From the NCBI RefSeq assembly GCF_000277125.1, contig NC_016946.1, positions 4,340,001 to 4,404,000 of the forward strand: a stretch of 64,000 bases of DNA, given 5' to 3'. Numbering within the stretch: the stretch's first letter is position 1; each line of letters begins with the position of its first letter. This document shows, piece by piece, positions 1-64,000 of the stretch. The stretch comes from Mycobacterium intracellulare ATCC 13950. Its GTDB lineage: Bacteria; Actinomycetota; Actinomycetes; Mycobacteriales; Mycobacteriaceae. The notes beneath the pieces are model-generated. The model was not told the origin of the DNA. It did no database searches and saw nothing but the letters and a program-made list of their open reading frames with translations. Made by a program: the position numbers and the translations under genes.

Positions 1-1326
1 GTGCCGATCGCGATCAAGGCCGCCTTCGGCGGCGGCGGCCGCGGCATGAAGGTGGCCCGCACCATCGAGGAGATCCCGCACCTCTACGAGTCGGCCGTGC
101 GTGAGGCCGTCGCGGCGTTCGGCCGCGGCGAGTGCTTCGTCGAGCGCTACCTGGACAAGCCGCGCCACGTGGAGGCGCAGGTGATCGCCGACCAGCACGG
201 CAACGTCATCGTCGCCGGCACCCGCGACTGCTCGCTGCAGCGCCGGTTCCAGAAGCTGGTGGAAGAGGCGCCCGCGCCGTTCCTGACCGACGCGCAGCGC
301 AAGGAGATCCACGAGTCGGCCAAGCGGATCTGCAAGGAGGCCCACTACTACGGCGCCGGGACCGTCGAATACCTGGTCGGCCAGGACGGCCTGATCTCCT
401 TCCTGGAGGTCAACACGCGCCTGCAGGTCGAGCACCCGGTCACCGAGGAGACCGCCGGCATCGACCTGGTGCTGCAGCAGTTCAAGATCGCCAACGGCGA
501 GAAGCTGGACCTCACCGAGGACCCCACCCCGCGCGGGCACGCCATCGAGTTCCGGATCAACGGCGAGGACGCCGGGCGAGGCTTCCTGCCGGCGCCCGGC
601 CCGGTCACCCGCTACGACATCCCGACCGGGCCCGGGGTCCGGCTGGATTCGGGCGTCGAGGCCGGTTCGGTCATCGGCGGGCAGTTCGACTCCATGCTGT
701 CCAAGCTGATCGTGTACGGCGCCACCCGCGAGGAGGCGCTGGCCCGCTCCCGTCGCGCCCTGGACGAATTCCACGTCGAGGGGCTCGCCACGGTCATCCC
801 GTTCCACCGCGCCGTCGTGAGTGACCCGGCGTTCATCGGTGACGGCGAGAGCTTCTCGGTCCACACGCGCTGGATCGAGACCGAGTGGGACAACACCATC
901 GAACCGTTCACCGCCGGCGAGCCCCTCGACGACGAAGCCGACGCCCGGCCCCGCCAGAAGGTCGTCGTGGAGGTCGGCGGCCGCCGGCTCGAGGTGTCGC
1001 TGCCCGGTGACCTGGCGCTGTCGGGCGGGGGCTCCGGCGGCGGCGAGGCGGGTGTCATCCGCAAGAAGCCCAAGGCCCGTAAGCGGGGGGCGCACGCCGG
1101 TGCGGCCGCCTCCGGCGACGCGGTCACCGCGCCCATGCAGGGCACCGTGGTCAAGGTCGCCGTCGAGGAGGGCCAGGAGGTTGCCGCCGGCGACCTGGTG
1201 GTGGTCCTCGAGGCGATGAAGATGGAGAACCCGGTCACCGCGCACAAGGACGGCGTCATCACCGGGCTCGCGGTCGAGCCCGGTGCGGCCATCACGCAGG
1301 GCACGGTGCTGGCCGAGATCAAGTAG
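1..1326 (+). CDS. accA3: AccA3, biotin carboxylase/biotin carrier alpha subunit of acyl-CoA carboxylases (5' end outside window)
   Basis: The gene enters the window already in frame, so the first GTG is an internal Val codon. What is seen is the C-terminal 441 residues of a protein usually about 600 long. They contain the end of the ATP-grasp fold with the glycine-rich loop FGGGGRGM, the biotin-carboxylase signature [17 protein letters not shown], the biotin carboxylase C-terminal domain, a Gly/Lys-rich linker at about residues 340-365, and a biotinyl domain ending the protein with AMKMEN, where the Lys carries biotin. In mycobacteria AccA3 serves the acetyl- and propionyl-CoA carboxylases and the long-chain carboxylase for mycolate synthesis. 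That role is family knowledge. Position beside sigF matches M. tuberculosis Rv3285. Confidence 0.97.
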
Positions 1327-1531
1327 CGGCCCGACGGACTTCACCGGGATCACCGGGAGCGTTGTCGCCCCTGGCCACCACGAGTAGGGTGGCGGGCAAG
1401 GTTGAGTTCACAGCCGCCGCCCGGGGTACGTTGTTGGCGTGGGGACAGGCGAAACTCCCTGCTTCTGCGAACTTTTTGCAGTCGGCTGACGTATTCCACA
1501 GCAGGAATCCTCCGCACGGATGGAGTCAGCA

Positions 1532-1954
1532 ATGTCTGTGGCGCAATCGTGGCAACAAAGCCGCACGGCGCAGTTCACCGCCCGGTGGGGCCCGACGGGC
1601 ACCCTGATCACGGTCGACGGTGAGCTCGACGCGGCCAATGCGGATCAGCTCGCCGCGTACGTCCAACAGAGCGTCAACCGCTCCCGGCGGGTGATCCTCG
1701 ACCTGCGCGGCCTGAAGTTCATTGGCACCGCGGGCTTTTCGACCCTGCACCGGATCAACGTGGTGTGCTCGGCCGCGCAGGTGTCGTGGGCCATGGCGCC
1801 GAGCCCGGCGGTGTCGAGGTTGCTGCGCGTCTGCGATCCGGACGGCACGCTCCCGGTGACGACGCCGAAGGCCGAGCCGCTGCTCGAGCCGCTGCGGGTC
1901 GATGAGGGCGAAAACCCCCGGCCGCTATTGCAATTGGTCCCGCAGCCGCGTTAG
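1532..1954 (+). CDS. STAS-domain protein, anti-sigma factor antagonist-like
   Basis: A 140-residue STAS-fold protein. The start is ATG 1532, because GGAG lies six bases upstream; ATG 1520 in the same frame has no ribosome site. The segment VILDLRGLKFIGTAGFSTLHRI matches the core strand-helix of SpoIIAA/RsbV antagonists, with Thr in TAG at the place of the phosphorylated Ser. Such proteins bind RsbW-type kinases and free the sigma factor. It faces sigF and its last 30 bases overlap the sigF 3' end on the other strand. A role in controlling RsbW/SigF is inferred from domain and position; RsfA and RsfB, the known mycobacterial antagonists, lie elsewhere. Confidence 0.8.
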   Translation: MSVAQSWQQSRTAQFTARWGPTGTLITVDGELDAANADQLAAYVQQSVNRSRRVILDLRGLKFIGTAGFSTLHRINVVCSAAQVSWAMAPSPAVSRLLRVCDPDGTLPVTTPKAEPLLEPLRVDEGENPRPLLQLVPQPR

Positions 1955-2713
1955 CGATTTCGCCAGTAGGCGCGAGACGTGCATCTGTGAGATGCCGACC
2001 CGCTCGGCGATCTGCGTCTGCGTCATCGACTCGAAGAACCGCAGCACCAACACCGTTCGTTCCCGCTCGGGCAGCGCCTCGAGCAACGGGCGCAACGATT
2101 CCTGGTCTTCGATGCGGTCCAGGCCGGTGTCCACGTCGCCGAGGGTGTCGGCGATCGCGCGAGCTTCCTCTTCCTCGCCCCCGCCCCCACTGTCGATCGA
2201 CAAGGTGTTGTAGGAGCTGCCGGCGACCAGGCCCTCGACCACCTCTTCGCGGTCCATCTCGAGCTCGGCGGCGAGTTCGGTCGCGGTGGGCGCACGGCCC
2301 AGCCGTTGGGACAGATCGGCGGTGGCGGTGCCGAGCCGCAAGTGCAGTTCCTTGAGGCGCCGTGGCACCTTGACCGACCAGCTGTTGTCGCGGAAGTGGC
2401 GGCGGACCTCGCCCATGATCGTGGGCACCGCGAACGAAACGAAGTCGGAGCCGGCGTCGACGTCGAAACGCACCACCGCGTTGACCAACCCGACGCGCGC
2501 CACCTGGACGAGGTCGTCGCGCGGCTCGCCGCGGCCCTCGAAGCGGCGCGCGATGTGGTCGGCCAGCGGAAGGCAGCGCTCGACGATCTTGTCCCGTTGG
2601 CGCTGAAGTTCCATGGAATCGGCCGCGACGGAGGCCAACTCACGGAACATGTCCGGAACATCGGCGTACTCGTTCGGACGCGAGACCGAACCGCCGGCAG
2701 CTCGCGGTGTCAC
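1925..2713 (-). CDS. sigF: RNA polymerase sigma factor SigF (SigB/SigF type)
   Basis: A 262-residue group 3 sigma factor (M. tuberculosis SigF is 261). Region 2 is seen in GEVRRHFRDNSWSVKVPRRL, region 3 in the SQRLGRAPTATELAAELEM stretch, and the region 4 helix-turn-helix in TQTQIAERVGISQMHVSRLL at the C-terminus. It starts with GTG overlapping the rsbW stop as GTGA, so the two are translationally coupled. SigF directs stationary-phase, stress and cell-envelope genes in mycobacteria. Its activity is set by the anti-sigma factor encoded just upstream. The 3' end overlaps the convergent STAS gene by 30 bases. Confidence 0.97.
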   Translation of the reverse strand: MTPRAAGGSVSRPNEYADVPDMFRELASVAADSMELQRQRDKIVERCLPLADHIARRFEGRGEPRDDLVQVARVGLVNAVVRFDVDAGSDFVSFAVPTIMGEVRRHFRDNSWSVKVPRRLKELHLRLGTATADLSQRLGRAPTATELAAELEMDREEVVEGLVAGSSYNTLSIDSGGGGEEEEARAIADTLGDVDTGLDRIEDQESLRPLLEALPERERTVLVLRFFESMTQTQIAERVGISQMHVSRLLAKSLTRLRDQLQ

Positions 2714-3147
2714 CTGCTGGAGGCCGCCCGTCGCGCCGTCAGTGTGATGCCGAAAACACTGCCGGTTTCATTGGGTTCGCGACCATCGTGAAAAGTCTGC
2801 ACGTCGTCGGCCAACGACGTCAGCACATGCCAACTGAAGCTGCCGGGCGACACCACATCGTGGGTGTCGCATGCCGCGGAAGCCTCCACCACCAATTGGT
2901 CGTCCTGCGGATCGACCACGACGCTCAGCGTCGCGTCGGGAGTGGCCGAGCGAATCAACCTGGTGCACACCTCATCGACCGCGAGTCGCAGGTCCGCCAC
3001 CGCATCGAAATCCAGGTCCTCGAAGGTGCCGATCGCGCCGACCAGGGTGCGCAGCATCGCGAGGTTCTCCAGCCGAGCTGCGACGTGAAGTTCGACGGCG
3101 CGATGGCCGCGCGGACGCTTGTTAGCGTGCGATCCAGCATCGTTCAT
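2710..3147 (-). CDS. rsbW: RsbW/UsfX, anti-SigF serine kinase-like protein
   Basis: A 145-residue GHKL-fold anti-sigma factor, the length of M. tuberculosis UsfX. ATG 3147 is chosen because GGGAG lies a few bases upstream and the length fits; the frame stays open to an ATG at 3228, which has no better support. The N-box-like segment DLRLAVDEVCTRLI is visible at about residues 58-71, followed by the GSFSW segment. It binds SigF and is displaced by STAS antagonists (family knowledge). The protein ends with a TGA that overlaps the sigF start, giving an rsbW-sigF operon. Confidence 0.94.
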   Translation of the reverse strand: MNDAGSHANKRPRGHRAVELHVAARLENLAMLRTLVGAIGTFEDLDFDAVADLRLAVDEVCTRLIRSATPDATLSVVVDPQDDQLVVEASAACDTHDVVSPGSFSWHVLTSLADDVQTFHDGREPNETGSVFGITLTARRAASSR

Positions 3148-3254
3148 ATGGTCTCCCGGCATGGTTTGACTGACACTACTACTGCTCCGCAGCCCGCCGT
3201 GGACCGTGCGTTCGAGCCGGTCAGTCATGATCGCCGCCGGGTATCCGGCCCGCC

Positions 3255-3404
3255 ATGGACGGGCCTGACGCGACCGATACAGACCGGACGCGCCGGCTTA
3301 GGCGCGTCGCAGTAATCGCCGGGGTCACGCTGATCGTCTTGCTGGTGGTCGCAGTGGGCATTTATGTCGATGTGCTCGTGTTTCTGTCCCCCATGATGGG
3401 GTGA
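3255..3404 (+). CDS. Candidate 49-residue single-pass membrane protein
   Basis: A short frame from ATG to TGA encodes an N-terminal Asp/Thr/Arg-rich stretch, an RRLRR stop-transfer-like motif, and a hydrophobic helix at about residues 18-43 (IAGVTLIVLLVVAVGIYV). Basic residues before the helix predict an N-in orientation. No clear Shine-Dalgarno is present, and the frame upstream closes at 3228, so only this ATG can start it. It lies opposite the leader between the usfY region and rsbW. Similarity to other proteins is not recognised. The composition looks like a real membrane protein rather than a chance frame. Confidence 0.5.
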   Translation: MDGPDATDTDRTRRLRRVAVIAGVTLIVLLVVAVGIYVDVLVFLSPMMG

Positions 3405-3461
3405 CGCCATTTTTGTCCAAGCAAACGCAACCGTTTCGGCACTCATCATGGTGCACACCTG

Positions 3462-3487
3462 ATACCCACTCGACGGCGCCCGTAATC
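3462..3487 (-). promoter_or_regulatory. Possible SigF-type promoter upstream of rsbW-sigF
   Basis: On the minus strand GATT is followed after 16 bases by GGGTAT. The mycobacterial SigF consensus is GTTT-N15-17-GGGTAT, so the -10 is exact and the -35 has one mismatch. The site lies about 315 bases before the rsbW ATG. It would fit the known autoregulated SigF promoter in front of usfX, but the long leader leaves doubt. Confidence 0.4.
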
Positions 3488-3578
3488 TCGGATTCGGGTT
3501 TCCGGCAGGATCTGACCGCGGGCGACGTCGTGGCAGGTCACCCGGGAAAAGCGGGGCGCCGCATGCGCGGACGGCCCC

Positions 3579-3890
3579 CTAGCTGGCGGGCCTTTGCCGC
3601 AGCACCTCGGGATGTTCGGAGTACCAGCGATCCGCGAGCCTGCGTATCCGCCGGTGCTCCAAGCCCAGCCAGATCAGACCCAGCACCGCGGCGACGACGG
3701 CGGTGACGCCCGCGGTCATGCCTTCGTGGTGGTGTCCGGTCGCGAAGGCCGCCAGGCTCCCGCAGGTGCCGATCACCCCCGCGACCACCAACAGGTACCC
3801 CGGCCAGTGCAGGACGTCGATCAGCGACTCGCCGGCGAGCGGCCGCGTGGTCCTGAGATGGTCGACGGGGTCGTGATAGGTGTCTCCCAT
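3579..3890 (-). CDS. usfY: UsfY family membrane protein
   Basis: A 103-residue protein with the N-terminal signature GDTYHDPVDHLRTTRPLAGE, recognised as UsfY, named for lying upstream of sigma F. Two hydrophobic helices follow (about residues 28-50 and 58-78), then a basic C-terminal tail. The start ATG has GAGGAG and GGGAG just upstream. It is the second gene after the SigF-type promoter at 4431-4456 and about 430 bases before rsbW, matching M. tuberculosis Rv3288c in order. Function is unknown; co-expression with SigF is inferred from position. Confidence 0.85.
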   Translation of the reverse strand: MGDTYHDPVDHLRTTRPLAGESLIDVLHWPGYLLVVAGVIGTCGSLAAFATGHHHEGMTAGVTAVVAAVLGLIWLGLEHRRIRRLADRWYSEHPEVLRQRPAS

Positions 3891-3944
3891 GGCTGCTCCC
3901 TGCTCCTCAGCGCACCATCAACGTTAGATCGCGGGGAGGCAAAC

Positions 3945-4328
3945 CTAAAGAGCCAGCACCGGACCGGCGATCGGGGCGACGCCCATGGCGACCATGAGCG
4001 CCATGACGGTCAGCAGGAACCACCCGGCGCCCTGCCATCCCCACCAGGTTCCGCGGGCCTTCCACACGCGGTACGTGCGCACGAACGCCCAGATCCCGCC
4101 GGCCAGCGCGATCATCGGACCGCCGATCGCCAGCAGGGTGCGCTGCGGCGGGCCGCAGGCCACCGTGTCGACGCTCCCGGCCGGACACGTGCTCACCCAC
4201 ACCGCGGCGATCAGCAGGAAGCCGACGGCGGCGGCCGTCGCCGCGGCGGCGAACCGGACGGCGGCGAGCACCTCGCGGTCTTCCTGTCCCAGGCGGTCAC
4301 CGCCTGGTCGCTGGCCTGCTTTCTGCAT
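3945..4328 (-). CDS. Small three-helix membrane protein of the sigF locus (Rv3289c-like)
   Basis: A 127-residue protein with three predicted membrane helices, around residues 29-47, 64-82 and 101-124, and two Cys between helices one and two (CPAGSVDTVACG). The start at ATG 4328 is preferred over more upstream in-frame starts because GGAGGTGAGG lies directly before it and the length matches M. tuberculosis Rv3289c (125). It is the first gene behind a full-consensus SigF promoter. No enzymatic motif is seen and its function is unknown. Confidence 0.8.
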   Translation of the reverse strand: MQKAGQRPGGDRLGQEDREVLAAVRFAAAATAAAVGFLLIAAVWVSTCPAGSVDTVACGPPQRTLLAIGGPMIALAGGIWAFVRTYRVWKARGTWWGWQGAGWFLLTVMALMVAMGVAPIAGPVLAL

Positions 4329-4430
4329 CGTCCTCACCTCCCCGGATTCGGCCCCGCCTACGTTCATCGCTAGCCGCGTCGTTTTGGTTACAACCCTCGC
4401 GGCTACGCCCCCCGGCGGCGGGTCTAATAA

Positions 4431-4456
4431 ATACCCCCGGACAAACCGGGGCAAAC
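4431..4456 (-). promoter_or_regulatory. Consensus SigF promoter for the membrane gene-usfY operon
   Basis: On the minus strand GTTT (4456-4453) is followed after exactly 16 bases by GGGTAT (4436-4431), an exact match to the mycobacterial SigF consensus. The predicted start site would leave a leader of about 95 bases before ATG 4328. Confidence 0.75.
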
Positions 4457-4479
4457 GGCCCGGGGATCTGGTCAGGCCG

Positions 4480-5841
<1,362 letters not shown>

Positions 5842-5895
5842 GCTACGGGCAAGACGCCGGATTTTTACACTATTATGGCGCTGTGCCAGGATAAT

Positions 5896-6348
5896 TTATG
5901 GAATATGCTGCCTGTCCGCGTAAAAAGTATTCAGGATGATGGTGCTGCGGGTCTTGACGTTCGCCGCCGTCCGGATCCGCTGCAGCAGGTCCTCGAGCGC
6001 CCGGGCGGACGCGACGCGCACCAGCAGGACGTAGCTTTCTTCGCCGGCCACCGAGTGACACGATTCGATTTCCTCGATGTGCTCGAGGCGGGCGGGCGCA
6101 TCATCGGGTTGAGAGGGATCCAGAGGAGTGATGGCCACGAACGCCGACAGCAGGTGCCCGACGGCCTCCGGGTCGACGCGCGCCGAGTATCCGGCGATCA
6201 CGCCGCGGGCCTCGAGGCGGCGCACCCTCGACTGGACCGCCGACACCGACAGCCGGGCGCTGGCCGCCAGCTCCGCCAGCGTCGCGCGCCCGTCGGCGAC
6301 CAGTTCGCGCACCAGGATCCGGTCGACATCGTCGAGCGTCTCACTCAT
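5896..6348 (-). CDS. lrpA: LrpA, Lrp/AsnC family transcriptional regulator
   Basis: A 150-residue feast/famine regulator. An N-terminal winged helix-turn-helix (TLAELAASARLSVSAVQSRV) is followed by a C-terminal ligand-binding RAM domain (about residues 65-140). It lies 54 bases upstream of lat on the same strand, in an unusually AT-rich gap, and diverges from the DUF1338-pcd pair. The M. tuberculosis homologue (Rv3291c, LrpA/AldR-like family) binds amino acids and controls lat in persistence models. Control of both arms of the lysine cluster is inferred from position. Confidence 0.93.
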   Translation of the reverse strand: MSETLDDVDRILVRELVADGRATLAELAASARLSVSAVQSRVRRLEARGVIAGYSARVDPEAVGHLLSAFVAITPLDPSQPDDAPARLEHIEEIESCHSVAGEESYVLLVRVASARALEDLLQRIRTAANVKTRSTIILNTFYADRQHIP

Positions 6349-6378
6349 GGCCGGAGACTATCGCAGGAACGGCGCGCC

Positions 6379-7614
6379 GTGACCCGCGCGAAATGGCTGC
6401 CGACGTGGCAGCTTCGCGCGTTGTTCGCGGCGGGCCTCTCGGCGATGTACGCCGCCGAGGTGCCCGCTTACGGCACCCTGGTCGCGGTGAGCGAGCAGGT
6501 CAACGCCGATGTCGTGGCGCGCCAGCCCGACGCCGAACGGTTCGGCTCGCTGCGGCGCGTCACCGCCGAGCGGCACGGCGCCATCCGTGTCGGCAGCCCG
6601 GCCGAATTGGCCGCGGTCGCCGACCTGTTCGCCGCGTTCGGCATGCTCCCGGTCGGCTACTACGACCTGCGCTGCGCGGCCTCCCCCGTCCCGGTGGTGT
6701 CGACCGCCTTCCGGCCGGTCGATGCAAACGAGCTGTCGCTCAACCCTTTTCGGGTGTTCACCTCGATGCTGGCCACGCGCGACGCGCGCTTCTTCGACCA
6801 TGACCTGCGCCGCCGCGTCGAGGCCTTCCTGGCGCGCCGCCGGCTGTTCGATCCCGCGTTGCTCGCCGGCGCGCGCACCATCGCCGCCGACGGCGGCTGC
6901 GCCCGCGACTGCGCGCACGAGTTCGTCGCGGCGGCGGTGGCGGCGTTCGCCTTGTCGGCCGAGCCCATCGACAAGTCCTGGTACGACGAGTTGTCGCGGG
7001 TGTCCGCGGTGGCCGCCGACATCGCCGGCGTCGGCTCCACCCACCTCAACCACCTGACGCCGCGCGTCCTCGACATCGACGATCTGTACCGACGGATGAC
7101 CGGGCGGGGCATCACGATGATCGACGCCATCCAGGGGCCGCCGCGCACCGACGGGCCGGCGGTCCTGTTGCGCCAGACCTCTTTTCGCGCCCTGGCCGAA
7201 CCCCGCCGGTTCCGCGGCGCCGACGGCCGGATCACCGAGGGGGCGCTGCGGGTGCGCTTCGGCGAGGTGGAGGCCCGCGGTGTCGCGCTGACCCCGAAGG
7301 GCCGCGCGCGCTACGACGCCGCGATGAGCGCCGCCGACCCGGCCGCGGTGTGGGCGGAGCACTTTCCGCCCACCGACGAGCAGATGGCCGCCGAGGGGCT
7401 GGGCTACTACCGCGGCGGTGACCCGTCGGCTCCGATCGTCTACGAGGACTTCCTGCCGGCGTCGGCGGCGGGCATCTTCCGGTCGAACCTGGACAGCGAC
7501 GCCGAAACCGCCGACGCGCCAGACGAATCCGGCTACGACGCGCAGTGGCTGGCCGGGGCGATCGGCCGCGACATCGCTGACCCCTACGCGCTCTACGAGG
7601 AGGCCTGCGCATGA
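6379..7614 (+). CDS. DUF1338 protein, 2-oxoadipate dioxygenase/decarboxylase (HglS-like)
   Basis: A 411-residue protein starting at GTG 6379; the frame is open far upstream but that part overlaps lat and lrpA. DUF1338 proteins such as Pseudomonas putida HglS are Fe(II) enzymes turning 2-oxoadipate into 2-hydroxyglutarate and CO2. The expected metal ligands can be placed: His66, four residues before Arg70 as in HglS; His222 or His225 in STHLNHLTPR; and a Glu at 296/298 in RFGEVEARG. It ends in ATGA overlapping the pcd start. With Lat and Pcd making 2-aminoadipate, this enzyme would act after one more transamination. M. tuberculosis Rv3292 is the positional counterpart. Confidence 0.82.
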   Translation: MTRAKWLPTWQLRALFAAGLSAMYAAEVPAYGTLVAVSEQVNADVVARQPDAERFGSLRRVTAERHGAIRVGSPAELAAVADLFAAFGMLPVGYYDLRCAASPVPVVSTAFRPVDANELSLNPFRVFTSMLATRDARFFDHDLRRRVEAFLARRRLFDPALLAGARTIAADGGCARDCAHEFVAAAVAAFALSAEPIDKSWYDELSRVSAVAADIAGVGSTHLNHLTPRVLDIDDLYRRMTGRGITMIDAIQGPPRTDGPAVLLRQTSFRALAEPRRFRGADGRITEGALRVRFGEVEARGVALTPKGRARYDAAMSAADPAAVWAEHFPPTDEQMAAEGLGYYRGGDPSAPIVYEDFLPASAAGIFRSNLDSDAETADAPDESGYDAQWLAGAIGRDIADPYALYEEACA

Positions 7615-9131
7615 CCACCGAACAGTTACGCGCCCGGGTGCTGGGGGCATTCGACGCGATCGGCGTCACCGCGAGCCTCGGCGAGCCGGACGCTCATGGG
7701 CTGCCGGCCAGCACGCCGATCACCGGCGAGGTGCTCTTCACCGTCGCCCCCACCACGCCCGAGCGCGCCGAGCGGGCGATCACCGAAGCGGCCCAAGCGT
7801 TTTCGGTGTGGCGAACCACGCCCGCGCCGGTGCGCGGCGCGCTGGTGGCGCGGCTGGCCGAGTTGCTGACCGAACACAAGCGCGAGCTGGCCACCCTGGT
7901 GACCGTCGAGGTCGGCAAGATCACCTCCGAGGCGGCCGGCGAGGTGCAGGAGATGATCGACGTCTGCCAGTTCGCCGTCGGCCTGTCGCGCCAGCTGTAC
8001 GGGCGCACCATCGCGTCGGAACGGCCCGGGCACCGGCTGCTGGAGACCTGGCACCCGCTCGGCGTGGTCGGAGTGATCACCGCGTTCAACTTCCCGGTCG
8101 CCGTGTGGGCGTGGAACGCCGCGCTGGCCCTGGTGTGCGGGGACCCCGTGGTGTGGAAGCCCTCGGAGCTGACGCCGTTGACGGCGCTGGCCACCCAGGC
8201 GCTGATCGCCCGCGCCGCGGCCGACGTCGGCGCCCCGCCCGCGGTGAGCTCCCTGGTGCTCGGCGACCGCGACCTCGGCGGGCTGCTGGTCGACGACCCC
8301 CGGGTCGCGCTGGTGTCCGCGACCGGTTCGGTGCGGATGGGCCGCGAGGTGGGCCCCCGCGTCGCCGCGCGGTTCGGCCGGGTGCTGCTGGAGCTGGGCG
8401 GCAACAACGCCGCCATCGTGACCCCGTCGGCCGACCTGGACCTCGCGGTGCGCGCCGTGGTGTTCGCCGCCGCCGGCACCGCCGGCCAGCGCTGCACCAG
8501 CCTGCGCCGGCTCATCGTCCACGAATCGGTGGCCGACGAGGTGGTGGACCGCGTCGTGTCCGCCTTCCGGCGACTGCCCATCGGCGACCCGTCCGCGCCG
8601 GGCACGCTCGTCGGGCCGCTGATCCACGAGACCGCCTACCGCGACATGGTGGGGGCGCTGGAATCCGCGCGCGCCGACGGCGGCGAGGTCATCGACGGCG
8701 ACCGCAGGCACCCGCAGGGTCGCGAGCAGCCGAGCGCCTACTACGTCGCGCCGGCCGTGGTGCGCATGCCCGCTCAGACCGCCATCGTGGCGACCGAGAC
8801 CTTCGCGCCCATCCTCTACGTGCTGACCTACGACCGGCTGGGCGACGCGATCGCCCTCAATAACGCCGTGCCACAGGGGCTTTCGTCGTCCATCTTCACC
8901 ACGGACCTGCGCGAGGCCGAACGGTTCCTGGCCGAATCCGACTGCGGAATCGCCAATGTCAACATCGGCACCTCGGGCGCCGAGATCGGCGGCGCGTTCG
9001 GCGGCGAGAAGGAAACCGGCGGCGGGCGGGAATCCGGCACGGATTCGTGGAAGGCCTACATGCGCCAAAGTACCAATACCGTCAATTATTCCGGTGAGTT
9101 GCCGCTGGCCCAGGGCGTGAAGTTCGGATGA
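7611..9131 (+). CDS. pcd: Piperideine-6-carboxylate (aminoadipate semialdehyde) dehydrogenase
   Basis: A 506-residue aldehyde dehydrogenase superfamily enzyme. The Rossmann NAD segment is seen in ITAFNFPVAVWAWN and SATGSVRMG, the catalytic Glu in LLELGGNNA, and the nucleophilic Cys in AGTAGQRCTSLRRL. This ALDH7-like subfamily oxidises aminoadipate semialdehyde to 2-aminoadipate. It is translationally coupled to the DUF1338 gene by a four-base overlap, with GGAGG eight bases before its ATG. Order lat/lrpA, DUF1338, pcd matches Rv3290c-Rv3293. Confidence 0.94.
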   Translation: MTTEQLRARVLGAFDAIGVTASLGEPDAHGLPASTPITGEVLFTVAPTTPERAERAITEAAQAFSVWRTTPAPVRGALVARLAELLTEHKRELATLVTVEVGKITSEAAGEVQEMIDVCQFAVGLSRQLYGRTIASERPGHRLLETWHPLGVVGVITAFNFPVAVWAWNAALALVCGDPVVWKPSELTPLTALATQALIARAAADVGAPPAVSSLVLGDRDLGGLLVDDPRVALVSATGSVRMGREVGPRVAARFGRVLLELGGNNAAIVTPSADLDLAVRAVVFAAAGTAGQRCTSLRRLIVHESVADEVVDRVVSAFRRLPIGDPSAPGTLVGPLIHETAYRDMVGALESARADGGEVIDGDRRHPQGREQPSAYYVAPAVVRMPAQTAIVATETFAPILYVLTYDRLGDAIALNNAVPQGLSSSIFTTDLREAERFLAESDCGIANVNIGTSGAEIGGAFGGEKETGGGRESGTDSWKAYMRQSTNTVNYSGELPLAQGVKFG

Positions 9132-9186
9132 AGCCTGTGAATCCATTGTGGCGGTCGTCTCATGTCGTGTGAGTACTATCTGACAC

Positions 9187-9846
9187 ATGCCGACAGCCCG
9201 AAGGCGTCTATCCCCCGAGGATCGGCGCGCTGAGCTGCTCGCTTTAGGGGCAGAGGTTTTTGGGAAGCGACCTTACGACGAGGTCCGCATCGATGAGATC
9301 GCGGAACGCGCCGGGGTGTCGCGGGCCCTGATGTACCACTATTTCCCCGACAAGCGAGCGTTCTTCGCAGCGGTGGTCAAGGACGAGGCCGACCGCCTGT
9401 ACGAGAACACCAACATGGACGACGTCACCGGTCTGACCATGTACGAGGAGATCCGAGTCGGCGTGCTGGCCTACATGGCCTACCACGAGCAGAACCCGGA
9501 GGCCGCCTGGGCGGCGTACGTCGGGCTGGGCCGGTCCGACCCGGTGCTGCTGGGCGTCGAGGACGACGCCAAGAACCGCCAGATGGAACACATCATGTCC
9601 CGGATCAACCAGCTGCTCACCGAGCTGAACACGGGCATGGAACCCGACGTCGAGCGGCACCTGCGGGTGATCCTGCACGGCTGGCTGGCGATGACCTTCG
9701 AGATCTGCCGGCAACGGATCATCGACCCCACCACCGACGCCGACAAGCTCGCCGACGCCTGCGCGCACGCGCTGCTCGACGCGATCGCGCGGGTGCCCGA
9801 GATCCCGGAGAAGCTCGGCGAGGCGATGTCCACCTCGCGGCTCTAG
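9187..9846 (+). CDS. TetR/AcrR family transcriptional regulator
   Basis: A 219-residue regulator. The N-terminal helix-turn-helix is clear at about residues 37-60 (IDEIAERAGVSRALMYHYFP), followed by a helical effector domain with no recognisable ligand signature. It sits 55 bases after pcd and 36 bases before lhr, all on the same strand, and corresponds in position to M. tuberculosis Rv3295. The ligand and targets are unknown. It might control its own transcription or pcd, but no palindromic operator was pinned down in the short gaps. Confidence 0.9.
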   Translation: MPTARRRLSPEDRRAELLALGAEVFGKRPYDEVRIDEIAERAGVSRALMYHYFPDKRAFFAAVVKDEADRLYENTNMDDVTGLTMYEEIRVGVLAYMAYHEQNPEAAWAAYVGLGRSDPVLLGVEDDAKNRQMEHIMSRINQLLTELNTGMEPDVERHLRVILHGWLAMTFEICRQRIIDPTTDADKLADACAHALLDAIARVPEIPEKLGEAMSTSRL

Positions 9847-9882
9847 GCGCGGCATGTCGGTCCCCGTTGGCACCATGGATGG

Positions 9883-12800
9883 GTGAGCACTCGCGCTGAT
9901 TCCGGGCCGCCCGGCCCCGCCGACCCGCTGGGCCGGTTCAGCGCCGTCACCCGCGAGTGGTTCACCGGCACCTTCGACGCGCCGACCACGGCGCAGGCCG
10001 AGGCCTGGGACGCCATCGCCGACGGTCACCACACTTTGGTGATCGCCCCCACCGGGTCCGGCAAGACGCTGGCGGCGTTCCTGTGGGCGCTGGACAGCCT
10101 CGCCGGCGCGGCCGACCGCCCGCCGGGCACCCGGGTGCTCTACGTGTCCCCGCTCAAGGCGCTGGCCGTCGACGTCGAGCGCAACCTGCGCACCCCGCTG
10201 GCCGGGCTCACGCGCATCGCCGAACGCCGGGGCCTGCCGCCGCCGGACATCAGCGTCGGCGTGCGCTCCGGCGACACCCCGCCCGCCACCCGCCGCCAGC
10301 TCATCAACCGGCCTCCCGACGTGCTGATCACCACACCGGAGTCGCTGTTTTTGATGCTCACCTCCGCCGCCCGCGAAACCCTGGCCGGGGTGCAGACGGT
10401 GATCGTCGACGAGATCCACGCCATCGCCGCGGGCAAGCGCGGCGCGCACCTGGCGGTGTCGCTGGAGCGCCTCGACGCGCTGCGGGAGGACAAACCCGCC
10501 CAGCGGATCGGGCTGTCCGCGACGGTGCGGCCACCTGAGGAACTCGCCCGGTTCCTGTCCGGGGGGCAGCCGACCACGATCGTCGCGCCGGCCTCGGCCA
10601 AGACCGTCGAGCTCACCGTGGCCGTGCCGGTGCCTGACATGGCGAACCTGGCGAACAACACGATCTGGCCCGACGTGGAGAACCGCCTGGTCGACCTGAT
10701 CGAGGCGCACAACTCGACGATCGTGTTCGCCAATTCGCGTCGGCTGGCCGAACGACTTACCGCCCGCCTCAACGAGATTCATGCCGAGCGCAGCGGCGTC
10801 GAGCTATCCACGGAGGCCAATCCGAAGGTGGCGGGCGGCGCCCCGGCCCACATCATGGGCTCCGGCCAGACCTACGGGGCCGAGGCGATACTGGCGCGCG
10901 CCCACCACGGTTCGGTCAGCAAGGAACAACGCGCCCTGGTCGAGGAGGACCTCAAACGCGGACTGCTCAAGGCGGTGGTGGCGACCTCCAGCCTGGAGCT
11001 CGGCATCGACATGGGCGCCGTCGATCTGGTGATCCAGGTGGAGGCGCCGCCGTCGGTGGCCAGCGGGCTGCAACGCATCGGCCGGGCCGGGCACCAGGTC
11101 GGCGAGGTCTCCCAGGGGGTGCTGTTCCCCAAGCACCGCACCGACCTGATCGGCTGCGCGGTCAGCGTGCAGCGCATGCTGGCCGGCCAGATCGAGACGA
11201 TGCGGGTGCCGGCCAATCCGCTCGACATCCTGGCGCAGCAGACCGTGGCGGCCGCCGCGCTCGAGCCGCTGGACGCCGACAAATGGTTCGACACGGTGCG
11301 CCGGGCCGCCCCGTTCGCGACGCTGCCGCGCAGCGTGTACGAGGCCACCCTGGACTTGTTGAGCGGCAAGTACCCCTCCACCGATTTCGCCGAGCTGCGT
11401 CCGCGGCTGGTCTACGACCGCGATACCGGCACGCTGACCGCGCGCCCCGGCGCGCAACGCCTGGCGGTGACCTCCGGCGGCGCCATCCCCGACCGGGGGC
11501 TGTTCACGGTGTATCTGGCCTCCGAGGCCGAAAAGCCTTCGCGGGTCGGCGAACTCGAAGAGGAAATGGTCTACGAGTCCCGCCCCGGCGACGTCATCTC
11601 GCTGGGCGCCACCAGCTGGCGCATCACCGAGATCACCCACGACCGGGTGCTGGTGATCCCGGCGCCCGGCCAGCCGGCCCGGTTGCCGTTCTGGCGCGGC
11701 GACGGGGTCGGCCGCCCGGCCGAGCTGGGCGCCGCGCTGGGCGCGTTCACCGGTGAGCTGGCCGGGCTCACCCGGGAGGAATTCGAAACCCGCTGCGCCG
11801 GACTGGGTTTCGATGCCTACGCCACCGACAACCTGGCCCGCCTGCTCGACGAGCAGCGTACCGCCGCCGGGGTGGTGCCCACCGACACCACCCTGCTCGT
11901 CGAGCGGTTCCGCGACGAGCTCGGCGACTGGCGGGTGATCCTGCACTCGCCCTACGGGCTGCCGGTGAACGGTCCGCTGGCGCTGGCGGTGGGACGGCGG
12001 CTGCGGGAACGCTACGGCATCGACGAGAAGCCCACCGCCTCCGACGACGGCGTCGTGGTGCGCCTGCCCGACACCGTGTCCGATTTCGCGTCGGACACGG
12101 GGATCGAAACCCCGCCCGGCGCGGACCTTTTCGTCTTCGACGCCGACGAGATCGACCCCATCGTCACCGACGAGGTGGGCGGCTCGGCGCTGTTCGCATC
12201 GCGGTTCCGCGAATGCGCGGCGCGCGCCCTGTTGTTGCCGCGCCGGCACCCGGGCCGCCGCTCGCCCCTGTGGCAGCAGCGCCAGCGCGCGGCCCAGTTG
12301 CTCGAGGTGGCCCGCAAATACCCCGACTTCCCCGTCGTGTTGGAGACCATCCGCGAATGCCTGCAGGACGTCTACGACGTCCCCGCCCTGGTGGCGCTGA
12401 TGACCGGCATCGCCCAGCGCAGGGTGCGGGTTGTCGAGGTGGAAACCGCGCGGCCCTCGCCGTTCGCGGCCTCGCTGCTGTTCGGCTACGTCGGCGCGTT
12501 CATGTACGAGGGCGACAGCCCGCTGGCCGAGCGCCGCGCCGCCGCGCTCTCGCTGGACAGCACGCTGCTGGCCGAGCTGCTGGGCCGGGTGGAACTGCGC
12601 GACCTGCTCGACCCCGAGGTCATCGCCGCCACCGCCCGCCAGCTGCAGCACCTCTCTGCGGAACGGGCCGCGCGCGACGCCGAGGGCGTCGCCGACCTGC
12701 TGCGGCTGTTGGGCCCGCTGACCGAGGAGGAGGTGGCCGCCCGCGCGGGTGGCGCCGACGTGGGGGGCTGGCTGGAGGGCCTGCGCGCGGCGCGGCGCGC

Positions 12801-14487
12801 GCTGACGGTGTCGTTCGCCGGCCGCGGCTGGTGGGTGGCCATCGAGGACATCGGGCGGCTGCGCGACGGCATCGGCATCCCGGTTCCGCTGGGCGTGCCG
12901 ACGGCCTTCACCGGGGAGGTCGCCGACCCCCTGGGCGAATTGCTGGGCCGCTACGCGCGCACCCACACCCCGTTCACCACGGCCGAAGTGGCGGCCCGAT
13001 TCGGCCTGGGGCTGCGGGTGACCTCCGATGTCCTGGGCCGGCTGGCCGCCGACGGGAGGCTGGTGCGCGGCGACTTCGTCGCCGAGACCCCGGGGCCGTC
13101 CGGCGGTGTCGCCGGGGCCGAGCAGTGGTGCGATGCCGACGTGCTGCGCATCCTGAGGCGGCGGTCGCTGGCGGCGCTGCGGGCCCAGGTCGAGCCGGTC
13201 AGCACCGCCGCCTACGGGCGCTTCCTGCCCGCCTGGCATCACGTGGGGGCGGCCGAATCGCCGCGCGCCCCTGGCCATTCCGGGCTGGACGGGCTGATGT
13301 CGGTGATCGATCAGCTGGCCGGCGTGCGGATCCCCGCTTCGGCGATCGAGCCGCTGGTGCTGGCCCCCCGGGTCCGCGACTACTCCCCCGCGATGCTCGA
13401 CGAATTGCTGGCCACCGGCGAGGTCACCTGGTCGGGCGCCGGGTCGATCTCGGGTAGCGACGGCTGGATCGCGCTGCACGCCGGCGAATCCGCGCCGCTG
13501 ACACTGACCGGGCCCGCCGACATCGAGCTCGGCGACGCCCACCGCGCCATCCTGGACACGCTCGCCGGGGGCGGCGCCTACTTCTTCCGCCAACTCGCCC
13601 ACAGCGGGGTGCCCGACGCCGCGCTCAAAACGGCGCTGTGGGAACTGATCTGGGCCGGCTGGATCACCGGCGACACGTTCGCCCCGGTGCGTGCCGTCCT
13701 CGGCGGCGCCGGCGCGCGCAAGCGCTCGGCGCCCGCGCACCGCTCGCAACGCCCGCCCCGGCTGAGCCGGTACAGCGTCGCGCACGCGCAGTCCCGGCCC
13801 GCCGACCCCACCGTCGCCGGCCGCTGGTCCATCCTGGCGGCCCCCGAGCCGGATTCCACGCTGCGCGCCCACTACCAGGCCGAGCTGTTGCTGGGCCGCC
13901 ACGGCGTGCTGACCCGGGGCGCGGTGGCCACCGAGGGCGTCCCCGGCGGGTTCGCCACCCTGTACAAAGTGCTGAGCGCCTTCGAGGACGCGGGCCGCTG
14001 CCAGCGCGGCTACTTCATCGAGTCGCTGGGCGGGGCGCAGTTCGCCGTCGCGTCGACCGTCGATCGGCTGCGCAACTTCAGCGAGGGGGTCGATCCGGAA
14101 CGGCCGCAGTACCGGGCGGTCGTGCTGGCCGCCGCGGACCCCGCCAACCCGTACGGCGCGGCGCTGCCCTGGCCCACCTCCGGCGGCGAGGGCGCGCGCC
14201 CCGGCCGCAAGGCCGGCGCGCTCGTCGTGCTGGTCGACGGCGAGCTGGCCTGGTTCCTGGAGCGCGGTGGGCGCTCGCTGCTGACCTTCACCGACGATCC
14301 CGGGGCCCACGACGCGGCGGCGGCGGCCCTGGCCAACCTGGTTACCTCCCGCCGCGTGGCGGGGATGCTGGTGGAGCGCATCGACGGGGTGCCGGCCCTG
14401 GCCCCCCGCGCCGAGGCGTCCGGCCCGCTGGGCGCGCTCTCCGAGGCCGGATTCCACACGACGCCACGCGGACTGCGGCTGCGCTGA
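9883..14487 (+). CDS. lhr: Lhr, large superfamily 2 ATP-dependent DNA helicase
   Basis: A 1,534-residue helicase (M. tuberculosis Rv3296 is about 1,513), GTG start. Superfamily 2 motifs are in order: Walker A APTGSGKT (residues 55-62), motif Ib TTPESL, Walker B DEIH (176-179), motif [14 protein letters not shown], motif IV region [11 protein letters not shown], and motif [12 protein letters not shown] winged-helix and the long Lhr C-terminal region follow. Lhr is a 3'-to-5' single-strand-dependent translocase that unwinds RNA:DNA hybrids and is induced by mitomycin C and UV in mycobacteria (known). The next gene, the Nei glycosylase, starts one base after its stop, supporting a shared DNA-repair transcript. 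Confidence 0.97.
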
Positions 14488-14488
14488 G

Positions 14489-15244
14489 ATGCCCGAAGGT
14501 GACACCGTCTGGCACACCGCCGCCGTGCTGCGCGAGCACCTGGTCGGCGCGACGCTGACCCGATGCGACGTTCGGGTGCCGCGGTTCGCCACCGTCGACC
14601 TCACCGGCGAGGTGGTCGACGAGGTCGTCAGCCGCGGCAAGCACCTGTTCATCCGGGTGGGACGGGCCAGCATTCACTCGCATCTGAAGATGGAGGGCAG
14701 CTGGCGGGTCGGCGAGCGCCCGGTGCGGGTCGACCATCGGGCGCGCATCGTGTTGGAGACCGGCACCGTCCGGGCCGTCGGCGTCGACCTGGGCGTGCTG
14801 GAAATCCTGGACCGCGACCGGGACGGCGAGGCCGTCGCGCACCTGGGACCCGATCTGCTGGGCGAGGATTGGGACGCCGCGCGTGCCGCGGCCAACCTGA
14901 CGGCCGACCCGCACCGGCCGATCGCCGAGGCGCTCTTGGACCAGCGGGTGCTGGCCGGGATCGGCAACGTCTATTGCAACGAATTGTGTTTTGTCAGCGG
15001 GCATCTGCCCACCGCGCCGGTGGGCGCCATCGCCGATCCGCTCCGGCTGGTCTCCCGCGCACGAGAAATGCTGTGGCTCAACCGCTTTCGGTGGAATCGG
15101 TGCACCACCGGCGACACCCGCAGCGGGCGCCAGCTCTGGGTATACGGGCGCGCCGGGCAACGCTGCCGTCGCTGCGCCACCCCCATCAACGTCGACGACA
15201 CGAAAGAGCGGGTGGCCTACTGGTGCCCGTCGTGTCAGCGCTAG
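14489..15244 (+). CDS. nei: Endonuclease VIII-type DNA glycosylase (Nei2)
   Basis: A 251-residue Fpg/Nei enzyme. It begins [11 protein letters not shown] with the catalytic N-terminal Pro2-Glu3, has the helix-two-turn-helix in [17 protein letters not shown], and ends with a zinc finger of four Cys (CRRC and CPSC). It removes oxidised pyrimidines and cleaves the resulting abasic site. It starts one base after lhr. The stop codon overlaps that of convergent lpqC. It is the counterpart of Rv3297; mycobacteria also carry Nei1 elsewhere. Confidence 0.95.
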
Positions 15245-16158
15245 TCCCGTGCGTGGGCGAGGAAAAACTGGGCGATGGCCTCCGACCCGTCGAGCGCGTG
15301 CGTGGTGGGCCCGATGACGGCCGCGGGCAGATATTGCTTGCCGCCCGGCCAGGTGTGCCCGCCCTTGTCGATCTTGTAGAACACCACCTCGGTGGACGCC
15401 GCACACGCCGCGGAGACAAACCGGCGGACGACCGTGCCGTCGCGGACGTCGGGCAGCAGCTCCATCGACGGTTCGCCGGCGCACCCGTCCGCCGCGCGCC
15501 ACTTGGCCACCATGGCATCCGCCGAGATGGAATGGCTGAGCCCGCCACGGCCGCGGACCGCGCCACCCTTGAACGGCACCAGCGGGTCGGCGGTCCCGTG
15601 CGCCTCCCATACCGACACCGGCCGCGACGGGTTGCAGGCCACACCCACGCCCAGGGTGCCGGCCACCGGCGCCGCGGCGGCGAAGACGTCGGCCCGGTCG
15701 CAGGCCAGCCGGTTGGACATGAAGCCGCCATTCGACATCCCCGTGACGAAAACGTGTCCGGGCGCGATGTTGAAGTCGTTTCGCAGCTTGCCCACCAGCC
15801 CGACGAGGAAGGCCACGTCGTCGATGTGGCGGCGATCCGCGGGTGACGCGCCGCGCCCGTCGGCCCAGCTCTTGTCGTACCCGTCGGGGTAGACGACCAA
15901 CAGGTCGTGGGCGTCAGCAACGGAGTTGAACCCCGTCAGCGCGCGCTGCGCGATCCCGGTTCCGCCGCCGCCGTGCAAACTGAGCACCAGGCCGATGGGG
16001 TCGCCCGCCGGCACGTGCAACATGTAGGTTCGGTCCATGCCGCCGGATCGGAACGTACCGGAAACGTCTCGAGCGCTTGCCGCCGACACGTGCCGCACCC
16101 CGCAGCCGGCCACGCATATCGCCACCACAGCGAGCCACAGCCATCGCGCGTACGGCAT
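15241..16158 (-). CDS. lpqC: LpqC, lipoprotein esterase of the PHB-depolymerase family
   Basis: A 305-residue secreted lipoprotein. The start at ATG 16158 gives a normal lipoprotein signal with lipobox VAGC at about residues 16-19 and the length of M. tuberculosis LpqC (304). The frame is open further upstream but without a signal. The alpha/beta-hydrolase triad is visible: nucleophile Ser in GMSNGG, Asp in [10 protein letters not shown], and His in KGGHTWPGG. The oxyanion segment is LHGGGGTG. The natural substrate is unknown. The stop overlaps nei, and M. tuberculosis atsB, next in that genome, is missing here. Confidence 0.93.
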
Positions 16159-16349
16159 GTTGTCAGGTCGCCGACGGCGCAGCGACGGACAACGAACGGT
16201 TACGCGCCGCCGAAAACGGAGCAAACATTGATGTGGCACGGACCGCATTATCGGCGATCCTCCATCGGGTAACGCCGCGGCGTGCGAGCATTCGAACTGG
16301 CCCCGCCCTCAGCAAGCTACGGCTCTTCTGTTCCACGGGAGTATCACAG

Positions 16350-16709
16350 ATGACGAGCACCCAGATCCGCAAGCCCGGCCGGGCGCGGTCGCTCCTGGCT
16401 ATCGGCGCCGTGCCGGTCGCCGGCCTACTCAGCGCGATGACGGCACCGGCGAGCGCGCACGCCACCTCCGCCGATGACGCGTTCCTCGCCGCGCTGAAAG
16501 CCAAGGGGATCAATTTCGAGTCGCCCGAGGCGGTGGTCAACTCCGGTCATACCGTGTGCCACGAACTCGATTCGGGCCAAACGCCGGAACAGGTTGCCAA
16601 CAACGTGCTGTCCAGCAGTTCGCTGGACAGCTATCACGCAGGTTACTTCGTCGGCGTCAGCATCAAGGCGTACTGCCCCAAGTACGCGGCGGCTGCATCC
16701 GGGTCCTGA
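16350..16709 (+). CDS. DUF732-type secreted protein
   Basis: A 119-residue exported protein. ATG 16350 is preceded by GGGAG nine bases upstream. A signal peptide with an Arg/Lys-rich start and a hydrophobic core ends near ASAHA (about residue 37). The mature part has the DUF732 layout: DDAFLAALKAKGI, a Cys in HTVCHELDSGQTP, and a second Cys in IKAYCPKY. These small two-Cys proteins are numerous in mycobacteria and none has a firm function. It takes the place of atsB in M. tuberculosis. Confidence 0.85.
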   Translation: MTSTQIRKPGRARSLLAIGAVPVAGLLSAMTAPASAHATSADDAFLAALKAKGINFESPEAVVNSGHTVCHELDSGQTPEQVANNVLSSSSLDSYHAGYFVGVSIKAYCPKYAAAASGS

Positions 16710-16794
16710 AATTTACAGCCGGTTGACAGACTGGTGACCAATTCGCGGCTAAAGTTGGAACATCCGAAACTAATGTGACGACCACAAGGCCAAA

Positions 16795-17010
16795 ATGATT
16801 CCGAAACTTTTGGTCGGTGTTGCGGGTGCCGCCATCGTTCTTGGCGCTTCCGGTTGGACCGCAGCATCGGCCAGCACCGACCCTAATCCCTTCAGTCATC
16901 TCAGCTGCGCCTGCAAGGAATTGGATCCACCGGGCGGCTCCGCCCAGCGGGACAAAATCAGCCAGGGCATCCAACACGGTCTTTCCGCCGCACCCCCGGT
17001 CGCACAGTGA
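16795..17010 (+). CDS. Small secreted protein, 71 residues
   Basis: ATG 16795 opens a frame with a signal peptide (MIPKLLVGVAGAAIVLGASG, Ala-rich cleavage region near residue 27) and a short mature part. The mature part contains a CAC pair in LSCACKELDPPGG and a predicted helical tail. The next gene, corA-like, ends seven bases beyond on the opposite strand. No family function is known; proteins of this size and layout are common in the mycobacterial secretome. No convincing Shine-Dalgarno was seen. Confidence 0.7.
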   Translation: MIPKLLVGVAGAAIVLGASGWTAASASTDPNPFSHLSCACKELDPPGGSAQRDKISQGIQHGLSAAPPVAQ

Positions 17011-17017
17011 GCGCGGT

Positions 17018-18025
17018 CTAGATCCAGTCGCGACGTTTGAACATCACGTACAGCACCACCATCAGGACGGCTATCACGCTGGTGCTGGCGGCGAATCCGG
17101 CCGCCGTACCGAAGCCCGGGTAGGGAACGTTCTGCCCGTAGAACCCGGTGATCGCCGTCGGCACGGCGATGATGGCCGCCCATCCCGTCAACTTCTTCAT
17201 GACGGTGTTCAGCCGGGCGTCCTGCAGCGACAGATTGGTCTCGAAAATCGTGGTGACCATGTCGCGCAGCGACTCCGTCCATTCGGACACCCGCAGCACG
17301 TGGTCGTAGAGGTCGGCGTACAGCGGGTCGAGCTGGCGGTCGGCGCCGTCCGAAATGCGGTGGTGCTGAATCGAATTGACCACGTCGCGCATCGGTAACG
17401 CCACCCGCCGCAGGTTCACCAGGTCCCGGCGCAACCCGAAGGTGCGGCGCGCAAAGTCGCCCTTGCGCGACGTGCCGTCGAACAACTCGTCCTCGATGCC
17501 CTCGATGCCGTCGTCGAGGGCCTCGACGGCGGCGAAATGGCTGTCGACCACGACGTCGAGCAGGCCGTGCACCAGGGCACCGACGCCGTAGGCCTGGCCG
17601 CCGATCTCCTCCCACCGCCGGGTCACCAGCGCCATGTCGAAGTCGGGCGTCAGGCGCACGGTGATCAACCCCTGCGGCAGCACGAACGCCGAGATGCGGC
17701 GCATCGACAGCGTGCGACCGGGGGCGTCGACGACGTTCGTTGCGGCGCCGGCGATCTCGGCGGCGTACACGGTGAAGAAGGTGTGGGTCTCGTAGCCGGT
17801 GGCTTTGACCCGTTCGGCCGCCGCCACGGCGTCTTCCACCGCCCAACGGTTCAGGCCGAGCTCGCCGGCCAGGCCGCCCAGGGTGTCGTGGTCGGGATTG
17901 CACAGGTCGGCCCACACCAGGGTGTCGGGCTCGGCGAGGTAGTCCGATATCTTGCCGAACTCGAAGTCGTCCTGCGCCTTGCCGCCGCGCCACACGCGGC
18001 CCTGGATCTGCGGAGCGGTCTGCAC
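17018..18025 (-). CDS. CorA-like divalent cation transport protein with altered GMN motif
   Basis: A 335-residue CorA superfamily protein, GTG start. It has a large soluble N-terminal domain, a long helical stalk, and two C-terminal membrane helices at about residues 275-294 and 308-327. The basic tail KRRDWI is typical of the family. The loop between the helices reads GFYGQNVPYPG (Tyr296-Asn299), so the family selectivity motif YGMN has Gln in place of Met. The codon is CAG, two changes from ATG. Because the GMN loop coordinates hydrated Mg2+ in known CorA, transport selectivity here is uncertain. It is flanked by PPE genes and has no counterpart at this place in M. tuberculosis. Confidence 0.85.
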   Translation of the reverse strand: MQTAPQIQGRVWRGGKAQDDFEFGKISDYLAEPDTLVWADLCNPDHDTLGGLAGELGLNRWAVEDAVAAAERVKATGYETHTFFTVYAAEIAGAATNVVDAPGRTLSMRRISAFVLPQGLITVRLTPDFDMALVTRRWEEIGGQAYGVGALVHGLLDVVVDSHFAAVEALDDGIEGIEDELFDGTSRKGDFARRTFGLRRDLVNLRRVALPMRDVVNSIQHHRISDGADRQLDPLYADLYDHVLRVSEWTESLRDMVTTIFETNLSLQDARLNTVMKKLTGWAAIIAVPTAITGFYGQNVPYPGFGTAAGFAASTSVIAVLMVVLYVMFKRRDWI

Positions 18026-18037
18026 CAGGCGATCTTC

Positions 18038-19186
18038 TCAGCCCGCCGACGGCGGACGGTGCATCACCGTGCCCGGAAGCTCCGCGCCGTACTCGATGTC
18101 GTCGTAGTCGCGGCCCTTGCGGCGGCGAGCGCCGCTCGCACCCGAGCCGGGGCGCACCGGGGTCATCGGGAGCATGGGCGGCTCCGCGCCGCCCGGGGGG
18201 AGCGGCGACACCGCCGAGGCGAGCTGCACCGGCGCCTGCGAGGTTCCCAGCATTCCCACCGTCGCGGGCGGCATGGTCAGGTGGCCCAGCGAAATTCCCA
18301 CACCCAGCGCCGCCCGGGGCGCCAGTGACGACCCCGCGGCGCCGACCGCGCTGACGAGCCGCGTCTCCGCCGAGGCCAGCGCCGCGGCGCCGTCCGCCAA
18401 CCCCGGACCGATGTCCTCGCCCAGCGACGCAAACGCGTGGGCGGTGGCCAATTGGGCCCACACACCCAGGATGTTGACGGGCACCCCGCCCGCGATGAAC
18501 TGATTCCCCCAGGTGCTCCAGTACCCGAACCAGCCCTCGTTGGGGTCGAAAGCGTCTGCGGCGCTTGACCCTTGGCCGATCGAGTCGGCGGCCAGGAGCT
18601 GCGCCCCGGAATTGCCCGTGGTCGCCGCGTGCACCATGGCGGCCTGTGTCGTGGCCCCCGAGGGGTTGGCCACCTCGGGCGGCGGCGAGAACTGCGGCAG
18701 CTTGACCGCGCCCGCCGAGGTCGCGGCGTAGCGATACATGGCCGCGGAGTTGTTCACCCACATGGTGTGGTACTCGGCCTCGGTTTCGGCGATGGCCGGG
18801 TAATTGACCCCGAAGAAGTTGGTGGCCAACAACATCGCCAGGCGCGCCCGGTTGGCGGCCACCAGCGAGGGATGAACCACCGTCCAGTGGGTCCATTCGA
18901 ACGCAGCGGCAACGACTTGCACCGACGCCGCGGTCTGCTGGCACTGCTGCGCGGTGAGGCGCAGCCAGGCGAGATAGGGTTCCAGCGCCTGGGCCATCGC
19001 CATCGACGACGGACCGTGCCACGTCGTGGACAGCCACGACAGCTCCGCGGTGTAGCTACTCGCCGATTGCTCCAGCTCGGCGCTCAATTCCTGCCAGAAG
19101 CCGGCGGCTTCGATAAGTGACCAAGCGCCGGGTCCGGAGTGGATCAGCGCCGAGATTATCTCGGGCGGCAGTATCCCAAAATCCAT
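18038..19186 (-). CDS. PPE family protein
   Basis: A 382-residue PPE protein. The N-terminal 180-residue PPE domain opens MDFGILPPEIIS with the PPE motif and contains the WxG-type turn TTWHGPSS and the conserved MWVNNSAAMYRY. The C-terminal part has the PPE-SVP layout (FIAGGVPVNILGVWAQ, then GISLGHLTMPPAT), but the SVP motif reads TMP. A charged tail ends in HRPPSAG. Such proteins are exported by ESX type VII systems with a PE partner; none is adjacent. It is 142 bases downstream of a second PPE gene on the same strand. Confidence 0.93.
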   Translation of the reverse strand: MDFGILPPEIISALIHSGPGAWSLIEAAGFWQELSAELEQSASSYTAELSWLSTTWHGPSSMAMAQALEPYLAWLRLTAQQCQQTAASVQVVAAAFEWTHWTVVHPSLVAANRARLAMLLATNFFGVNYPAIAETEAEYHTMWVNNSAAMYRYAATSAGAVKLPQFSPPPEVANPSGATTQAAMVHAATTGNSGAQLLAADSIGQGSSAADAFDPNEGWFGYWSTWGNQFIAGGVPVNILGVWAQLATAHAFASLGEDIGPGLADGAAALASAETRLVSAVGAAGSSLAPRAALGVGISLGHLTMPPATVGMLGTSQAPVQLASAVSPLPPGGAEPPMLPMTPVRPGSGASGARRRKGRDYDDIEYGAELPGTVMHRPPSAG

Positions 19187-19328
19187 GAACCTTTACCTTG
19201 GGGAAGAAGTGGGTGGGGCGAGCGCCGCGCGTCGGCGCGGGTGCTGGTGGCCGCTGAGGGACCTGTCAGACCCGGCCTACCCGGTGCATGCGATCGGCGC
19301 CCGCAGTCGTGCGGCGCCACCGTCAATG

Positions 19329-20459
19329 TCATCCGGCCGACGGGTTTCGAGGCATCACTTTGCCTTTGACCTCCCGGCCCACGGCAACGTCCTCGTACTT
19401 TTGCTGTTTGCGTTTTCGCCAGCCGGTGCCCGCCGAGGCGGTCGGCGGCGGCACCATCATCGGCATCATGGGAAATCCGGATTCCGCGGCGGGCAGCGGG
19501 GACGCCGCGGACGCGAGTTGTACCCCGGTCGGTGTGCCCGGCAGCAGGCCGACCACGGCGGGGGGCGCGGTCAACTTGCCCAGCGATACCCCGACGCCCA
19601 GCGCGCCGGTCGGGGCCGCCGACGCTCCCGCGCCGATGCCCTTGATCGCGTTGGCCAGGGTGGCTGAGGTCAGTCCCAGGCCCTCCGACAGGCCCGAGCC
19701 GATGTCGCCACCGACGGACGCGACGCCTTGCGCGGTCGCCAACTGCGCCCACACGCCGAGCATGTTGACCGGGAAACCGGACGAAATTTCCTGGTTGCCC
19801 CATGTGCTGAGCCAGCCGAACCAGCCGGCGTTGGGGTCAAAGCTGTTGAGGCCGTCGAGAATGTTCGAACCCTGCGAACCGCCGGCGTCTACTTCGGCGT
19901 TCATCACCGCGGCCTCTTGGTTGGCCGTCCCGTCGGGATTGGTGTCGGGGACCGGCGAGGTGAACCGGGACAGCTGCCCCGTCGCCTGCGACGTCGTCGC
20001 CTGATAGCGGGTCATCGCCGCGGCGTTGTTCGCCCACATGGTCTGGTATTCGTTTTCGGCCTCGGCGATCGCCGCGGTGTTGGTCCCGAACCGGTTGGTC
20101 GCCAGCAACTGCCGCAGGCGCGTCCGGTTGGCGGTGACGACCGAGGGGTGGACCACCGTGGCGCGAGTGGCGCTGAAGGCCGAGGCCGCCGCCTCCGCCG
20201 AGGTGGCCATCTGCGCGGACTGCAGCGCGGTCTCGCGCAACCACAGCAGGTAAGGCTGGACGGACTGCAGCATGGCCGTCGCGGACGGGCCGTCCCACGA
20301 TTCGATGAGCGAGGTCAACGTGGAGGTATAGGTGGAGACGGAATTCTCCAGTTCGACGGCCAGGCGCTGCCAGGCGCCGGCGGCCTCGATCAGCGAGCCC
20401 GCTCCGGGCCCGGTGTGGATGAGTGTCGAGGTGACCTCGGGGGGTGCTAGTAGATCCAT
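19329..20459 (-). CDS. PPE family protein
   Basis: A 376-residue PPE protein starting MDLLAPPEVTST. It carries the WxG-like turn ESWDGPSA and the MWANNAAAMTRY segment, then a PPE-SVP-like C-terminal region in which the SVP motif reads TAP (SLGKLTAPPAVVG). The C-terminal tail ends MPRNPSAG, alike in form to the tail of the next PPE. The two proteins align along their full length, so the pair is a tandem duplication that has diverged. No PE gene or ESX locus is nearby, so the export partner must be encoded elsewhere. Confidence 0.93.
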   Translation of the reverse strand: MDLLAPPEVTSTLIHTGPGAGSLIEAAGAWQRLAVELENSVSTYTSTLTSLIESWDGPSATAMLQSVQPYLLWLRETALQSAQMATSAEAAASAFSATRATVVHPSVVTANRTRLRQLLATNRFGTNTAAIAEAENEYQTMWANNAAAMTRYQATTSQATGQLSRFTSPVPDTNPDGTANQEAAVMNAEVDAGGSQGSNILDGLNSFDPNAGWFGWLSTWGNQEISSGFPVNMLGVWAQLATAQGVASVGGDIGSGLSEGLGLTSATLANAIKGIGAGASAAPTGALGVGVSLGKLTAPPAVVGLLPGTPTGVQLASAASPLPAAESGFPMMPMMVPPPTASAGTGWRKRKQQKYEDVAVGREVKGKVMPRNPSAG

Positions 20460-20684
20460 CTCGTCTCACAATGCCCACGCTGAGAACGCCTCAGCAAATT
20501 TCCGTTAACCAGGCCGCGAAAAAGCCCCAAACTCTGTACGTCGATGCCTGCTACCTGCCGTCGGTACCTCCCAGTTCGACCGCAAGCCGCTAGGACACCC
20601 TATACCCCCAGCAACGGCCTCCTCTTCCCATTTAATCGAGCCGGGGACTTGGCACCCGCCGCTGGTCGGGAGCGGGGCCGTCTA

Positions 20685-21491
20685 TCAGACGGTCACCGAG
20701 TCGCCGCGGTTCACCGTGACGATCCGGTCGCCCAGCCCGCGACGCTGCATTTGCCGGGTGAAGTCGGACAGCGGCGACGCGAACACCGCGTAGTCGTCGA
20801 AGTGCACCGGGATGGCCTTCGGCAGGCCCAGCATCGCGACGAGTTCGGCCCCCTGGCGACCGTCCATGGTTACGGTCAGCCCGAACGGAAGCCGCCGGCC
20901 GGCCGGCAGCCGGGTGCCGCCGAGGGGCAGCATGCCGACGTCGATCGGGTCGAACCGCGCCGGGATCTCGTCGAGCTCCTGGATCAGCAGGGTGTCCCCG
21001 GAGATGTAGAGCCGGCGCCGGGGTGAGCGGTCGGCGGAGCCGATTTCGAGCATGGTGCCCATCACCGGCGGCAGCAGGCGCCGGCTCCACCCCGGCGCGT
21101 GGCGCCCGGGCAGCGACGTGAGGGTCACGGTGGTGTCGCCCTTGGTGATCGTGTGCTGTTGCCAGGTTTGCAGGCCGCGCGCGTGCGCGAAACCGCGGTG
21201 GTGCAGGCGTTTGGCGGCGTGCGGCGTCGTGATGATGGGCAGGTCGTGGTCGAGACCCCGCTGCGACACCCTGTCCCAGTGGTCGCCGTGCAGATGGGAG
21301 AGCACGACGGCGTCGAGGCGCGGAAGTTCGTCGATGCCCAACGCCGGCTCCTTCAGGCGCTTGGACACCAGCCCGTGGCCGAGGTAGGCGCGTTGCCCGC
21401 GGTGCAGGAAATTCGGGTCGGTCAGCAGCGTCAGCCCGCCGACGGAAATCAGCGTGGTGGCGTTGCCGACGAACGTGACGGCGATGTCCAT
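20685..21491 (-). CDS. Metallo-beta-lactamase fold hydrolase (UlaG/NAPE-PLD-like)
   Basis: A 268-residue protein. The metal-binding motif is HLHGDHWDRV at about residues 66-75. Further conserved points are YISGDTLL (bridging Asp) and IPVHFDDYAVF (His) near the C-terminus. The subfamily with TLISVGGLTLLTDPNF at the N-terminus acts on phosphodiester or lactone bonds; the substrate here cannot be named. A 225-base gap with no gene separates it from the PPE start. I saw no clear promoter or repeat in that gap. Confidence 0.85.
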   Translation of the reverse strand: MDIAVTFVGNATTLISVGGLTLLTDPNFLHRGQRAYLGHGLVSKRLKEPALGIDELPRLDAVVLSHLHGDHWDRVSQRGLDHDLPIITTPHAAKRLHHRGFAHARGLQTWQQHTITKGDTTVTLTSLPGRHAPGWSRRLLPPVMGTMLEIGSADRSPRRRLYISGDTLLIQELDEIPARFDPIDVGMLPLGGTRLPAGRRLPFGLTVTMDGRQGAELVAMLGLPKAIPVHFDDYAVFASPLSDFTRQMQRRGLGDRIVTVNRGDSVTV

Positions 21492-21540
21492 ACGCGCGGG
21501 CTACCCGATCCCGGGCGGTCCACGCCGCGGGTTGCCCGCC

Positions 21541-21828
21541 TCAGTCGATGTGCGACGGGGGGTCGGCGAACGCGAGGTCCGACGGGCGCTGGTCGGGACC
21601 CATCACGTCGCAGTGCCCGTCGGGCACGAGGTAGGAACTGGCGCCGTTGGGAATCAGGCGGGTGACGGCCACGCAGCGTTGCCAGGTGCCGTCGGGCTGG
21701 ACGGGCCCGTCGCACTTGCTGAGCACGCCTCCCCCGTACTGGCAGCCGGCGCTCACCGGCGGTGCCCAGGCGATGAGCCCGGCGGCCGTCAGCAGGGCCG
21801 CCGATCCCGACACGATGCCGCGCTTCAT
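21541..21828 (-). CDS. Small secreted protein with paired Cys motif
   Basis: A 95-residue protein with a signal peptide (cleavage after PVSA, about residue 27). The mature part reads CQYGGGVLSKCDGPVQPDGT and a third Cys in WQRC, then one Cys in DGHCD, giving four Cys likely to form two disulfides. This CDGPVQPDGTWQRC signature recurs in small exported mycobacterial proteins of unknown function. It lies just upstream of the metallo-hydrolase on the same strand (49-base gap), so the two may be co-transcribed. Confidence 0.8.
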   Translation of the reverse strand: MKRGIVSGSAALLTAAGLIAWAPPVSAGCQYGGGVLSKCDGPVQPDGTWQRCVAVTRLIPNGASSYLVPDGHCDVMGPDQRPSDLAFADPPSHID

Positions 21829-21885
21829 GGTCGCCTCCCGTCACCTCGCCCTGGGGCCCTGCGGCGTTGCCGACTGCTTGTGACG

Positions 21886-22767
21886 CTACCGCTTGCGCAC
21901 CCTGTCCGCGTAGGGATCACGGCGGCTGACGAACTCGCGCCGCACGCCCGAGCGCGGGTCGGTGAACTCGATGCGCCGTGCCAACAACCGCAGCGGTGTG
22001 CTGAAGTCGTCGGGCGCAACGTCAATCACGTTGGGGTACAACGGATCCCCTTCGATCGGTATCCCCAGCGAGGCCATGTGCACGCGCAGCTGGTGGGTAC
22101 GCCCGGTGCGCGGGGTCAGCCGGTAGAGGCCGTCCGCGCTCACCAGCTCCACCAGCGTCTCGGCGTTGGCCGCTCCCGGCTCGCAGACCGCCTGCAGCTG
22201 ACCCCGGCGCTTGACGATGCGGCTTTTCACCACGCGGGGCAACCGCAGCGCCGGGTCCACGGCGGCGCGGGCCAGATACGTCTTGTCCACCAGGCCCCGC
22301 GAGAACAGCGTCTGGAACGCGCCCCGCATTTCGCGGCGCGCGGTGAACACCAGCACGCCGGCGGTCAGCCGGTCCAGCCGGTGCGCCGGGCTCAGCTCGG
22401 GCAGCTCCAGCTCCCGGCGCAGCCGCACCAGCGCGCTCTGCGCGACGTGTCGTCCCCGCGGCATGGTGGCCACGAAGTGGGGCTTGTCGACGACCACGAT
22501 GTCGTCATCGCGATAGAGCACCGGGATCTCGAACGGCACCGGCACCTCGTCGGGCAGCTCGCGGTAGAGGTAGACGCTCGCCCCGGCGGGCAGCACGGTC
22601 TTGGCATCGATCACCGCGCCGTCGGCGCCCACCACCTCCCCGGCCAGCACCTTGGCGCGGGCCGGCGCGCCGAACCGGGCGCTCAGCTCGGCCAGCACCG
22701 GTCCGCCCCGCAGCCGCACCCGCGCCGGGCCGAGCCCGTCACGCACGGGAAGCGGGGCGGGCCTCAC
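21886..22767 (-). CDS. RluA-family pseudouridine synthase
   Basis: A 293-residue enzyme, counterpart of Rv3300c. The start is GTG 22767, because it overlaps the glpD2 stop as GTGA; the longer frame upstream only reads through glpD2. The catalytic Asp lies in the RluA motif HRLDRLTAGVLVF, and the uridine-binding segments RTGRTHQLRVHM and IEGDPLYP follow. It isomerises uridine in rRNA or tRNA, but the target site is unknown. In M. tuberculosis phoY1 lies between this gene and glpD2; here it is absent and the two are directly coupled. Confidence 0.93.
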   Translation of the reverse strand: MRPAPLPVRDGLGPARVRLRGGPVLAELSARFGAPARAKVLAGEVVGADGAVIDAKTVLPAGASVYLYRELPDEVPVPFEIPVLYRDDDIVVVDKPHFVATMPRGRHVAQSALVRLRRELELPELSPAHRLDRLTAGVLVFTARREMRGAFQTLFSRGLVDKTYLARAAVDPALRLPRVVKSRIVKRRGQLQAVCEPGAANAETLVELVSADGLYRLTPRTGRTHQLRVHMASLGIPIEGDPLYPNVIDVAPDDFSTPLRLLARRIEFTDPRSGVRREFVSRRDPYADRVRKR

Positions 22768-24518
22768 TTGAGCGGGACCGGCTCGAGGATCTCGGCGCGG
22801 GCCTCGGGCGCGCTGGCCCGCAATTCGTCGGCCGACACGTCGTCGGGCTGGGCCTGGGACAGCACCTCGGCCTCCACCCGGGCGGTGTAGTTGGCGACCT
22901 CGCGGTCGATGTCCGCCGCGGACCAATTCAGCACCGGCGCAACCACATCCGCGACCTCGCGGGCGCAGTCGACACCGCGGTGTGAGTATTCGATGGAGAT
23001 GCGCATCCGGCGGGCCAGGACGTCCTCCAGATGCAAGGCCCCCTCGGCGGTCACGGCATAGAGCGCCTCGACCCGCAGGTAGCCCGGCGCCTCCTTGATC
23101 GGGTCGAGCAGGTCGGGGCGGTCGTCCGCCAGCGCCAGCACGTCGCCGATCAGCGAGCCGTAGCGGTCCAGCAGGTGGCGCACCCGGTAGGGGTGCAGCC
23201 CCTGCAGCTCGGCGACGTGCTCGGCCTGGTTGATGAGCGCGAAGTAACCGTCGGCGCCCAGCAGGCTGACCTTCTCGGTGATCGACGGCGCCACCCGCGC
23301 CGGAATGAATTGGGCCGCAGCGTCAATCGCATCCGCGGCCATCACCCGGTAGGTGGTGTACTTGCCGCCCGCGATGGCCACCAATCCCGGCGCGGGCACC
23401 GCCACGGCGTGCTCGCGGGACAGCTTCGAGGTTTCCTCGCTCTCCCCGGCCAGCAGCGGCCGCAGCCCGGCGTACACCCCGTCGATGTCGGCGTGGGTCA
23501 GCGGGATGGCCAGCACCGTGTTGACCGTGGTGAGGATGTAATCGATGTCGGCCTTGGTGGCCGCGGGATGGGCCAGGTCGAGATTCCAGTCGGTGTCGGT
23601 GGTGCCGATGATCCAGTGGCTGCCCCACGGGATGACGAACATCACCGACTTCTCGGTGCGCAGGATGATCGCGACGTCGCTGACGATGCGGTCGCGCGGC
23701 ACCACGATGTGCACGCCCTTGGAGGCCCGCACCTGAAATCGCCCGCGCTGCTTGGACAATGCCTGGATCTCGTCGGTCCACACCCCGGTCGCGTTGACCA
23801 CCACGTGGCCGCGGACTTCGGTGACCGCGCCGTCCTCGGAATCGCGGACCCGCACCCCGGTCACCCGATCGCCCTCGCGCAGCAGGGCAACGACCTGGGT
23901 GGAGGTACGCACCACCGCGCCGTAATGCGCTGCGGTGCGCGCGACGGTCATCGTGTGCCGGGCGTCGTCGACGACCGTGTCGTAGTAACGGATTCCGCCG
24001 ATCAACGAGCTGCGCTTGAGGCCCGGGCTCAACCGCAACGCGCCCGCACGGGTCAAATGCTTTTGTGCCGGAACGGATTTCGCGCCGCCCATCCGGTCGT
24101 AGAGAAAGATGCCGGCTGCGATGTAGGGCCGTTCCCACACGCGGTTGGTCAGCGGGAACAGGAACGGCATCGGCTTGACCAGGTGCGGCGCCAGCGTGGT
24201 CAGCGACAGCTCGCGCTCGTAGAGCGCCTCGCGGACCAGGCCGAACTCCAGTTGCTCGAGGTAGCGCAGGCCGCCGTGGAACATCTTCGATGAGCGGCTC
24301 GAGGTGCCCGAGGCGAAGTCGCGCGCTTCCACCAGCGCCACCTTGAGCCCGCGGGTCGCGGCGTCCAGCGCGCAGCCCGAACCCACCACGCCGCCGCCGA
24401 TCACGACCACGTCGAACTGCTCGGCGCCCAGCCGGTCCCAGGCCGCCTGCCGCTGTTCCGGACCCAGCACGGACACCGGCGAGCTTCGCTGGGTGGACGC
24501 GTGGATGGGATCAGTCAC
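22764..24518 (-). CDS. glpD2: FAD-dependent glycerol-3-phosphate dehydrogenase
   Basis: A 584-residue aerobic glycerol-3-phosphate dehydrogenase (Rv3302c is 585), GTG start. The FAD dinucleotide fold is VVIGGGVVGSGCALDAATRG at about residues 37-56. SGTSSRSSKMFHGGLRYLE, the second FAD segment, and the substrate region WIIGTTDTDWN are also seen. A C-terminal helical domain completes it. It oxidises glycerol 3-phosphate to dihydroxyacetone phosphate and passes electrons to menaquinone at the membrane. It is followed by the coupled RluA gene and preceded, after 59 bases, by lpdA on the same strand. Confidence 0.96.
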   Translation of the reverse strand: MTDPIHASTQRSSPVSVLGPEQRQAAWDRLGAEQFDVVVIGGGVVGSGCALDAATRGLKVALVEARDFASGTSSRSSKMFHGGLRYLEQLEFGLVREALYERELSLTTLAPHLVKPMPFLFPLTNRVWERPYIAAGIFLYDRMGGAKSVPAQKHLTRAGALRLSPGLKRSSLIGGIRYYDTVVDDARHTMTVARTAAHYGAVVRTSTQVVALLREGDRVTGVRVRDSEDGAVTEVRGHVVVNATGVWTDEIQALSKQRGRFQVRASKGVHIVVPRDRIVSDVAIILRTEKSVMFVIPWGSHWIIGTTDTDWNLDLAHPAATKADIDYILTTVNTVLAIPLTHADIDGVYAGLRPLLAGESEETSKLSREHAVAVPAPGLVAIAGGKYTTYRVMAADAIDAAAQFIPARVAPSITEKVSLLGADGYFALINQAEHVAELQGLHPYRVRHLLDRYGSLIGDVLALADDRPDLLDPIKEAPGYLRVEALYAVTAEGALHLEDVLARRMRISIEYSHRGVDCAREVADVVAPVLNWSAADIDREVANYTARVEAEVLSQAQPDDVSADELRASAPEARAEILEPVPLK

Positions 24519-24577
24519 GACCTGGACTCCTCACTGGGTTACTCATCAGTAGGGGCGTGCTGCACCAAGGCTAACCG

Positions 24578-25993
24578 CTAGTCCAGATCGTCGTGCGCCA
24601 TCAGCCGCCGCGCCGCCTCGGTGATCGAGCCGGACAGCGACGGATACACCGCCAGCGTCTGCGCCAGCTCGTTGACCGTGATGCGGTTCTGCACGGCCAC
24701 GGCGATCGGCAGGATCAGCTCGGACGCGATCGGCGCCACCACCACGCCGCCGATCACCACGCCGGTGGACTTGCGGCAGAACACCTTCACGAACCCCTGC
24801 CGCAGCCCGGACATCTTCGCGCGCGCGTTGGTGCGCAGCGGCAGCATGATCGTGCGCGCCGACACCGAACCGTCGTCGATCATGGTCTGCGGCACCCCGA
24901 CGGCGGCGATCTCGGGGCGGGTGAACACCGTCGCCGCCACCGTGCGCAACCGGATCGGGCTGACGCCCTCGCCCAGCGCGTGATACATCGCGATGCGGCC
25001 CTGCATGGCCGCGACCGAGGCCAGCGGCAGCAGGCCGGTGCAGTCGCCGGCGGCGTAGATGCCGGACACCGAGGTCCGCGACACCCGGTCCACGGTCAGG
25101 TAGCCGCCGCGGCCCAGCTCGATGCCGACCCGTTCGAGGCCCAGGCCGTTGGTGTTGGGCACCGAACCGATGGTCATCAGCGCGTGGCTGCCTTCCACGG
25201 TGCGCCCGTCGGCCAGGGTGACCAGCACGCCGTCCCCGGTGCGGGTGACCGACGCGGCGCGGGCGTTCTTCACCAGCTTCACGCCGCGCTCGGAGAACGC
25301 GGCCTCCAGCACCCGGGCGGCGTCGGCGTCCTCATACGGCAGCACCCGGTCGCGGCTGGCGACGACCGTCACCGGCACACCCAATTCGGTGTAGGCGTGC
25401 ACGAACTCCGCCCCGGTGACCCCCGACCCGACCACGATGAGGTGCTCGGGCAGCGCCTCCAGGTCGTAGAGCTGGCGCCAGGTCAGGATGCGCTCGCCGT
25501 CGGGCTGGGCCGACGGCAGCACCCGCGGGCTGGCGCCGGTGGCGATCAGCACCACGTCGGCCTCGTACTCGCTGGTGGTGCCGTCCCGGGCGGTTGCCTT
25601 GATGTTGTGGCGGGCCAGCCCGGGCGTGGGGTCGATCAGCTCGCCGCGGCCGGCCACCACGTGCACGCCCACGCCGAGCAGCTGATCGGCGATGTCGGCC
25701 GACTGATCGGTGGCGAGTTGCTTGACGCGGGAGTGGATCTGCCGCAGCGAGAGCTTGGCGTCGTCGATGTCGATCTCGAAGCCCAGCCGCGGCGCGCGGC
25801 GCAGCTCGGTGCGCAGCCAGGTCGACGCGATGAACGTCTTGGACGGCACGCAGTCGTCCAGGACGGCGGCCCCGCCGATGCCCTCGGACTCGATGACGGT
25901 GACGTGCGTCGTGTCGGGGTGGGAAGTGGCGGCCACCAGCGCGGCTTCGTAACCGGCCGGGCCGCCACCGAGGATCACGATGCGCGTCGCCAC
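24578..25993 (-). CDS. lpdA: LpdA, flavoprotein NAD(P)H quinone reductase
   Basis: A 471-residue member of the flavoprotein disulfide reductase family, GTG start. FAD binding is seen in VILGGGPAGYEAALVAA, NAD(P) binding in VVGSGVTGAEFVHAY, and the second FAD segment in GIYAAGDCTGLLPLA. The redox disulfide of lipoamide dehydrogenases is lost: the usual CxxxxC reads AVLDDC, leaving one Cys before VPSK. This agrees with M. tuberculosis LpdA (Rv3303c), which reduces quinones rather than lipoamide and protects from oxidative stress. It is upstream of glpD2 on the same strand. Confidence 0.95.
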   Translation of the reverse strand: MATRIVILGGGPAGYEAALVAATSHPDTTHVTVIESEGIGGAAVLDDCVPSKTFIASTWLRTELRRAPRLGFEIDIDDAKLSLRQIHSRVKQLATDQSADIADQLLGVGVHVVAGRGELIDPTPGLARHNIKATARDGTTSEYEADVVLIATGASPRVLPSAQPDGERILTWRQLYDLEALPEHLIVVGSGVTGAEFVHAYTELGVPVTVVASRDRVLPYEDADAARVLEAAFSERGVKLVKNARAASVTRTGDGVLVTLADGRTVEGSHALMTIGSVPNTNGLGLERVGIELGRGGYLTVDRVSRTSVSGIYAAGDCTGLLPLASVAAMQGRIAMYHALGEGVSPIRLRTVAATVFTRPEIAAVGVPQTMIDDGSVSARTIMLPLRTNARAKMSGLRQGFVKVFCRKSTGVVIGGVVVAPIASELILPIAVAVQNRITVNELAQTLAVYPSLSGSITEAARRLMAHDDLD

Positions 25994-26075
25994 AGCCCTA
26001 ACCTAACGAAGCCGGGCGCACGCCGCCCAACGCTCGGGGGAAGACCGGGCCAGCTCGGACGTCTAAGCTTTCCCC

Positions 26076-26555
26076 GTGCCGCTCTACGCCGCGTACGGGT
26101 CGAACATGGACCCCGAACAGATGCTGAAGCGCGCACCCCATTCGCCGATGGCCGGAACGGGCTGGCTGCACGGGTGGCGGTTGACGTTCGGCGGCGAGGA
26201 CATCGGCTGGGAGGGCGCGCTGGCGACCGTGGTCGAGGATCCGGACTCCAAGGTGTTCGTCGTCCTCTACGACATGACACCGGCCGACGAGATCAACCTG
26301 GACCGCTGGGAGGGCTCGGAGTTCGGCGTCCACCAGAAGATCCGCTGCCGGGTCGAGCGCATCTCGTCGGACACCACCACCGACCCGGTCCTGGCGTGGC
26401 TGTACGTGCTGGACGCGTGGGAGGGCGGACTACCGTCGGCCCGGTACCTCGGGGTCATGGCGGACGCCGCCGAAATTGCCGGTGCGCCAAGCGATTACGT
26501 GCACAGCCTGCGCACTCGCCCGGCCCGCAACATCGGCCCGGGCACCAGCGCCTGA
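26076..26555 (+). CDS. Gamma-glutamylcyclotransferase-like protein
   Basis: A 159-residue protein of the GGCT/AIG2 fold, the same length as Rv3304. It starts GTG CCG, giving LYAAYGSNMDPEQM at the N-terminus, where YGSN is the family substrate loop. The start is fixed by the position of that motif. Members open gamma-glutamyl amines to 5-oxoproline, but the substrate is not known in mycobacteria, which use mycothiol rather than glutathione. It diverges from lpdA across 82 bases. Confidence 0.85.
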   Translation: MPLYAAYGSNMDPEQMLKRAPHSPMAGTGWLHGWRLTFGGEDIGWEGALATVVEDPDSKVFVVLYDMTPADEINLDRWEGSEFGVHQKIRCRVERISSDTTTDPVLAWLYVLDAWEGGLPSARYLGVMADAAEIAGAPSDYVHSLRTRPARNIGPGTSA

Positions 26556-26636
26556 AAAATCACTCGCCTCTGGGCGATCAGGAGTGTAGACAGACAGACC
26601 GAAAACCTACGCGTACTTCCACGGAAGGAAATTCGA

Positions 26637-27554
26637 CTGTCAATCCTGTCCGCACCGCCGGTCGCCGACGCACTGGCGCGAGCGTTCGCCGCCGCGGTCA
26701 ACCCGGCCCCCAGGGCCGCCGTGCGCTTCCCCGAGGTTTCGGGCCGCACGAGCGAAATCACCGTCCCCACCCGGCACGGCCCCACCCGCGCGACCGTCTA
26801 TCACCCGCCGGCCGGCACCACCGACCCGCCCGTCTATGTCAACGTGCACGGCGGCGGGTTCGTGGTCGGGCACCCCGAACAGGACGACCCGTGGTGCCGC
26901 TACCTGGCCGCCAGCGCGGGCGTGGTGGTGATCAACCCCGACTACGTGCTGGCGCCGCGTCACCGCTTTCCCGCCGCGGTGCACCAGATCTATGACGTGG
27001 TGCGCTGGGCGGCCGGCCCGCACCCCGACTGGGACGGTGCCCGGCTGTGCGTCGGCGGCCAGAGCGCGGGCGGCAACCTGTCCGCCGCGGCGGCCCGGCT
27101 CGCGTGGGAGAACGGCGGCCCGCCGATCGCGTTGCAGGTGTTGCACTACGCCCCGCTTGACCTGGTCACGCCCACCCGCGACAAGCCGTCCACGCTCGGC
27201 CGCCGGGCGATCATGAAGCCGTGGATGGGCGAGGTCTTCGACACCGCCTACATACCCGAGCGGGCGCAGCGGCGCGACCGCCTGGCCTCGCCCGCCTGGG
27301 GGAACAACGCCGACGACATCGCCGGCATCGCGCCGGCGCTGGTCGTGACGGCCGAGCACGACCGCCTTTGCGGCGAAGCCCGCCGGTACGCGGAAAAGCT
27401 GGACGCGGCAGGCGCGTTGGCGGAGTACTACGAGGTGGCCGGCGTCGACCACGGATACAACATCATGAGCCGGGCCGGCGAGGTCACGCGCCGCGCGTAC
27501 GCCCACATCGCCGGCCACGTCGTGCGCGCCACCAACCGCGGTGGCGCCCGCTAA
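26637..27554 (+). CDS. HSL-family alpha/beta hydrolase (esterase), probable CTG start
   Basis: A hormone-sensitive-lipase type esterase. The oxyanion motif VHGGGFVVGHPEQD, nucleophile Ser in CVGGQSAGGNLS, Asp in VTAEHDRLCG and His in GVDHGYN are all present. No ATG, GTG or TTG occurs in frame between the upstream stop at 26553 and GTG 26721. Starting there would drop a coding-looking N-terminus (SILSAPPVADALARAFAA). A strong GGAAGGAA at 26623-26630 points to CTG 26637 as initiator, giving 305 residues. The 277-residue form from GTG 26721 is the alternative. Substrate is unknown; the closest named relatives are Lip enzymes. Confidence 0.8.
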   Translation: MSILSAPPVADALARAFAAAVNPAPRAAVRFPEVSGRTSEITVPTRHGPTRATVYHPPAGTTDPPVYVNVHGGGFVVGHPEQDDPWCRYLAASAGVVVINPDYVLAPRHRFPAAVHQIYDVVRWAAGPHPDWDGARLCVGGQSAGGNLSAAAARLAWENGGPPIALQVLHYAPLDLVTPTRDKPSTLGRRAIMKPWMGEVFDTAYIPERAQRRDRLASPAWGNNADDIAGIAPALVVTAEHDRLCGEARRYAEKLDAAGALAEYYEVAGVDHGYNIMSRAGEVTRRAYAHIAGHVVRATNRGGAR

Positions 27555-28729
27555 GACCGCTCGAACGCCGCCGACTGCTCGACGATGTTGGCCAGCACCC
27601 GCACCCCGATCGCCAGGGCCCGCTCGTCGAGATTGAACGTCGGCTGGTGCAGGTCCAGCTGCGGCCCCACCCCCGGCCACACCCCCAGCCGCGCCATCGC
27701 GCCGGGGATCTCCTCCAGGTACCAGGAGAAGTCCTCGCCGCCCCCGGACTGGCGGGTGTCGGCCAGCGCGTCGGGGCCGACGGCCTCGATCGCGTGGGTG
27801 AGGATGCGCGTCGAGACGTCCTCGTTGACCACCGGCGGCACGCCGCGGCGGTATTGCAGCGTGTGCTCGATGGCCAGCGGCGCCAGCAGCCCGGCCACGG
27901 TCTCGCGGATGATCTCCTCGAGCCCCACCCAGGTCTGCCGGCTGGCGGTGCGCACGGTGCCGGCCAGCACGCCGGTCTGCGGGATGGCGTTGGCGGCCAC
28001 GCCGGCGTTGACCGCGCCCCACACCAGCACGGTGCCGTTGCGCGGGTCGATGCGCCGCGACAAGACCCCGGGCAGGCCGGTGATCAGCGTGCCCAGCCCG
28101 TACACCAGGTCGGCGGTCAGGTGGGGGCGCGAGGTGTGGCCGCCGGGTGAGTACAGCGTGATCTCGATCTGGTCGGCGGCCGAGGTGATGGGGCCGTGCC
28201 GGACCGCGATCTTGCCGACCTCCAGCCGGGGATCGCAGTGCAGCGCGAAGATCCGGGATACCCCGCTGATGGCGCCGGCCGCGATGGCGTCGATCGCCCC
28301 GCCGGGCATGAGTTCCTCGGCGGCCTGGAAGAGCAACCGCACCCCGACCGGCAGCTCGGGGACCGACGCCAGCGCCAGGGCCGTGCCCAGCAGGATGGCG
28401 GTGTGCGCGTCGTGGCCGCAGGCGTGCGCGACGTTGGGCATGGTGGACGTGTAGGGGGCGCCGGTGCGTTCGGCCATCGGCAGGGCGTCCATGTCGGCCC
28501 GCAGCGCGATCCGGGGCTCGTGCTCGGGGCCGATGTCGCAGACCAGTCCCGTGCCGCCGGGCAACACCTTCGGGTTGAGCCCCGCTTCGGCCAGCCGCTC
28601 GGCGACGAACTGGGTGGTGGCGTACTCCTGGCGGCCCAGCTCGGGGTAGCGGTGGATGTGCCGGCGCCATTCGACCAGGTCTGCGTGATGAGAGGCCAGC
28701 CAGGATTCGGCGGCGTCGGCGAGTCTCAT
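27551..28729 (-). CDS. amiA1: AmiA1, M20-family amidohydrolase
   Basis: A 392-residue M20D metallo-amidohydrolase (Rv3305c is 389). Metal-site motifs seen are ACGHDAHTAILLG, QAAEELMPGGAIDA (catalytic Glu pair) and HCDPRLEVG. Homologues remove acyl or carbamoyl groups from amino acids or cleave indole-acetyl amides. It starts in the stop of amiB1 (ATGA), so the two are coupled and may act on the same class of substrate. The stop overlaps the convergent esterase. The real substrate is unknown. Confidence 0.93.
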   Translation of the reverse strand: MRLADAAESWLASHHADLVEWRRHIHRYPELGRQEYATTQFVAERLAEAGLNPKVLPGGTGLVCDIGPEHEPRIALRADMDALPMAERTGAPYTSTMPNVAHACGHDAHTAILLGTALALASVPELPVGVRLLFQAAEELMPGGAIDAIAAGAISGVSRIFALHCDPRLEVGKIAVRHGPITSAADQIEITLYSPGGHTSRPHLTADLVYGLGTLITGLPGVLSRRIDPRNGTVLVWGAVNAGVAANAIPQTGVLAGTVRTASRQTWVGLEEIIRETVAGLLAPLAIEHTLQYRRGVPPVVNEDVSTRILTHAIEAVGPDALADTRQSGGGEDFSWYLEEIPGAMARLGVWPGVGPQLDLHQPTFNLDERALAIGVRVLANIVEQSAAFERS

Positions 28730-29928
28730 GCGCGCTCCTCGCCGCGTCTGCGTTCGTGCGCCGCCATCACCCGGTCGCGTTCGGCGGGCGTCTGGGCCAG
28801 CTGGACCACCGTGCGTGCCAGCATGATCGCGCCCTCGATCACGGCGCGGTCGGCGCTGGGGTTGGTGGCGGCCTCGGCGAAGCCGCGCTGGTGCACCATG
28901 GCCCCGCCGGAGTCGAGCCCGATCACCGGGTGGATCCCCGGCAGCGCCTTGGTCACGTTGCCCATGTCGGTGCTGCCCATGGGCAGCGCCGCCTCGTACT
29001 CGCGGGCCACCGGCTCGCGGCCGAGCCGGCGCATCTCCTCGCGAAAGACGTCGGCCAGCCATTGGTCGGGGGTGAGTTCGTCGTAGGCGGGTGCCGGGTT
29101 GTCGATGTCGTATTCGCAACCGGTGGCCAGCGCGCCCGCGGCGAAGCAGGCGTACATCCTGCCCTCGAGTTCCCGGAGCGAGTCGGCTTCGACCGCGCGC
29201 ATCGCGTACTGAAGCGTCGCGCGCCCGGGGATGACGTTGACCGCCTGCCCGCCGTCGGTGACGATCCCGTGCACCAGCTGCCCGGGCGCCAGTTGCTGGC
29301 GCAGCAGCCCGACGGCCACCTGCGCGACGGTCACGGCGTCGGCGGCGTTGATCCCGAGGTGCGGCGCGACGGCGGCGTGGGATTCCGTGCCGCGGTACGT
29401 GATGGTCGCCTCGGACAGGGCCAGCGAGCGGGCCGCGGCGATATCCGTCGGCCCGGGATGGAGCATGACGGCGGCGGCGATGTCATCGAACACCCCCGCC
29501 CGCAACAACAGCGCCTTGCCGCCGCCGGCCTCCTCGGCGGGAGTCCCCAGCAGCGCCACCCGCAGGCCCAGCTCGTCGGCGACCTCGGCCAGCGCCAGCG
29601 CGGTGCCCACCGCCGAGGCGGCGATGATGTTGTGGCCGCAGGCGTGCCCGATCTCGGGCAGCGCGTCGTATTCGGCGCACACCCCGACGGTCAACGGCCC
29701 GCTGCCGTAGTCGGCGCGGAAGGCGGTGTCCAGACCGCCGGGGGCGGCGGTGATCTCGAAGCCACGCTCGGCGACGAGTGCCTGCGCCTTGGCGCAGCTG
29801 CGGTGCTCGGCGAACGCCAGCTCGGGCTCGGCGTGAATGGCGTGCGACAACTCGACGAGGTCGCCGCCGCGCCGCCGCACGACAGCTTCGACGCTGTCCA
29901 GCAGGCTGTCTAACGGGGCGGTGGGCAC
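28726..29928 (-). CDS. amiB1: AmiB1, M20-family amidohydrolase
   Basis: A 400-residue M20D family member (Rv3306c is 394), GTG start. Visible are GHACGHNIIAASAVG, GTPAEEAGGGKALL with the paired Glu, and MGSTDMGNVTKALPG at the C-terminal metal site. It resembles p-aminobenzoyl-glutamate hydrolase and amidohydrolase paralogues and shares the fold of AmiA1, which overlaps it by four bases downstream. Together they form a two-gene operon. Substrate assignment is not possible from sequence. Confidence 0.93.
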   Translation of the reverse strand: MPTAPLDSLLDSVEAVVRRRGGDLVELSHAIHAEPELAFAEHRSCAKAQALVAERGFEITAAPGGLDTAFRADYGSGPLTVGVCAEYDALPEIGHACGHNIIAASAVGTALALAEVADELGLRVALLGTPAEEAGGGKALLLRAGVFDDIAAAVMLHPGPTDIAAARSLALSEATITYRGTESHAAVAPHLGINAADAVTVAQVAVGLLRQQLAPGQLVHGIVTDGGQAVNVIPGRATLQYAMRAVEADSLRELEGRMYACFAAGALATGCEYDIDNPAPAYDELTPDQWLADVFREEMRRLGREPVAREYEAALPMGSTDMGNVTKALPGIHPVIGLDSGGAMVHQRGFAEAATNPSADRAVIEGAIMLARTVVQLAQTPAERDRVMAAHERRRGEERA

Positions 29929-29975
29929 TCTCGCAGTATGTCACTCACCGGCCTACGGCCCTGAGGCCCTGAGGG

Positions 29976-30650
29976 CTACACCAGCCCGGCGATGAAACTC
30001 GCCGCCTGGCCCGGGTAGGGCGGGGCGGAGTAGTCGTGGTGCGCATCCCGGTCGCGACCGCCGACGACGCAGACGGGATCACCTTCGCTGCACAGGTCGA
30101 TGGTGCGGCCGGCGAACGCGCCCGTCGACGACAGGGGTGTGTCGAAGCGGTTGCCGGGATTGCCGAACACCGCGACGGCCCTGATCTTGTTGGCCAGCGC
30201 GGGATCCAGCGGGGGCGCCGATCCGAAGTTCCCGATGCGCTGGCCGACGGGCGGCACCCCGGCGAGCATCGAGATCGCGGCGGCGCCCTGCGAGAAGCCG
30301 CCGAGCACCAGCCGCGTGGACGGGCACTGGTCGACCATCTCCGCGATGTGGTCGCGTGCGTCGTTGGCGGCGTCGGCGGTCGTCAGGAAGTTGTAGCTGG
30401 CCGGATAGTTCACCGCATAGGAATCGACGGTGCGCGACCCCAGCGCGGGCTGCAGGGCGGCGAACAGCGCGTCGCCCACCACACCCAGGCCCGGCGGCTC
30501 GGCGGTGCCGCGGGCGAAGATCAGTTGGACGTTCGGACAGTCCGCCTTGGCCGACGGCGCCGGGCCGAATGTGACCGAAACCACTGACAGCACAACACCA
30601 ACGGCGATTGCAATGACCGGGCCAACCACCGGCCACCTACGAAGACTCAT
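29976..30650 (-). CDS. Secreted cutinase-family serine esterase
   Basis: A 224-residue exported protein. ATG 30650 places a signal peptide with a membrane-like core (VVGPVIAIAVGVVLSVVSV) at the N-terminus, cleaved near PSAKA. The cutinase motifs follow: CPNVQLIFARGTAEPPGLG, nucleophile Ser in LGGFSQGAAAI, and the Asp/His region CSEGDPVC ... HHDYSA. Cys pairs fit the two cutinase disulfides. Mycobacterial cutinase-like proteins hydrolyse lipids and esters rather than cutin. An upstream in-frame start lies within an intergenic repeat and is rejected. Confidence 0.93.
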   Translation of the reverse strand: MSLRRWPVVGPVIAIAVGVVLSVVSVTFGPAPSAKADCPNVQLIFARGTAEPPGLGVVGDALFAALQPALGSRTVDSYAVNYPASYNFLTTADAANDARDHIAEMVDQCPSTRLVLGGFSQGAAAISMLAGVPPVGQRIGNFGSAPPLDPALANKIRAVAVFGNPGNRFDTPLSSTGAFAGRTIDLCSEGDPVCVVGGRDRDAHHDYSAPPYPGQAASFIAGLV

Positions 30651-30694
30651 ACGCCAGATCTTGACACATACCGGCGACACCGTCGCCGGGCCAG

Positions 30695-30753
30695 GTTCGA
30701 TCGCCCGGCTCCTCACTCGCGCCTCACCTGCGCTCGCCGTCCCCGGGCTAGGC
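30695..30753 (+). repeat. Dispersed palindromic repeat, family A (diverged copy)
   Basis: This stretch between the cutinase and deoD matches the reverse complement of the tandem units at 49403-49512. Shared blocks are GCTCCTCACTCGCGCC and GCGCTCGCCGT followed by CGGGCTAGGCT. The central palindrome is degraded here (TCACCT in place of GTTTCG). Confidence 0.7.
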
Positions 30754-30760
30754 TCCCGCT

Positions 30761-31588
30761 GTGACCCAAACCTCGTCCGACCCAGGCGACCTCGCGCGCC
30801 GCGCCGCCGCGGTCATCGCCGAGCGCACCGGAATCGACGAGCATGACGTCGCCATCGTGCTCGGCTCGGGATGGTCGCCGGCGGTCGCCGCGCTCGGCAC
30901 CGAGGCGATCGGGAAGACCGCCGTGCTGCCCCAGGCCGACCTGCCCGGCTTCCGGCCGCCCACCGCGATCGGGCACACCGGCGAGCTGTTGTCGATGCGC
31001 ATCGGCGAACACCGGGTGCTGGTGCTCGTCGGCCGCATCCACGCCTACGAGGGCCACGACCTGTGCCACGTCGTGCACCCGGTGCGGGCGGCCTGCGCGG
31101 CCGGCGTGCGCGCGGTCGTGCTCACCAATGCGGCGGGCGGACTGCGCCCGGACATGGCCGTCGGCGAACCGGTGTTGATCAGCGACCACCTCAACCTGAC
31201 CGCGCGTTCCCCGCTGGTCGGCCCGCAATTCGTGGACCTGACCGACGCCTACTCCCCGCGGCTGCGCGAATTCGCCCGCCAGGCCGACCCGACGCTGACC
31301 GAGGGCGTCTACGCCGGCCTGCCCGGCCCGCACTACGAGACCCCCGCGGAAATCCGGATGCTGCGCACGCTGGGCGCCGACCTGGTCGGCATGTCGACGG
31401 TGCACGAGACCATCGCGGCGCGGGCGGCCGGCGCCGAGGTGCTCGGGGTGTCGCTGGTGACCAACCTGGCCGCCGGCATCGGCGGCGAGCCGCTCAGCCA
31501 CGCCGAGGTGCTCTCCGCGGGGGCCGCGTCCGCCAGCCGGATGGGCGCCCTCCTGGCCCTGATCCTCGAGCGGCTGCCCCGGTTTTAG
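30761..31588 (+). CDS. deoD: Purine nucleoside phosphorylase
   Basis: A 275-residue trimeric-type purine nucleoside phosphorylase (Rv3307, deoD/punA, is 268), GTG start. The phosphate loop is [29 protein letters not shown], the family signature with catalytic His/Tyr, is clear, as is [11 protein letters not shown] and MSTVHE near the base site. It splits purine nucleosides into base and ribose 1-phosphate. pmmB starts four bases after its stop, which supports a salvage transcript in which the pentose phosphate is passed to the mutase. Confidence 0.96.
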
Positions 31589-31592
31589 GGCC

Positions 31593-33176
31593 ATGACGCC
31601 CGAGGAGTGGATCGCCCACGACCCCGACCCGCGGACGGCCGCCGAGCTCGCCGCGTGCGACGCGGGAGAATTAGCCGCGCGGTTCGCCCGTCCCCTGAGG
31701 TTTGGCACCGCGGGCCTGCGCGGCCCGGTGCGCGGCGGGCCCGACGCGATGAACGTCGCGGTGGTGTCGCACGCCACCTGGGCGGTGGCGCAGGTGCTCA
31801 AGCGGCGCGCCCCGGCCGGTGCGCGGGTGATCGTGGGGCGCGACGCCCGGCACGGTTCGGCGGTATTCGCAACGGTGGCCGCCGAAGTCCTTGCCGATCA
31901 AGGGTTTTCGGTGCTGTTGCTGCCCGGTCCGGTGCCGACCCCGGTGGTCGCGTTCGCGGTGCGCCACACCGGCGCGCTGGCCGGGATCCAGATCACGGCG
32001 TCGCACAACCCGCCGGCCGACAACGGCTACAAGGTGTACGTCGACGGCGGCATCCAGCTCGTCTCCCCCACCGACCGCGAGATCGAGGCCGCGATGGCCG
32101 ACGCCCCGCCCGCCGACCAGATCGGCAGGGCCCCCGTCGAACCGGGCCAGGCCGATCTGGTCGAGCGCTACGTCGAGCGCGCGTCCGGGCTGCGGAGCGG
32201 GGCGGGCTCGGCGCGGGTCGCCCTGACGGCCCTGCACGGGGTGGGCGGCGCGGTGGCCGTGGAGACGCTGCGCCGCGCCGGGTTCGCCCAAGTGCACACC
32301 GTCGCAGCACAATTCGCTCCGGACCCGGACTTCCCCACCGTCGCGTTCCCCAACCCCGAGGAGCAGGGTGCCGCCGACGCTCTGTTGGCCCTGGCCTCCG
32401 ACGTGCGCGCCGACGTGGCGATCGCGCTGGATCCCGACGCCGACCGGTGCGCCGTCGGCATTCCCGACAAAGCGGGGTGGCGGATGCTGTCCGGCGACGA
32501 AACCGGTTGGCTGCTAGGAGATTACATTCTTTCCCAGCCGCAGCGCGCCGAAACGCCCGTGGTGGCCAGCACCCTGGTGTCCTCGCGGATGCTGTCGGCC
32601 ATCGCCGCGCACCGCGGCGCCGTCCACGTCGAAACCCTCACCGGCTTCAAATGGCTGGCGCGCGCCGATGCCGAGGTCCCCGGCGGCACCCTGGTATACG
32701 CCTACGAGGAAGCGATCGGGCACTGCGTCGACCCGGACGCTGTACGCGACAAGGACGGCATCAGCGCCGCGGTCCTGGTGTGCGACCTGGTGGCCACGCT
32801 GCTGCGCCAAGGCCGTTCGGTCGTCGACCTGCTCGACGAGCTGGCGCGCCGATACGGCGTGCACGACGTCGCCGCGGTCTCGCGCCGGGTCGCCGACCCC
32901 GCCGAGGCGGCCGCGCTGATGCACCGGCTACGGACCACTCCGCCGGCGACGCTAGCCGGGTTCCCCGCCGAACTCACCGACGTCACCGATGCGCTGATCT
33001 TCACCGGCGGTGACGACCACACGTCGGTCAGGGTGGTGGTGCGGCCCTCCGGGACCGAGCCGAAACTGAAGTGCTACTTGGAGATTCGCTGCACGCCTAG
33101 CGACGATCTGGATTCTTCGCGGCGGCGCGCCGGTGCCCTGCGCGCCGAGCTGGTCGCTGCGATGCGGGGCTGGTGA
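31593..33176 (+). CDS. pmmB: Phosphohexomutase/phosphopentomutase family protein PmmB
   Basis: A 527-residue alpha-D-phosphohexomutase. The phosphoserine loop is [15 protein letters not shown], the metal-binding loop [10 protein letters not shown], the sugar loop [13 protein letters not shown], and the phosphate loop [12 protein letters not shown]. Although named phosphomannomutase, this longer subgroup (PGM2-like) includes phosphopentomutases, and the position after deoD favours ribose 1-phosphate to ribose 5-phosphate conversion. That substrate choice is inference. Its last 80 bases overlap the 3' end of upp on the other strand. Confidence 0.93.
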
Positions 33177-33801
33177 ACAGGTTCGGCCCGAACTGGCGGT
33201 CCCCCGCGTCGCCGAGGCCAGGCACGATATAGGCCGACTTGTTGAGCCCCTTGTCGACCGCGGCGGTGAACACTCGCGCGTCCGGCGCCGCTTTCTGCAC
33301 GGCCGCAAGGCCTTCCGGCGCGGTGACCAGGCACAGCGCGGTGATGTCGGTGGCGCCGCGGCGCTGCAGCAGGCCGATGGTGTGGGCCATCGACCCGCCG
33401 GTGGCCAGCATGGGGTCGAGGACCATCACCGGCCGGCGCGCGAGTTTGTCGGGCAGCGCCTCGAGATACGGGACCGGCAGGTGGGTTTCCTCGTCGCGGG
33501 CGACACCGACGAAACCCACCTCCGCCTCGGGTATCGCGGCCTGGGCGGCCTCGACCATGCCCAACCCGGCCCGCAGCACCGGAACCAGCAGCGGCGGGTT
33601 GACCAGTCGCGTCCCGGCCGTCGCGGCCACCGGGGTGCGGATCCTGACCGACTTTCGCGGCGCCTCCCGGCTGGCCTCGTACACCAGCATCAGCGTGAGC
33701 TCGCGCAGCGCGGCCCGAAACCCGGCATTGTCGGTGCGTTCGTCGCGCAGCACCGTCAGCCGGGCCGCGGCCAGCGGGTGGTCGATCACGCGCACGTCCA
33801 T
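33097..33801 (-). CDS. upp: Uracil phosphoribosyltransferase with C-terminal extension
   Basis: A 234-residue enzyme; the M. tuberculosis protein has 207. It converts uracil and PRPP to UMP. The PRPP-binding site is [18 protein letters not shown], the uracil site lies in the C-terminal [17 protein letters not shown], and the N-terminal [20 protein letters not shown] fixes the start at ATG 33801. The family normally ends at about DRQFGP. Here the frame runs on for some 28 Arg/Ala-rich residues inside the 3' end of pmmB. The extension is probably a lost stop codon rather than a new domain. Confidence 0.93.
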
Positions 33802-33880
33802 CCCATGAAGGGTATATAACGATCGGGCAAAGCCCTTCTGACACGCTTGCGTTCGTCCGGCCACAGCGCACGCGCGTTCG

Positions 33881-33893
33881 TATACTCCCGGGG
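33881..33893 (+). promoter_or_regulatory. Extended -10 type promoter giving a leaderless sapM transcript
   Basis: TATACT at 33881-33886 ends seven bases before the sapM GTG at 33893, so transcription would begin at or next to the start codon. No good -35 hexamer is found at the normal spacing. Leaderless transcripts with this geometry are frequent in mycobacteria. Confidence 0.5.
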
Positions 33894-34783
33894 TGTCGCG
33901 CGAAAATCGAAGTCCGAGAAGCCTACTCGGCAGGGCGCATCGCCTCCTGCTGGCGCTCGGGGTGGTCGCTTTGGTGGCACTGGCGGCAAGTCCGCTGACC
34001 CCGCGCATAGGCCTTGCGGCAGCGGCCATTCCGCAACCGGCGCATATCGTGATCGTGGTGGAGGAAAACCGTTCCGAGAACGGCATCATCGGCAACAAGT
34101 CGGCGCCCTTCATCACCTCCCTGGCCGCCAATGGCGCCAACATGACGCAGTCATACGCCGAAACCCACCCCAGCGAACCGAATTACCTGGCGCTGTTCGC
34201 GGGCAACACCTTCGGGGTGACCAAGGACCTGTGCCCGATCAACGCCGGCGCGGCCCCCAATCTCGGATCCGAATTGCTGGCCGCGGGCCACACGTTCGTC
34301 GGCTTCGCCGAAGGCCTGCCAACCGTAGGCTCGCCGGTGTGCACCGCGGGCAAGTACGCGCGCAAGCACGTGCCGTGGGCCAACTTCACCAACGTGCCGG
34401 CGGCGAACTCGATGCCGTTCTCCGCGTTCCCGATGGGCAACTACGCCAGCCTGCCGACCGTGTCGTTCGTCATCCCCAACAACGACAACAACATGCACGA
34501 CGGGTCCATCGCGCAGGCCGACGCCTGGCTGAATCGCCAGCTGTCCGGTTACGCCAATTGGGCGGTGGCCAACAACAGCCTGCTGATCCTGACGTTCGAC
34601 GAGGACGACAACGGCAGCCACAACCAGATCCCCACGGTGTTCTACGGCGCCCACGTCCGCCCCGGCAACTACAGCGAGCAGATCAACCACTACAACGTGC
34701 TTTCCACGGTGGAGCAGATGTACGGGCTACCCAAGACGGGCTATGCCGCCAGCGCCGCGCCCATCACCGACATCTGGGACTAG
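33893..34783 (+). CDS. sapM: SapM, secreted acid phosphatase
   Basis: A 296-residue exported phosphatase (M. tuberculosis SapM is 299), GTG start directly after a -10 element. A signal peptide covers about residues 1-43. The mature enzyme belongs to the phospholipase C/acid phosphatase AcpA superfamily: [16 protein letters not shown] holds the metal-binding Glu-Asn, [14 protein letters not shown] the nucleophile region, and [18 protein letters not shown] the Asp/His ligands. In M. tuberculosis it removes PI3P from phagosomes and blocks their maturation. It lies divergently from upp. Confidence 0.96.
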
Positions 34784-34796
34784 ACCACTGGGCTGA

Positions 34797-34843
34797 TGGT
34801 GGCGACCCGCTTCACCCGGCTCCGCCGCGCTCGCGATCACCAC
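34797..34843 (+). repeat. Dispersed palindromic repeat, family B
   Basis: An imperfect palindrome with ends GTGGCGA and TCACCAC, containing ACCCGC and CCGCCGCGCT. It lies 13 bases after the sapM stop. Other family members are at 50884-50932 and, in opposite orientation, in the tandem array at 47738-47909. Confidence 0.7.
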
Positions 34844-34885
34844 TGCCCGGCGGCGCCTTGGCCGGTCGTCGCTATTCTGTGCCGC

Positions 34886-36175
34886 ATGGCTGCTGACCTC
34901 GTGCCCATTCGCCTGAGCCTGTCCGCCGGCGACCGCTACACCGTGTGGGCGCCCCGCTGGCGTGACTCCGGCGACGAGTGGGAGGCCTTCCTGGGCAAGG
35001 ACGAGGACCTGTTCGTCTTCTCCTCCGTCGCCGACCTGGTGGCGTTCGTGCGGTCCGACACCGACAACGACCTGACCGACCACCCGGCGTGGAAGGCCCT
35101 GACGTCGGCGCACGCGCATGACTTCGAGCCCGCCGAGGACAAGCAGTTCGATCTGGTCGCGGTCGAGGAACTGGTCTCCGAGAAGCCCACCGCGGAATCG
35201 GTGTCCGCGCTGGCGGGCACGCTGGCCATCGTGTCGTCCATCGGATCGGTGTGCGAGCTGGCGGCGGTGTCGAAGTTCTTCAACGGCAACCCCAGCCTGG
35301 GCACGGTGTCGGGCGGGGTCGAGCACTTCACCGGCAAGGCCGGCGCCAAACGCTGGCATGCGATCGCCGAGATCATCGGGCGCAGCTGGGACGACGTGCT
35401 GGGCGCGATCGATGACATCGCCACCACCCCCGACGTCGACGCCAAGTTGTCGGCCAAGGCCGAAGACGAACTGGCCGAGGAGCGCGAAGAGGACGAGACC
35501 GAAGACGCCGTCGAGGAATCCGCGGCCGACGACATTGACGACGACATTGACGACGAAGTTGACGAAGACGACGAGGACGACGACACCGAAGCCCGGGCGG
35601 CCGGCGACACCGCGGTGCTCGGCGGCGACAAGGACTTCTGGCTGCAGGTCGGCATCGATCCGATCCGGATCATGACGAGCTCGGGCACCTTCTTCACCCT
35701 GCGCTGCTACCTCGACGACGAGCCGATCTTCCTGGGCCGCAACGGACGGATCAGCGTGTTCCCGTCCGAGCGCGCGCTGGCCCGCTACCTGGCCGACGAG
35801 CACGACCACGACCTGTCCGATCTGAGCACCTACGACGACATCCGCACCGCCGCCACCGACGGGTCGCTCACGGTCGAGGTCACCGACGACAACATCTACG
35901 TGCTCACCGGCCTGGCCGACGACCTGGCCGACGGGCCCGAGGCCGTGGACCGGGAGCAACTGGAACTGGCCGTCGAGGTGCTCCGCGACATCGGCGACTA
36001 CTCCGAGGATCCCGCGGTGGACAAGGCGCTCGAAACCAACCGGCCGCTGGGCAAATTGGTGGCCGCCGTGCTCGAACCCGGCTCGGTCACCAAGCCGTCG
36101 CCGCCGTACGCCGCGGCGGTGCGCGAGTGGGAGAAGCTGGAGCAATTCGTCGAGGGCCGGCTCCGCCGCGAGTAG
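34886..36175 (+). CDS. Conserved acidic protein of unknown function (Rv3311-like)
   Basis: A 429-residue protein, similar in size to Rv3311 (420). ATG 34886 is chosen because the frame upstream lies in the family B repeat. Two related modules flank a strongly acidic linker at about residues 190-236 composed of Asp/Glu runs. Each module has a Tyr/Trp-containing segment (DRYTVWAPRW; ITSSGTFFTLRCYLDDE type), then FLGK or FLGRNGRISVF and an Asp-rich stretch with DHPAWKAL or DHDLSDL. The internal duplication suggests two copies of one fold. No catalytic motif, signal or membrane helix is seen, so it is predicted cytosolic. Function unknown. Confidence 0.88.
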   Translation: MAADLVPIRLSLSAGDRYTVWAPRWRDSGDEWEAFLGKDEDLFVFSSVADLVAFVRSDTDNDLTDHPAWKALTSAHAHDFEPAEDKQFDLVAVEELVSEKPTAESVSALAGTLAIVSSIGSVCELAAVSKFFNGNPSLGTVSGGVEHFTGKAGAKRWHAIAEIIGRSWDDVLGAIDDIATTPDVDAKLSAKAEDELAEEREEDETEDAVEESAADDIDDDIDDEVDEDDEDDDTEARAAGDTAVLGGDKDFWLQVGIDPIRIMTSSGTFFTLRCYLDDEPIFLGRNGRISVFPSERALARYLADEHDHDLSDLSTYDDIRTAATDGSLTVEVTDDNIYVLTGLADDLADGPEAVDREQLELAVEVLRDIGDYSEDPAVDKALETNRPLGKLVAAVLEPGSVTKPSPPYAAAVREWEKLEQFVEGRLRRE

Positions 36176-36201
36176 GGCGTTTCACGGGCTAGGTTGGTGA
36201 C

Positions 36202-37185
36202 GTGTCGCTTCCCGGAATCGGCCCGCTGCCGCTGTACGGGTTCCAGCGCCCGGCCATGTTGCTGTTCGGTTTGGTGCCCCTGGCCCTGCTGGCCGTCTAC
36301 GTCGTGGTGCAGGCCCGTCGCAACCGACGGCTGCACCGCTACACCGACGCCCCCGTGGCGCAGTCGCCGTGGCGGCACCTGCCGATCGCCGCGTCGCTAC
36401 TCAGCCTGGCGTTGCTGACGATCGCGCTGGCCACCCCCACCCACGACATGCGCATCCCGCGCAACCGCGCCGTCATCATGCTCGTCATCGACATGTCGCA
36501 GTCAATGCGGGCGACCGACGTCGAACCCACCCGGCTCAAGGCCGCCGAACAAGCGGCCAGCCAGTTCGCCAGCCAGCTGACGCCCGGCATCAACCTCGGG
36601 CTGGTCGGCTTCGCCGGCACGCCCTACTTGCTGGTCCCGCCCACGCCGCAGCACCAGGCGACCATCGACGCACTCAAGAAGCTGGACTTCGCCGACAGCA
36701 CGGCCACCGGCCAGGCCATCTTCACCGCCCTGCACGCGATCGGCGCCACGGCGGTCACCGGGGGCGACAATCCGCCGCCGGCCCGTATCGTGCTGCTCTC
36801 CGACGGCCGCGAGAACAAGCCGTCCAACCCCAGCGATCCGCACGACGGTGTCTACACCGCGGCGCGCCTGGCCAAGGACGAGGGCGTGCCCATCTCGACG
36901 ATCTCGTTCGGCACCAAAGGCGGCGAGATCGAGATGGACGGGCAGCGCGTCGCGGTCCCGGTGTCGACCGACCAGATGAAGACGATCGCCCGGCTCTCCG
37001 GCGGGCAGCCCTACACCGCCACCAACATCGGCGAGCTCAACAAGAGCTACAACGCGATCGAGAACGAGATCGGCTACCGCACCGTGCCGGGACCCGGCAG
37101 TTCCGGCTGGCTGCGCATGGGGGTGCTCGCGGCGCTCATCGCGACGGCGTTGGCGCTGTTGATCAACCGGCGCCTGCCGACCTAG
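36202..37185 (+). CDS. VWA-domain membrane protein (Rv1481-like)
   Basis: A 327-residue protein, GTG start. Two N-terminal membrane helices (about residues 19-37 and 60-77) precede a periplasm-facing von Willebrand factor A domain, and one C-terminal helix (about 303-321) ends in INRRLPT. The metal-ion-dependent adhesion site is intact: DMSQS (Asp97, Ser99, Ser101), the TATG Thr, and LLSDGREN. It resembles the Rv1481 family linked in other loci to MoxR ATPases, but no moxR is here. It faces a paralogue across 32 bases. Confidence 0.9.
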   Translation: MSLPGIGPLPLYGFQRPAMLLFGLVPLALLAVYVVVQARRNRRLHRYTDAPVAQSPWRHLPIAASLLSLALLTIALATPTHDMRIPRNRAVIMLVIDMSQSMRATDVEPTRLKAAEQAASQFASQLTPGINLGLVGFAGTPYLLVPPTPQHQATIDALKKLDFADSTATGQAIFTALHAIGATAVTGGDNPPPARIVLLSDGRENKPSNPSDPHDGVYTAARLAKDEGVPISTISFGTKGGEIEMDGQRVAVPVSTDQMKTIARLSGGQPYTATNIGELNKSYNAIENEIGYRTVPGPGSSGWLRMGVLAALIATALALLINRRLPT

Positions 37186-37203
37186 CGCCCGTCCACCGAC
37201 CGA

Positions 37204-37227
37204 GCCCGCCCGGCGGGTCAGGCGGGC
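37204..37227. terminator. Hairpin between the convergent VWA genes, possible terminator
   Basis: GCCCGCC (37204-37210) can pair with GGCGGGC (37221-37227) around a 10-base loop in the gap and last codons of the two facing genes. There is no T run, so intrinsic termination is not certain. Confidence 0.3.
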
Positions 37228-38237
37228 AGCCTGCGGTTCAGCAGCAGGCCGGCCAGCACGGCGCCGGCCATCACGACGGCACCGAGCAGCATCCACGCCA
37301 GGCTCGCGTCGCCCTTGACGGTTTCGTAGCCGATCTGGCGCTGCAGCGTCGTGTACACGTTCTTCAGCGAGTCCAGGCTGTCGGCGTGGAACGCCTCGCC
37401 GTCGGTGATCTCGCAGATCTTCTGCAGGGTCTGATCGTCCACCGGGACCGGAATGGTGGCGCCCTCGTAGTCGACGGTCCCGTACGGGGTGCCGAACGAG
37501 ATCGTCGAGATCTGCACCCCTTGGCCCTTGGCGGCCCGGGCGGCGGTGAACGCCCCCTGCGGGGCGTTGGGGTCCAGCGGCACGTTCTCGGCGCCGTCGG
37601 ACTCCAGCACGATCCGCGCCGGCGGCGGGCCTTCGCCGCCGCCCATCACCGAGCCGACCGTCGCGATCGCCTGCAGCGCGGTGAAAATGCCTTCTCCCGT
37701 AGCGGTTTTCGGGGCGGGCTGCAGACTGTCGATGCCCGACTTCACCGCGCCGCGGTTCGTCGTCGGGGGCACCAGCAGCGTGGCGTTGGCCGCGAACTCC
37801 ACCAGCCCCAGGTTGATGGCCGGCGTCAGCTGATCGGCGAACTGCTTGCCGGCCTCCTTCGCCGCGGCCAGGCGGTTGGGCGGAACATCGTTGGAGGCCA
37901 TCGATTCCGAGACGTCGATGACGAGCATCACGACCGCGCGGTTGAGCGGGATCCGGACATCCGACGTCGGCCCGGCCATCGCCGTGGTCAGCAGCACCAG
38001 CGACGTGGCCAGCAGGATGGTCGGCACGTGCCGCCACCGGCTCGGGTGCGGCGGGGCCACGCGCTCCAGCACCTCCATGTTGGCGAACCGCAGCACCCGG
38101 CGACGGCGGGCGAATTGCTGCACGACATAAAGGCCGATCACCAGCAGCACGGCCAGCAGCGCGAGGAAGAACCAGGGGTTCTGGAATCCAGTCAGCGACA
38201 CCGGGCCCAGCAGCGGCACCTTCATGTCGAGCCACAC
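37218..38237 (-). CDS. VWA-domain membrane protein (Rv1481-like paralogue)
   Basis: A 339-residue protein with the same layout as its neighbour: two N-terminal helices (about 18-36 and 64-82), a VWA domain with DVSES metal site and TATG, and a C-terminal helix followed by LNRRLPA. It is closer in wording to Rv1481 ([26 protein letters not shown]). Three or more proteins of this kind exist in mycobacteria. The pair probably arose by duplication and inversion. A role in the cell envelope is inferred only from topology. Confidence 0.9.
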
Positions 38238-38273
38238 TAGGCGTCGAATCCGGGCCCCGCATCGGGCCCCGGC

Positions 38274-39293
38274 TCAGCCCGCGGCGAGATCGCGGCGCTG
38301 GGTGAACTTGATGTCGAGGCTGCGCAGGTGGGTCTGCAGCCCGGCGTCTTGGACCGGGATCAGGTGGGCCGGCTCGTCGGTCTCGTTGTAGTGGGCGTGC
38401 CACATGCCCGGCGGGGTGGTGAAGGCGCCACCGGCCTGCCAGTCCACCCGGATGGGATCGACGATGCCGCCCCGCTCGTCGAGACGCGTGCCCAGCAGCG
38501 TGTAGCAGCCGGCCGCGGGCGCGTCCAGGATGAGGTCCAGCGCGACCGACTGGTGCCGGTGCGGGCGCTGCACCTGATGGGGCGGAAGCACGCCGAACAT
38601 GGCCCACAGCACGTGCGTGATGGTCAGGGTCTGGTCCTGCTCGGCGTTGGCCAGCAGGACGCTGACACGGCTCTTCTCGTTGGCGCCGGGGCGCGACGCG
38701 ATCTCGGTCAGCTTGGCGACGGCGTCGGCGCGGCGGAACTTGGTCGCCCGGAAGCGGGGCCGGGTCGCGTCGGCGCCGAGGTAACGCATCAGGGGCTCGT
38801 CGTGCACCCAGTACATGGCCGTGTCAGCGCCGGCATAGAACACCGAGTGCGCGCCGGCGGGCAGCGTCACGAAGTCGCCCTTCTCCCACTCGATCAGGCG
38901 GCCGTTGACCGCCGCGAACCCCCGCCCGTAGAGCACGTAATACAGCTGCGAGGTGGCGTTGGGGTGGGTGTCGACGTGCTCGTTCGCACGAATGGACACG
39001 AAGTTGGCCAGCAGCGCGGGGCTGGTCGCCGCGCCGGCCGGGCCGCCCAGCTCGGCCGACAGGTCCAGCGGGATCACGCCGGTCGGCGCGTCGAGGTAGA
39101 GCTCGGGACCGAACCGCCGGATCGGCACCCGCGGGGTCAGCCCCGAGCCGATCGGGTTGGCGGCCCTGGAGTACTCGAAGTATTCGGCCTGCTCGGCCCA
39201 CTCTTCGAACCGCCCCTCGAACGCGTACTCGGCGACGTTGACCATCGGCGCGGGGACCGTCGGGTCCAGGTTCGGGGTCGCTAGCTGCTGCAT
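38274..39293 (-). CDS. Bicupin protein, gentisate-dioxygenase-like fold, unknown substrate
   Basis: A 339-residue protein with two cupin barrels. The first has HVDTHPNATSQLYYVLYGRG and a later LPAGAHSVFY; the second has RPHRHQSVALDLIL and TTPPGMWHAHYNE. Both hold His sets able to bind a metal, in the pattern of gentisate and related ring-cleaving dioxygenases. It diverges from a GntR regulator across a 147-base gap with repeated hexamers, so it is the likely target of that regulator. The substrate cannot be named. No homologue stands here in M. tuberculosis. Confidence 0.8.
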   Translation of the reverse strand: MQQLATPNLDPTVPAPMVNVAEYAFEGRFEEWAEQAEYFEYSRAANPIGSGLTPRVPIRRFGPELYLDAPTGVIPLDLSAELGGPAGAATSPALLANFVSIRANEHVDTHPNATSQLYYVLYGRGFAAVNGRLIEWEKGDFVTLPAGAHSVFYAGADTAMYWVHDEPLMRYLGADATRPRFRATKFRRADAVAKLTEIASRPGANEKSRVSVLLANAEQDQTLTITHVLWAMFGVLPPHQVQRPHRHQSVALDLILDAPAAGCYTLLGTRLDERGGIVDPIRVDWQAGGAFTTPPGMWHAHYNETDEPAHLIPVQDAGLQTHLRSLDIKFTQRRDLAAG

Positions 39294-39317
39294 GTCGGTC
39301 TCCCTTGCCGCTCAGGT

Positions 39318-39412
39318 GTATCTGGTATCTAAATAGTATTTATCTTGTATCTAAGCGTCAAACGTCGCAGCTAGACGCGGTCGGTGTACGGTCAATTGGT
39401 CGGTTGAGATAC
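39318..39412. promoter_or_regulatory. Repeated GTATCT sites between the bicupin and gntR genes
   Basis: GTATCT occurs at 39318-39323, 39325-39330 and 39347-39352, and its complement AGATAC at 39407-39412. The surrounding 39325-39355 is AT-rich against the local GC content. These could be operator half-sites for the adjacent GntR protein and contain the promoters of both divergent genes. Confidence 0.45.
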
Positions 39413-39440
39413 GACTTAGCTACCAGAGAAGAGGCCGGGC

Positions 39441-40151
39441 GTGGCTGCGAAGGACAGGCGGACGGCGACGGCCAAGGACCGCGCACTGGACTATGTCAAG
39501 ACGCGGGTGCTCACCGGCGAGTTCCCCGGCGGCGAGCTGATCAGCGAGGGCGACGTGGCCAGCGCGCTGGGGATGTCGCGCACGCCGGTGCGCGAGGCGT
39601 TTTTGCGGCTGGAGGCCGAGGGGCTGCTGCGCCTGTATCCCCAGCGGGGGGCCCTGGTGGTTCCGGTGTCGCCCGACGAGGTGCGCGCGGTGATGGAGGC
39701 GCGGCTGGTGCTCGAGCAGTTCGCGGCGGGCAAGGTGATCGGGCGCGGCGCCGCCGCATGCGCCGCCGTGTTCGGGCGCCTGTCCGGCGAGCTTGCCCGG
39801 CAACGCGACGCGGCCGCCGCGGCGGACTGGCGAGAATTCGTGGAGGCCGACCGCGCCTTCCACGCCATCACGCTGCAGGAGTCGGGCAACGCCATCCTGT
39901 CCGGCTTCTACGCGTCCCTGCGCGACCGCCAGATGCGGATGATCGGCGAATCGACGCTGCGCGACCCCGACCGGGTGGCCACGATTCTCGAGGAGCATCG
40001 GGGTATCGCCGAAGCCCTGCGCGACGGCGATCGCGCGCGGGCGGCGACCGCGGTGCAGACCCACCTGGCCGGCACGGTGCGCGCCATCGGCTTGTCCGTC
40101 GACCCGGATCCGTTATGGGCTACCGGATTTGGCCGCGATGGAGCAGACTGA
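39441..40151 (+). CDS. GntR family regulator, FadR/FCD subfamily
   Basis: A 236-residue regulator, GTG start after AGAGAAGAGG. The winged helix-turn-helix is at about residues 35-62 (SEGDVASALGMSRTPVREAF, then RLEAEGLL), followed by an all-helical FCD effector domain with the usual Asp/His ligands (FVEADRAFHAI). Such proteins bind organic acids and repress divergent catabolic genes. The bicupin gene transcribed away from it is the obvious target. Confidence 0.9.
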   Translation: MAAKDRRTATAKDRALDYVKTRVLTGEFPGGELISEGDVASALGMSRTPVREAFLRLEAEGLLRLYPQRGALVVPVSPDEVRAVMEARLVLEQFAAGKVIGRGAAACAAVFGRLSGELARQRDAAAAADWREFVEADRAFHAITLQESGNAILSGFYASLRDRQMRMIGESTLRDPDRVATILEEHRGIAEALRDGDRARAATAVQTHLAGTVRAIGLSVDPDPLWATGFGRDGAD

Positions 40152-40203
40152 TCGAATAACGCGGGGGCGCAGCGCTCCCGGTCCGCATGTATCGGGGGGA
40201 ACG

Positions 40204-40683
40204 ATGACCTGGGTAACGGCCTCGAGGTTGCGCGGCACGATGACGAAAACGGTTGTGGCCCTGTCGATTTTGGGGGCGGCCACGGCGGGTGCGACGATCC
40301 CGGCGAACGCGGCACCCGGCTTCGCGCGCACACCCGCCGCGCCGCTCGACGATCCCGATCCCGGCCTTCCCACCAACCCGTCGGATCCCCGATGTGCGGG
40401 GATGCCGGGGCTGGCGCAGTGCCAGGGCGGCCCGTACGCCATGGGCGGGGCGCCCACCGGCCCCGCGGATTTGAGCTGCATCAGCATGCCCAGCGACCCG
40501 GTGTGCGCGGGTGGCCCGTACGCCCCGCCGCCACCCCCGCCGCCCATCGCGCCGCCGCCGGAACCGCCGGCGCCCATGGCCGCGGCCCCCGTAGAACCAC
40601 CGCCGATGGCCCCGCCGCCGATGGTGGAGCCACCACCCATGCCGGCGGCCGACCCGTCGATGGGGATGCCCGGGCACATCTGA
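40204..40683 (+). CDS. Proline-rich secreted protein with repeated Cys motif
   Basis: A 159-residue exported protein. ATG 40204 follows GGGGGA by three bases; the frame upstream overlaps gntR. A signal peptide ends near IPANA (about residue 37). The mature part has two similar units, each with a Cys-x-x-Met-Pro step and a Cys before GGPYA (RCAGMPGLAQCQGGPYA; SCISMPSDPVCAGGPYA). A Pro-rich tail of PPPP and PPPMxxPPP repeats follows and ends GMPGHI. It lies where M. tuberculosis has the pilin gene mtp (Rv3312A), but sequence identity to Mtp was not recognised. Confidence 0.8.
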   Translation: MTWVTASRLRGTMTKTVVALSILGAATAGATIPANAAPGFARTPAAPLDDPDPGLPTNPSDPRCAGMPGLAQCQGGPYAMGGAPTGPADLSCISMPSDPVCAGGPYAPPPPPPPIAPPPEPPAPMAAAPVEPPPMAPPPMVEPPPMPAADPSMGMPGHI

Positions 40684-40701
40684 GAACGTCGCACCGGCGG
40701 C

Positions 40702-41790
40702 TCAGCCGATCAGCACCGCGTATCGCGGCTTGATCACCTCGTCGATGATGGCCAGCCGCTCGTCGAACGGGATGAACGCGGACTTCATCGCGTTGATGGT
40801 GAACCGTTCGAGGTCGCTCCAGCCGTAGCCGAACGCCTCCACCAGGCGGAGCATCTCGCGGCTCATGAAGGTATCGCTCATCAACCGGTTGTCGGTGTTG
40901 ACGGTCACCCGGAACCGGGCGCGGGCCAGCAGGTCGAACGGATGCTCGGCGATGCTCTTGACGGCGCCGGTCTGCACGTTCGAGCTCGGACACAGTTCCA
41001 GCGGAATTCGCTTGTCCCGCAGGATCGCCGCCTGCTGGCCCAACCGGACCTGCCCGTCGGGCAGCACGTCGATGTCGTCGACGATCCGCACCCCGTGCCC
41101 CAGCCGGTCGGCACCGCAGAACGCGATCGCCTCGTGGATGGACGGCAGGCCGAACGCCTCGCCGGCGTGAATGGTGAAGCGCGCGTTGTGGTCTCGCATG
41201 TACTCGAAGGCGTCCAGGTGGCGCGTCGGCGGGTTGCCGGCCTCGGCGCCGGCGATGTCGAAGCCGACAACGCCCTTGTCCCGGAACCGGATTGCCAGCT
41301 CGGCGATCTCGCGGGACACCGCCGCGTGCCGCATCGCGGTGACCAGTAGGCGCACCACGATCGGACGGCCCGCGCCGGCACAGGCCTTCTCGCCGTCGGC
41401 GAATCCGGCCAGCACGGCATCGACGATCGCGTCGAAGGACATCCCGCGGTCGATGTGCAGCTCGGGTGCGAACCGCACCTCGGCGTAGACCACCGAGTCG
41501 GCGGCCAGGTCTTCGACGCACTCGTAGGCGACGCGGTGCAGCGCCTCGGGGGTCTGCATCACCGCGACGGTGTGGGAGAACGGCTCCAGGTAGCGCTCCA
41601 GCGAGCCGCTGTGCGAACGCGTGCGAAACCACGTCGCCAGCTCGTCGACGTCGGTGGCGGGCAGCTCGTCGTAGCCGGTCTGCCCGGCGATCTCGAGCAC
41701 GGTCGACGGGCGCAGCCCGCCGTCGAGGTGGTCGTGCAGCAGGGCCTTGGGGGCCTTGCGGATCTGCTCGAGGCCCAGCGGCGCGGTCAT
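40702..41790 (-). CDS. add: Adenosine deaminase
   Basis: A 362-residue enzyme (Rv3313c is 365) that turns adenosine or deoxyadenosine into inosine. Metal and catalytic residues are seen in [32 protein letters not shown] and [12 protein letters not shown]. It starts within the deoA stop (ATGA) and is the last gene of cdd-deoA-add, a nucleoside-catabolism operon whose purine product feeds the phosphorylase DeoD encoded 10 kb away. Confidence 0.96.
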
Positions 41791-43070
41791 TGCGCGATCC
41801 GATCGATGATCAGCGGACGCGAAGCCGGGGCGGCGTCGCCGACGCCGAAGGCGCCGTCCAGCTCGGCGAGCGCCGCGCCGAAGCGCTCCGGGGTGTCGGT
41901 GTACAGGGTGAACAGCGGCTCACCGGCCGTGACCGGCTCGCCGGGGCGGCGATGCAGCCGGATGCCGGCGCCGAACTGCACGCGATCGCCCGGACGGGAT
42001 CTGCCCGCTCCGAGCCGCCAAGCCGCCAGCCCCACTGCCATCGCGTCGATATCGCCCATTGTGCCGCCCCGGGCGGCGGTCACGGTCTCGGCATGCCGAG
42101 CGATCGGCAGCGGCACCGACAAATCGCCGCCCTGGGCGGCGACGAGCTGGCGAAACCGGTCCATCGCGGTGCCATCCCGCAGTGTCTCGGCGGGATCGCG
42201 GCCGTCGACCCCGGCCAGCTCGAGCATCTCGGAGGCCAGCCGCAGCGTCAGCTCGACGACGTCGGGCGGCCCGCCCCCGGCCAGCACCTCGAGCGACTCG
42301 GCGACCTCGAGGGCGTTGCCGACGGTCGCGCCCAGCGGGGTGTTCATGTCCGTCAGCAGCGCGCGGGTGGGCACCCCGTGCGCGGCGCCCAGCGCGACCA
42401 TGGTGCTCGCCAGGTCGCGGGACTGCGCTTCCGAGTCGGTGAACGCCCCGGAACCGACCTTCACGTCGAGCACCAGCGCGCCGGCCCCCTCGGCCAGCTT
42501 CTTGCTCATCACCGAGCTCGCGATCAGCGGCAGCGACTCGACGGTGGCGGTGATGTCGCGCAGCGCGTACAGCTTGGCGTCGGCCGGGGCCAGGTCACCG
42601 GCGGCGAAGATGGCCGCGCCGAGGTCGCGCAGTTGGTCGCGCACCCGCCGGTTGGACAGCGCGGCGGTGAATCCGGCGATGGATTCCAGCTTGTCCAGCG
42701 TGCCGCCGGTGTGGCCGAGCCCGCGGCCCGACGCCTGCGGCACCGCGGCGCCGCACGCGGCGACGACGGGCACCAGGGGCAGGGTGATCTTGTCCCCCAC
42801 CCCGCCGGTGGAGTGCTTGTCGACCGTGGGCACGCCGAGGTCGCCGAAGTCGAGCCGCTCGCCCGAGGCCAGCATCGCCGACGTCCACCGGGCCGTCTCG
42901 CCGCGATCCATGCCCCGCAACAGGATCGCCATCAGCAGGGCCGCCATCTGCTCCTCGGCCACCCGGCCGGCGGTGTAGGCGTCGACGACCCAGTCGATGG
43001 CGGCGTCGGACAACCGGCCGCCGTCGCGCTTGGTCCTGATCACCGTGGGCGCATCAAAGGCGGGCGGCAT
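41787..43070 (-). CDS. deoA: Thymidine phosphorylase
   Basis: A 427-residue pyrimidine nucleoside phosphorylase, the length of Rv3314c. The family signature [18 protein letters not shown] and the phosphate-binding [13 protein letters not shown] are present, as is [10 protein letters not shown]. The start at ATG 43070 overlaps the cdd stop (ATGA); the frame continues upstream only as a shadow of cdd. It cleaves thymidine or deoxyuridine to base and deoxyribose 1-phosphate. Confidence 0.96.
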
Positions 43071-43471
43071 CAGCGACGCCCGGCGGCCACGTCGTCGGGA
43101 CCGAAGGCATCCGGCAGCAGGTCGCCGAGCCGGCGCGGCCCGCGCGGATGGTCGATCAGCAACTCGGGACCGCCGTGTTCGAGCAGCACCTGGCGGCATC
43201 GCCCGCACGGCATGAGCACCGATCCGCGCTGGTCCACGCACGCCAGCGCGATCAGCCGGCCGCCGCCGGTGGAATGCAGGGCGCACACCACGGCGCACTC
43301 GGCACAGAGACCAAGGCCATATGAGATGTTCTCCACATTGCACCCGGTGACCACGCGGTGATCGTCGACCAGCGCGGCCGCACCCACTGCGAACCGCGAG
43401 TACGGCGCATAGGCCCCTTCGGATACCTGGATTGCCTTGTCCCGCAACCTTTTCCAGTCGATCTCCGGCAT
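43070..43471 (-). CDS. cdd: Cytidine deaminase
   Basis: A 133-residue homotetrameric-type enzyme (Rv3315c). The zinc site is three Cys: CAECAVVCAL, with catalytic Glu after the first Cys, and PCGRCRQVL. NVENISYGLG binds the substrate. It supplies uridine and deoxyuridine to DeoA. First gene of the cdd-deoA-add operon, divergent from sdhC; the 173-base gap to the chosen sdhC start holds no other gene. Confidence 0.97.
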   Translation of the reverse strand: MPEIDWKRLRDKAIQVSEGAYAPYSRFAVGAAALVDDHRVVTGCNVENISYGLGLCAECAVVCALHSTGGGRLIALACVDQRGSVLMPCGRCRQVLLEHGGPELLIDHPRGPRRLGDLLPDAFGPDDVAAGRR

Positions 43472-43644
43472 CGCGCAACCCCGCTCGTCGGTGGCCGTTT
43501 CCGACAGTCACCCTAGCCGCAAAACGGCATTTCGCTTGACGGACATTGACGCAAGCCACACCGTGCGCGAGCTAAGCTCAAGTGCCCGGCGTGACTGTCG
43601 CGCAACGTCGCAAGAAGGTCGCAAGAAGGCTGGTGAGGACTGGG

Positions 43645-44082
43645 GTGACTACACAACCGACAACCGCGGATCCGGCGGCACCCGCACCGGCGACCTCGCG
43701 CAAACGCAGGCCGCCGCGGACCCTCTACCGGGGCGATCCCGGCATGTGGTCGTGGGTGCTGCATCGCATCAGCGGCGCGACCATCTTCTTTTTCCTGTTC
43801 GTGCACGTCCTGGACGCGGCGATGCTGCGGATCAGCCCCCAGACCTACAACGCGGTGATCCACGACTATCAGATGCCCATCGTCGGCCTGATGGAATACG
43901 GCCTGATCGCCGCGGTGCTCTTCCACGGCCTGAACGGGATCCGGGTGATCCTGATCGACTTCTGGTCCGAGGGCCCGCGCTACCAGCGCCTGATGTTCTG
44001 GGTCGTCGGCGTCGTGTTCCTGCTGCTGATGGTCCCGGCCGGCGTCGTGACCGTCATCCACATGATGGAGCACTTCCGATGA
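43645..44082 (+). CDS. sdhC: Succinate dehydrogenase cytochrome b subunit SdhC
   Basis: A 145-residue membrane anchor subunit of complex II with three helices. LHRISGATIFFFLFVHVLDA carries the heme-ligand His region and the quinone-site Ser/Arg. GTG 43645 is chosen because GGTGAGGA precedes it; ATG 43582 in the same frame would add 21 mostly basic residues. M. tuberculosis SdhC is shorter (112), so the Ala/Pro-rich N-terminus here may also be partly untranslated. Its stop overlaps sdhD as ATGA. Confidence 0.9.
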   Translation: MTTQPTTADPAAPAPATSRKRRPPRTLYRGDPGMWSWVLHRISGATIFFFLFVHVLDAAMLRISPQTYNAVIHDYQMPIVGLMEYGLIAAVLFHGLNGIRVILIDFWSEGPRYQRLMFWVVGVVFLLLMVPAGVVTVIHMMEHFR

Positions 44083-44549
44083 GCAGCCCCGACCTTCAGC
44101 TGACCCGCGGCCAGACGGCGCCGGTCAAACAACGCAGCTACGACCGGCCCGCCAGCCTGGACAATCCCCGCTCGCCGCGGCGCCGGGCCGGCATCCCCAA
44201 CTTCGAGAAGTTCGCCTGGCTGTTCATGCGGTTCTCGGGCATCGCGCTGTTCGTGCTGGCGATCGGCCACCTGTTCATCATGCTGATGTGGGACAACGGC
44301 GTGTACCGCATCGACTTCAACTATGTGGCGCAGCGCTGGGCGTCGCCGTTCTGGCAATTCTGGGACCTCGCGCTGCTGTGGCTGGCGCAGCTGCACGGCG
44401 GCAACGGCCTGCGCACGATCATCGACGACTACAGCCGCAAGGACAGCACCCGGTTCTGGCTCAACAGCCTGCTGTTGCTGTCGATGGGGTTCACGTTGGT
44501 GCTGGGCACCTACGTGCTGCTGACGTTCGACCCCAACATTCACGCCTGA
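44079..44549 (+). CDS. sdhD: Succinate dehydrogenase membrane anchor SdhD
   Basis: A 156-residue integral membrane subunit. A basic N-terminal region of about 45 residues precedes three helices (about 51-71, 91-107 and 125-147). RFSGIALFVLAIGHLFIML supplies the second heme-side His, and LHGGNGLRTIIDDY is the conserved loop. It overlaps sdhC by four bases and is followed after 17 bases by sdhA. With SdhC it binds menaquinone and cytochrome b heme. Confidence 0.94.
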   Translation: MSSPDLQLTRGQTAPVKQRSYDRPASLDNPRSPRRRAGIPNFEKFAWLFMRFSGIALFVLAIGHLFIMLMWDNGVYRIDFNYVAQRWASPFWQFWDLALLWLAQLHGGNGLRTIIDDYSRKDSTRFWLNSLLLLSMGFTLVLGTYVLLTFDPNIHA

Positions 44550-44566
44550 CGGAGGGAGGCTGACCC

Positions 44567-46321
44567 GTGATCCAGCAACACCGGTACGACGTGGTGATCG
44601 TCGGCGCGGGCGGCGCAGGGATGCGCGCCGCGGTGGAAGCGGGTCCCCGGGTGCGCACCGCGGTGCTGACCAAGCTCTACCCCACCCGCAGCCACACCGG
44701 CGCCGCCCAGGGCGGCATGTGCGCGGCGCTGGCCAACGTCGAAGAGGACAACTGGGAATGGCACACCTTCGACACCGTCAAGGGCGGCGACTACCTCGCC
44801 GACCAGGACGCGGTGGAGATCATGTGCAAGGAAGCCATCGACGCGGTGCTCGACCTGGAAAAGATGGGGATGCCGTTCAACCGCACCCCCGAGGGCCGCA
44901 TCGACCAGCGCCGGTTCGGCGGACACACCCGCGACCACGGCAAGGCCCCGGTGCGCCGGTCCTGTTACGCCGCCGATCGCACCGGCCACATGATCCTGCA
45001 GACGCTGTACCAGAACTGCGTAAAGCACGACGTGCAGTTCTTCAACGAGTTCTACGCGCTGGACCTGGTTTTGACGCAGACGCCGAGCGGGCCGGTGGCC
45101 ACCGGCGTGGTCGCTTACGAGCTGGCCACCGGCGAGATCCACGTCTTCCACGGGAAGGCGATCGTGCTCGCCACCGGCGGTTCGGGCCGCATGTACAAGA
45201 CCACCTCCAACGCGCACACGCTGACCGGCGACGGCATCGGCATCGTCTTCCGCAAGGGACTTCCCTTGGAGGACATGGAGTTTCACCAATTTCACCCCAC
45301 CGGCCTGGCCGGTTTGGGCATCCTGATCTCCGAGGCCGTGCGCGGCGAGGGTGGCCGGCTGCTCAACGGCGAGGGTGAGCGGTTCATGGAACGCTACGCA
45401 CCGACGATCGTCGACCTGGCACCGCGCGACATCGTCGCTCGCTCAATGGTTTTGGAAGTCCTGGAGGGCCGCGGCGCCGGCCCGCACAAGGACTACGTAT
45501 ACATCGACGTCCGGCACCTCGGCGAGGACGTGCTCGAGGCCAAGCTGCCCGACATCACCGAGTTCGCCCGCACCTATCTGGGCGTGGACCCGGTCAAGGA
45601 GCTGGTCCCGGTGTACCCGACGTGTCACTACGTGATGGGCGGCATCCCGACCACCGTCACCGGACAGGTGTTGCGGGACAACACCTCCACGGTCCCGGGC
45701 CTGTACGCGGCGGGCGAATGCGCGTGCGTGTCGGTGCACGGCGCCAACCGGCTGGGCACCAACTCGCTGCTGGACATCAACGTGTTCGGCCGCCGGGCCG
45801 GCATCGCCGCCGCCAATTACGCACGGGGACACGACTTCGTGGACATGCCGCCGGATCCGGCGGCGATGGTCGTCGGCTGGGTGGGCGACATCCTCTCCGA
45901 GCACGGCAACGAGCGCGTCGCCGACATCCGCAACGCGTTGCAGCAGTCGATGGACAACAACGCCGCGGTGTTCCGCACCGAGGAGACGCTCAAGCAGGCG
46001 CTGACCGACATCCACGCCCTGAAGGAGCGCTATTCGCGAATCACCGTGCACGACAAGGGGAAGCGATTCAACAGCGACCTGCTGGAGGCCATCGAGCTGG
46101 GCTTCTTGCTCGAGCTGGCCGAGGTCACCGTGGTCGGCGCGCTGAACCGCAAGGAGTCCCGCGGCGGGCACGCCCGCGAGGACTACCCCAACCGCGACGA
46201 CGTCAACTACATGCGCCACACCATGGCCTATAAGCAGGGCACCGACCTTTTGAGCGACATCGCGCTGGACTTCAAGCCCGTGGTGCAGACGCGCTACGAA
46301 CCCAAGGAACGGAAGTACTGA
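44567..46321 (+). CDS. sdhA: Succinate dehydrogenase flavoprotein SdhA
   Basis: A 584-residue flavoprotein subunit (Rv3318 is 590), GTG start with GGAGGGAGG upstream. The FAD fold is VVIVGAGGAGMRAAVEA (residues 9-25), the covalent FAD His is His43 in PTRSHTGAAQGG, and catalytic HPTGL and RGEGGRLLN are present. The C-terminal helical domain ends with KPVVQTRYEPKERKY. It oxidises succinate to fumarate in the TCA cycle and feeds the SdhB clusters. One base is shared with sdhB (TGATG). Confidence 0.97.
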   Translation: MIQQHRYDVVIVGAGGAGMRAAVEAGPRVRTAVLTKLYPTRSHTGAAQGGMCAALANVEEDNWEWHTFDTVKGGDYLADQDAVEIMCKEAIDAVLDLEKMGMPFNRTPEGRIDQRRFGGHTRDHGKAPVRRSCYAADRTGHMILQTLYQNCVKHDVQFFNEFYALDLVLTQTPSGPVATGVVAYELATGEIHVFHGKAIVLATGGSGRMYKTTSNAHTLTGDGIGIVFRKGLPLEDMEFHQFHPTGLAGLGILISEAVRGEGGRLLNGEGERFMERYAPTIVDLAPRDIVARSMVLEVLEGRGAGPHKDYVYIDVRHLGEDVLEAKLPDITEFARTYLGVDPVKELVPVYPTCHYVMGGIPTTVTGQVLRDNTSTVPGLYAAGECACVSVHGANRLGTNSLLDINVFGRRAGIAAANYARGHDFVDMPPDPAAMVVGWVGDILSEHGNERVADIRNALQQSMDNNAAVFRTEETLKQALTDIHALKERYSRITVHDKGKRFNSDLLEAIELGFLLELAEVTVVGALNRKESRGGHAREDYPNRDDVNYMRHTMAYKQGTDLLSDIALDFKPVVQTRYEPKERKY

Positions 46322-47118
46322 TGACGGACGTTGCAGAGCCGCAGGCCGAAAGTCTGGAACCGCCCCTTCCGCCGGTTCCCGACGAGGCGGTGATGGTGAC
46401 CGTCAAGATCGCCCGGTTCAACCCCGACCAGCCCGATGCCTACGCGGAAACCGGTGGCTGGCAAAGCTTTCGGGTGCCCTGCCTGCCCAGCGACAGGATG
46501 CTCAACCTGCTGATCTACATCAAGAGCTACCTGGACGGGACGCTGACCTTCCGGCGCTCCTGCGCGCACGGGGTGTGCGGGTCGGATGCCATGCGGATCA
46601 ACGGTGTCAACCGGTTGGCCTGCAAGGTGCTGATGCGCGACCTGCTCCCCAAGAAGGCGGGCAAATCGCTGACCATCACGGTCGAGCCGATCCGCGGGCT
46701 GCCGGTCGAGAAGGACCTCGTGGTCGACATGGAGCCGTTCTTCGACGCCTACCGCGCGGTCAAACCGTACCTGATCACCACCGGCAACCCGCCGACGCGC
46801 GAACGCATTCAGAGCCCGACCGACCGCGCCCGCTACGACGACACCACCAAGTGCATCCTGTGCGCGGCGTGCACCACCAGCTGCCCGATCTTCTGGCACG
46901 AGGGCAGCTACTACGGCCCGGCCGCGATCGTCAACGCCCACCGGTTCATCTTCGACAGCCGCGACGAGGCGGCCGCCGAGCGCCTGGACATCCTCAACGA
47001 GGTCGACGGCGTGTGGCGGTGCCGCACCACGTTCAACTGCACCGAGGCCTGCCCGCGCGGTATCCAGATCACCAAGGCGATCCAGGAGGTCAAGCGCGCG
47101 ATCATGTTCTCGCGCTGA
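46321..47118 (+). CDS. sdhB: Succinate dehydrogenase iron-sulfur subunit SdhB
   Basis: A 265-residue subunit with three clusters. The plant-type [2Fe-2S] ligands are in RRSCAHGVCGSDAMRING plus the later Cys in RLAC; the [4Fe-4S] and [3Fe-4S] ligands are in CILCAACTTSCP and FNCTEACPRG. It carries electrons from SdhA to menaquinone. Last gene of sdhCDAB. The end is followed within 20 bases by a candidate promoter for the next gene. Confidence 0.97.
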   Translation: MTDVAEPQAESLEPPLPPVPDEAVMVTVKIARFNPDQPDAYAETGGWQSFRVPCLPSDRMLNLLIYIKSYLDGTLTFRRSCAHGVCGSDAMRINGVNRLACKVLMRDLLPKKAGKSLTITVEPIRGLPVEKDLVVDMEPFFDAYRAVKPYLITTGNPPTRERIQSPTDRARYDDTTKCILCAACTTSCPIFWHEGSYYGPAAIVNAHRFIFDSRDEAAAERLDILNEVDGVWRCRTTFNCTEACPRGIQITKAIQEVKRAIMFSR

Positions 47119-47133
47119 CCTGCCGCGTCTGCT

Positions 47134-47160
47134 CGTCACACATCGCCGGGCTGTCTCGTC
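47134..47160 (+). promoter_or_regulatory. ECF41-type (SigJ) promoter
   Basis: CGTCACA (47134-47140) is followed after exactly 16 bases by CGTC (47157-47160). The consensus I recall for ECF41 sigma factors is TGTCACA-N16-CGTC, so there is one mismatch. The predicted start site falls at or within a few bases of ATG 47169, giving a leaderless or nearly leaderless message. The ECF41-type sigma gene sigJ is in the same cluster. Confidence 0.65.
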
Positions 47161-47168
47161 TGAGGGGT

Positions 47169-47798
47169 ATGACACAGAAAACCCGCATCGAGCCCCTGCC
47201 CCCCAAGCGCGCCGGATTGCTGATCCGGGCCATGTACCGGATAGCCAAGCGTCGCTACGGCCAAGTTCCCGAGCCGTTCGCCGTGGCCGCGCATCATCGC
47301 AAGCTGATGACCGCGAGCGCCATGCACGAAACGATGGTCGAGCGGGCGTCGAAAACCCTGCCGGCCAGCGTGCGTGAGCTGGCGGTGTTGTGGACCGCGC
47401 GCCAGATCGGCTGCTCGTGGTGCGTCGACTTCGGATCGATGCTGCAGCGCCTGGACGGCCTGGACGTGGAGCGGCTCAAGGAGATCGACAACTACGCCAC
47501 CTCGCCGGCCTATACCGACGACGAGCGTGCCGCCATCGCCTATGCCGACGCGATGACCACAGATCCGCACACCGTCACCGACGAGCAGGTCGACGACCTG
47601 CGGGCCCGCTTCGGCGATGCCGGGGTGTTCGAGCTGACCTATCAAATTGGATTGGAGAACATGCGGGCGCGGGTGAACACCGCGCTGGGCATCACCGAGC
47701 AAGGCTTCAATTCGGGTGACGCGTGCCGGATTCCCTGGGCTAGCGACGATCGCAAGCGCGGCGTAGCCGGGCGCAGCGGGTCGTCGCCCGTTGGCTAG
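47169..47798 (+). CDS. Carboxymuconolactone decarboxylase (AhpD-like) family protein
   Basis: A 209-residue all-helical protein with the AhpD/CMD redox motif IGCSWCVDFG (CxxC plus distal Asp). Such proteins act as peroxidase partners or decarboxylases. ATG 47169 sits right after an ECF41-type promoter. CMD-family, oxidoreductase and epimerase genes are the usual neighbours of ECF41 sigma genes. The protein should end near CRIPWA; instead the frame enters a 55-base tandem repeat, which supplies the last 21 residues or so and the stop codon. The natural substrate is unknown. Confidence 0.88.
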   Translation: MTQKTRIEPLPPKRAGLLIRAMYRIAKRRYGQVPEPFAVAAHHRKLMTASAMHETMVERASKTLPASVRELAVLWTARQIGCSWCVDFGSMLQRLDGLDVERLKEIDNYATSPAYTDDERAAIAYADAMTTDPHTVTDEQVDDLRARFGDAGVFELTYQIGLENMRARVNTALGITEQGFNSGDACRIPWASDDRKRGVAGRSGSSPVG

Positions 47799-47909
47799 CG
47801 ACGATCGCAAGCGCGGCGTAGCCGGGCGCAGCGGGTCGTCGCCCGTTGGCTAGCGACGATCGCAAGCGCGGCGTAGCCGGGCGCAGCGGGTCGTCGCCCG
47901 TTGGCTAGC
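47738..47909 (+). repeat. 55-bp tandem repeat, three full copies plus seven bases (family B)
   Basis: Units begin GGCTAGCGACGATCGCAAGC at 47738, 47793 and 47848, with a partial GGCTAGC at 47903. The three full copies are identical. Each is the reverse complement of the palindromic family B element, with TAGCGACGATCGCAAGCG on one side and GCGGGTCGTCGC on the other. The first unit lies inside the CMD gene and the stop TAG is in the second unit's opening bases. This has the form of a MIRU/VNTR locus. Confidence 0.95.
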
Positions 47910-47928
47910 AAACCAGGGCGTGGGCTGA

Positions 47929-48423
47929 TCAGCCCTCCTGGGCGGGCTCGATCTCGATATAGGTGGTCGGAATACTGAGCGCCGCGCTGCCCTTGTCCAG
48001 ACCGCGCTCGAATAACTTCATCGGCAGGCTCCAGTTCGCCGCAATCACCTTGTACGCGTGGGCGTGTTCGGACTCGGGCAAGATCCTGGCCTTTCCGGCG
48101 ACCGCTTGCCCTTTTGGCTTGCCGCGAAGACTGCTGGGCACCACAACGACACGCGGATTGTTGTTGATCCGCTTCACCTTTCCGGTGGACGCATCCGTTC
48201 GCACGTAGATCTTTCCGTCGGCGACACCGTGGTTGATCGGGCTCGGCATCGCCTCGCCGGAACGCTTGAACGTCACCAACAAGATTTGCCGCGTTTTGTC
48301 GAAACCGGTGAAGTCCTTACCTTGCGGGGTCGCAGCGCCGACGTCGAAGGCGCTGCGGTGGCGCATCATGTCCATACCGCGGAACATCAATTTGCCCATC
48401 GTTTCGGTGACGCTGCCGCCCAT
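47929..48423 (-). CDS. PPOX-class F420-dependent oxidoreductase-like protein
   Basis: A 164-residue split-barrel flavin/deazaflavin-binding protein. ATG 48423 has GGAGAG nine bases upstream. The family segments are ILLVTFKRSGEAMPSPINHG, GKIYVRTDASTGKVKRINNN and VVVVPSSLRGKPKG, the last resembling the Rv2061c group. These enzymes use F420H2 or related cofactors. It starts 34 bases after the sigJ stop on the same strand and is probably in its operon, fitting the oxidoreductase class often linked with ECF41 sigma factors. Substrate unknown. Confidence 0.88.
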   Translation of the reverse strand: MGGSVTETMGKLMFRGMDMMRHRSAFDVGAATPQGKDFTGFDKTRQILLVTFKRSGEAMPSPINHGVADGKIYVRTDASTGKVKRINNNPRVVVVPSSLRGKPKGQAVAGKARILPESEHAHAYKVIAANWSLPMKLFERGLDKGSAALSIPTTYIEIEPAQEG

Positions 48424-48457
48424 GTGCTCTCTCCAATCTGCGCCTGACTCGACTGAC

Positions 48458-49390
48458 TTACGGCTGCTCGCGCCGCAGCGGAGAGCCGGTGAACTTCTCG
48501 GGATTGGCGACATCCCATAAGGCGCAAACCTTTCCGTCGCGCACCGTCATCGCCATGATCCGCGGGCACATCTCGCGGTAGCCGTCGGCAGCGGGGAAGC
48601 CGGCGGTGTAGATGCCCAGCTCGCCGTTGACCAGTCCTGCTTGATAGGACGTGTAGAAGGCGGGCCCGTAGCGGTTTGCCAGGCCGAGCATGAACCGGAC
48701 CACCTTGTCCGGGCCGTGGATGACGTGAACGGCCGTGGGCGCCTTGCCATTTGAATCGCCGGTGAAGATGACGTCCGGGTGCAGCAAGGAGACCACGGCC
48801 TCCAGATCGCCGGCGGCCATGGCGGCCAACAACTTTCCCACCACCTCGTTGTGCGATGGGTCGGGTTCGGGCGGTGGCTCGGCCGCGACGGCCTTGCGGG
48901 CCCGCGAGGCCAGCTGCCGGGCGGCGGCCTCGCTGGTACCCAGCGCCTCCGCAACCTCCGCGAACGGCACGTCGAACCCGTCGTGCAAGACGAACGCGAC
49001 CCGCTGGTCGGGCGAGAGGCGCTCCAGCACCACCATCGCCGCGAACCGGGCGTCCTCGCCGGCCACCACCGCGGACAGCGGGTCGGCTTCGGAAGCAGGC
49101 GGGCCGAATCCGGTGACGACGGGCTCGGGCAGCCAGTTTCCGGTGTAGGTCTCGCGCCGGTGCGCCGCCGAGCGCAGCCTGTCCAGACCAAGCCGGCTCA
49201 CCACCGTGGTCAACCACGCCCGCAGGTCGGTGATCTGCGTTCCCTTGTCGGGGTCCTGGCGGTGCCAGCGCAGCCAGGCATCTTGGACGATGTCCTCGGC
49301 GTCGGCGATCGTGCCGGTCAGCCGGTAGGCGACCGACATGAGATGCGGTCGCAACGACTCGAATTCGCTGACCTGTTGCGCTGAGGTCAT
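48458..49390 (-). CDS. sigJ: ECF sigma factor SigJ (ECF41 type, SnoaL-like C-terminal domain)
   Basis: A 310-residue sigma factor (Rv3328c is 312). ATG 49390 is preferred; the frame upstream enters a tandem repeat. Region 2 (YRLTGTIADAEDIVQDAWLR) and region 4 (FAEVAEALGTSEAAARQLAS) are followed by a SnoaL_2/NTF2-like domain from about residue 190. ECF41 hallmarks are present in modified form: NWLPEP in the linker, DSNGK in place of DGGGK, and NPEKF in place of NPDKL. In this group the C-terminal domain itself acts as the regulator, with no separate anti-sigma factor. SigJ contributes to peroxide resistance in M. tuberculosis. Confidence 0.95.
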   Translation of the reverse strand: MTSAQQVSEFESLRPHLMSVAYRLTGTIADAEDIVQDAWLRWHRQDPDKGTQITDLRAWLTTVVSRLGLDRLRSAAHRRETYTGNWLPEPVVTGFGPPASEADPLSAVVAGEDARFAAMVVLERLSPDQRVAFVLHDGFDVPFAEVAEALGTSEAAARQLASRARKAVAAEPPPEPDPSHNEVVGKLLAAMAAGDLEAVVSLLHPDVIFTGDSNGKAPTAVHVIHGPDKVVRFMLGLANRYGPAFYTSYQAGLVNGELGIYTAGFPAADGYREMCPRIMAMTVRDGKVCALWDVANPEKFTGSPLRREQP

Positions 49391-49402
49391 ATCGCCGAGC
49401 CT

Positions 49403-49512
49403 AGCCCGGCGACGGCGAGCGCCGAAACGGCGCGAGTGAGGAGTCGGGCAATCCAACCAAGCCCGGCGACGGCGAGCGCCGAAACGGCGCGAGTGAGGAG
49501 TCGGGCAATCCA
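49403..49512 (+). repeat. 57-bp tandem repeat, two copies (family A)
   Basis: Units begin AGCCCGGCGACGGCGAGCGC at 49403 and 49460. Each contains the perfect inverted repeat GCGCCG-AAA-CGGCGC and then GAGTGAGGAGTCGGGCAATCC. They fill most of the 156-base gap between divergent sigJ and the aminotransferase gene, leaving little room for promoters. A diverged inverted copy is at 30695-30753. Confidence 0.93.
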
Positions 49513-49546
49513 GCCGAGCCCGAAGCGGGCGCTACGCTCACCACCA

Positions 49547-50878
49547 ATGACCGACAACCTGTGGCTGCACTTCTCCCGGCACGGCCCGGGAATCACGCCG
49601 CCGATCATCACCCGCGGCGACGGCGTCACCATCTTCGACGACCGCGGCAAGAGTTACCTCGACGGCCTATCCGGGCTGTTCACCGTGCAGGTCGGTCACG
49701 GCCGCGCCGAGCTCGCCGAGGCCGCCGTCCGGCAGGCGGGCACGCTGGCGTTCTTTCCGCTGTGGGGATACGCCACCCCGACGGCGATCGAGCTCGCCGA
49801 GCGCCTCGCCGGCTACACCCCGGGTGACCTCAACCGCGTCTTCTTCACCACCGGCGGCACCGAGGCCGTCGAGACCGCGTGGAAACTGGCCAAGCAGTAC
49901 TTCAAGCTCACCGGCAAACCCGGTAAGCACAAGGTGATTTCGCGATCGGTCGCCTACCACGGCACCACCCAGGGCGCCCTGGCGATCACCGGGCTGCCCC
50001 GGTACAAGGCGCCCTTCGAACCGGTGACGCCCGGCGGATTCCGGGTGCCCAACACCAACTTCTATCGGGCACCGGAACCGCTGCGCACCGACCCGAAAGC
50101 CTTCGGGCAGTGGGCCGCGGACCGCATCGCCGAGGCCATCGAGTTCGAGGGCCCCGACACCGTGGCGGCGGTATTCCTGGAACCGGTGCAGAACGCCGGT
50201 GGCAGCATCCCGCCTCCCCCAGGCTATTTCGAGCGCGTGCGGGAAATCTGCGACGAATACGACGTGCTGCTGGTCTCCGACGAGGTGATCTGCGCGTTCG
50301 GCCGCATCGGGTCGATGTTCGCCTGTGACGACTTCGGCTACGTGCCCGACATGATCACCTGCGCCAAGGGAATGACGTCGGGCTACTCACCGATCGGCGC
50401 AATGATCGCCAGCGAGCGCCTGTTCGAGCCGTTCAACGACGGCGCGACGATGTTCCCGCACGGCTATACCTTTGGCGGCCACCCGGTTTCGGCGGCCGTC
50501 GGGCTGGCCAACCTCGACATCTTCGAGCGCGAGGGGCTCAACGATCACGTCCGGGCCAACGCGCCGGCCTTGCGCGCCACCCTGGAAAAGCTCTACGACC
50601 TGCCGATCGTCGGCGACGTGCGCGGCGAGGGGTTTTTCTACGGCGTGGAACTGGTCAAGGACAAGGCGACCAAGCAGACGTTCAGCGACGACGAGCGCCG
50701 GCCGCTGCTGGCGCGGGTGGGCTCGGCACTGTTCGATGCCGGGTTGTATTGCCGCACCGACGACCGTGGCGATTCGGTCATTCAACTGGCGCCGCCGCTG
50801 ATCAGCGGCCAGGCCGAGTTCGACACCATCGAGGCCATCCTGCGCGAGGTGCTGCACGAGGAGTCGGCGCGGCTCTAG
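49547..50878 (+). CDS. Class III PLP-dependent aminotransferase (Rv3329-like)
   Basis: A 443-residue omega-aminotransferase family protein. ATG 49547 is used; the frame extends upstream through the family A repeats, which is not credible as coding. Visible are FFTTGGTEAVETAWKLAKQY at the phosphate site, LLVSDEVICAFGRIG with the PLP-ring Asp, and the Schiff-base Lys in MITCAKGMTSGYSP. Relatives use beta-alanine, putrescine, or other omega-amines with pyruvate. The acceptor and donor cannot be named here. It matches Rv3329 in position, between sigJ and dacB1. Confidence 0.92.
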   Translation: MTDNLWLHFSRHGPGITPPIITRGDGVTIFDDRGKSYLDGLSGLFTVQVGHGRAELAEAAVRQAGTLAFFPLWGYATPTAIELAERLAGYTPGDLNRVFFTTGGTEAVETAWKLAKQYFKLTGKPGKHKVISRSVAYHGTTQGALAITGLPRYKAPFEPVTPGGFRVPNTNFYRAPEPLRTDPKAFGQWAADRIAEAIEFEGPDTVAAVFLEPVQNAGGSIPPPPGYFERVREICDEYDVLLVSDEVICAFGRIGSMFACDDFGYVPDMITCAKGMTSGYSPIGAMIASERLFEPFNDGATMFPHGYTFGGHPVSAAVGLANLDIFEREGLNDHVRANAPALRATLEKLYDLPIVGDVRGEGFFYGVELVKDKATKQTFSDDERRPLLARVGSALFDAGLYCRTDDRGDSVIQLAPPLISGQAEFDTIEAILREVLHEESARL

Positions 50879-50883
50879 CCGGA

Positions 50884-50932
50884 TGGTGGCGACCCGCTGC
50901 GCCCGGCTTCGCCGCGCTTGCGATCGCCACCA
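50884..50932 (+). repeat. Dispersed palindromic repeat, family B
   Basis: GTGGCGA at 50886-50892 pairs with TCGCCAC at 50924-50930, enclosing CCCGCTGCGCCCGGCTTCGC. It starts five bases after the aminotransferase stop and ends just before the stop of the convergent small gene. It may act as a bidirectional terminator for the two genes. Confidence 0.75.
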
Positions 50933-50936
50933 GACA

Positions 50937-51343
50937 CTAGCCCGCGCGCCTGACCGCGTCGGCGGCCAGCATCACCTCGCGGACGTGCGGGGCGCTCGGA
51001 TTGCGCCCGAACCGCGAGACGGCGTTGCACAACCATGCCAGTGCCGAGCGCAGCTCCGGCTCGGTGGCAGCATCACGATGCAGCGTGAGTTCCGCCAGCA
51101 CCTGATCGAGCCCGGAACGCCGCACCTGGGTCGCCTTCTCCACCTGTTTGAGCAGATCCTTCAGCGCGCGCGGGGCGACACCGGCCGCGCCGTCGCGCCG
51201 GCGCCGCAGCCTGGCCCACAATCGGTCGTCGGGAATGGCGAATCCTCTGAAGTCGGTGCGGGCGGGCGCTTTCCCGCGGACCGCGCGCCCAGCGTATCCC
51301 GTGCCGGCCGCCCAGGCTGAGTAACTTCCGTCTCATCAGTCAC
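50937..51343 (-). CDS. Small gene read in two frames: frameshift mutation or programmed -1 frameshift
   Basis: GTG 51343 has GGGGAG seven bases upstream and opens a frame reading VTDETEVTQPGRPARDTLGA. After 25 codons it reaches G-GGA-AAG (51275-51269), a canonical slippery heptamer. The other frame, without any start codon of its own, continues from there as APARTDFRGFAIPDDRLWAR and a helical protein ending MLAADAVRRAG. A -1 slip at the heptamer would give a 135-residue protein; without it the first frame ends at 51161. A simple indel or sequencing error would produce the same picture. TTG 51221 could start a 94-residue internal product. No known function; it diverges from dacB1. Confidence 0.65.
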
Positions 51344-51392
51344 AGCGCGGCTCCCCGAATTCGGGCCCCCGATCGCTTAATGTGCACAGACG

Positions 51393-52634
51393 ATGAGCTT
51401 CCTACGTTCGATGTCGTGCCTGGTCGCAGCGGGTTTCGTGGCCTGGGCTCCCGCCACGATTGCCTTGCCCCCCGCCAAGGCCGAACCCGGCGCCGAACCC
51501 AACGCCGCGCCCGCGAGCTGCCCGTACAAGGTGAACACCCCGCCGGCGGTGGACTCGTCGGAGGTCCCCACGGCCGGGGATCCCCCGATCCCGCTGGCGG
51601 TGCCCGCCAAGCCGGTCGGGGGTGACGCCCTGGCCAGTTGCGGCATTGTCGCCGCGCCCAACACGCCGCCGCTCCCGGGCGACGTGTCCGCCGAGGCCTG
51701 GCTGGTGGCCGACCTAGACAGCGGCGCGGTCATCGCCGCCAAAGACCCGCACGGCCGGCACCGCCCGGCCAGCATCATCAAGGTGTTGGTGGCGATGGCC
51801 GCCATCAACACGCTCAACCTGAACAAGTCGGTCGCCGGAACCGCCGACGACGCGGCCGCCGAGGGCACCAAGGTCGGCGTCCAGGAAGGCGGCGTGTTCA
51901 CCGTCAACCAGCTGCTGCACGGGCTGCTGATGCACTCCGGCAACGACGCCGCCCACGCGCTGGCCATGCAGCTCGGCGGCATGCAGCAAGCGCTGGAGAA
52001 GATCAACGTGCTGGCCGCCAAGCTCGGCGGCCAGGACACCCGGGTGGCGACGCCGTCCGGGCTGGACGCGCCCGGCATGAGCACCTCGGCCTACGACATC
52101 GGGCTGTTCTATCGCTACGCGTGGCAGAACCCCACGTTCGCCAACATCGTCGCGACCCGGACGTTCGACTTCCCCGGCCACGGCGACCACCCCGGCTACG
52201 AGCTGGAGAACGACAACCAGCTGCTCTACAAGTATCCCGGCGCCCTGGGCGGCAAGACCGGCTACACCGACGACGCGGGCCAGACGTTCGTGGGCGCGGC
52301 CAACCATGACGGGCGGCGGCTGGTGGCGGTGCTGCTGCACGGGACGCGGCAACCGATCGCGCCGTGGGAACAGGCCGCCCATCTGCTGGACTACGGGTTC
52401 GCCACCCCGCAGGGCACGCAGGTCGGCTCGCTGGTCGCTCCCGACCCGTCGCTGGCGCCCGCCAAGAGCGACACCGCCGCCGACCGGCTCGCCAATAACG
52501 CCGCGGCCGGCGCGATCATCGGCTCGGCGGACGCCATGCCGGTCCGGGTGGGCGTCGCTGTCATCGGCGCCATCATCGTGTTTAGCTTGATCATGGCCGC
52601 ACGCTCGATGAACCGCCGACCCCAACACCGCTGA
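51393..52634 (+). CDS. dacB1: D-alanyl-D-alanine carboxypeptidase DacB1
   Basis: A 413-residue penicillin-binding protein (Rv3330 is 405). A signal peptide (about residues 1-30) leads to a Pro-rich linker and then the serine DD-peptidase domain with SIIK (Ser127, Lys130), SGN (182-184) and KTG (288-290). A C-terminal membrane anchor ([20 protein letters not shown]) ends in basic residues. It trims the terminal D-Ala of peptidoglycan stem peptides and sets the cross-linking. sugI begins six bases after its stop. Confidence 0.97.
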
Positions 52635-52640
52635 GCGCCG

Positions 52641-53993
52641 GTGGGCACCGGATCGCGGCGCGGCCTGCTGGTCGGGCTGACCGCCGCCAGCGTGGGCGTC
52701 ATCTATGGCTATGACCTGTCCATCATCGCCGGTGCGCAGTTGTTCGTCACCGAGGATTTCGGGCTGTCCACGCGGCAACAGGAACTGCTGACGACGATGG
52801 TGGTGATCGGCCAGATCATCGGGGCGCTCGGCGCCGGTGTGCTGGCCAACGTGATCGGCCGCAAACGCTCGGTCGTGCTGATCCTGTTCGCCTACGCGGC
52901 TTTCGCGCTGCTGGCCGCGTTCTCGGTGTCGCTGACGATGCTGCTGGGGGCGCGCCTGCTCGTCGGGCTGACCATCGGCGTGACGGTCGTGGTCGTCCCG
53001 GTGTACGTGGCGGAATCGGCGCCGACGGCGGTGCGTGGCTCGCTGCTGACGGCTTACCAGCTGGCGATCGTCAGCGGGCTCATTGTCGGATACGTGACCG
53101 GCTACCTGCTGGCCGGCACGCACAGCTGGCGGTGGATGCTGGGGTTGGCGTGCGTGCCCGCACTGCTGTTGGCGCCGTTGGTGATTCGGATGCCCGATAC
53201 GGCCCGGTGGTACGTGCTCAAAGGCCGGGTCGACGACGCCCGGCGGGCGCTGCTGCGGGTGGAGCCCGACGCGCGGGTGGACGACGAGCTGGCCGATATC
53301 GGCCGGGCGGTCAGCGAAGGTGGCGGCCGGCTCTCCGAGATGCTGCCGGAAATGGTTCGCAGGCCCTATCTTCGGGCGACTGTCTTCGTCGTCGTTCTCG
53401 GCTTCCTGATCCAGATCACGGGCATCAACGCGATCATCTACTACAGCCCCCGGATCTTCGAGGCCATGGGCTTCACCGGAAATTTCGCGCTGCTGGGTCT
53501 GCCGGCGCTGGTCCAGGTGGCCGGATTGGCCGCCGTCGGCACGGCGCTGCTGCTGGTCGACCGGGTGGGCCGGCGGCCAATCCTGTTGTGCGGCACCGCG
53601 ATGATGATCGGCGCCGATGTCGTGCTGATGGCCGTGTTCGGCCGTGGGATCGGCGGCGCGGTCGCCGGGTTCGCCGGCGTGTTGCTGTTCATCTTCGGCT
53701 ACACCATGGGTTTCGGCTCCCTGGGCTGGGTGTACGCCAGCGAAAGCTTCCCGTCCCGGCTGCGCTCGATCGGGTCGAGCACCATGTTGACCTCCAACCT
53801 GGTGGCCAACGCCATCATCGCCGCCGTCTTCCTGACCATGCTGCATTCCTTGGGCGGCGCAGGGACTTTCGCGGCGTTCGCCGCGCTCGCGTTGATCGCG
53901 TTCGTCTTCGTCTATCGGTATGCGCCGGAGACCAAGGGCCGCCAGCTCGAGGACATCCGCCACTTCTGGGAGAACGGCGGCCGGTGGGACTGA
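52641..53993 (+). CDS. sugI: MFS sugar transporter SugI
   Basis: A 450-residue major facilitator of the sugar porter group, GTG start, with twelve predicted helices. Family marks are YGYDLSIIAGAQLF in helix 1, GRKRSV in the 2-3 loop, PVYVAESAPTAVRGSL at the end of helix 4 (PxYxxE), and DRVGRRPILL in the 8-9 loop, with PETKG at the end (APETKGRQLED). M. tuberculosis SugI (Rv3331) is longer at about 500, so this N-terminus may be shorter. The sugar is unknown. nagA starts inside its last codons, hinting at an amino sugar. Confidence 0.92.
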   Translation: MGTGSRRGLLVGLTAASVGVIYGYDLSIIAGAQLFVTEDFGLSTRQQELLTTMVVIGQIIGALGAGVLANVIGRKRSVVLILFAYAAFALLAAFSVSLTMLLGARLLVGLTIGVTVVVVPVYVAESAPTAVRGSLLTAYQLAIVSGLIVGYVTGYLLAGTHSWRWMLGLACVPALLLAPLVIRMPDTARWYVLKGRVDDARRALLRVEPDARVDDELADIGRAVSEGGGRLSEMLPEMVRRPYLRATVFVVVLGFLIQITGINAIIYYSPRIFEAMGFTGNFALLGLPALVQVAGLAAVGTALLLVDRVGRRPILLCGTAMMIGADVVLMAVFGRGIGGAVAGFAGVLLFIFGYTMGFGSLGWVYASESFPSRLRSIGSSTMLTSNLVANAIIAAVFLTMLHSLGGAGTFAAFAALALIAFVFVYRYAPETKGRQLEDIRHFWENGGRWD

Positions 53994-55111
53994 TCGCCGC
54001 GGGAACCATGGTCGTGGACGGGCGGCTCTGCCGACCGGGCTGGCTCGAGACCGCTGGCGGGCGGATCGCGGCCGCCGCGCCCGGGCCGCCGCCGCGCCCG
54101 CCCGACCGCGACTACCCCGATTGCACTGTGGTGCCGGGATTTATCGACATGCACGTGCACGGCGGCGGGGGCGCTTCCTACACCGACGCCGACGGCATCG
54201 GCAAGGCCGCCGCCTTCCACCTGCGTCACGGCACCACCACGACGCTGGCCAGCCTGGTGACCGCCGCTCCCCCGGAATTGCTCAGTGGGGTGCGCGCGCT
54301 CACCGACGCCACCAGGAGTGGCACGATCGCGGGGATCCACCTCGAAGGCCCCTGGCTGAGCCGGGCACGGTGCGGGGCCCACGACCGCACCCAGATGCGC
54401 GACCCGGACCCCGACGAGATCGATGCGCTGCTGACCGCCGCCGGCGACGCGATCAAGATGGTCACCCTGGCGCCGGAGCTGCCCGGTGCCGACGCCGCCA
54501 TCCGGCGTTTCCTGGACGCGGGAGTCGTTGTGGCGGTGGGCCATACCGACGCGACCTACGAGCAGACCCGCCGCGCCATCGAGCTGGGCGCCACGGTCGG
54601 CACGCATCTGTTCAACGCCATGCCGCCGCTGCACCATCGGGAGCCCGGCCCGGCGCTCGCGCTGCTGCGGGACCCACGGGTGACCGTCGAGCTCATCGCC
54701 GACGGCGTGCACCTACACCCGGACGTGGCGCGCGCGGTGATCGAGGCCGCCGGCGCGGACCGCGTCGCCGTGATCACCGACGCGATCGCCGCGGCGGGCC
54801 GCGCCGACGGCGCGTATCGGCTCGGCGCGGTGCGCATCGACGTGGTCTCCGGCGTCGCGCGGGTGCAGGGGACGTCGACGATCGCGGGCAGCACGGCCAC
54901 CATGGATCGGCTCTTTCGCGCCGTGGCCGGGTTCGGCGCGAACCGCGACGCCGGGCTGGCCGCGGCGGTTCAGGTGACGTCGGCGACCCCGGCGCGCGCG
55001 CTCGGGCTCGAACGGGTCGGTAGCCTGCGGCCCGGCTACGACGCCAATCTTGTGGTGCTCGACCGTGATCTGCGGGTGAGCGACGTCATGGTGCGCGGCG
55101 ACTGGCTCTGA
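53984..55111 (+). CDS. nagA: N-acetylglucosamine-6-phosphate deacetylase
   Basis: A 375-residue amidohydrolase (Rv3332 is 383). GTG 53984 overlaps sugI by 10 bases; ATG 54008 is an alternative. Metal and catalytic residues are in VVPGFIDMHVHGGGG, GIHLEGPWLS (Glu), AVGHTDATYEQ, THLFNAMPPLHHREPG and VITDAIAAAG (catalytic Asp). It makes glucosamine 6-phosphate in amino-sugar recycling and catabolism. The dacB1-sugI-nagA order suggests a cell-wall turnover unit: the carboxypeptidase trims, the porter imports, and the deacetylase recycles. That link is inference. Confidence 0.94.
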   Translation: MGLIAAGTMVVDGRLCRPGWLETAGGRIAAAAPGPPPRPPDRDYPDCTVVPGFIDMHVHGGGGASYTDADGIGKAAAFHLRHGTTTTLASLVTAAPPELLSGVRALTDATRSGTIAGIHLEGPWLSRARCGAHDRTQMRDPDPDEIDALLTAAGDAIKMVTLAPELPGADAAIRRFLDAGVVVAVGHTDATYEQTRRAIELGATVGTHLFNAMPPLHHREPGPALALLRDPRVTVELIADGVHLHPDVARAVIEAAGADRVAVITDAIAAAGRADGAYRLGAVRIDVVSGVARVQGTSTIAGSTATMDRLFRAVAGFGANRDAGLAAAVQVTSATPARALGLERVGSLRPGYDANLVVLDRDLRVSDVMVRGDWL

Positions 55112-55142
55112 GCGTTAACATCGGAGACGTCAGCACCTGACA

Positions 55143-55186
55143 CCGGACGAGGGGCCCCGTACCCGGCCAGCGACAAGACGGGCGCC
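55143..55186 (+). promoter_or_regulatory. Guanidine-III (ykkC-III) riboswitch
   Basis: The 44 bases start CCGGACGAGG, then CCCCGTACCCGGCCAG and ACAAGACGGG, and end GCGCC. This follows, almost base for base, the guanidine-III aptamer known from Thermobifida fusca (CCGGACGAGG, CCGUACCCGG, ACAAGACGG). CCGG at the 5' end pairs with CCGG of ACCCGG, and CCCGT can pair with ACGGG to form the pseudoknot. The ribosome site GGAGG starts three bases after the aptamer. Guanidine binding should free that site and turn on the exporter gene. Confidence 0.88.
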
Positions 55187-55199
55187 GTGGAGGTGCGCA

Positions 55200-55514
55200 A
55201 TGGCATGGCTCGTCTTGATCGCGTCGGGCGTCCTGGAGGCGGTGTGGGCGACCGCCCTGAACAAGTCCGACGGCTTCTCCCGGCTCGGCCCTTCGCTGGT
55301 CTTCGTTGTCGCACTGGCGCTTTCGATGGCCGGGCTGGCGACCGCGATGCGCACGCTGCCGGTCGGAACCAGTTACGCGGTCTGGGTCGGCGTCGGGGCC
55401 GTGCTGACGGTGGGCTACGCGGCGCTGATCGGCGAGGAACCGGCGTCGTTGACCAAGCTGTTGCTGATCGGCGGCATCGTGGCCTGCATCGCGGGCTTGA
55501 AGTTGGTCAGCTAG
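55200..55514 (+). CDS. gdx: SMR-family guanidinium exporter (Gdx/SugE type)
   Basis: A 104-residue protein with four helices. LIASGVLEAVWATALNKSDG places the essential Glu13 in helix 1 and matches the SugE/Gdx subtype rather than EmrE. GTSYAVWVGVGAVLTV in helix 3 carries the conserved Tyr/Trp. Gdx exports guanidinium by proton exchange as a dual-topology dimer. Substrate assignment is strongly supported by the guanidine-III riboswitch immediately upstream. The stop overlaps that of the convergent YihY gene. Confidence 0.93.
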   Translation: MAWLVLIASGVLEAVWATALNKSDGFSRLGPSLVFVVALALSMAGLATAMRTLPVGTSYAVWVGVGAVLTVGYAALIGEEPASLTKLLLIGGIVACIAGLKLVS

Positions 55515-56548
55515 CGGCCACGGCGGGCCAACCCTGCGATCCGCGAAAGTGCCAGCGCCCCAACGGCTCCCAGCCCCATTGCGGTCAGCGTCTGGCGGGT
55601 GCTCAGACCTTCGTCCATGTGCACCCGCGGCGCGATGATCGCCGGGGCCGGGGGCTCCACAGGGCGGTCGCGCGGGTCGGTGGATGCCGTCGCCCCCCAC
55701 GCAGTGCAGAACAACACGAGATAGGCGGTGATGTAAGCGAACACCATCAACCCCAGCACCGGGCCGAACGCCGCGCCCGCGGGGCTGCGCAACACCGTCT
55801 TCAAATAGATCGACCCCACCTGCTTGAACACTTCGAAGCCGACGGCCGCGATCAGCCCGGCCCGCATCGAATCGACGAAGCTGACCTTCTCCCGGGGCAG
55901 GCGCGCGATCATCCACGTGAACAGCAGCCACGACACCAAGGTCGCGATCAGGATCGAGAAAAGCCAGAACAGCCAATCGAACACCGCGAATTGCGGCACG
56001 CCAAGCCATTTCAGCAACGCGGCCATCGGCGCGGCGTGGCCGACGGTGGTCAGCGCGACGGTGGCCAGGATCACCGCGAACGTCCCCACCATCGCCAGCA
56101 GATCGGAGAACTTGCTCCGCACGAAGCCCGGCGACTCCACGTGCGAGTCCCACCACATCTCGGTCAGCGCCTGCCGCAGGTGCGATATCCAGCCCAGCCC
56201 CGCCCACACCGCGGTGACCAGACCGATGACACCGACCGAAGTCCGGGCGTCGATGGCCGAGTTCATCAACTCCTGCAGCTGATTACCCAGCGTGCCCGAC
56301 ACCTGGGACCGGATGTGGTCGTCGATCGTGCTCAGCAGGTGCGGCCGCCGGGCCAGCACGAAGCCGAACACCGCGAAACCGACCATGAGCAACGGGAACA
56401 ACGCGAGAATCGTGTAATACGTGAGGCCGGCGGCGAAGAACCCGCCGTTGCGCTCGTCGAAACGCTGGTAGGCGCGGATGACGTGGTCGAGCCACCCGTG
56501 CCGGGACCGCAGCCGATCAAGAAACCCCTCCTCGGCCGGCTCGCTCAT
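55511..56548 (-). CDS. YihY/UPF0761 family inner-membrane protein
   Basis: A 345-residue membrane protein (related to Rv3335c) with six predicted helices. GGFFAAGLTYYTILALFPLL is the family signature near residue 35. WAGLGWISHLRQALTEMWWD and the long helix pairs follow. It was once called ribonuclease BN by mistake; its role is unknown. The N-terminal MSEPAEEGFLDRLRSRHG is cytosolic. ATG 56548 begins 11 bases after the trpS stop, so it is likely co-transcribed with trpS. Confidence 0.9.
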   Translation of the reverse strand: MSEPAEEGFLDRLRSRHGWLDHVIRAYQRFDERNGGFFAAGLTYYTILALFPLLMVGFAVFGFVLARRPHLLSTIDDHIRSQVSGTLGNQLQELMNSAIDARTSVGVIGLVTAVWAGLGWISHLRQALTEMWWDSHVESPGFVRSKFSDLLAMVGTFAVILATVALTTVGHAAPMAALLKWLGVPQFAVFDWLFWLFSILIATLVSWLLFTWMIARLPREKVSFVDSMRAGLIAAVGFEVFKQVGSIYLKTVLRSPAGAAFGPVLGLMVFAYITAYLVLFCTAWGATASTDPRDRPVEPPAPAIIAPRVHMDEGLSTRQTLTAMGLGAVGALALSRIAGLARRGR

Positions 56549-56559
56549 GGTGAAACGTC

Positions 56560-57594
<1,035 letters not shown>

Positions 57595-57682
57595 TCACGC
57601 GCGGCCGCCCCGCCCGGTGTGCGGCCAGCCTCACCCTCGATGCCGAGTGTGCGGCGTGCCGGCCGCTCGCGATCGGCCCGCC

Positions 57683-57712
57683 TTGCGATACCGGCGGTAC
57701 CGCCTTTAATGT
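57683..57712 (+). promoter_or_regulatory. Possible promoter of the hydrolase gene with internal palindrome
   Basis: TTGCGA (57683-57688) and TAATGT (57707-57712) are separated by 18 bases. The spacer contains the perfect palindrome GGCGGTACCGCC (57693-57704), which could be a binding site. If this promoter is used, the ATG inside the -10 cannot be the start and GTG 57751 is favoured. Confidence 0.35.
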
Positions 57713-57750
57713 CGGGCTATGCACAACCTCGTCTGCTCGGCTCCCCGCTC

Positions 57751-58629
57751 GTGAGACCCGCTCACTCGGCATCGTCCTCGGCCCGTCCCCCGATTCATCT
57801 CGGTTCCGGCGAGCCGGTCGTGCTACTCCACGGGTTTTTGATGTCGCAGACGGTGTGGGATCCGGTGGCGCCGCGGCTGGCCGACACCGGCCGCTACGAG
57901 GTCTTCGCCCCGACCATGGCCGGGCACAACGGCGGCCCCTACGCGGGCACTTGGCTGCTGAGCTCGTCGGTGCTGGCCGACCACGTCGAACGCCAGCTCG
58001 ACCAGCTCGGCTGGGACAGCGCGCACCTGGTGGGCAACTCGCTGGGCGGCTGGGTGGCCTTCGAGCTCGAGCGGCGCGGGCGGGCCCGCAGCGTCACCGG
58101 CGTCGGCGCCGCGGGCGGGTGGACGCGCTGGAGCCCGGTCAAATTCGAGGTCATCAGCAAGTTCATCGCCGGGATGCCGATCCTGGGACTGGCCCGGCTG
58201 CTGGGCCCGCGCGCGCTGCGGCTGCCGCTGAGCCGCCGCCTGGCCACCCTGCCGCTGAGCGCCACCCCGGAAGGGGTCAGCGACGAGCAACTGCGCGGTG
58301 TGGTCGACGACGCCGCGCACTGCCCGGCGTACTTCCAGCTGCTGATCAAGTCGCTGCTGCAGCCCGGCCTGCTGGAGCTGGCGCAGACCGCGGTGCCCGT
58401 GCAGCTGGTGCTGTGCGAGAAGGACCGGGTGGTGCCGCCCAGCAGGTTCAGCCGGCATTTCACCGACTTTTTGCCGGAGGGAACGAAGATCACCAAGCTC
58501 GACGGCGTCGGGCACGTGCCGATGTTCGAGGCGCCGGAGCGGATCACCGCGGCCATCGCCGACTTCATCGACGAGTGCACCGCGGGCCCGGACCGGCTTT
58601 CCGACCGGCACCGGCCGCCGGCTAGCTAG
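57751..58629 (+). CDS. Alpha/beta hydrolase fold protein
   Basis: A 292-residue hydrolase from GTG 57751; ATG 57709 in frame would add 14 residues but overlaps a likely -10 element. The fold marks are [15 protein letters not shown], the nucleophile Ser in [13 protein letters not shown], the acid in [11 protein letters not shown], and His in [11 protein letters not shown]. tuberculosis has this gene split as Rv3337/Rv3338, while here it is intact. The substrate is unknown. Its end overlaps convergent icd1 by eight bases. Confidence 0.88.
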
Positions 58630-59863
58630 CCAGTTCCTTTTCCAGGTTCTCCGCGATCGAGTCGAGGAATTCCTCGCTCTGCTGCCACTCCTGGTCGGGC
58701 CCGATCAGGATGGCGAGGTCCTTGGTCATCTTCCCGCTCTCGACGGTGGAGACGACGACGTTTTCCAGCGTCTGCGCGAACTCGACCACCTCGGGGGTGT
58801 CGTCCAGCTTGCCGCGGTGCGCCAGTCCCCGCGTCCAGGCGAAGATCGAGGCGATCGGGTTGGTCGAGGTCGGCTTGCCGGCCTGGTACTGGCGGAAGTG
58901 CCGGGTGACGGTGCCGTGCGCGGCCTCGGCCTCGACCGTCTTGCCGTCGGCCGTCATCAGCACCGAGGTCATCAGCCCCAGCGAGCCGTAGCCCTGGGCG
59001 ATGGCGTCGGATTGCACGTCGCCGTCGTAGTTCTTGCACGCCCACACGTAGCCGCCCTCCCACTTGAGGCAGGCGGCGACCATGTCGTCGATCAGCCGGT
59101 GCTCGTAGGTCAGGCCCTCGGCCTCGAACTGCTCCTTGAATTCCTCGTCGTAGATGCGCTGGAACTCGTCTTTGAACATGCCGTCGTAGGCCTTGAGGAT
59201 GGTGTTCTTGGTGGACAGGTACACCGGCCACTTGGCGTTCAGGCCGTACTTGAACGACGCGCGCGCGAAGTCGCGCACGGAGTCCTTGAAGTTGTACATC
59301 CCCATCACCACGCCGCCGTCGTCGGGCAGGGACACCATCTCGTGGACCATCGGCTCGCTGCCGTCGGCCGGGGTGAACGTGATGGCGACGGTGCCGGGCT
59401 TGTCGACCTTGAAGTTGGTCGCCCGGTACTGGTCGCCGAACGCGTGGCGGCCGATGACGATCGGTTTGGTCCAGCCCGGAACCAGGCGTGGCACGTTGGA
59501 GATGACGATCGGTTCGCGGAAGATGGTGCCGCCCAAGATGTTCCGGATCGTCCCGTTCGGCGACAGCCACATCTTCTTGAGGTTGAATTCGGAGACGCGG
59601 GCCTCGTCGGGGGTGATCGTCGCGCACTTGACGCCCACGCCGTGCTTCTTGATGGCGTAGGCCGCGTCGATCGTCACCTGGTCGTCGGTGCGGTCACGGT
59701 GCTCGATGCCCAGGTCGTAGTAGTCCAGATCGATGTCGAGGTGCGGAAGGATCAGCTGGTCCTTGATCAGCTTCCAGATGACGCGGGTCATCTCGTCGCC
59801 GTCGAGCTCGACCACGCGGCCCTTGACCTTGATCTTGGCTTCTTTGGAACCCGGGCTCGACAT
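58622..59863 (-). CDS. icd1: NADP-dependent isocitrate dehydrogenase, dimeric eukaryote-like type
   Basis: A 413-residue enzyme (Rv3339c is 409). [12 protein letters not shown] at the N-terminus, [19 protein letters not shown] with the substrate Ser/Arg/Asn, the metal Asp pair in [20 protein letters not shown], and [10 protein letters not shown] are the family marks. It makes 2-oxoglutarate from isocitrate with NADP. It lies 19 bases after icd2 on the same strand, so both isocitrate dehydrogenases are probably on one transcript. In M. tuberculosis icd2 is elsewhere. Confidence 0.97.
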
Positions 59864-59882
59864 CGGTGCCTTTCCTGCGGCG

Positions 59883-62120
59883 TCAGCCTTGTGCGGCGGC
59901 CAGCACTTCGTTGAACGTCTTGCTCGGCCGCATCACCGCCGTCGTCTTCTCGCTGTCCGGGTAGTAGTACCCACCGATGTCGACCGACTCACCCTGCACC
60001 TCGGCGAGTTCGCCCACGATGGTGTCCTCGTTCTCGGCCAACGAGTCCGCCAGCGCGGCGAAGCGCTCGCGCAAATCCTCGTCGTCGTCTTGCGCGGCGA
60101 GTTCCTGGGCCCAGTACAGCGCCAGGTAGAACTGGCTGCCGCGGTTGTCGAGTTCACCGGTCTTGCGCGACGGACTCTTGTTGTTGTCCAACAGCTTTCC
60201 GATCGCGGCATCCAGCGTCTTGCCCAAGAGCTTGGCGCGCTCGTTGTCGGTCTTGATGCCGATGTCCTCGAAACACGCTCCCAGAGCCAGGAATTCACCG
60301 AGGGAGTCCCAGCGCAGGTGGTTCTCCTCGACGAGCTGGTGGACGTGCTTGGGCGCCGAACCGCCCGCGCCGGTTTCGTACATTCCGCCGCCGGCCATCA
60401 ACGGCACGATGGACAGCATCTTGGCGCTGGTGCCCAGCTCCAGGATCGGGAACAGGTCGGTGAGGTAGTCGCGCAGGATGTTTCCGGTGGCGGCGATCGT
60501 GTCCTGGCCGCGCATCGCGCGCTCCAGCGTGTACCTCATGGCCCACACCTGCGGCATGATGTTGATGTCCAGGCCCTCGGTGTCGTGTTCCTTGAGGTAC
60601 TCCTTGACCTTCTTGCGCAGCTCGACCTCGTGCGGGCGTTCGGTGTCGAGCCAGAACACCACGGTCATGCCCGAGTTGCGCGCCCGGGTGACGGCCAGCT
60701 TGACCCAGTCCCGGATCGCTTCGTCCCGCACGATGGGCATGCGCCAGATGTCGCCGGCCTCCACGTTCTGGGTGAGCAGGACCTCCCCGGTGTCGAGGTC
60801 GACGATGTTGGCGACGCCGCCCTCGGGGATCTCGAAGGTCTTGTCATGCGAGCCGTACTCCTCGGCCTGCTGCGCCATCAGCCCGACGTTGGGGACCGTG
60901 CCCATCGTCGTCGGATCGAACTGCCCGTGGGTCTTGCAGAAGTTGATGATCTCTTGGTAGATCCGGGAAAAGGTGGACTCGGGGTTGACGGCCTTGGTGT
61001 CCTTCTGTCGACCGTCGGCGCCCCACATCTTGCCGCCTGCGCGGATCATCGCCGGCATCGACGCGTCGACGATCACGTCGCTGGGCGAATGAAAGTTGGT
61101 GATGCCCTTGGCCGAATCGACCATCGCGAGCTCGGGCCGGTGCTCGTGGCAGGCGTGCAGGTCGCGGATGATCTCCTCGTGCAGCGACGCCGGCAGCGAC
61201 TCGATCTTGCTGTACAGATCGACCAATCCGTTGTTGACGTCGACGCCGAGTTCGTCGAAGAGCTCCTGGTGCTTGGCGAAGGCCTCCTTGTAGAAGATCT
61301 TCACGGCGTGGCCGAAGACGATGGGGTGGGAGACCTTCATCATCGTCGCCTTGACGTGCAGCGAGAACATCACGCCGGTCTCGTAGGCGTCCTGCATCTG
61401 CTCCTCGTAGAACTCGACGAGGGCCTTCTTGCTCATGAACATGGAGTCGATGACGTCGGCGTTGCGCAGCGACACCATCGGCTTGAGCACGATCGTCTCG
61501 CCGCTTTCGGTCTCCAGCTCCATCTTCACGTTGCGCGCGCGGTCCAGCGTCATCGACTTCTCGCCGTGATAGAAGTCGCCGCCGCGCATGGTCGCGACGT
61601 GGGTGCGCGACGCCGGCGACCAGGGCGCCATGCTGTGCGGATGCTTGCGCGCATACTCCTTGACGGCCTTGGGTGCGCGTCGGTCCGAGTTGCCTTGCCG
61701 CAGTACGGGATTCACGGCGCTGCCCAGGCACTTGGCGTAGCGGTCGCGAATTTCTTTGTCCTCGTCGGTCTTCGGGCTCTGCGGAAAGTCCGGAATCTTG
61801 AATCCCTTGCCTTGCAGCTCCTTGACGGCGGCGATCAGCTGCGGCACCGAGGCGCTGATGTTCGGCAGCTTGATGATGTTGGTGTCGGCCAGCTTCGTCA
61901 GCCGGCCCAACTCCGCGAGGTTGTCCGGGACCCGCTGCTCTTCGGTCAGGTGTTCGGGGAACTCGGCGAGGATCCGGGCGGCCACGGAGATGTCGCTGGT
62001 CTTGATCTCGATGCCCGCGGGTTCGGCGAAGGCACGCACGATCGGCAGGAACGCGTAGGTCGCCAGCAGCGGCGCCTCGTCGGTCAGCGTGTAGATGACG
62101 GTCGGCTTTTCGGCGCTCAC
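59883..62120 (-). CDS. icd2: Monomeric NADP-dependent isocitrate dehydrogenase
   Basis: A 745-residue monomeric-type enzyme, GTG start, the size of M. tuberculosis Icd2 (Rv0066c). [19 protein letters not shown] opens the protein; [20 protein letters not shown], the substrate loop, and [16 protein letters not shown] are recognisable. It is unrelated in fold length to Icd1 but does the same reaction. The gene is upstream of icd1 on the minus strand and diverges from metC across a 444-base leader region. Adjacent placement of the two isozymes differs from M. tuberculosis. Confidence 0.97.
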
Positions 62121-62269
62121 GGTCCCTCTCCCGGCGTGATTATGGTCAGATCTGTGGGGGGCTCAGCAATCTAACTGCCACGTTATCAAGGGTGTTTGGA
62201 CAGGTGTCGACCTGCGTCTGCACCGCGACAGTTGGCAGCGGGTCGGCACAGTAAGATAGTCTTCGTATT

Positions 62270-62387
62270 GGTCATGAGCGCCAGCGACAAGCCCCGGCTT
62301 GCTGGCCGGCAACCCTCCAACCGCGGTGGGGTGCCCCGGGTGATGACCAGGTCTAGTAGCCACAGGCTGCGCGGCAAGCGCGGGTCC
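62270..62387 (+). promoter_or_regulatory. SAM-IV riboswitch upstream of metC
   Basis: GGTCATGAGCGCCAGC opens stem P1, which closes with GATGACC at 62342-62348. The SAM-binding core CCCCGGCTTGCTGGCCGGCA and CAACCCTCCAACCGCGGTGG match the SAM-I/SAM-IV superfamily. The 3' element GCGGCAAGCGCGGGTCC forms the SAM-IV-specific part. SAM-IV leaders in front of mycobacterial metC are known. The last bases, GGGTCCG, can pair either within the aptamer end or with CGGACCC at 62395-62401, giving a switch over the next ribosome site. A -10-like TAAGAT lies at 62252-62257. Confidence 0.9.
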
Positions 62388-62421
62388 GCCATAACGGACC
62401 CCTGACTAGAGGGGACACGTG

Positions 62422-62502
62422 ATGTGCTTCTGTCCAGCTCCTTGCGATCATCGGCTCGCCTTGGTGGAGCCGCTGATGTGCGCGACCGTGCGCCGCTGCT
62501 AG
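62422..62502 (+). CDS. Cysteine-rich 26-residue leader peptide of metC
   Basis: ATG 62422 follows AGAGGGG by seven bases and opens a 26-codon frame ending in TAG at 62500. Cys occupies positions 2, 4, 8, 20 and 26 (MCFCPAPC at the start), a fifth of all residues, against a genome where Cys is rare. It lies between the SAM-IV riboswitch and metC. Cys-rich short frames act as cysteine-sensing attenuators in mycobacteria (known for other sulfur operons). Here stalling at codons 2-8 would cover CTCCT (62438-62442), which can pair with AGGAG (62547-62551) before metC. The peptide itself need not have a function. Confidence 0.65.
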   Translation: MCFCPAPCDHRLALVEPLMCATVRRC

Positions 62503-62564
62503 CCGGCCGGCCGTAAGGCCCCGCTGAAGACCCGAGCCCATATTTCAGGAGAAAGCCAACCCAC

Positions 62565-63953
62565 GTGAGTTCCGACAGTTCTTCTTCCAACGGCACCACC
62601 AGCGAGAACACCGATCCGACCGCGCATTGGTCGTTCGAGACCAAGCAGGTGCACGCCGGGCAGCAGCCCGACCCGGCCACCAACGCCCGCGCCCTGCCGA
62701 TCTACCAGACCACCTCGTACGTCTTCGACGACACCACGCACGCCGCCGCCCTGTTCGGGCTGGAGGTGCCGGGCAACATCTACACCCGGATCGGCAACCC
62801 GACCACCGACGTCGTCGAGCAGCGCATCGCCGCGCTCGAGGGCGGTGTGGCGGCGCTGTTCCTGAGCTCCGGCCAGGCGGCGGCCACGTTCGCCATCTTG
62901 AACATCGCGTGTGCCGGAGATCACATCGTCTCGAGCCCCAGGCTCTACGGCGGGACCTACAACCTGTTCCACTACTCGCTGGCCAAGCTCGGCATCGAGG
63001 TCAGCTTCGTGGAGGACCCCGACGATCTGGATTCGTGGCGGGCCGCGGCGCGGCCGAACACCAAGGCGTTCTTCGCCGAGACCATCTCCAATCCGCAGAT
63101 CGACATCCTGGACATCCCCGGTGTCGGCGGGGTCGCCCACGACACGGGCGTCCCGCTGATCGTCGACAACACGATCGCCACGCCCTACCTGATCCAGCCG
63201 CTGAAGCACGGCGCGGACATCGTCGTGCACTCGGCCACCAAGTACCTGGGCGGCCACGGCTCGGCGATCGCCGGGGTGGTCGTCGACGGCGGCACGTTCG
63301 ACTGGACGCAGGGCCGTTTCCCGGGGTTCACCACGCCGGACCCGAGCTACCACGGGGTGGTGTTCGCCGAGCTCGGTCCGCCGGCCTACGCGCTCAAGGC
63401 GCGCGTGCAGCTGCTGCGCGACCTCGGTTCGGCCGCCGCGCCGTTCAACGCGTTCCTGGTCGCCCAGGGCATCGAGACGCTGAGCCTGCGCGTCGAGCGT
63501 CACGTCGCCAACGCCCAGCGCGTGGCCGAGTTCTTGTCCGGCCACGACGGCGTGCTCTCGGTGAACTATGCGGGACTGCCCAGCTCGCCCTGGCACGAGC
63601 GGGCAAAGGAGCTGGCGCCCAAGGGAACCGGGGCGGTGCTGTCGTTCGAGCTGGCCGGCGGCATCGAGGCCGGCAAGGCCTTCGTGAACGCGCTGAAGTT
63701 GCACAGCCACGTCGCCAACATCGGCGACGTGCGTTCCCTGGTGATCCACCCGGCCTCCACGACGCACGCCCAGCTGTCCCCGCAGGAGCAGCTGAGCACC
63801 GGGGTCAGCCCGGGCCTGGTGCGGCTGGCGGTCGGCATCGAGGGGATCGACGACATCCTGGCCGACCTGGAGCTCGGCTTCGCCGCGGCGGCCAAATTCG
63901 GCGCGACCGCCGGAGCCTCGGGCACCGATCCGCACGCCGTGGCGGCGTTCTGA
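62565..63953 (+). CDS. metC: O-acetylhomoserine sulfhydrylase
   Basis: A 462-residue Cys/Met-metabolism PLP enzyme (Rv3340, metC/metZ), GTG start with AGGAGA 13-14 bases upstream. [20 protein letters not shown] opens the fold after a Ser-rich N-terminus; [36 protein letters not shown] (PLP Asp) and the Schiff-base Lys in [12 protein letters not shown] follow. It joins sulfide to O-acetylhomoserine to make homocysteine for methionine. metA, supplying the substrate, follows after 14 bases. The SAM-IV element and the leader peptide precede it. Confidence 0.97.
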
Positions 63954-63967
63954 AGGAGACCGCCCCG

Positions 63968-64000
63968 ATGACGATCCCCGACGCGCCCACCCAAACGCTG
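63968..64000 (+). CDS. metA: Homoserine O-acetyltransferase, first 11 codons (cut by window end)
   Basis: ATG 63968 with GAAGGAG upstream begins MTIPDAPTQTL, matching the N-terminus of M. tuberculosis MetA/MetX (Rv3341), and the gene order metC-metA supports it. The enzyme acetylates homoserine for MetC. Only 33 bases are inside the window, so nothing of the catalytic domain is seen. Confidence 0.85.
   Translation, partial: MTIPDAPTQTL

Follow-up and report, generated by a model that had tools for sequence, protein, structure and literature searches.

Riboswitches and leader-peptide attenuators have mostly been studied separately. In Salmonella, the mgtA leader joins a sensing leader to MgtL, a leader peptide with an excess of one residue. 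Polycysteine leader ORFs upstream of cys genes in mycobacteria were reportedly treated by Canestrari in 2020. The passages drawn on here from two earlier reports describe such ORFs in mycobacteria (Seliverstov 2005, PMC1262725; Shell 2015, PMC4633059), and the 2005 work put forward a Rho-dependent idea for the cys operons (PMC1262725). The mycobacterial Mbox leader is likewise described with Rho-dependent ends, together with a translational riboswitch and a uORF (PMC12810186). For the SAM-IV riboswitch, a cryo-EM structure places the second PK-2 strand at the 3' end of the aptamer (PMC6890682), RNA-seq in Mycobacterium avium located a SAM-IV leader upstream of an O-acetylhomoserine sulfhydrylase gene (PMC3774663), and control of metC by SAM has been predicted (PMC9232105). 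The metC leader of Mycobacterium intracellulare ATCC 13950 appears to combine both kinds of element. It was analyzed here within a stretch of 64,000 nucleotides of contig NC_016946.1 (positions 4,340,001 to 4,404,000), referred to below as the window.

The leader opens with the sole SAM-IV match found in this genome, which covers the full RF00634 model above its gathering score, followed by two overlapping hairpins, a ribosome site, a short Cys-rich frame, a spacer, and metC (Table 1). The first-pass annotation had read this region as a SAM-IV riboswitch followed by a Cys-rich leader peptide. Each hairpin, the frame, the CTCCT and AGGAG elements, and the metC GTG that it named lie where it placed them, and the arrangement is conserved far beyond the species, both in a survey of leaders and in other genera. 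As anatomy and by its evolution, the layered leader is well supported; its parts, their order, their conservation, and the accompanying statistics are direct observations. The window frame holds Cys at codons 2, 4, 8, 20, and 26 (62425, 62431, 62443, 62479, and 62497) and no two of these are consecutive; its last codon is Cys, and the early Cys codons are far from the stop. An in-frame GTG at 62419 lies ahead of the ATG. The frame in the window appears not to be leaderless: it lies downstream of the aptamer and is served by a ribosome site of its own. A minus-strand match to mir-306 (22 bits, gathering score 52) was taken as chance. The metC product scores 872.2 bits against NCBIfam NF005872.0 (cut-off 703), a match that allows for two products, homocysteine and, as a predicted second activity, cysteine. 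Divergent from metC, two different NADP-dependent isocitrate dehydrogenase genes adjoin one another on the minus strand (58622-59863 and 59883-62120), one of PRK08299 type and one of monomeric type.

Table 1. Features of the metC leader, in coordinates of the window.
Feature	Position	Strand	Basis or score
SAM-IV riboswitch aptamer, RF00634	62270..62386	+	115.5 bits vs gathering score 38; model 1-116/116
Predicted PK-2 3' strand CGCGG, sharing G62382-G62383 with hairpin A	62379..62383	+	helix order (PMC6890682) and sequence
Hairpin A, GGGTCCG/CGGACCC; proposed ON form without SAM, leader-peptide ribosome site free	62382..62401	+	sequence
Hairpin B, CCCCT/AGGGG; proposed OFF form with SAM, hiding leader-peptide ribosome site	62399..62414	+	sequence
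Leader-peptide ribosome site AGGGG	62410..62414	+	sequence
Predicted long-range helix, 5' arm: CACGUG 62416-62421; 62423-62429; CUCCU 62438-62442	62416..62442	+	fold without aptamer
Leader peptide frame MCFCPAPCDHRLALVEPLMCATVRRC, ATG...TAG, 26 codons plus stop	62422..62502	+	
Spacer, leader peptide to metC ribosome site	62503..62546	+	
Predicted long-range helix, 3' arm: metC ribosome site AGGAG 62547-62551 and GTG start	62547..62567	+	
metC, GTG start; bifunctional O-acetylhomoserine/O-acetylserine sulfhydrylase family member	62565..63953	+	NCBIfam NF005872.0

A two-stage leader, in which a SAM gate on peptide initiation is followed by sensing of Cys-tRNA, is the reading that we consider reasonably likely. 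In the first stage, binding of SAM would stabilize the 3' pseudoknot of the aptamer, taking two G of hairpin A; at high SAM, hairpin B would hide the leader-peptide ribosome site, with no peptide made and metC off. In the second stage, at low SAM, the leader peptide would be translated. Scarcity of Cys-tRNA would stall the ribosome on the Cys codons, which in most relatives lie within four codons of the stop, and the stalled ribosome would cover the RNA just behind the frame, allowing metC to be made; with cysteine plentiful, ribosomes would run off and metC would be damped. The last step would most likely be the shielding of a C-rich, G-poor spacer from Rho, and in the window clade it may also include freeing the metC start from a helix formed with the opening codons of the frame. 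We infer rather than observe the responses to SAM and to cysteine, the stalling, and the downstream step, and each is put forward here as a proposal.

The first stage depends on the two hairpins, which have three C in common and are thus mutually exclusive. Both hairpins are present in the letters, and for neither A nor B does covariation go beyond controls. The alignment used (A1) starts from the 83 of 124 platform sequences selected because they carry a G run at the ribosome site; 53 of these have the frame, and 51 of the 53 were aligned. In these 51 leaders, 96.6% of hairpin A cells are paired, a level no higher than that of the shuffle control (211 of 500 shuffles as high); one of its pairs occurs as U-G 34 times, as U-A 14 times, and as C-G 3 times. 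For hairpin B, the mean best stem is 4.35 against 3.77 +/- 0.14 in base shuffles, with 0 of 200 as high, a stem-length comparison that is tilted toward this hairpin by the G-run selection. When the register is held fixed, 78.4% of hairpin B cells are paired, below the 81.6% of the shuffle control, partly because the registers CCCCT/AGGGG and CCCTG/CAGGG coexist. By the proposed gate, SAM would favor the pseudoknot, break the base of hairpin A, let hairpin B form, and shut the first start codon. In several leaders (L008, L009, L035, L093, and others), CAGGGAAACCTG just before the ATG of the frame could fold into a small GAAA-looped hairpin. This hairpin would cover the leader-peptide ribosome site, and CAGG/CCTG is the best stem in 14 of the 124 platforms; it may represent an extra control of initiation, one that the window does not carry.

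SAM-IV is widespread in this group, being present in at least 195 of 198 genomes of the genus and at least 143 of 151 drawn from the family. A first sample of 220 SAM-IV loci was taken from among the matches listed, comprising 31 from this genome and the genus survey, 29 from the family survey, 80 named loci, and 80 others; a usable aptamer anchor was available for 216 (4 loci were left out), and removal of 24 repeats of the same first 140 bases left 192 distinct leaders. Two designs are found. In the short design, metC starts directly behind the hairpins; in the long one, a short frame starts at about that place and metC follows 13-201 bases past its stop (median 67, n=94). The start of the frame thus lies roughly where metC starts in leaders that have no frame, and in two of the latter (L012 and L013) the metC ribosome site occupies the place of the leader-peptide ribosome site. 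Among 179 metC rows (13 of the 192 leaders, with no metC motif or a short protein, being left out), 98 have a Cys frame, 71 are direct, and 10 are long with no Cys, by a Cys-seeking label that prefers the frame richest in Cys and is therefore biased. This label underlies the 98/71/10 split, the metC tree, one count of genera (11 of 16, below), the choice of frame-bearing leaders in alignment A1, and all analyses of 94 leaders, a set made up of the 98 Cys-frame leaders minus 4 with no clear metC ribosome site; rows L009, L025, L026, L031, L054, and L184 are doubtful under it. Absence of the frame from 71 of 179 rows, some of them from close relatives, indicates that the second stage is dispensable. 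A second, blind rule ignores Cys and takes the earliest ATG that lies 42-65 bases past the anchor and has a ribosome site; 24 of the 192 leaders have no ATG in that interval, and 11 of these read as metC GTG starts.

Under the blind rule, a short first frame is found in 104 of the 192 distinct leaders, and Cys occurs in 98 of these frames and at least twice in 68. Cys makes up 230 of their 1513 codons (15.2%), compared with 7.3% and 3.7% in the other two reading frames, 69 +/- 8 Cys after base shuffling (maximum 91 in 500), and 132 +/- 10 after dinucleotide shuffling (maximum 157 in 200). The excess persists in 42 peptide clusters sharing less than 50% identity (86 of 717 codons vs 54 +/- 6, maximum 77 of 500), and no other residue matches it: Cys is the most enriched, with z 19, followed by Arg (8.7), Met (6.6), and His (5.6). 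Against this excess stands the suggestion that the frame is a chance by-product of a GC-rich leader in which the SAM switch alone matters. The 71 frameless leaders and the wide variation of the peptides would fit such an origin; the enrichment over shuffles, together with the blind-rule frame at 26 of 31 metC loci in other genera, makes it barely credible.

The Cys codons are also unevenly placed. Across the 94 leaders, the last four codons are Cys in 36, 24, 45, and 30 cases, compared with only 0-5% at positions 9-13 before the stop; a second peak lies at codon 2 (42 of 94), and CC or CxC occurs in 54 of 94. In the blind-rule set, at most two codons separate the last Cys from the stop in 76 of the 98 Cys-holding frames. 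The peptides include MRASLRPLTRCCCR, MRTFPQPMCCRC, MARSPMRCCCQ, and MCTYPASSDRPMCRIVSRC, and blind-rule frames range from 3 to 44 residues. In the window clade (L001, L033, L034, and L036), all four members keep the Cys of codons 2, 4, and 8 and that of the final codon. Single changes that touch Cys codons are synonymous in 27 of 63 cases against 11% expected among 92 overlapping pairs of leaders, and in just 4 of 14 among 27 disjoint pairs; over all codons the synonymous share is 0.374 (0.273 expected). Outside Cys, the peptide sequence is weakly constrained. That looseness, the span of lengths, and the lack of a frame in 71 of 179 metC leaders speak against a peptide that itself acts, for example as a metal or thiol binder encoded by a small gene under SAM control; MCCCRR-like peptides do recur in several genera, as such a function would predict, and we regard it as very improbable all the same.

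In one clade (L096, L097, L098, L099, L053, and L214), two frames overlap. The ATG at the old position reads MEATHV... or MEASHV..., and another ATG, served by a GGAGG site, opens MCCCP, MCCRP, or MCMCP, as if the Cys peptide had shifted to a new start.

Outside Mycobacterium, 67 SAM-IV loci were compared, 40 of them added and 27 from the family survey, among the matches listed. A metC motif is present at 31 of the 67; at the other 36 it was not found, and "not metC" is used in this sense only. The Cys-seeking rule gives a frame at 26 of the 31 metC loci, in 11 of 16 genera. The blind rule, applied here as the first ATG with a ribosome site, also gives a short frame at 26 of 31, and all 26 contain Cys, which accounts for 60 of 137 codons (e.g. 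MCCCRR, MCSCHE, and MSRCR). At the 36 loci lacking the metC motif, the first ATG belongs to a long gene in 30, is not found in 4, and starts a short frame in 2, which together hold 2 Cys in 102 codons. This blind-rule contrast ties the Cys frame to metC and not to SAM-IV as such. A second gene linked to SAM-IV encodes a protein of Aminotransferase class-V (Pfam PF00266), as checked for two proteins, at L103:511-1857 in Mycobacterium and L224:2-922 in another genus.

The frame might instead be a mere coupler, whose translation keeps Rho off or feeds metC and whose Cys codons are slow codons and not a sensor. Precedent for such a role comes from the uORFs of the M. tuberculosis B12 and Mbox leaders, for which the available portions of the reports mention no amino-acid sensing (PMC11260477, PMC12810186), and from the several Cys codons of Mbox uORF1, which are interpreted as rare codons (PMC12810186). 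Against a coupler stand an enrichment of Cys (z 19) that no other residue approaches, the position of Cys near the stop, and a frame that accompanies metC and not other SAM-IV loci, and we think it unlikely.

The history of the two designs was followed on a FastTree of metC, in which 68 of 176 inner branches are open and one row, L112, is very long. The frame is present in 14 of 15 outgroup rows. Frame and direct states require 29 changes with the long rows lacking Cys omitted, or 33 for one label, and well-supported branches force 12 to 13. Change counts on this tree cannot separate gain from loss. The simplest reading of the pattern would be an old module lost many times, with the metC start approximately replacing the peptide start. 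We lean, by a little, towards a broader form of the two-stage proposal, in which the SAM riboswitch acts on a Cys-tRNA sensor and not on its gene, and metC, an enzyme with two possible sulfur products, requires low SAM and low cysteine together for its production. The arrangement would be family-wide, with repeated loss of the cysteine stage (12 to 33 changes in the tree) and metC then starting at about the old peptide start.

A purely translational attenuation has been considered, in which codons of the frame pair with the metC ribosome site, a stall at the early Cys codons opens that site, and Rho plays no part; for M. smegmatis, one report cites translation attenuation of its cysteine genes (PMC13236596). 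In the window, a predicted long helix does join the start of the frame to the metC start (Table 1). Folded from hairpin B on, the CACGUG:CACGUG segment has a probability of about 0.95; with the aptamer left out, the 62423-62429 segment of the arm has a probability of 0.6-0.87 and CTCCT:AGGAG one of 0.3-0.54, compared with 0.003 for the latter in the fold of the whole leader. The first-pass annotation had centered its switch on this CTCCT/AGGAG pair, which finds no general support: in nine related leaders CTCCT is kept in 7 and AGGAG in 0, and on this result and the whole-leader fold the pair was set aside as a general switch.

Other predictions for the window and its relatives are more favorable to attenuation. 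A ribosome whose A site is at codon 4 is predicted to cut the cost of opening the metC site by 5.0 kcal/mol in the window, and the best Cys positions give predicted gains of 4.6, 4.5, and 3.1 kcal/mol in L036, L042, and L034. Pairing between frame and metC site is strong in L001, L034, and L036; it is absent in the near relative L033. In another clade, the consensus structure predicted for L022 together with six relatives has Cys codons paired with a stretch just ahead of the metC ribosome site, with up to 11 pairs. For the full set of 94 leaders, the predicted gain in opening the metC site from ribosomes placed at Cys codons is 0.94 kcal/mol, which is not beyond codon-order shuffles (1.08 +/- 0.15; dinucleotide shuffles 0.70 +/- 0.15; 12 shuffles of each kind), and general opening of the ribosome site by Cys stalling finds no support here. 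The expected number of pairs between frame and metC site is 5.71, against 3.09 +/- 0.36 in a naive shuffle (60 shuffles). When frames are swapped with those of distant leaders, the comparison over the 94 leaders becomes 5.70 vs 5.43 +/- 0.47 with 7 of 25 as high, and the support drawn from the naive shuffle was withdrawn. Taken clade by clade, pairing surpasses the swapped frames in the window clade and among the nine related leaders, each with 1 of 25 swaps as high, and also among 12 leaders from two other genera, with 0 of 25. In three more clades it does not, with 8, 19, and 4 of 25 swaps as high (the value of 4 belonging to the L022 clade). Because of these swap controls, overall and by clade, the pairing is seen as a plausible local device and not as a shared mechanism, and attenuation of this kind as the whole explanation is possible and rather doubtful.

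Within the two-stage proposal, the spacer offers another route for the last step. C exceeds G in 87 of 87 spacers (the 94 leaders less 7 with spacers under 30 bases), with a mean difference of +0.197, a value reached by 2.2% of 60-base stretches of the window. The 60 bases upstream of 19 other window genes average +0.038 +/- 0.114; C exceeds G in 12 of the 19, more weakly than in the spacers, and one reaches +0.197. The beginning of this C-rich spacer would lie under any ribosome that stalls in the last four codons of the frame. The spacer of the window itself has C minus G of only +0.06, the lowest of the 87, which counsels caution in applying the Rho reading to the window. A general intrinsic terminator in the spacer was ruled out, since stems in the 87 spacers barely differ from those of shuffles (5.74 vs 5.53 +/- 0.12, the highest of 20 shuffles being 5.82) and the spacers are not T-rich (T 15%). 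A GACGYC...GRCGTC hairpin pattern lies behind the stop of the frame in 12 of the 87 spacers, compared with 0.26 expected in shuffles (L035, L047, L056, L081, L087, L143, L144, L160, L166, L167, L183, and L187).

Taken as proposed, one mRNA probably reads two sulfur metabolites in series before the enzyme is synthesized. If true, this would explain how an enzyme that can feed both methionine and cysteine synthesis stays matched to both products. In the sampled genomes, the same aptamer is followed by the cysteine frame in 98 metC leaders and directly by metC in 71, making the contribution of the second sensor directly testable.

Among described systems, Salmonella mgtA with MgtL differs from the metC leader in ligand, residue, and architecture. 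No report of a SAM-IV riboswitch combined with a Cys leader peptide was found among the literature matches listed, as far as the portions available extend, and the metC leader is for this reason regarded as a new series arrangement of two known kinds. With the polycysteine cys leaders it shares a short frame, Cys near the stop, a sulfur-assimilation gene, and the lack of an obvious terminator. The examples of that class given in the sections available are the cys operons, cbs, and cysA2, with cysA2 on a leaderless mRNA (PMC1262725, PMC4633059); the metC frame is unlike them in being led by a ribosome site, lying behind SAM-IV, and preceding metC, and this ribosome-site-led start behind an aptamer puts it outside the leaderless polycysteine class. 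Shielding from Rho by a Cys stall would have parallels in the 2005 idea on cys operons (PMC1262725) and in the Mbox leader with its Rho-dependent ends (PMC12810186), as outlined in those sources. The uORFC-8-2 cysS attenuator of Rhodobacterales, as summarized in its report (PMC8632094), is similar in its tandem Cys codons, short uORF, and proposed role as a tRNA-Cys sensor; it differs in having an intrinsic terminator and no riboswitch. The M. tuberculosis B12 leader (PMC11260477) and the Mbox pe20 leader (PMC12810186) likewise place a uORF in a riboswitch leader, where it is controlled or affects the downstream gene; the parts of these reports at hand make no mention of amino-acid sensing, whereas the metC frame is enriched in Cys, matching the pathway of its enzyme. 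The uORF1 of Mbox pe20 holds TGC, TGC, TGT, and TGT, read in the available text as rare codons (PMC12810186), and is perhaps a Cys sensor itself. With other SAM-IV riboswitches (RF00634) the metC leader has in common its aptamer and its position upstream of metC, and it differs from a plain SAM-IV switch in that the first start codon is that of a Cys leader peptide, as found in 98 of 179 metC rows under the Cys-seeking label.
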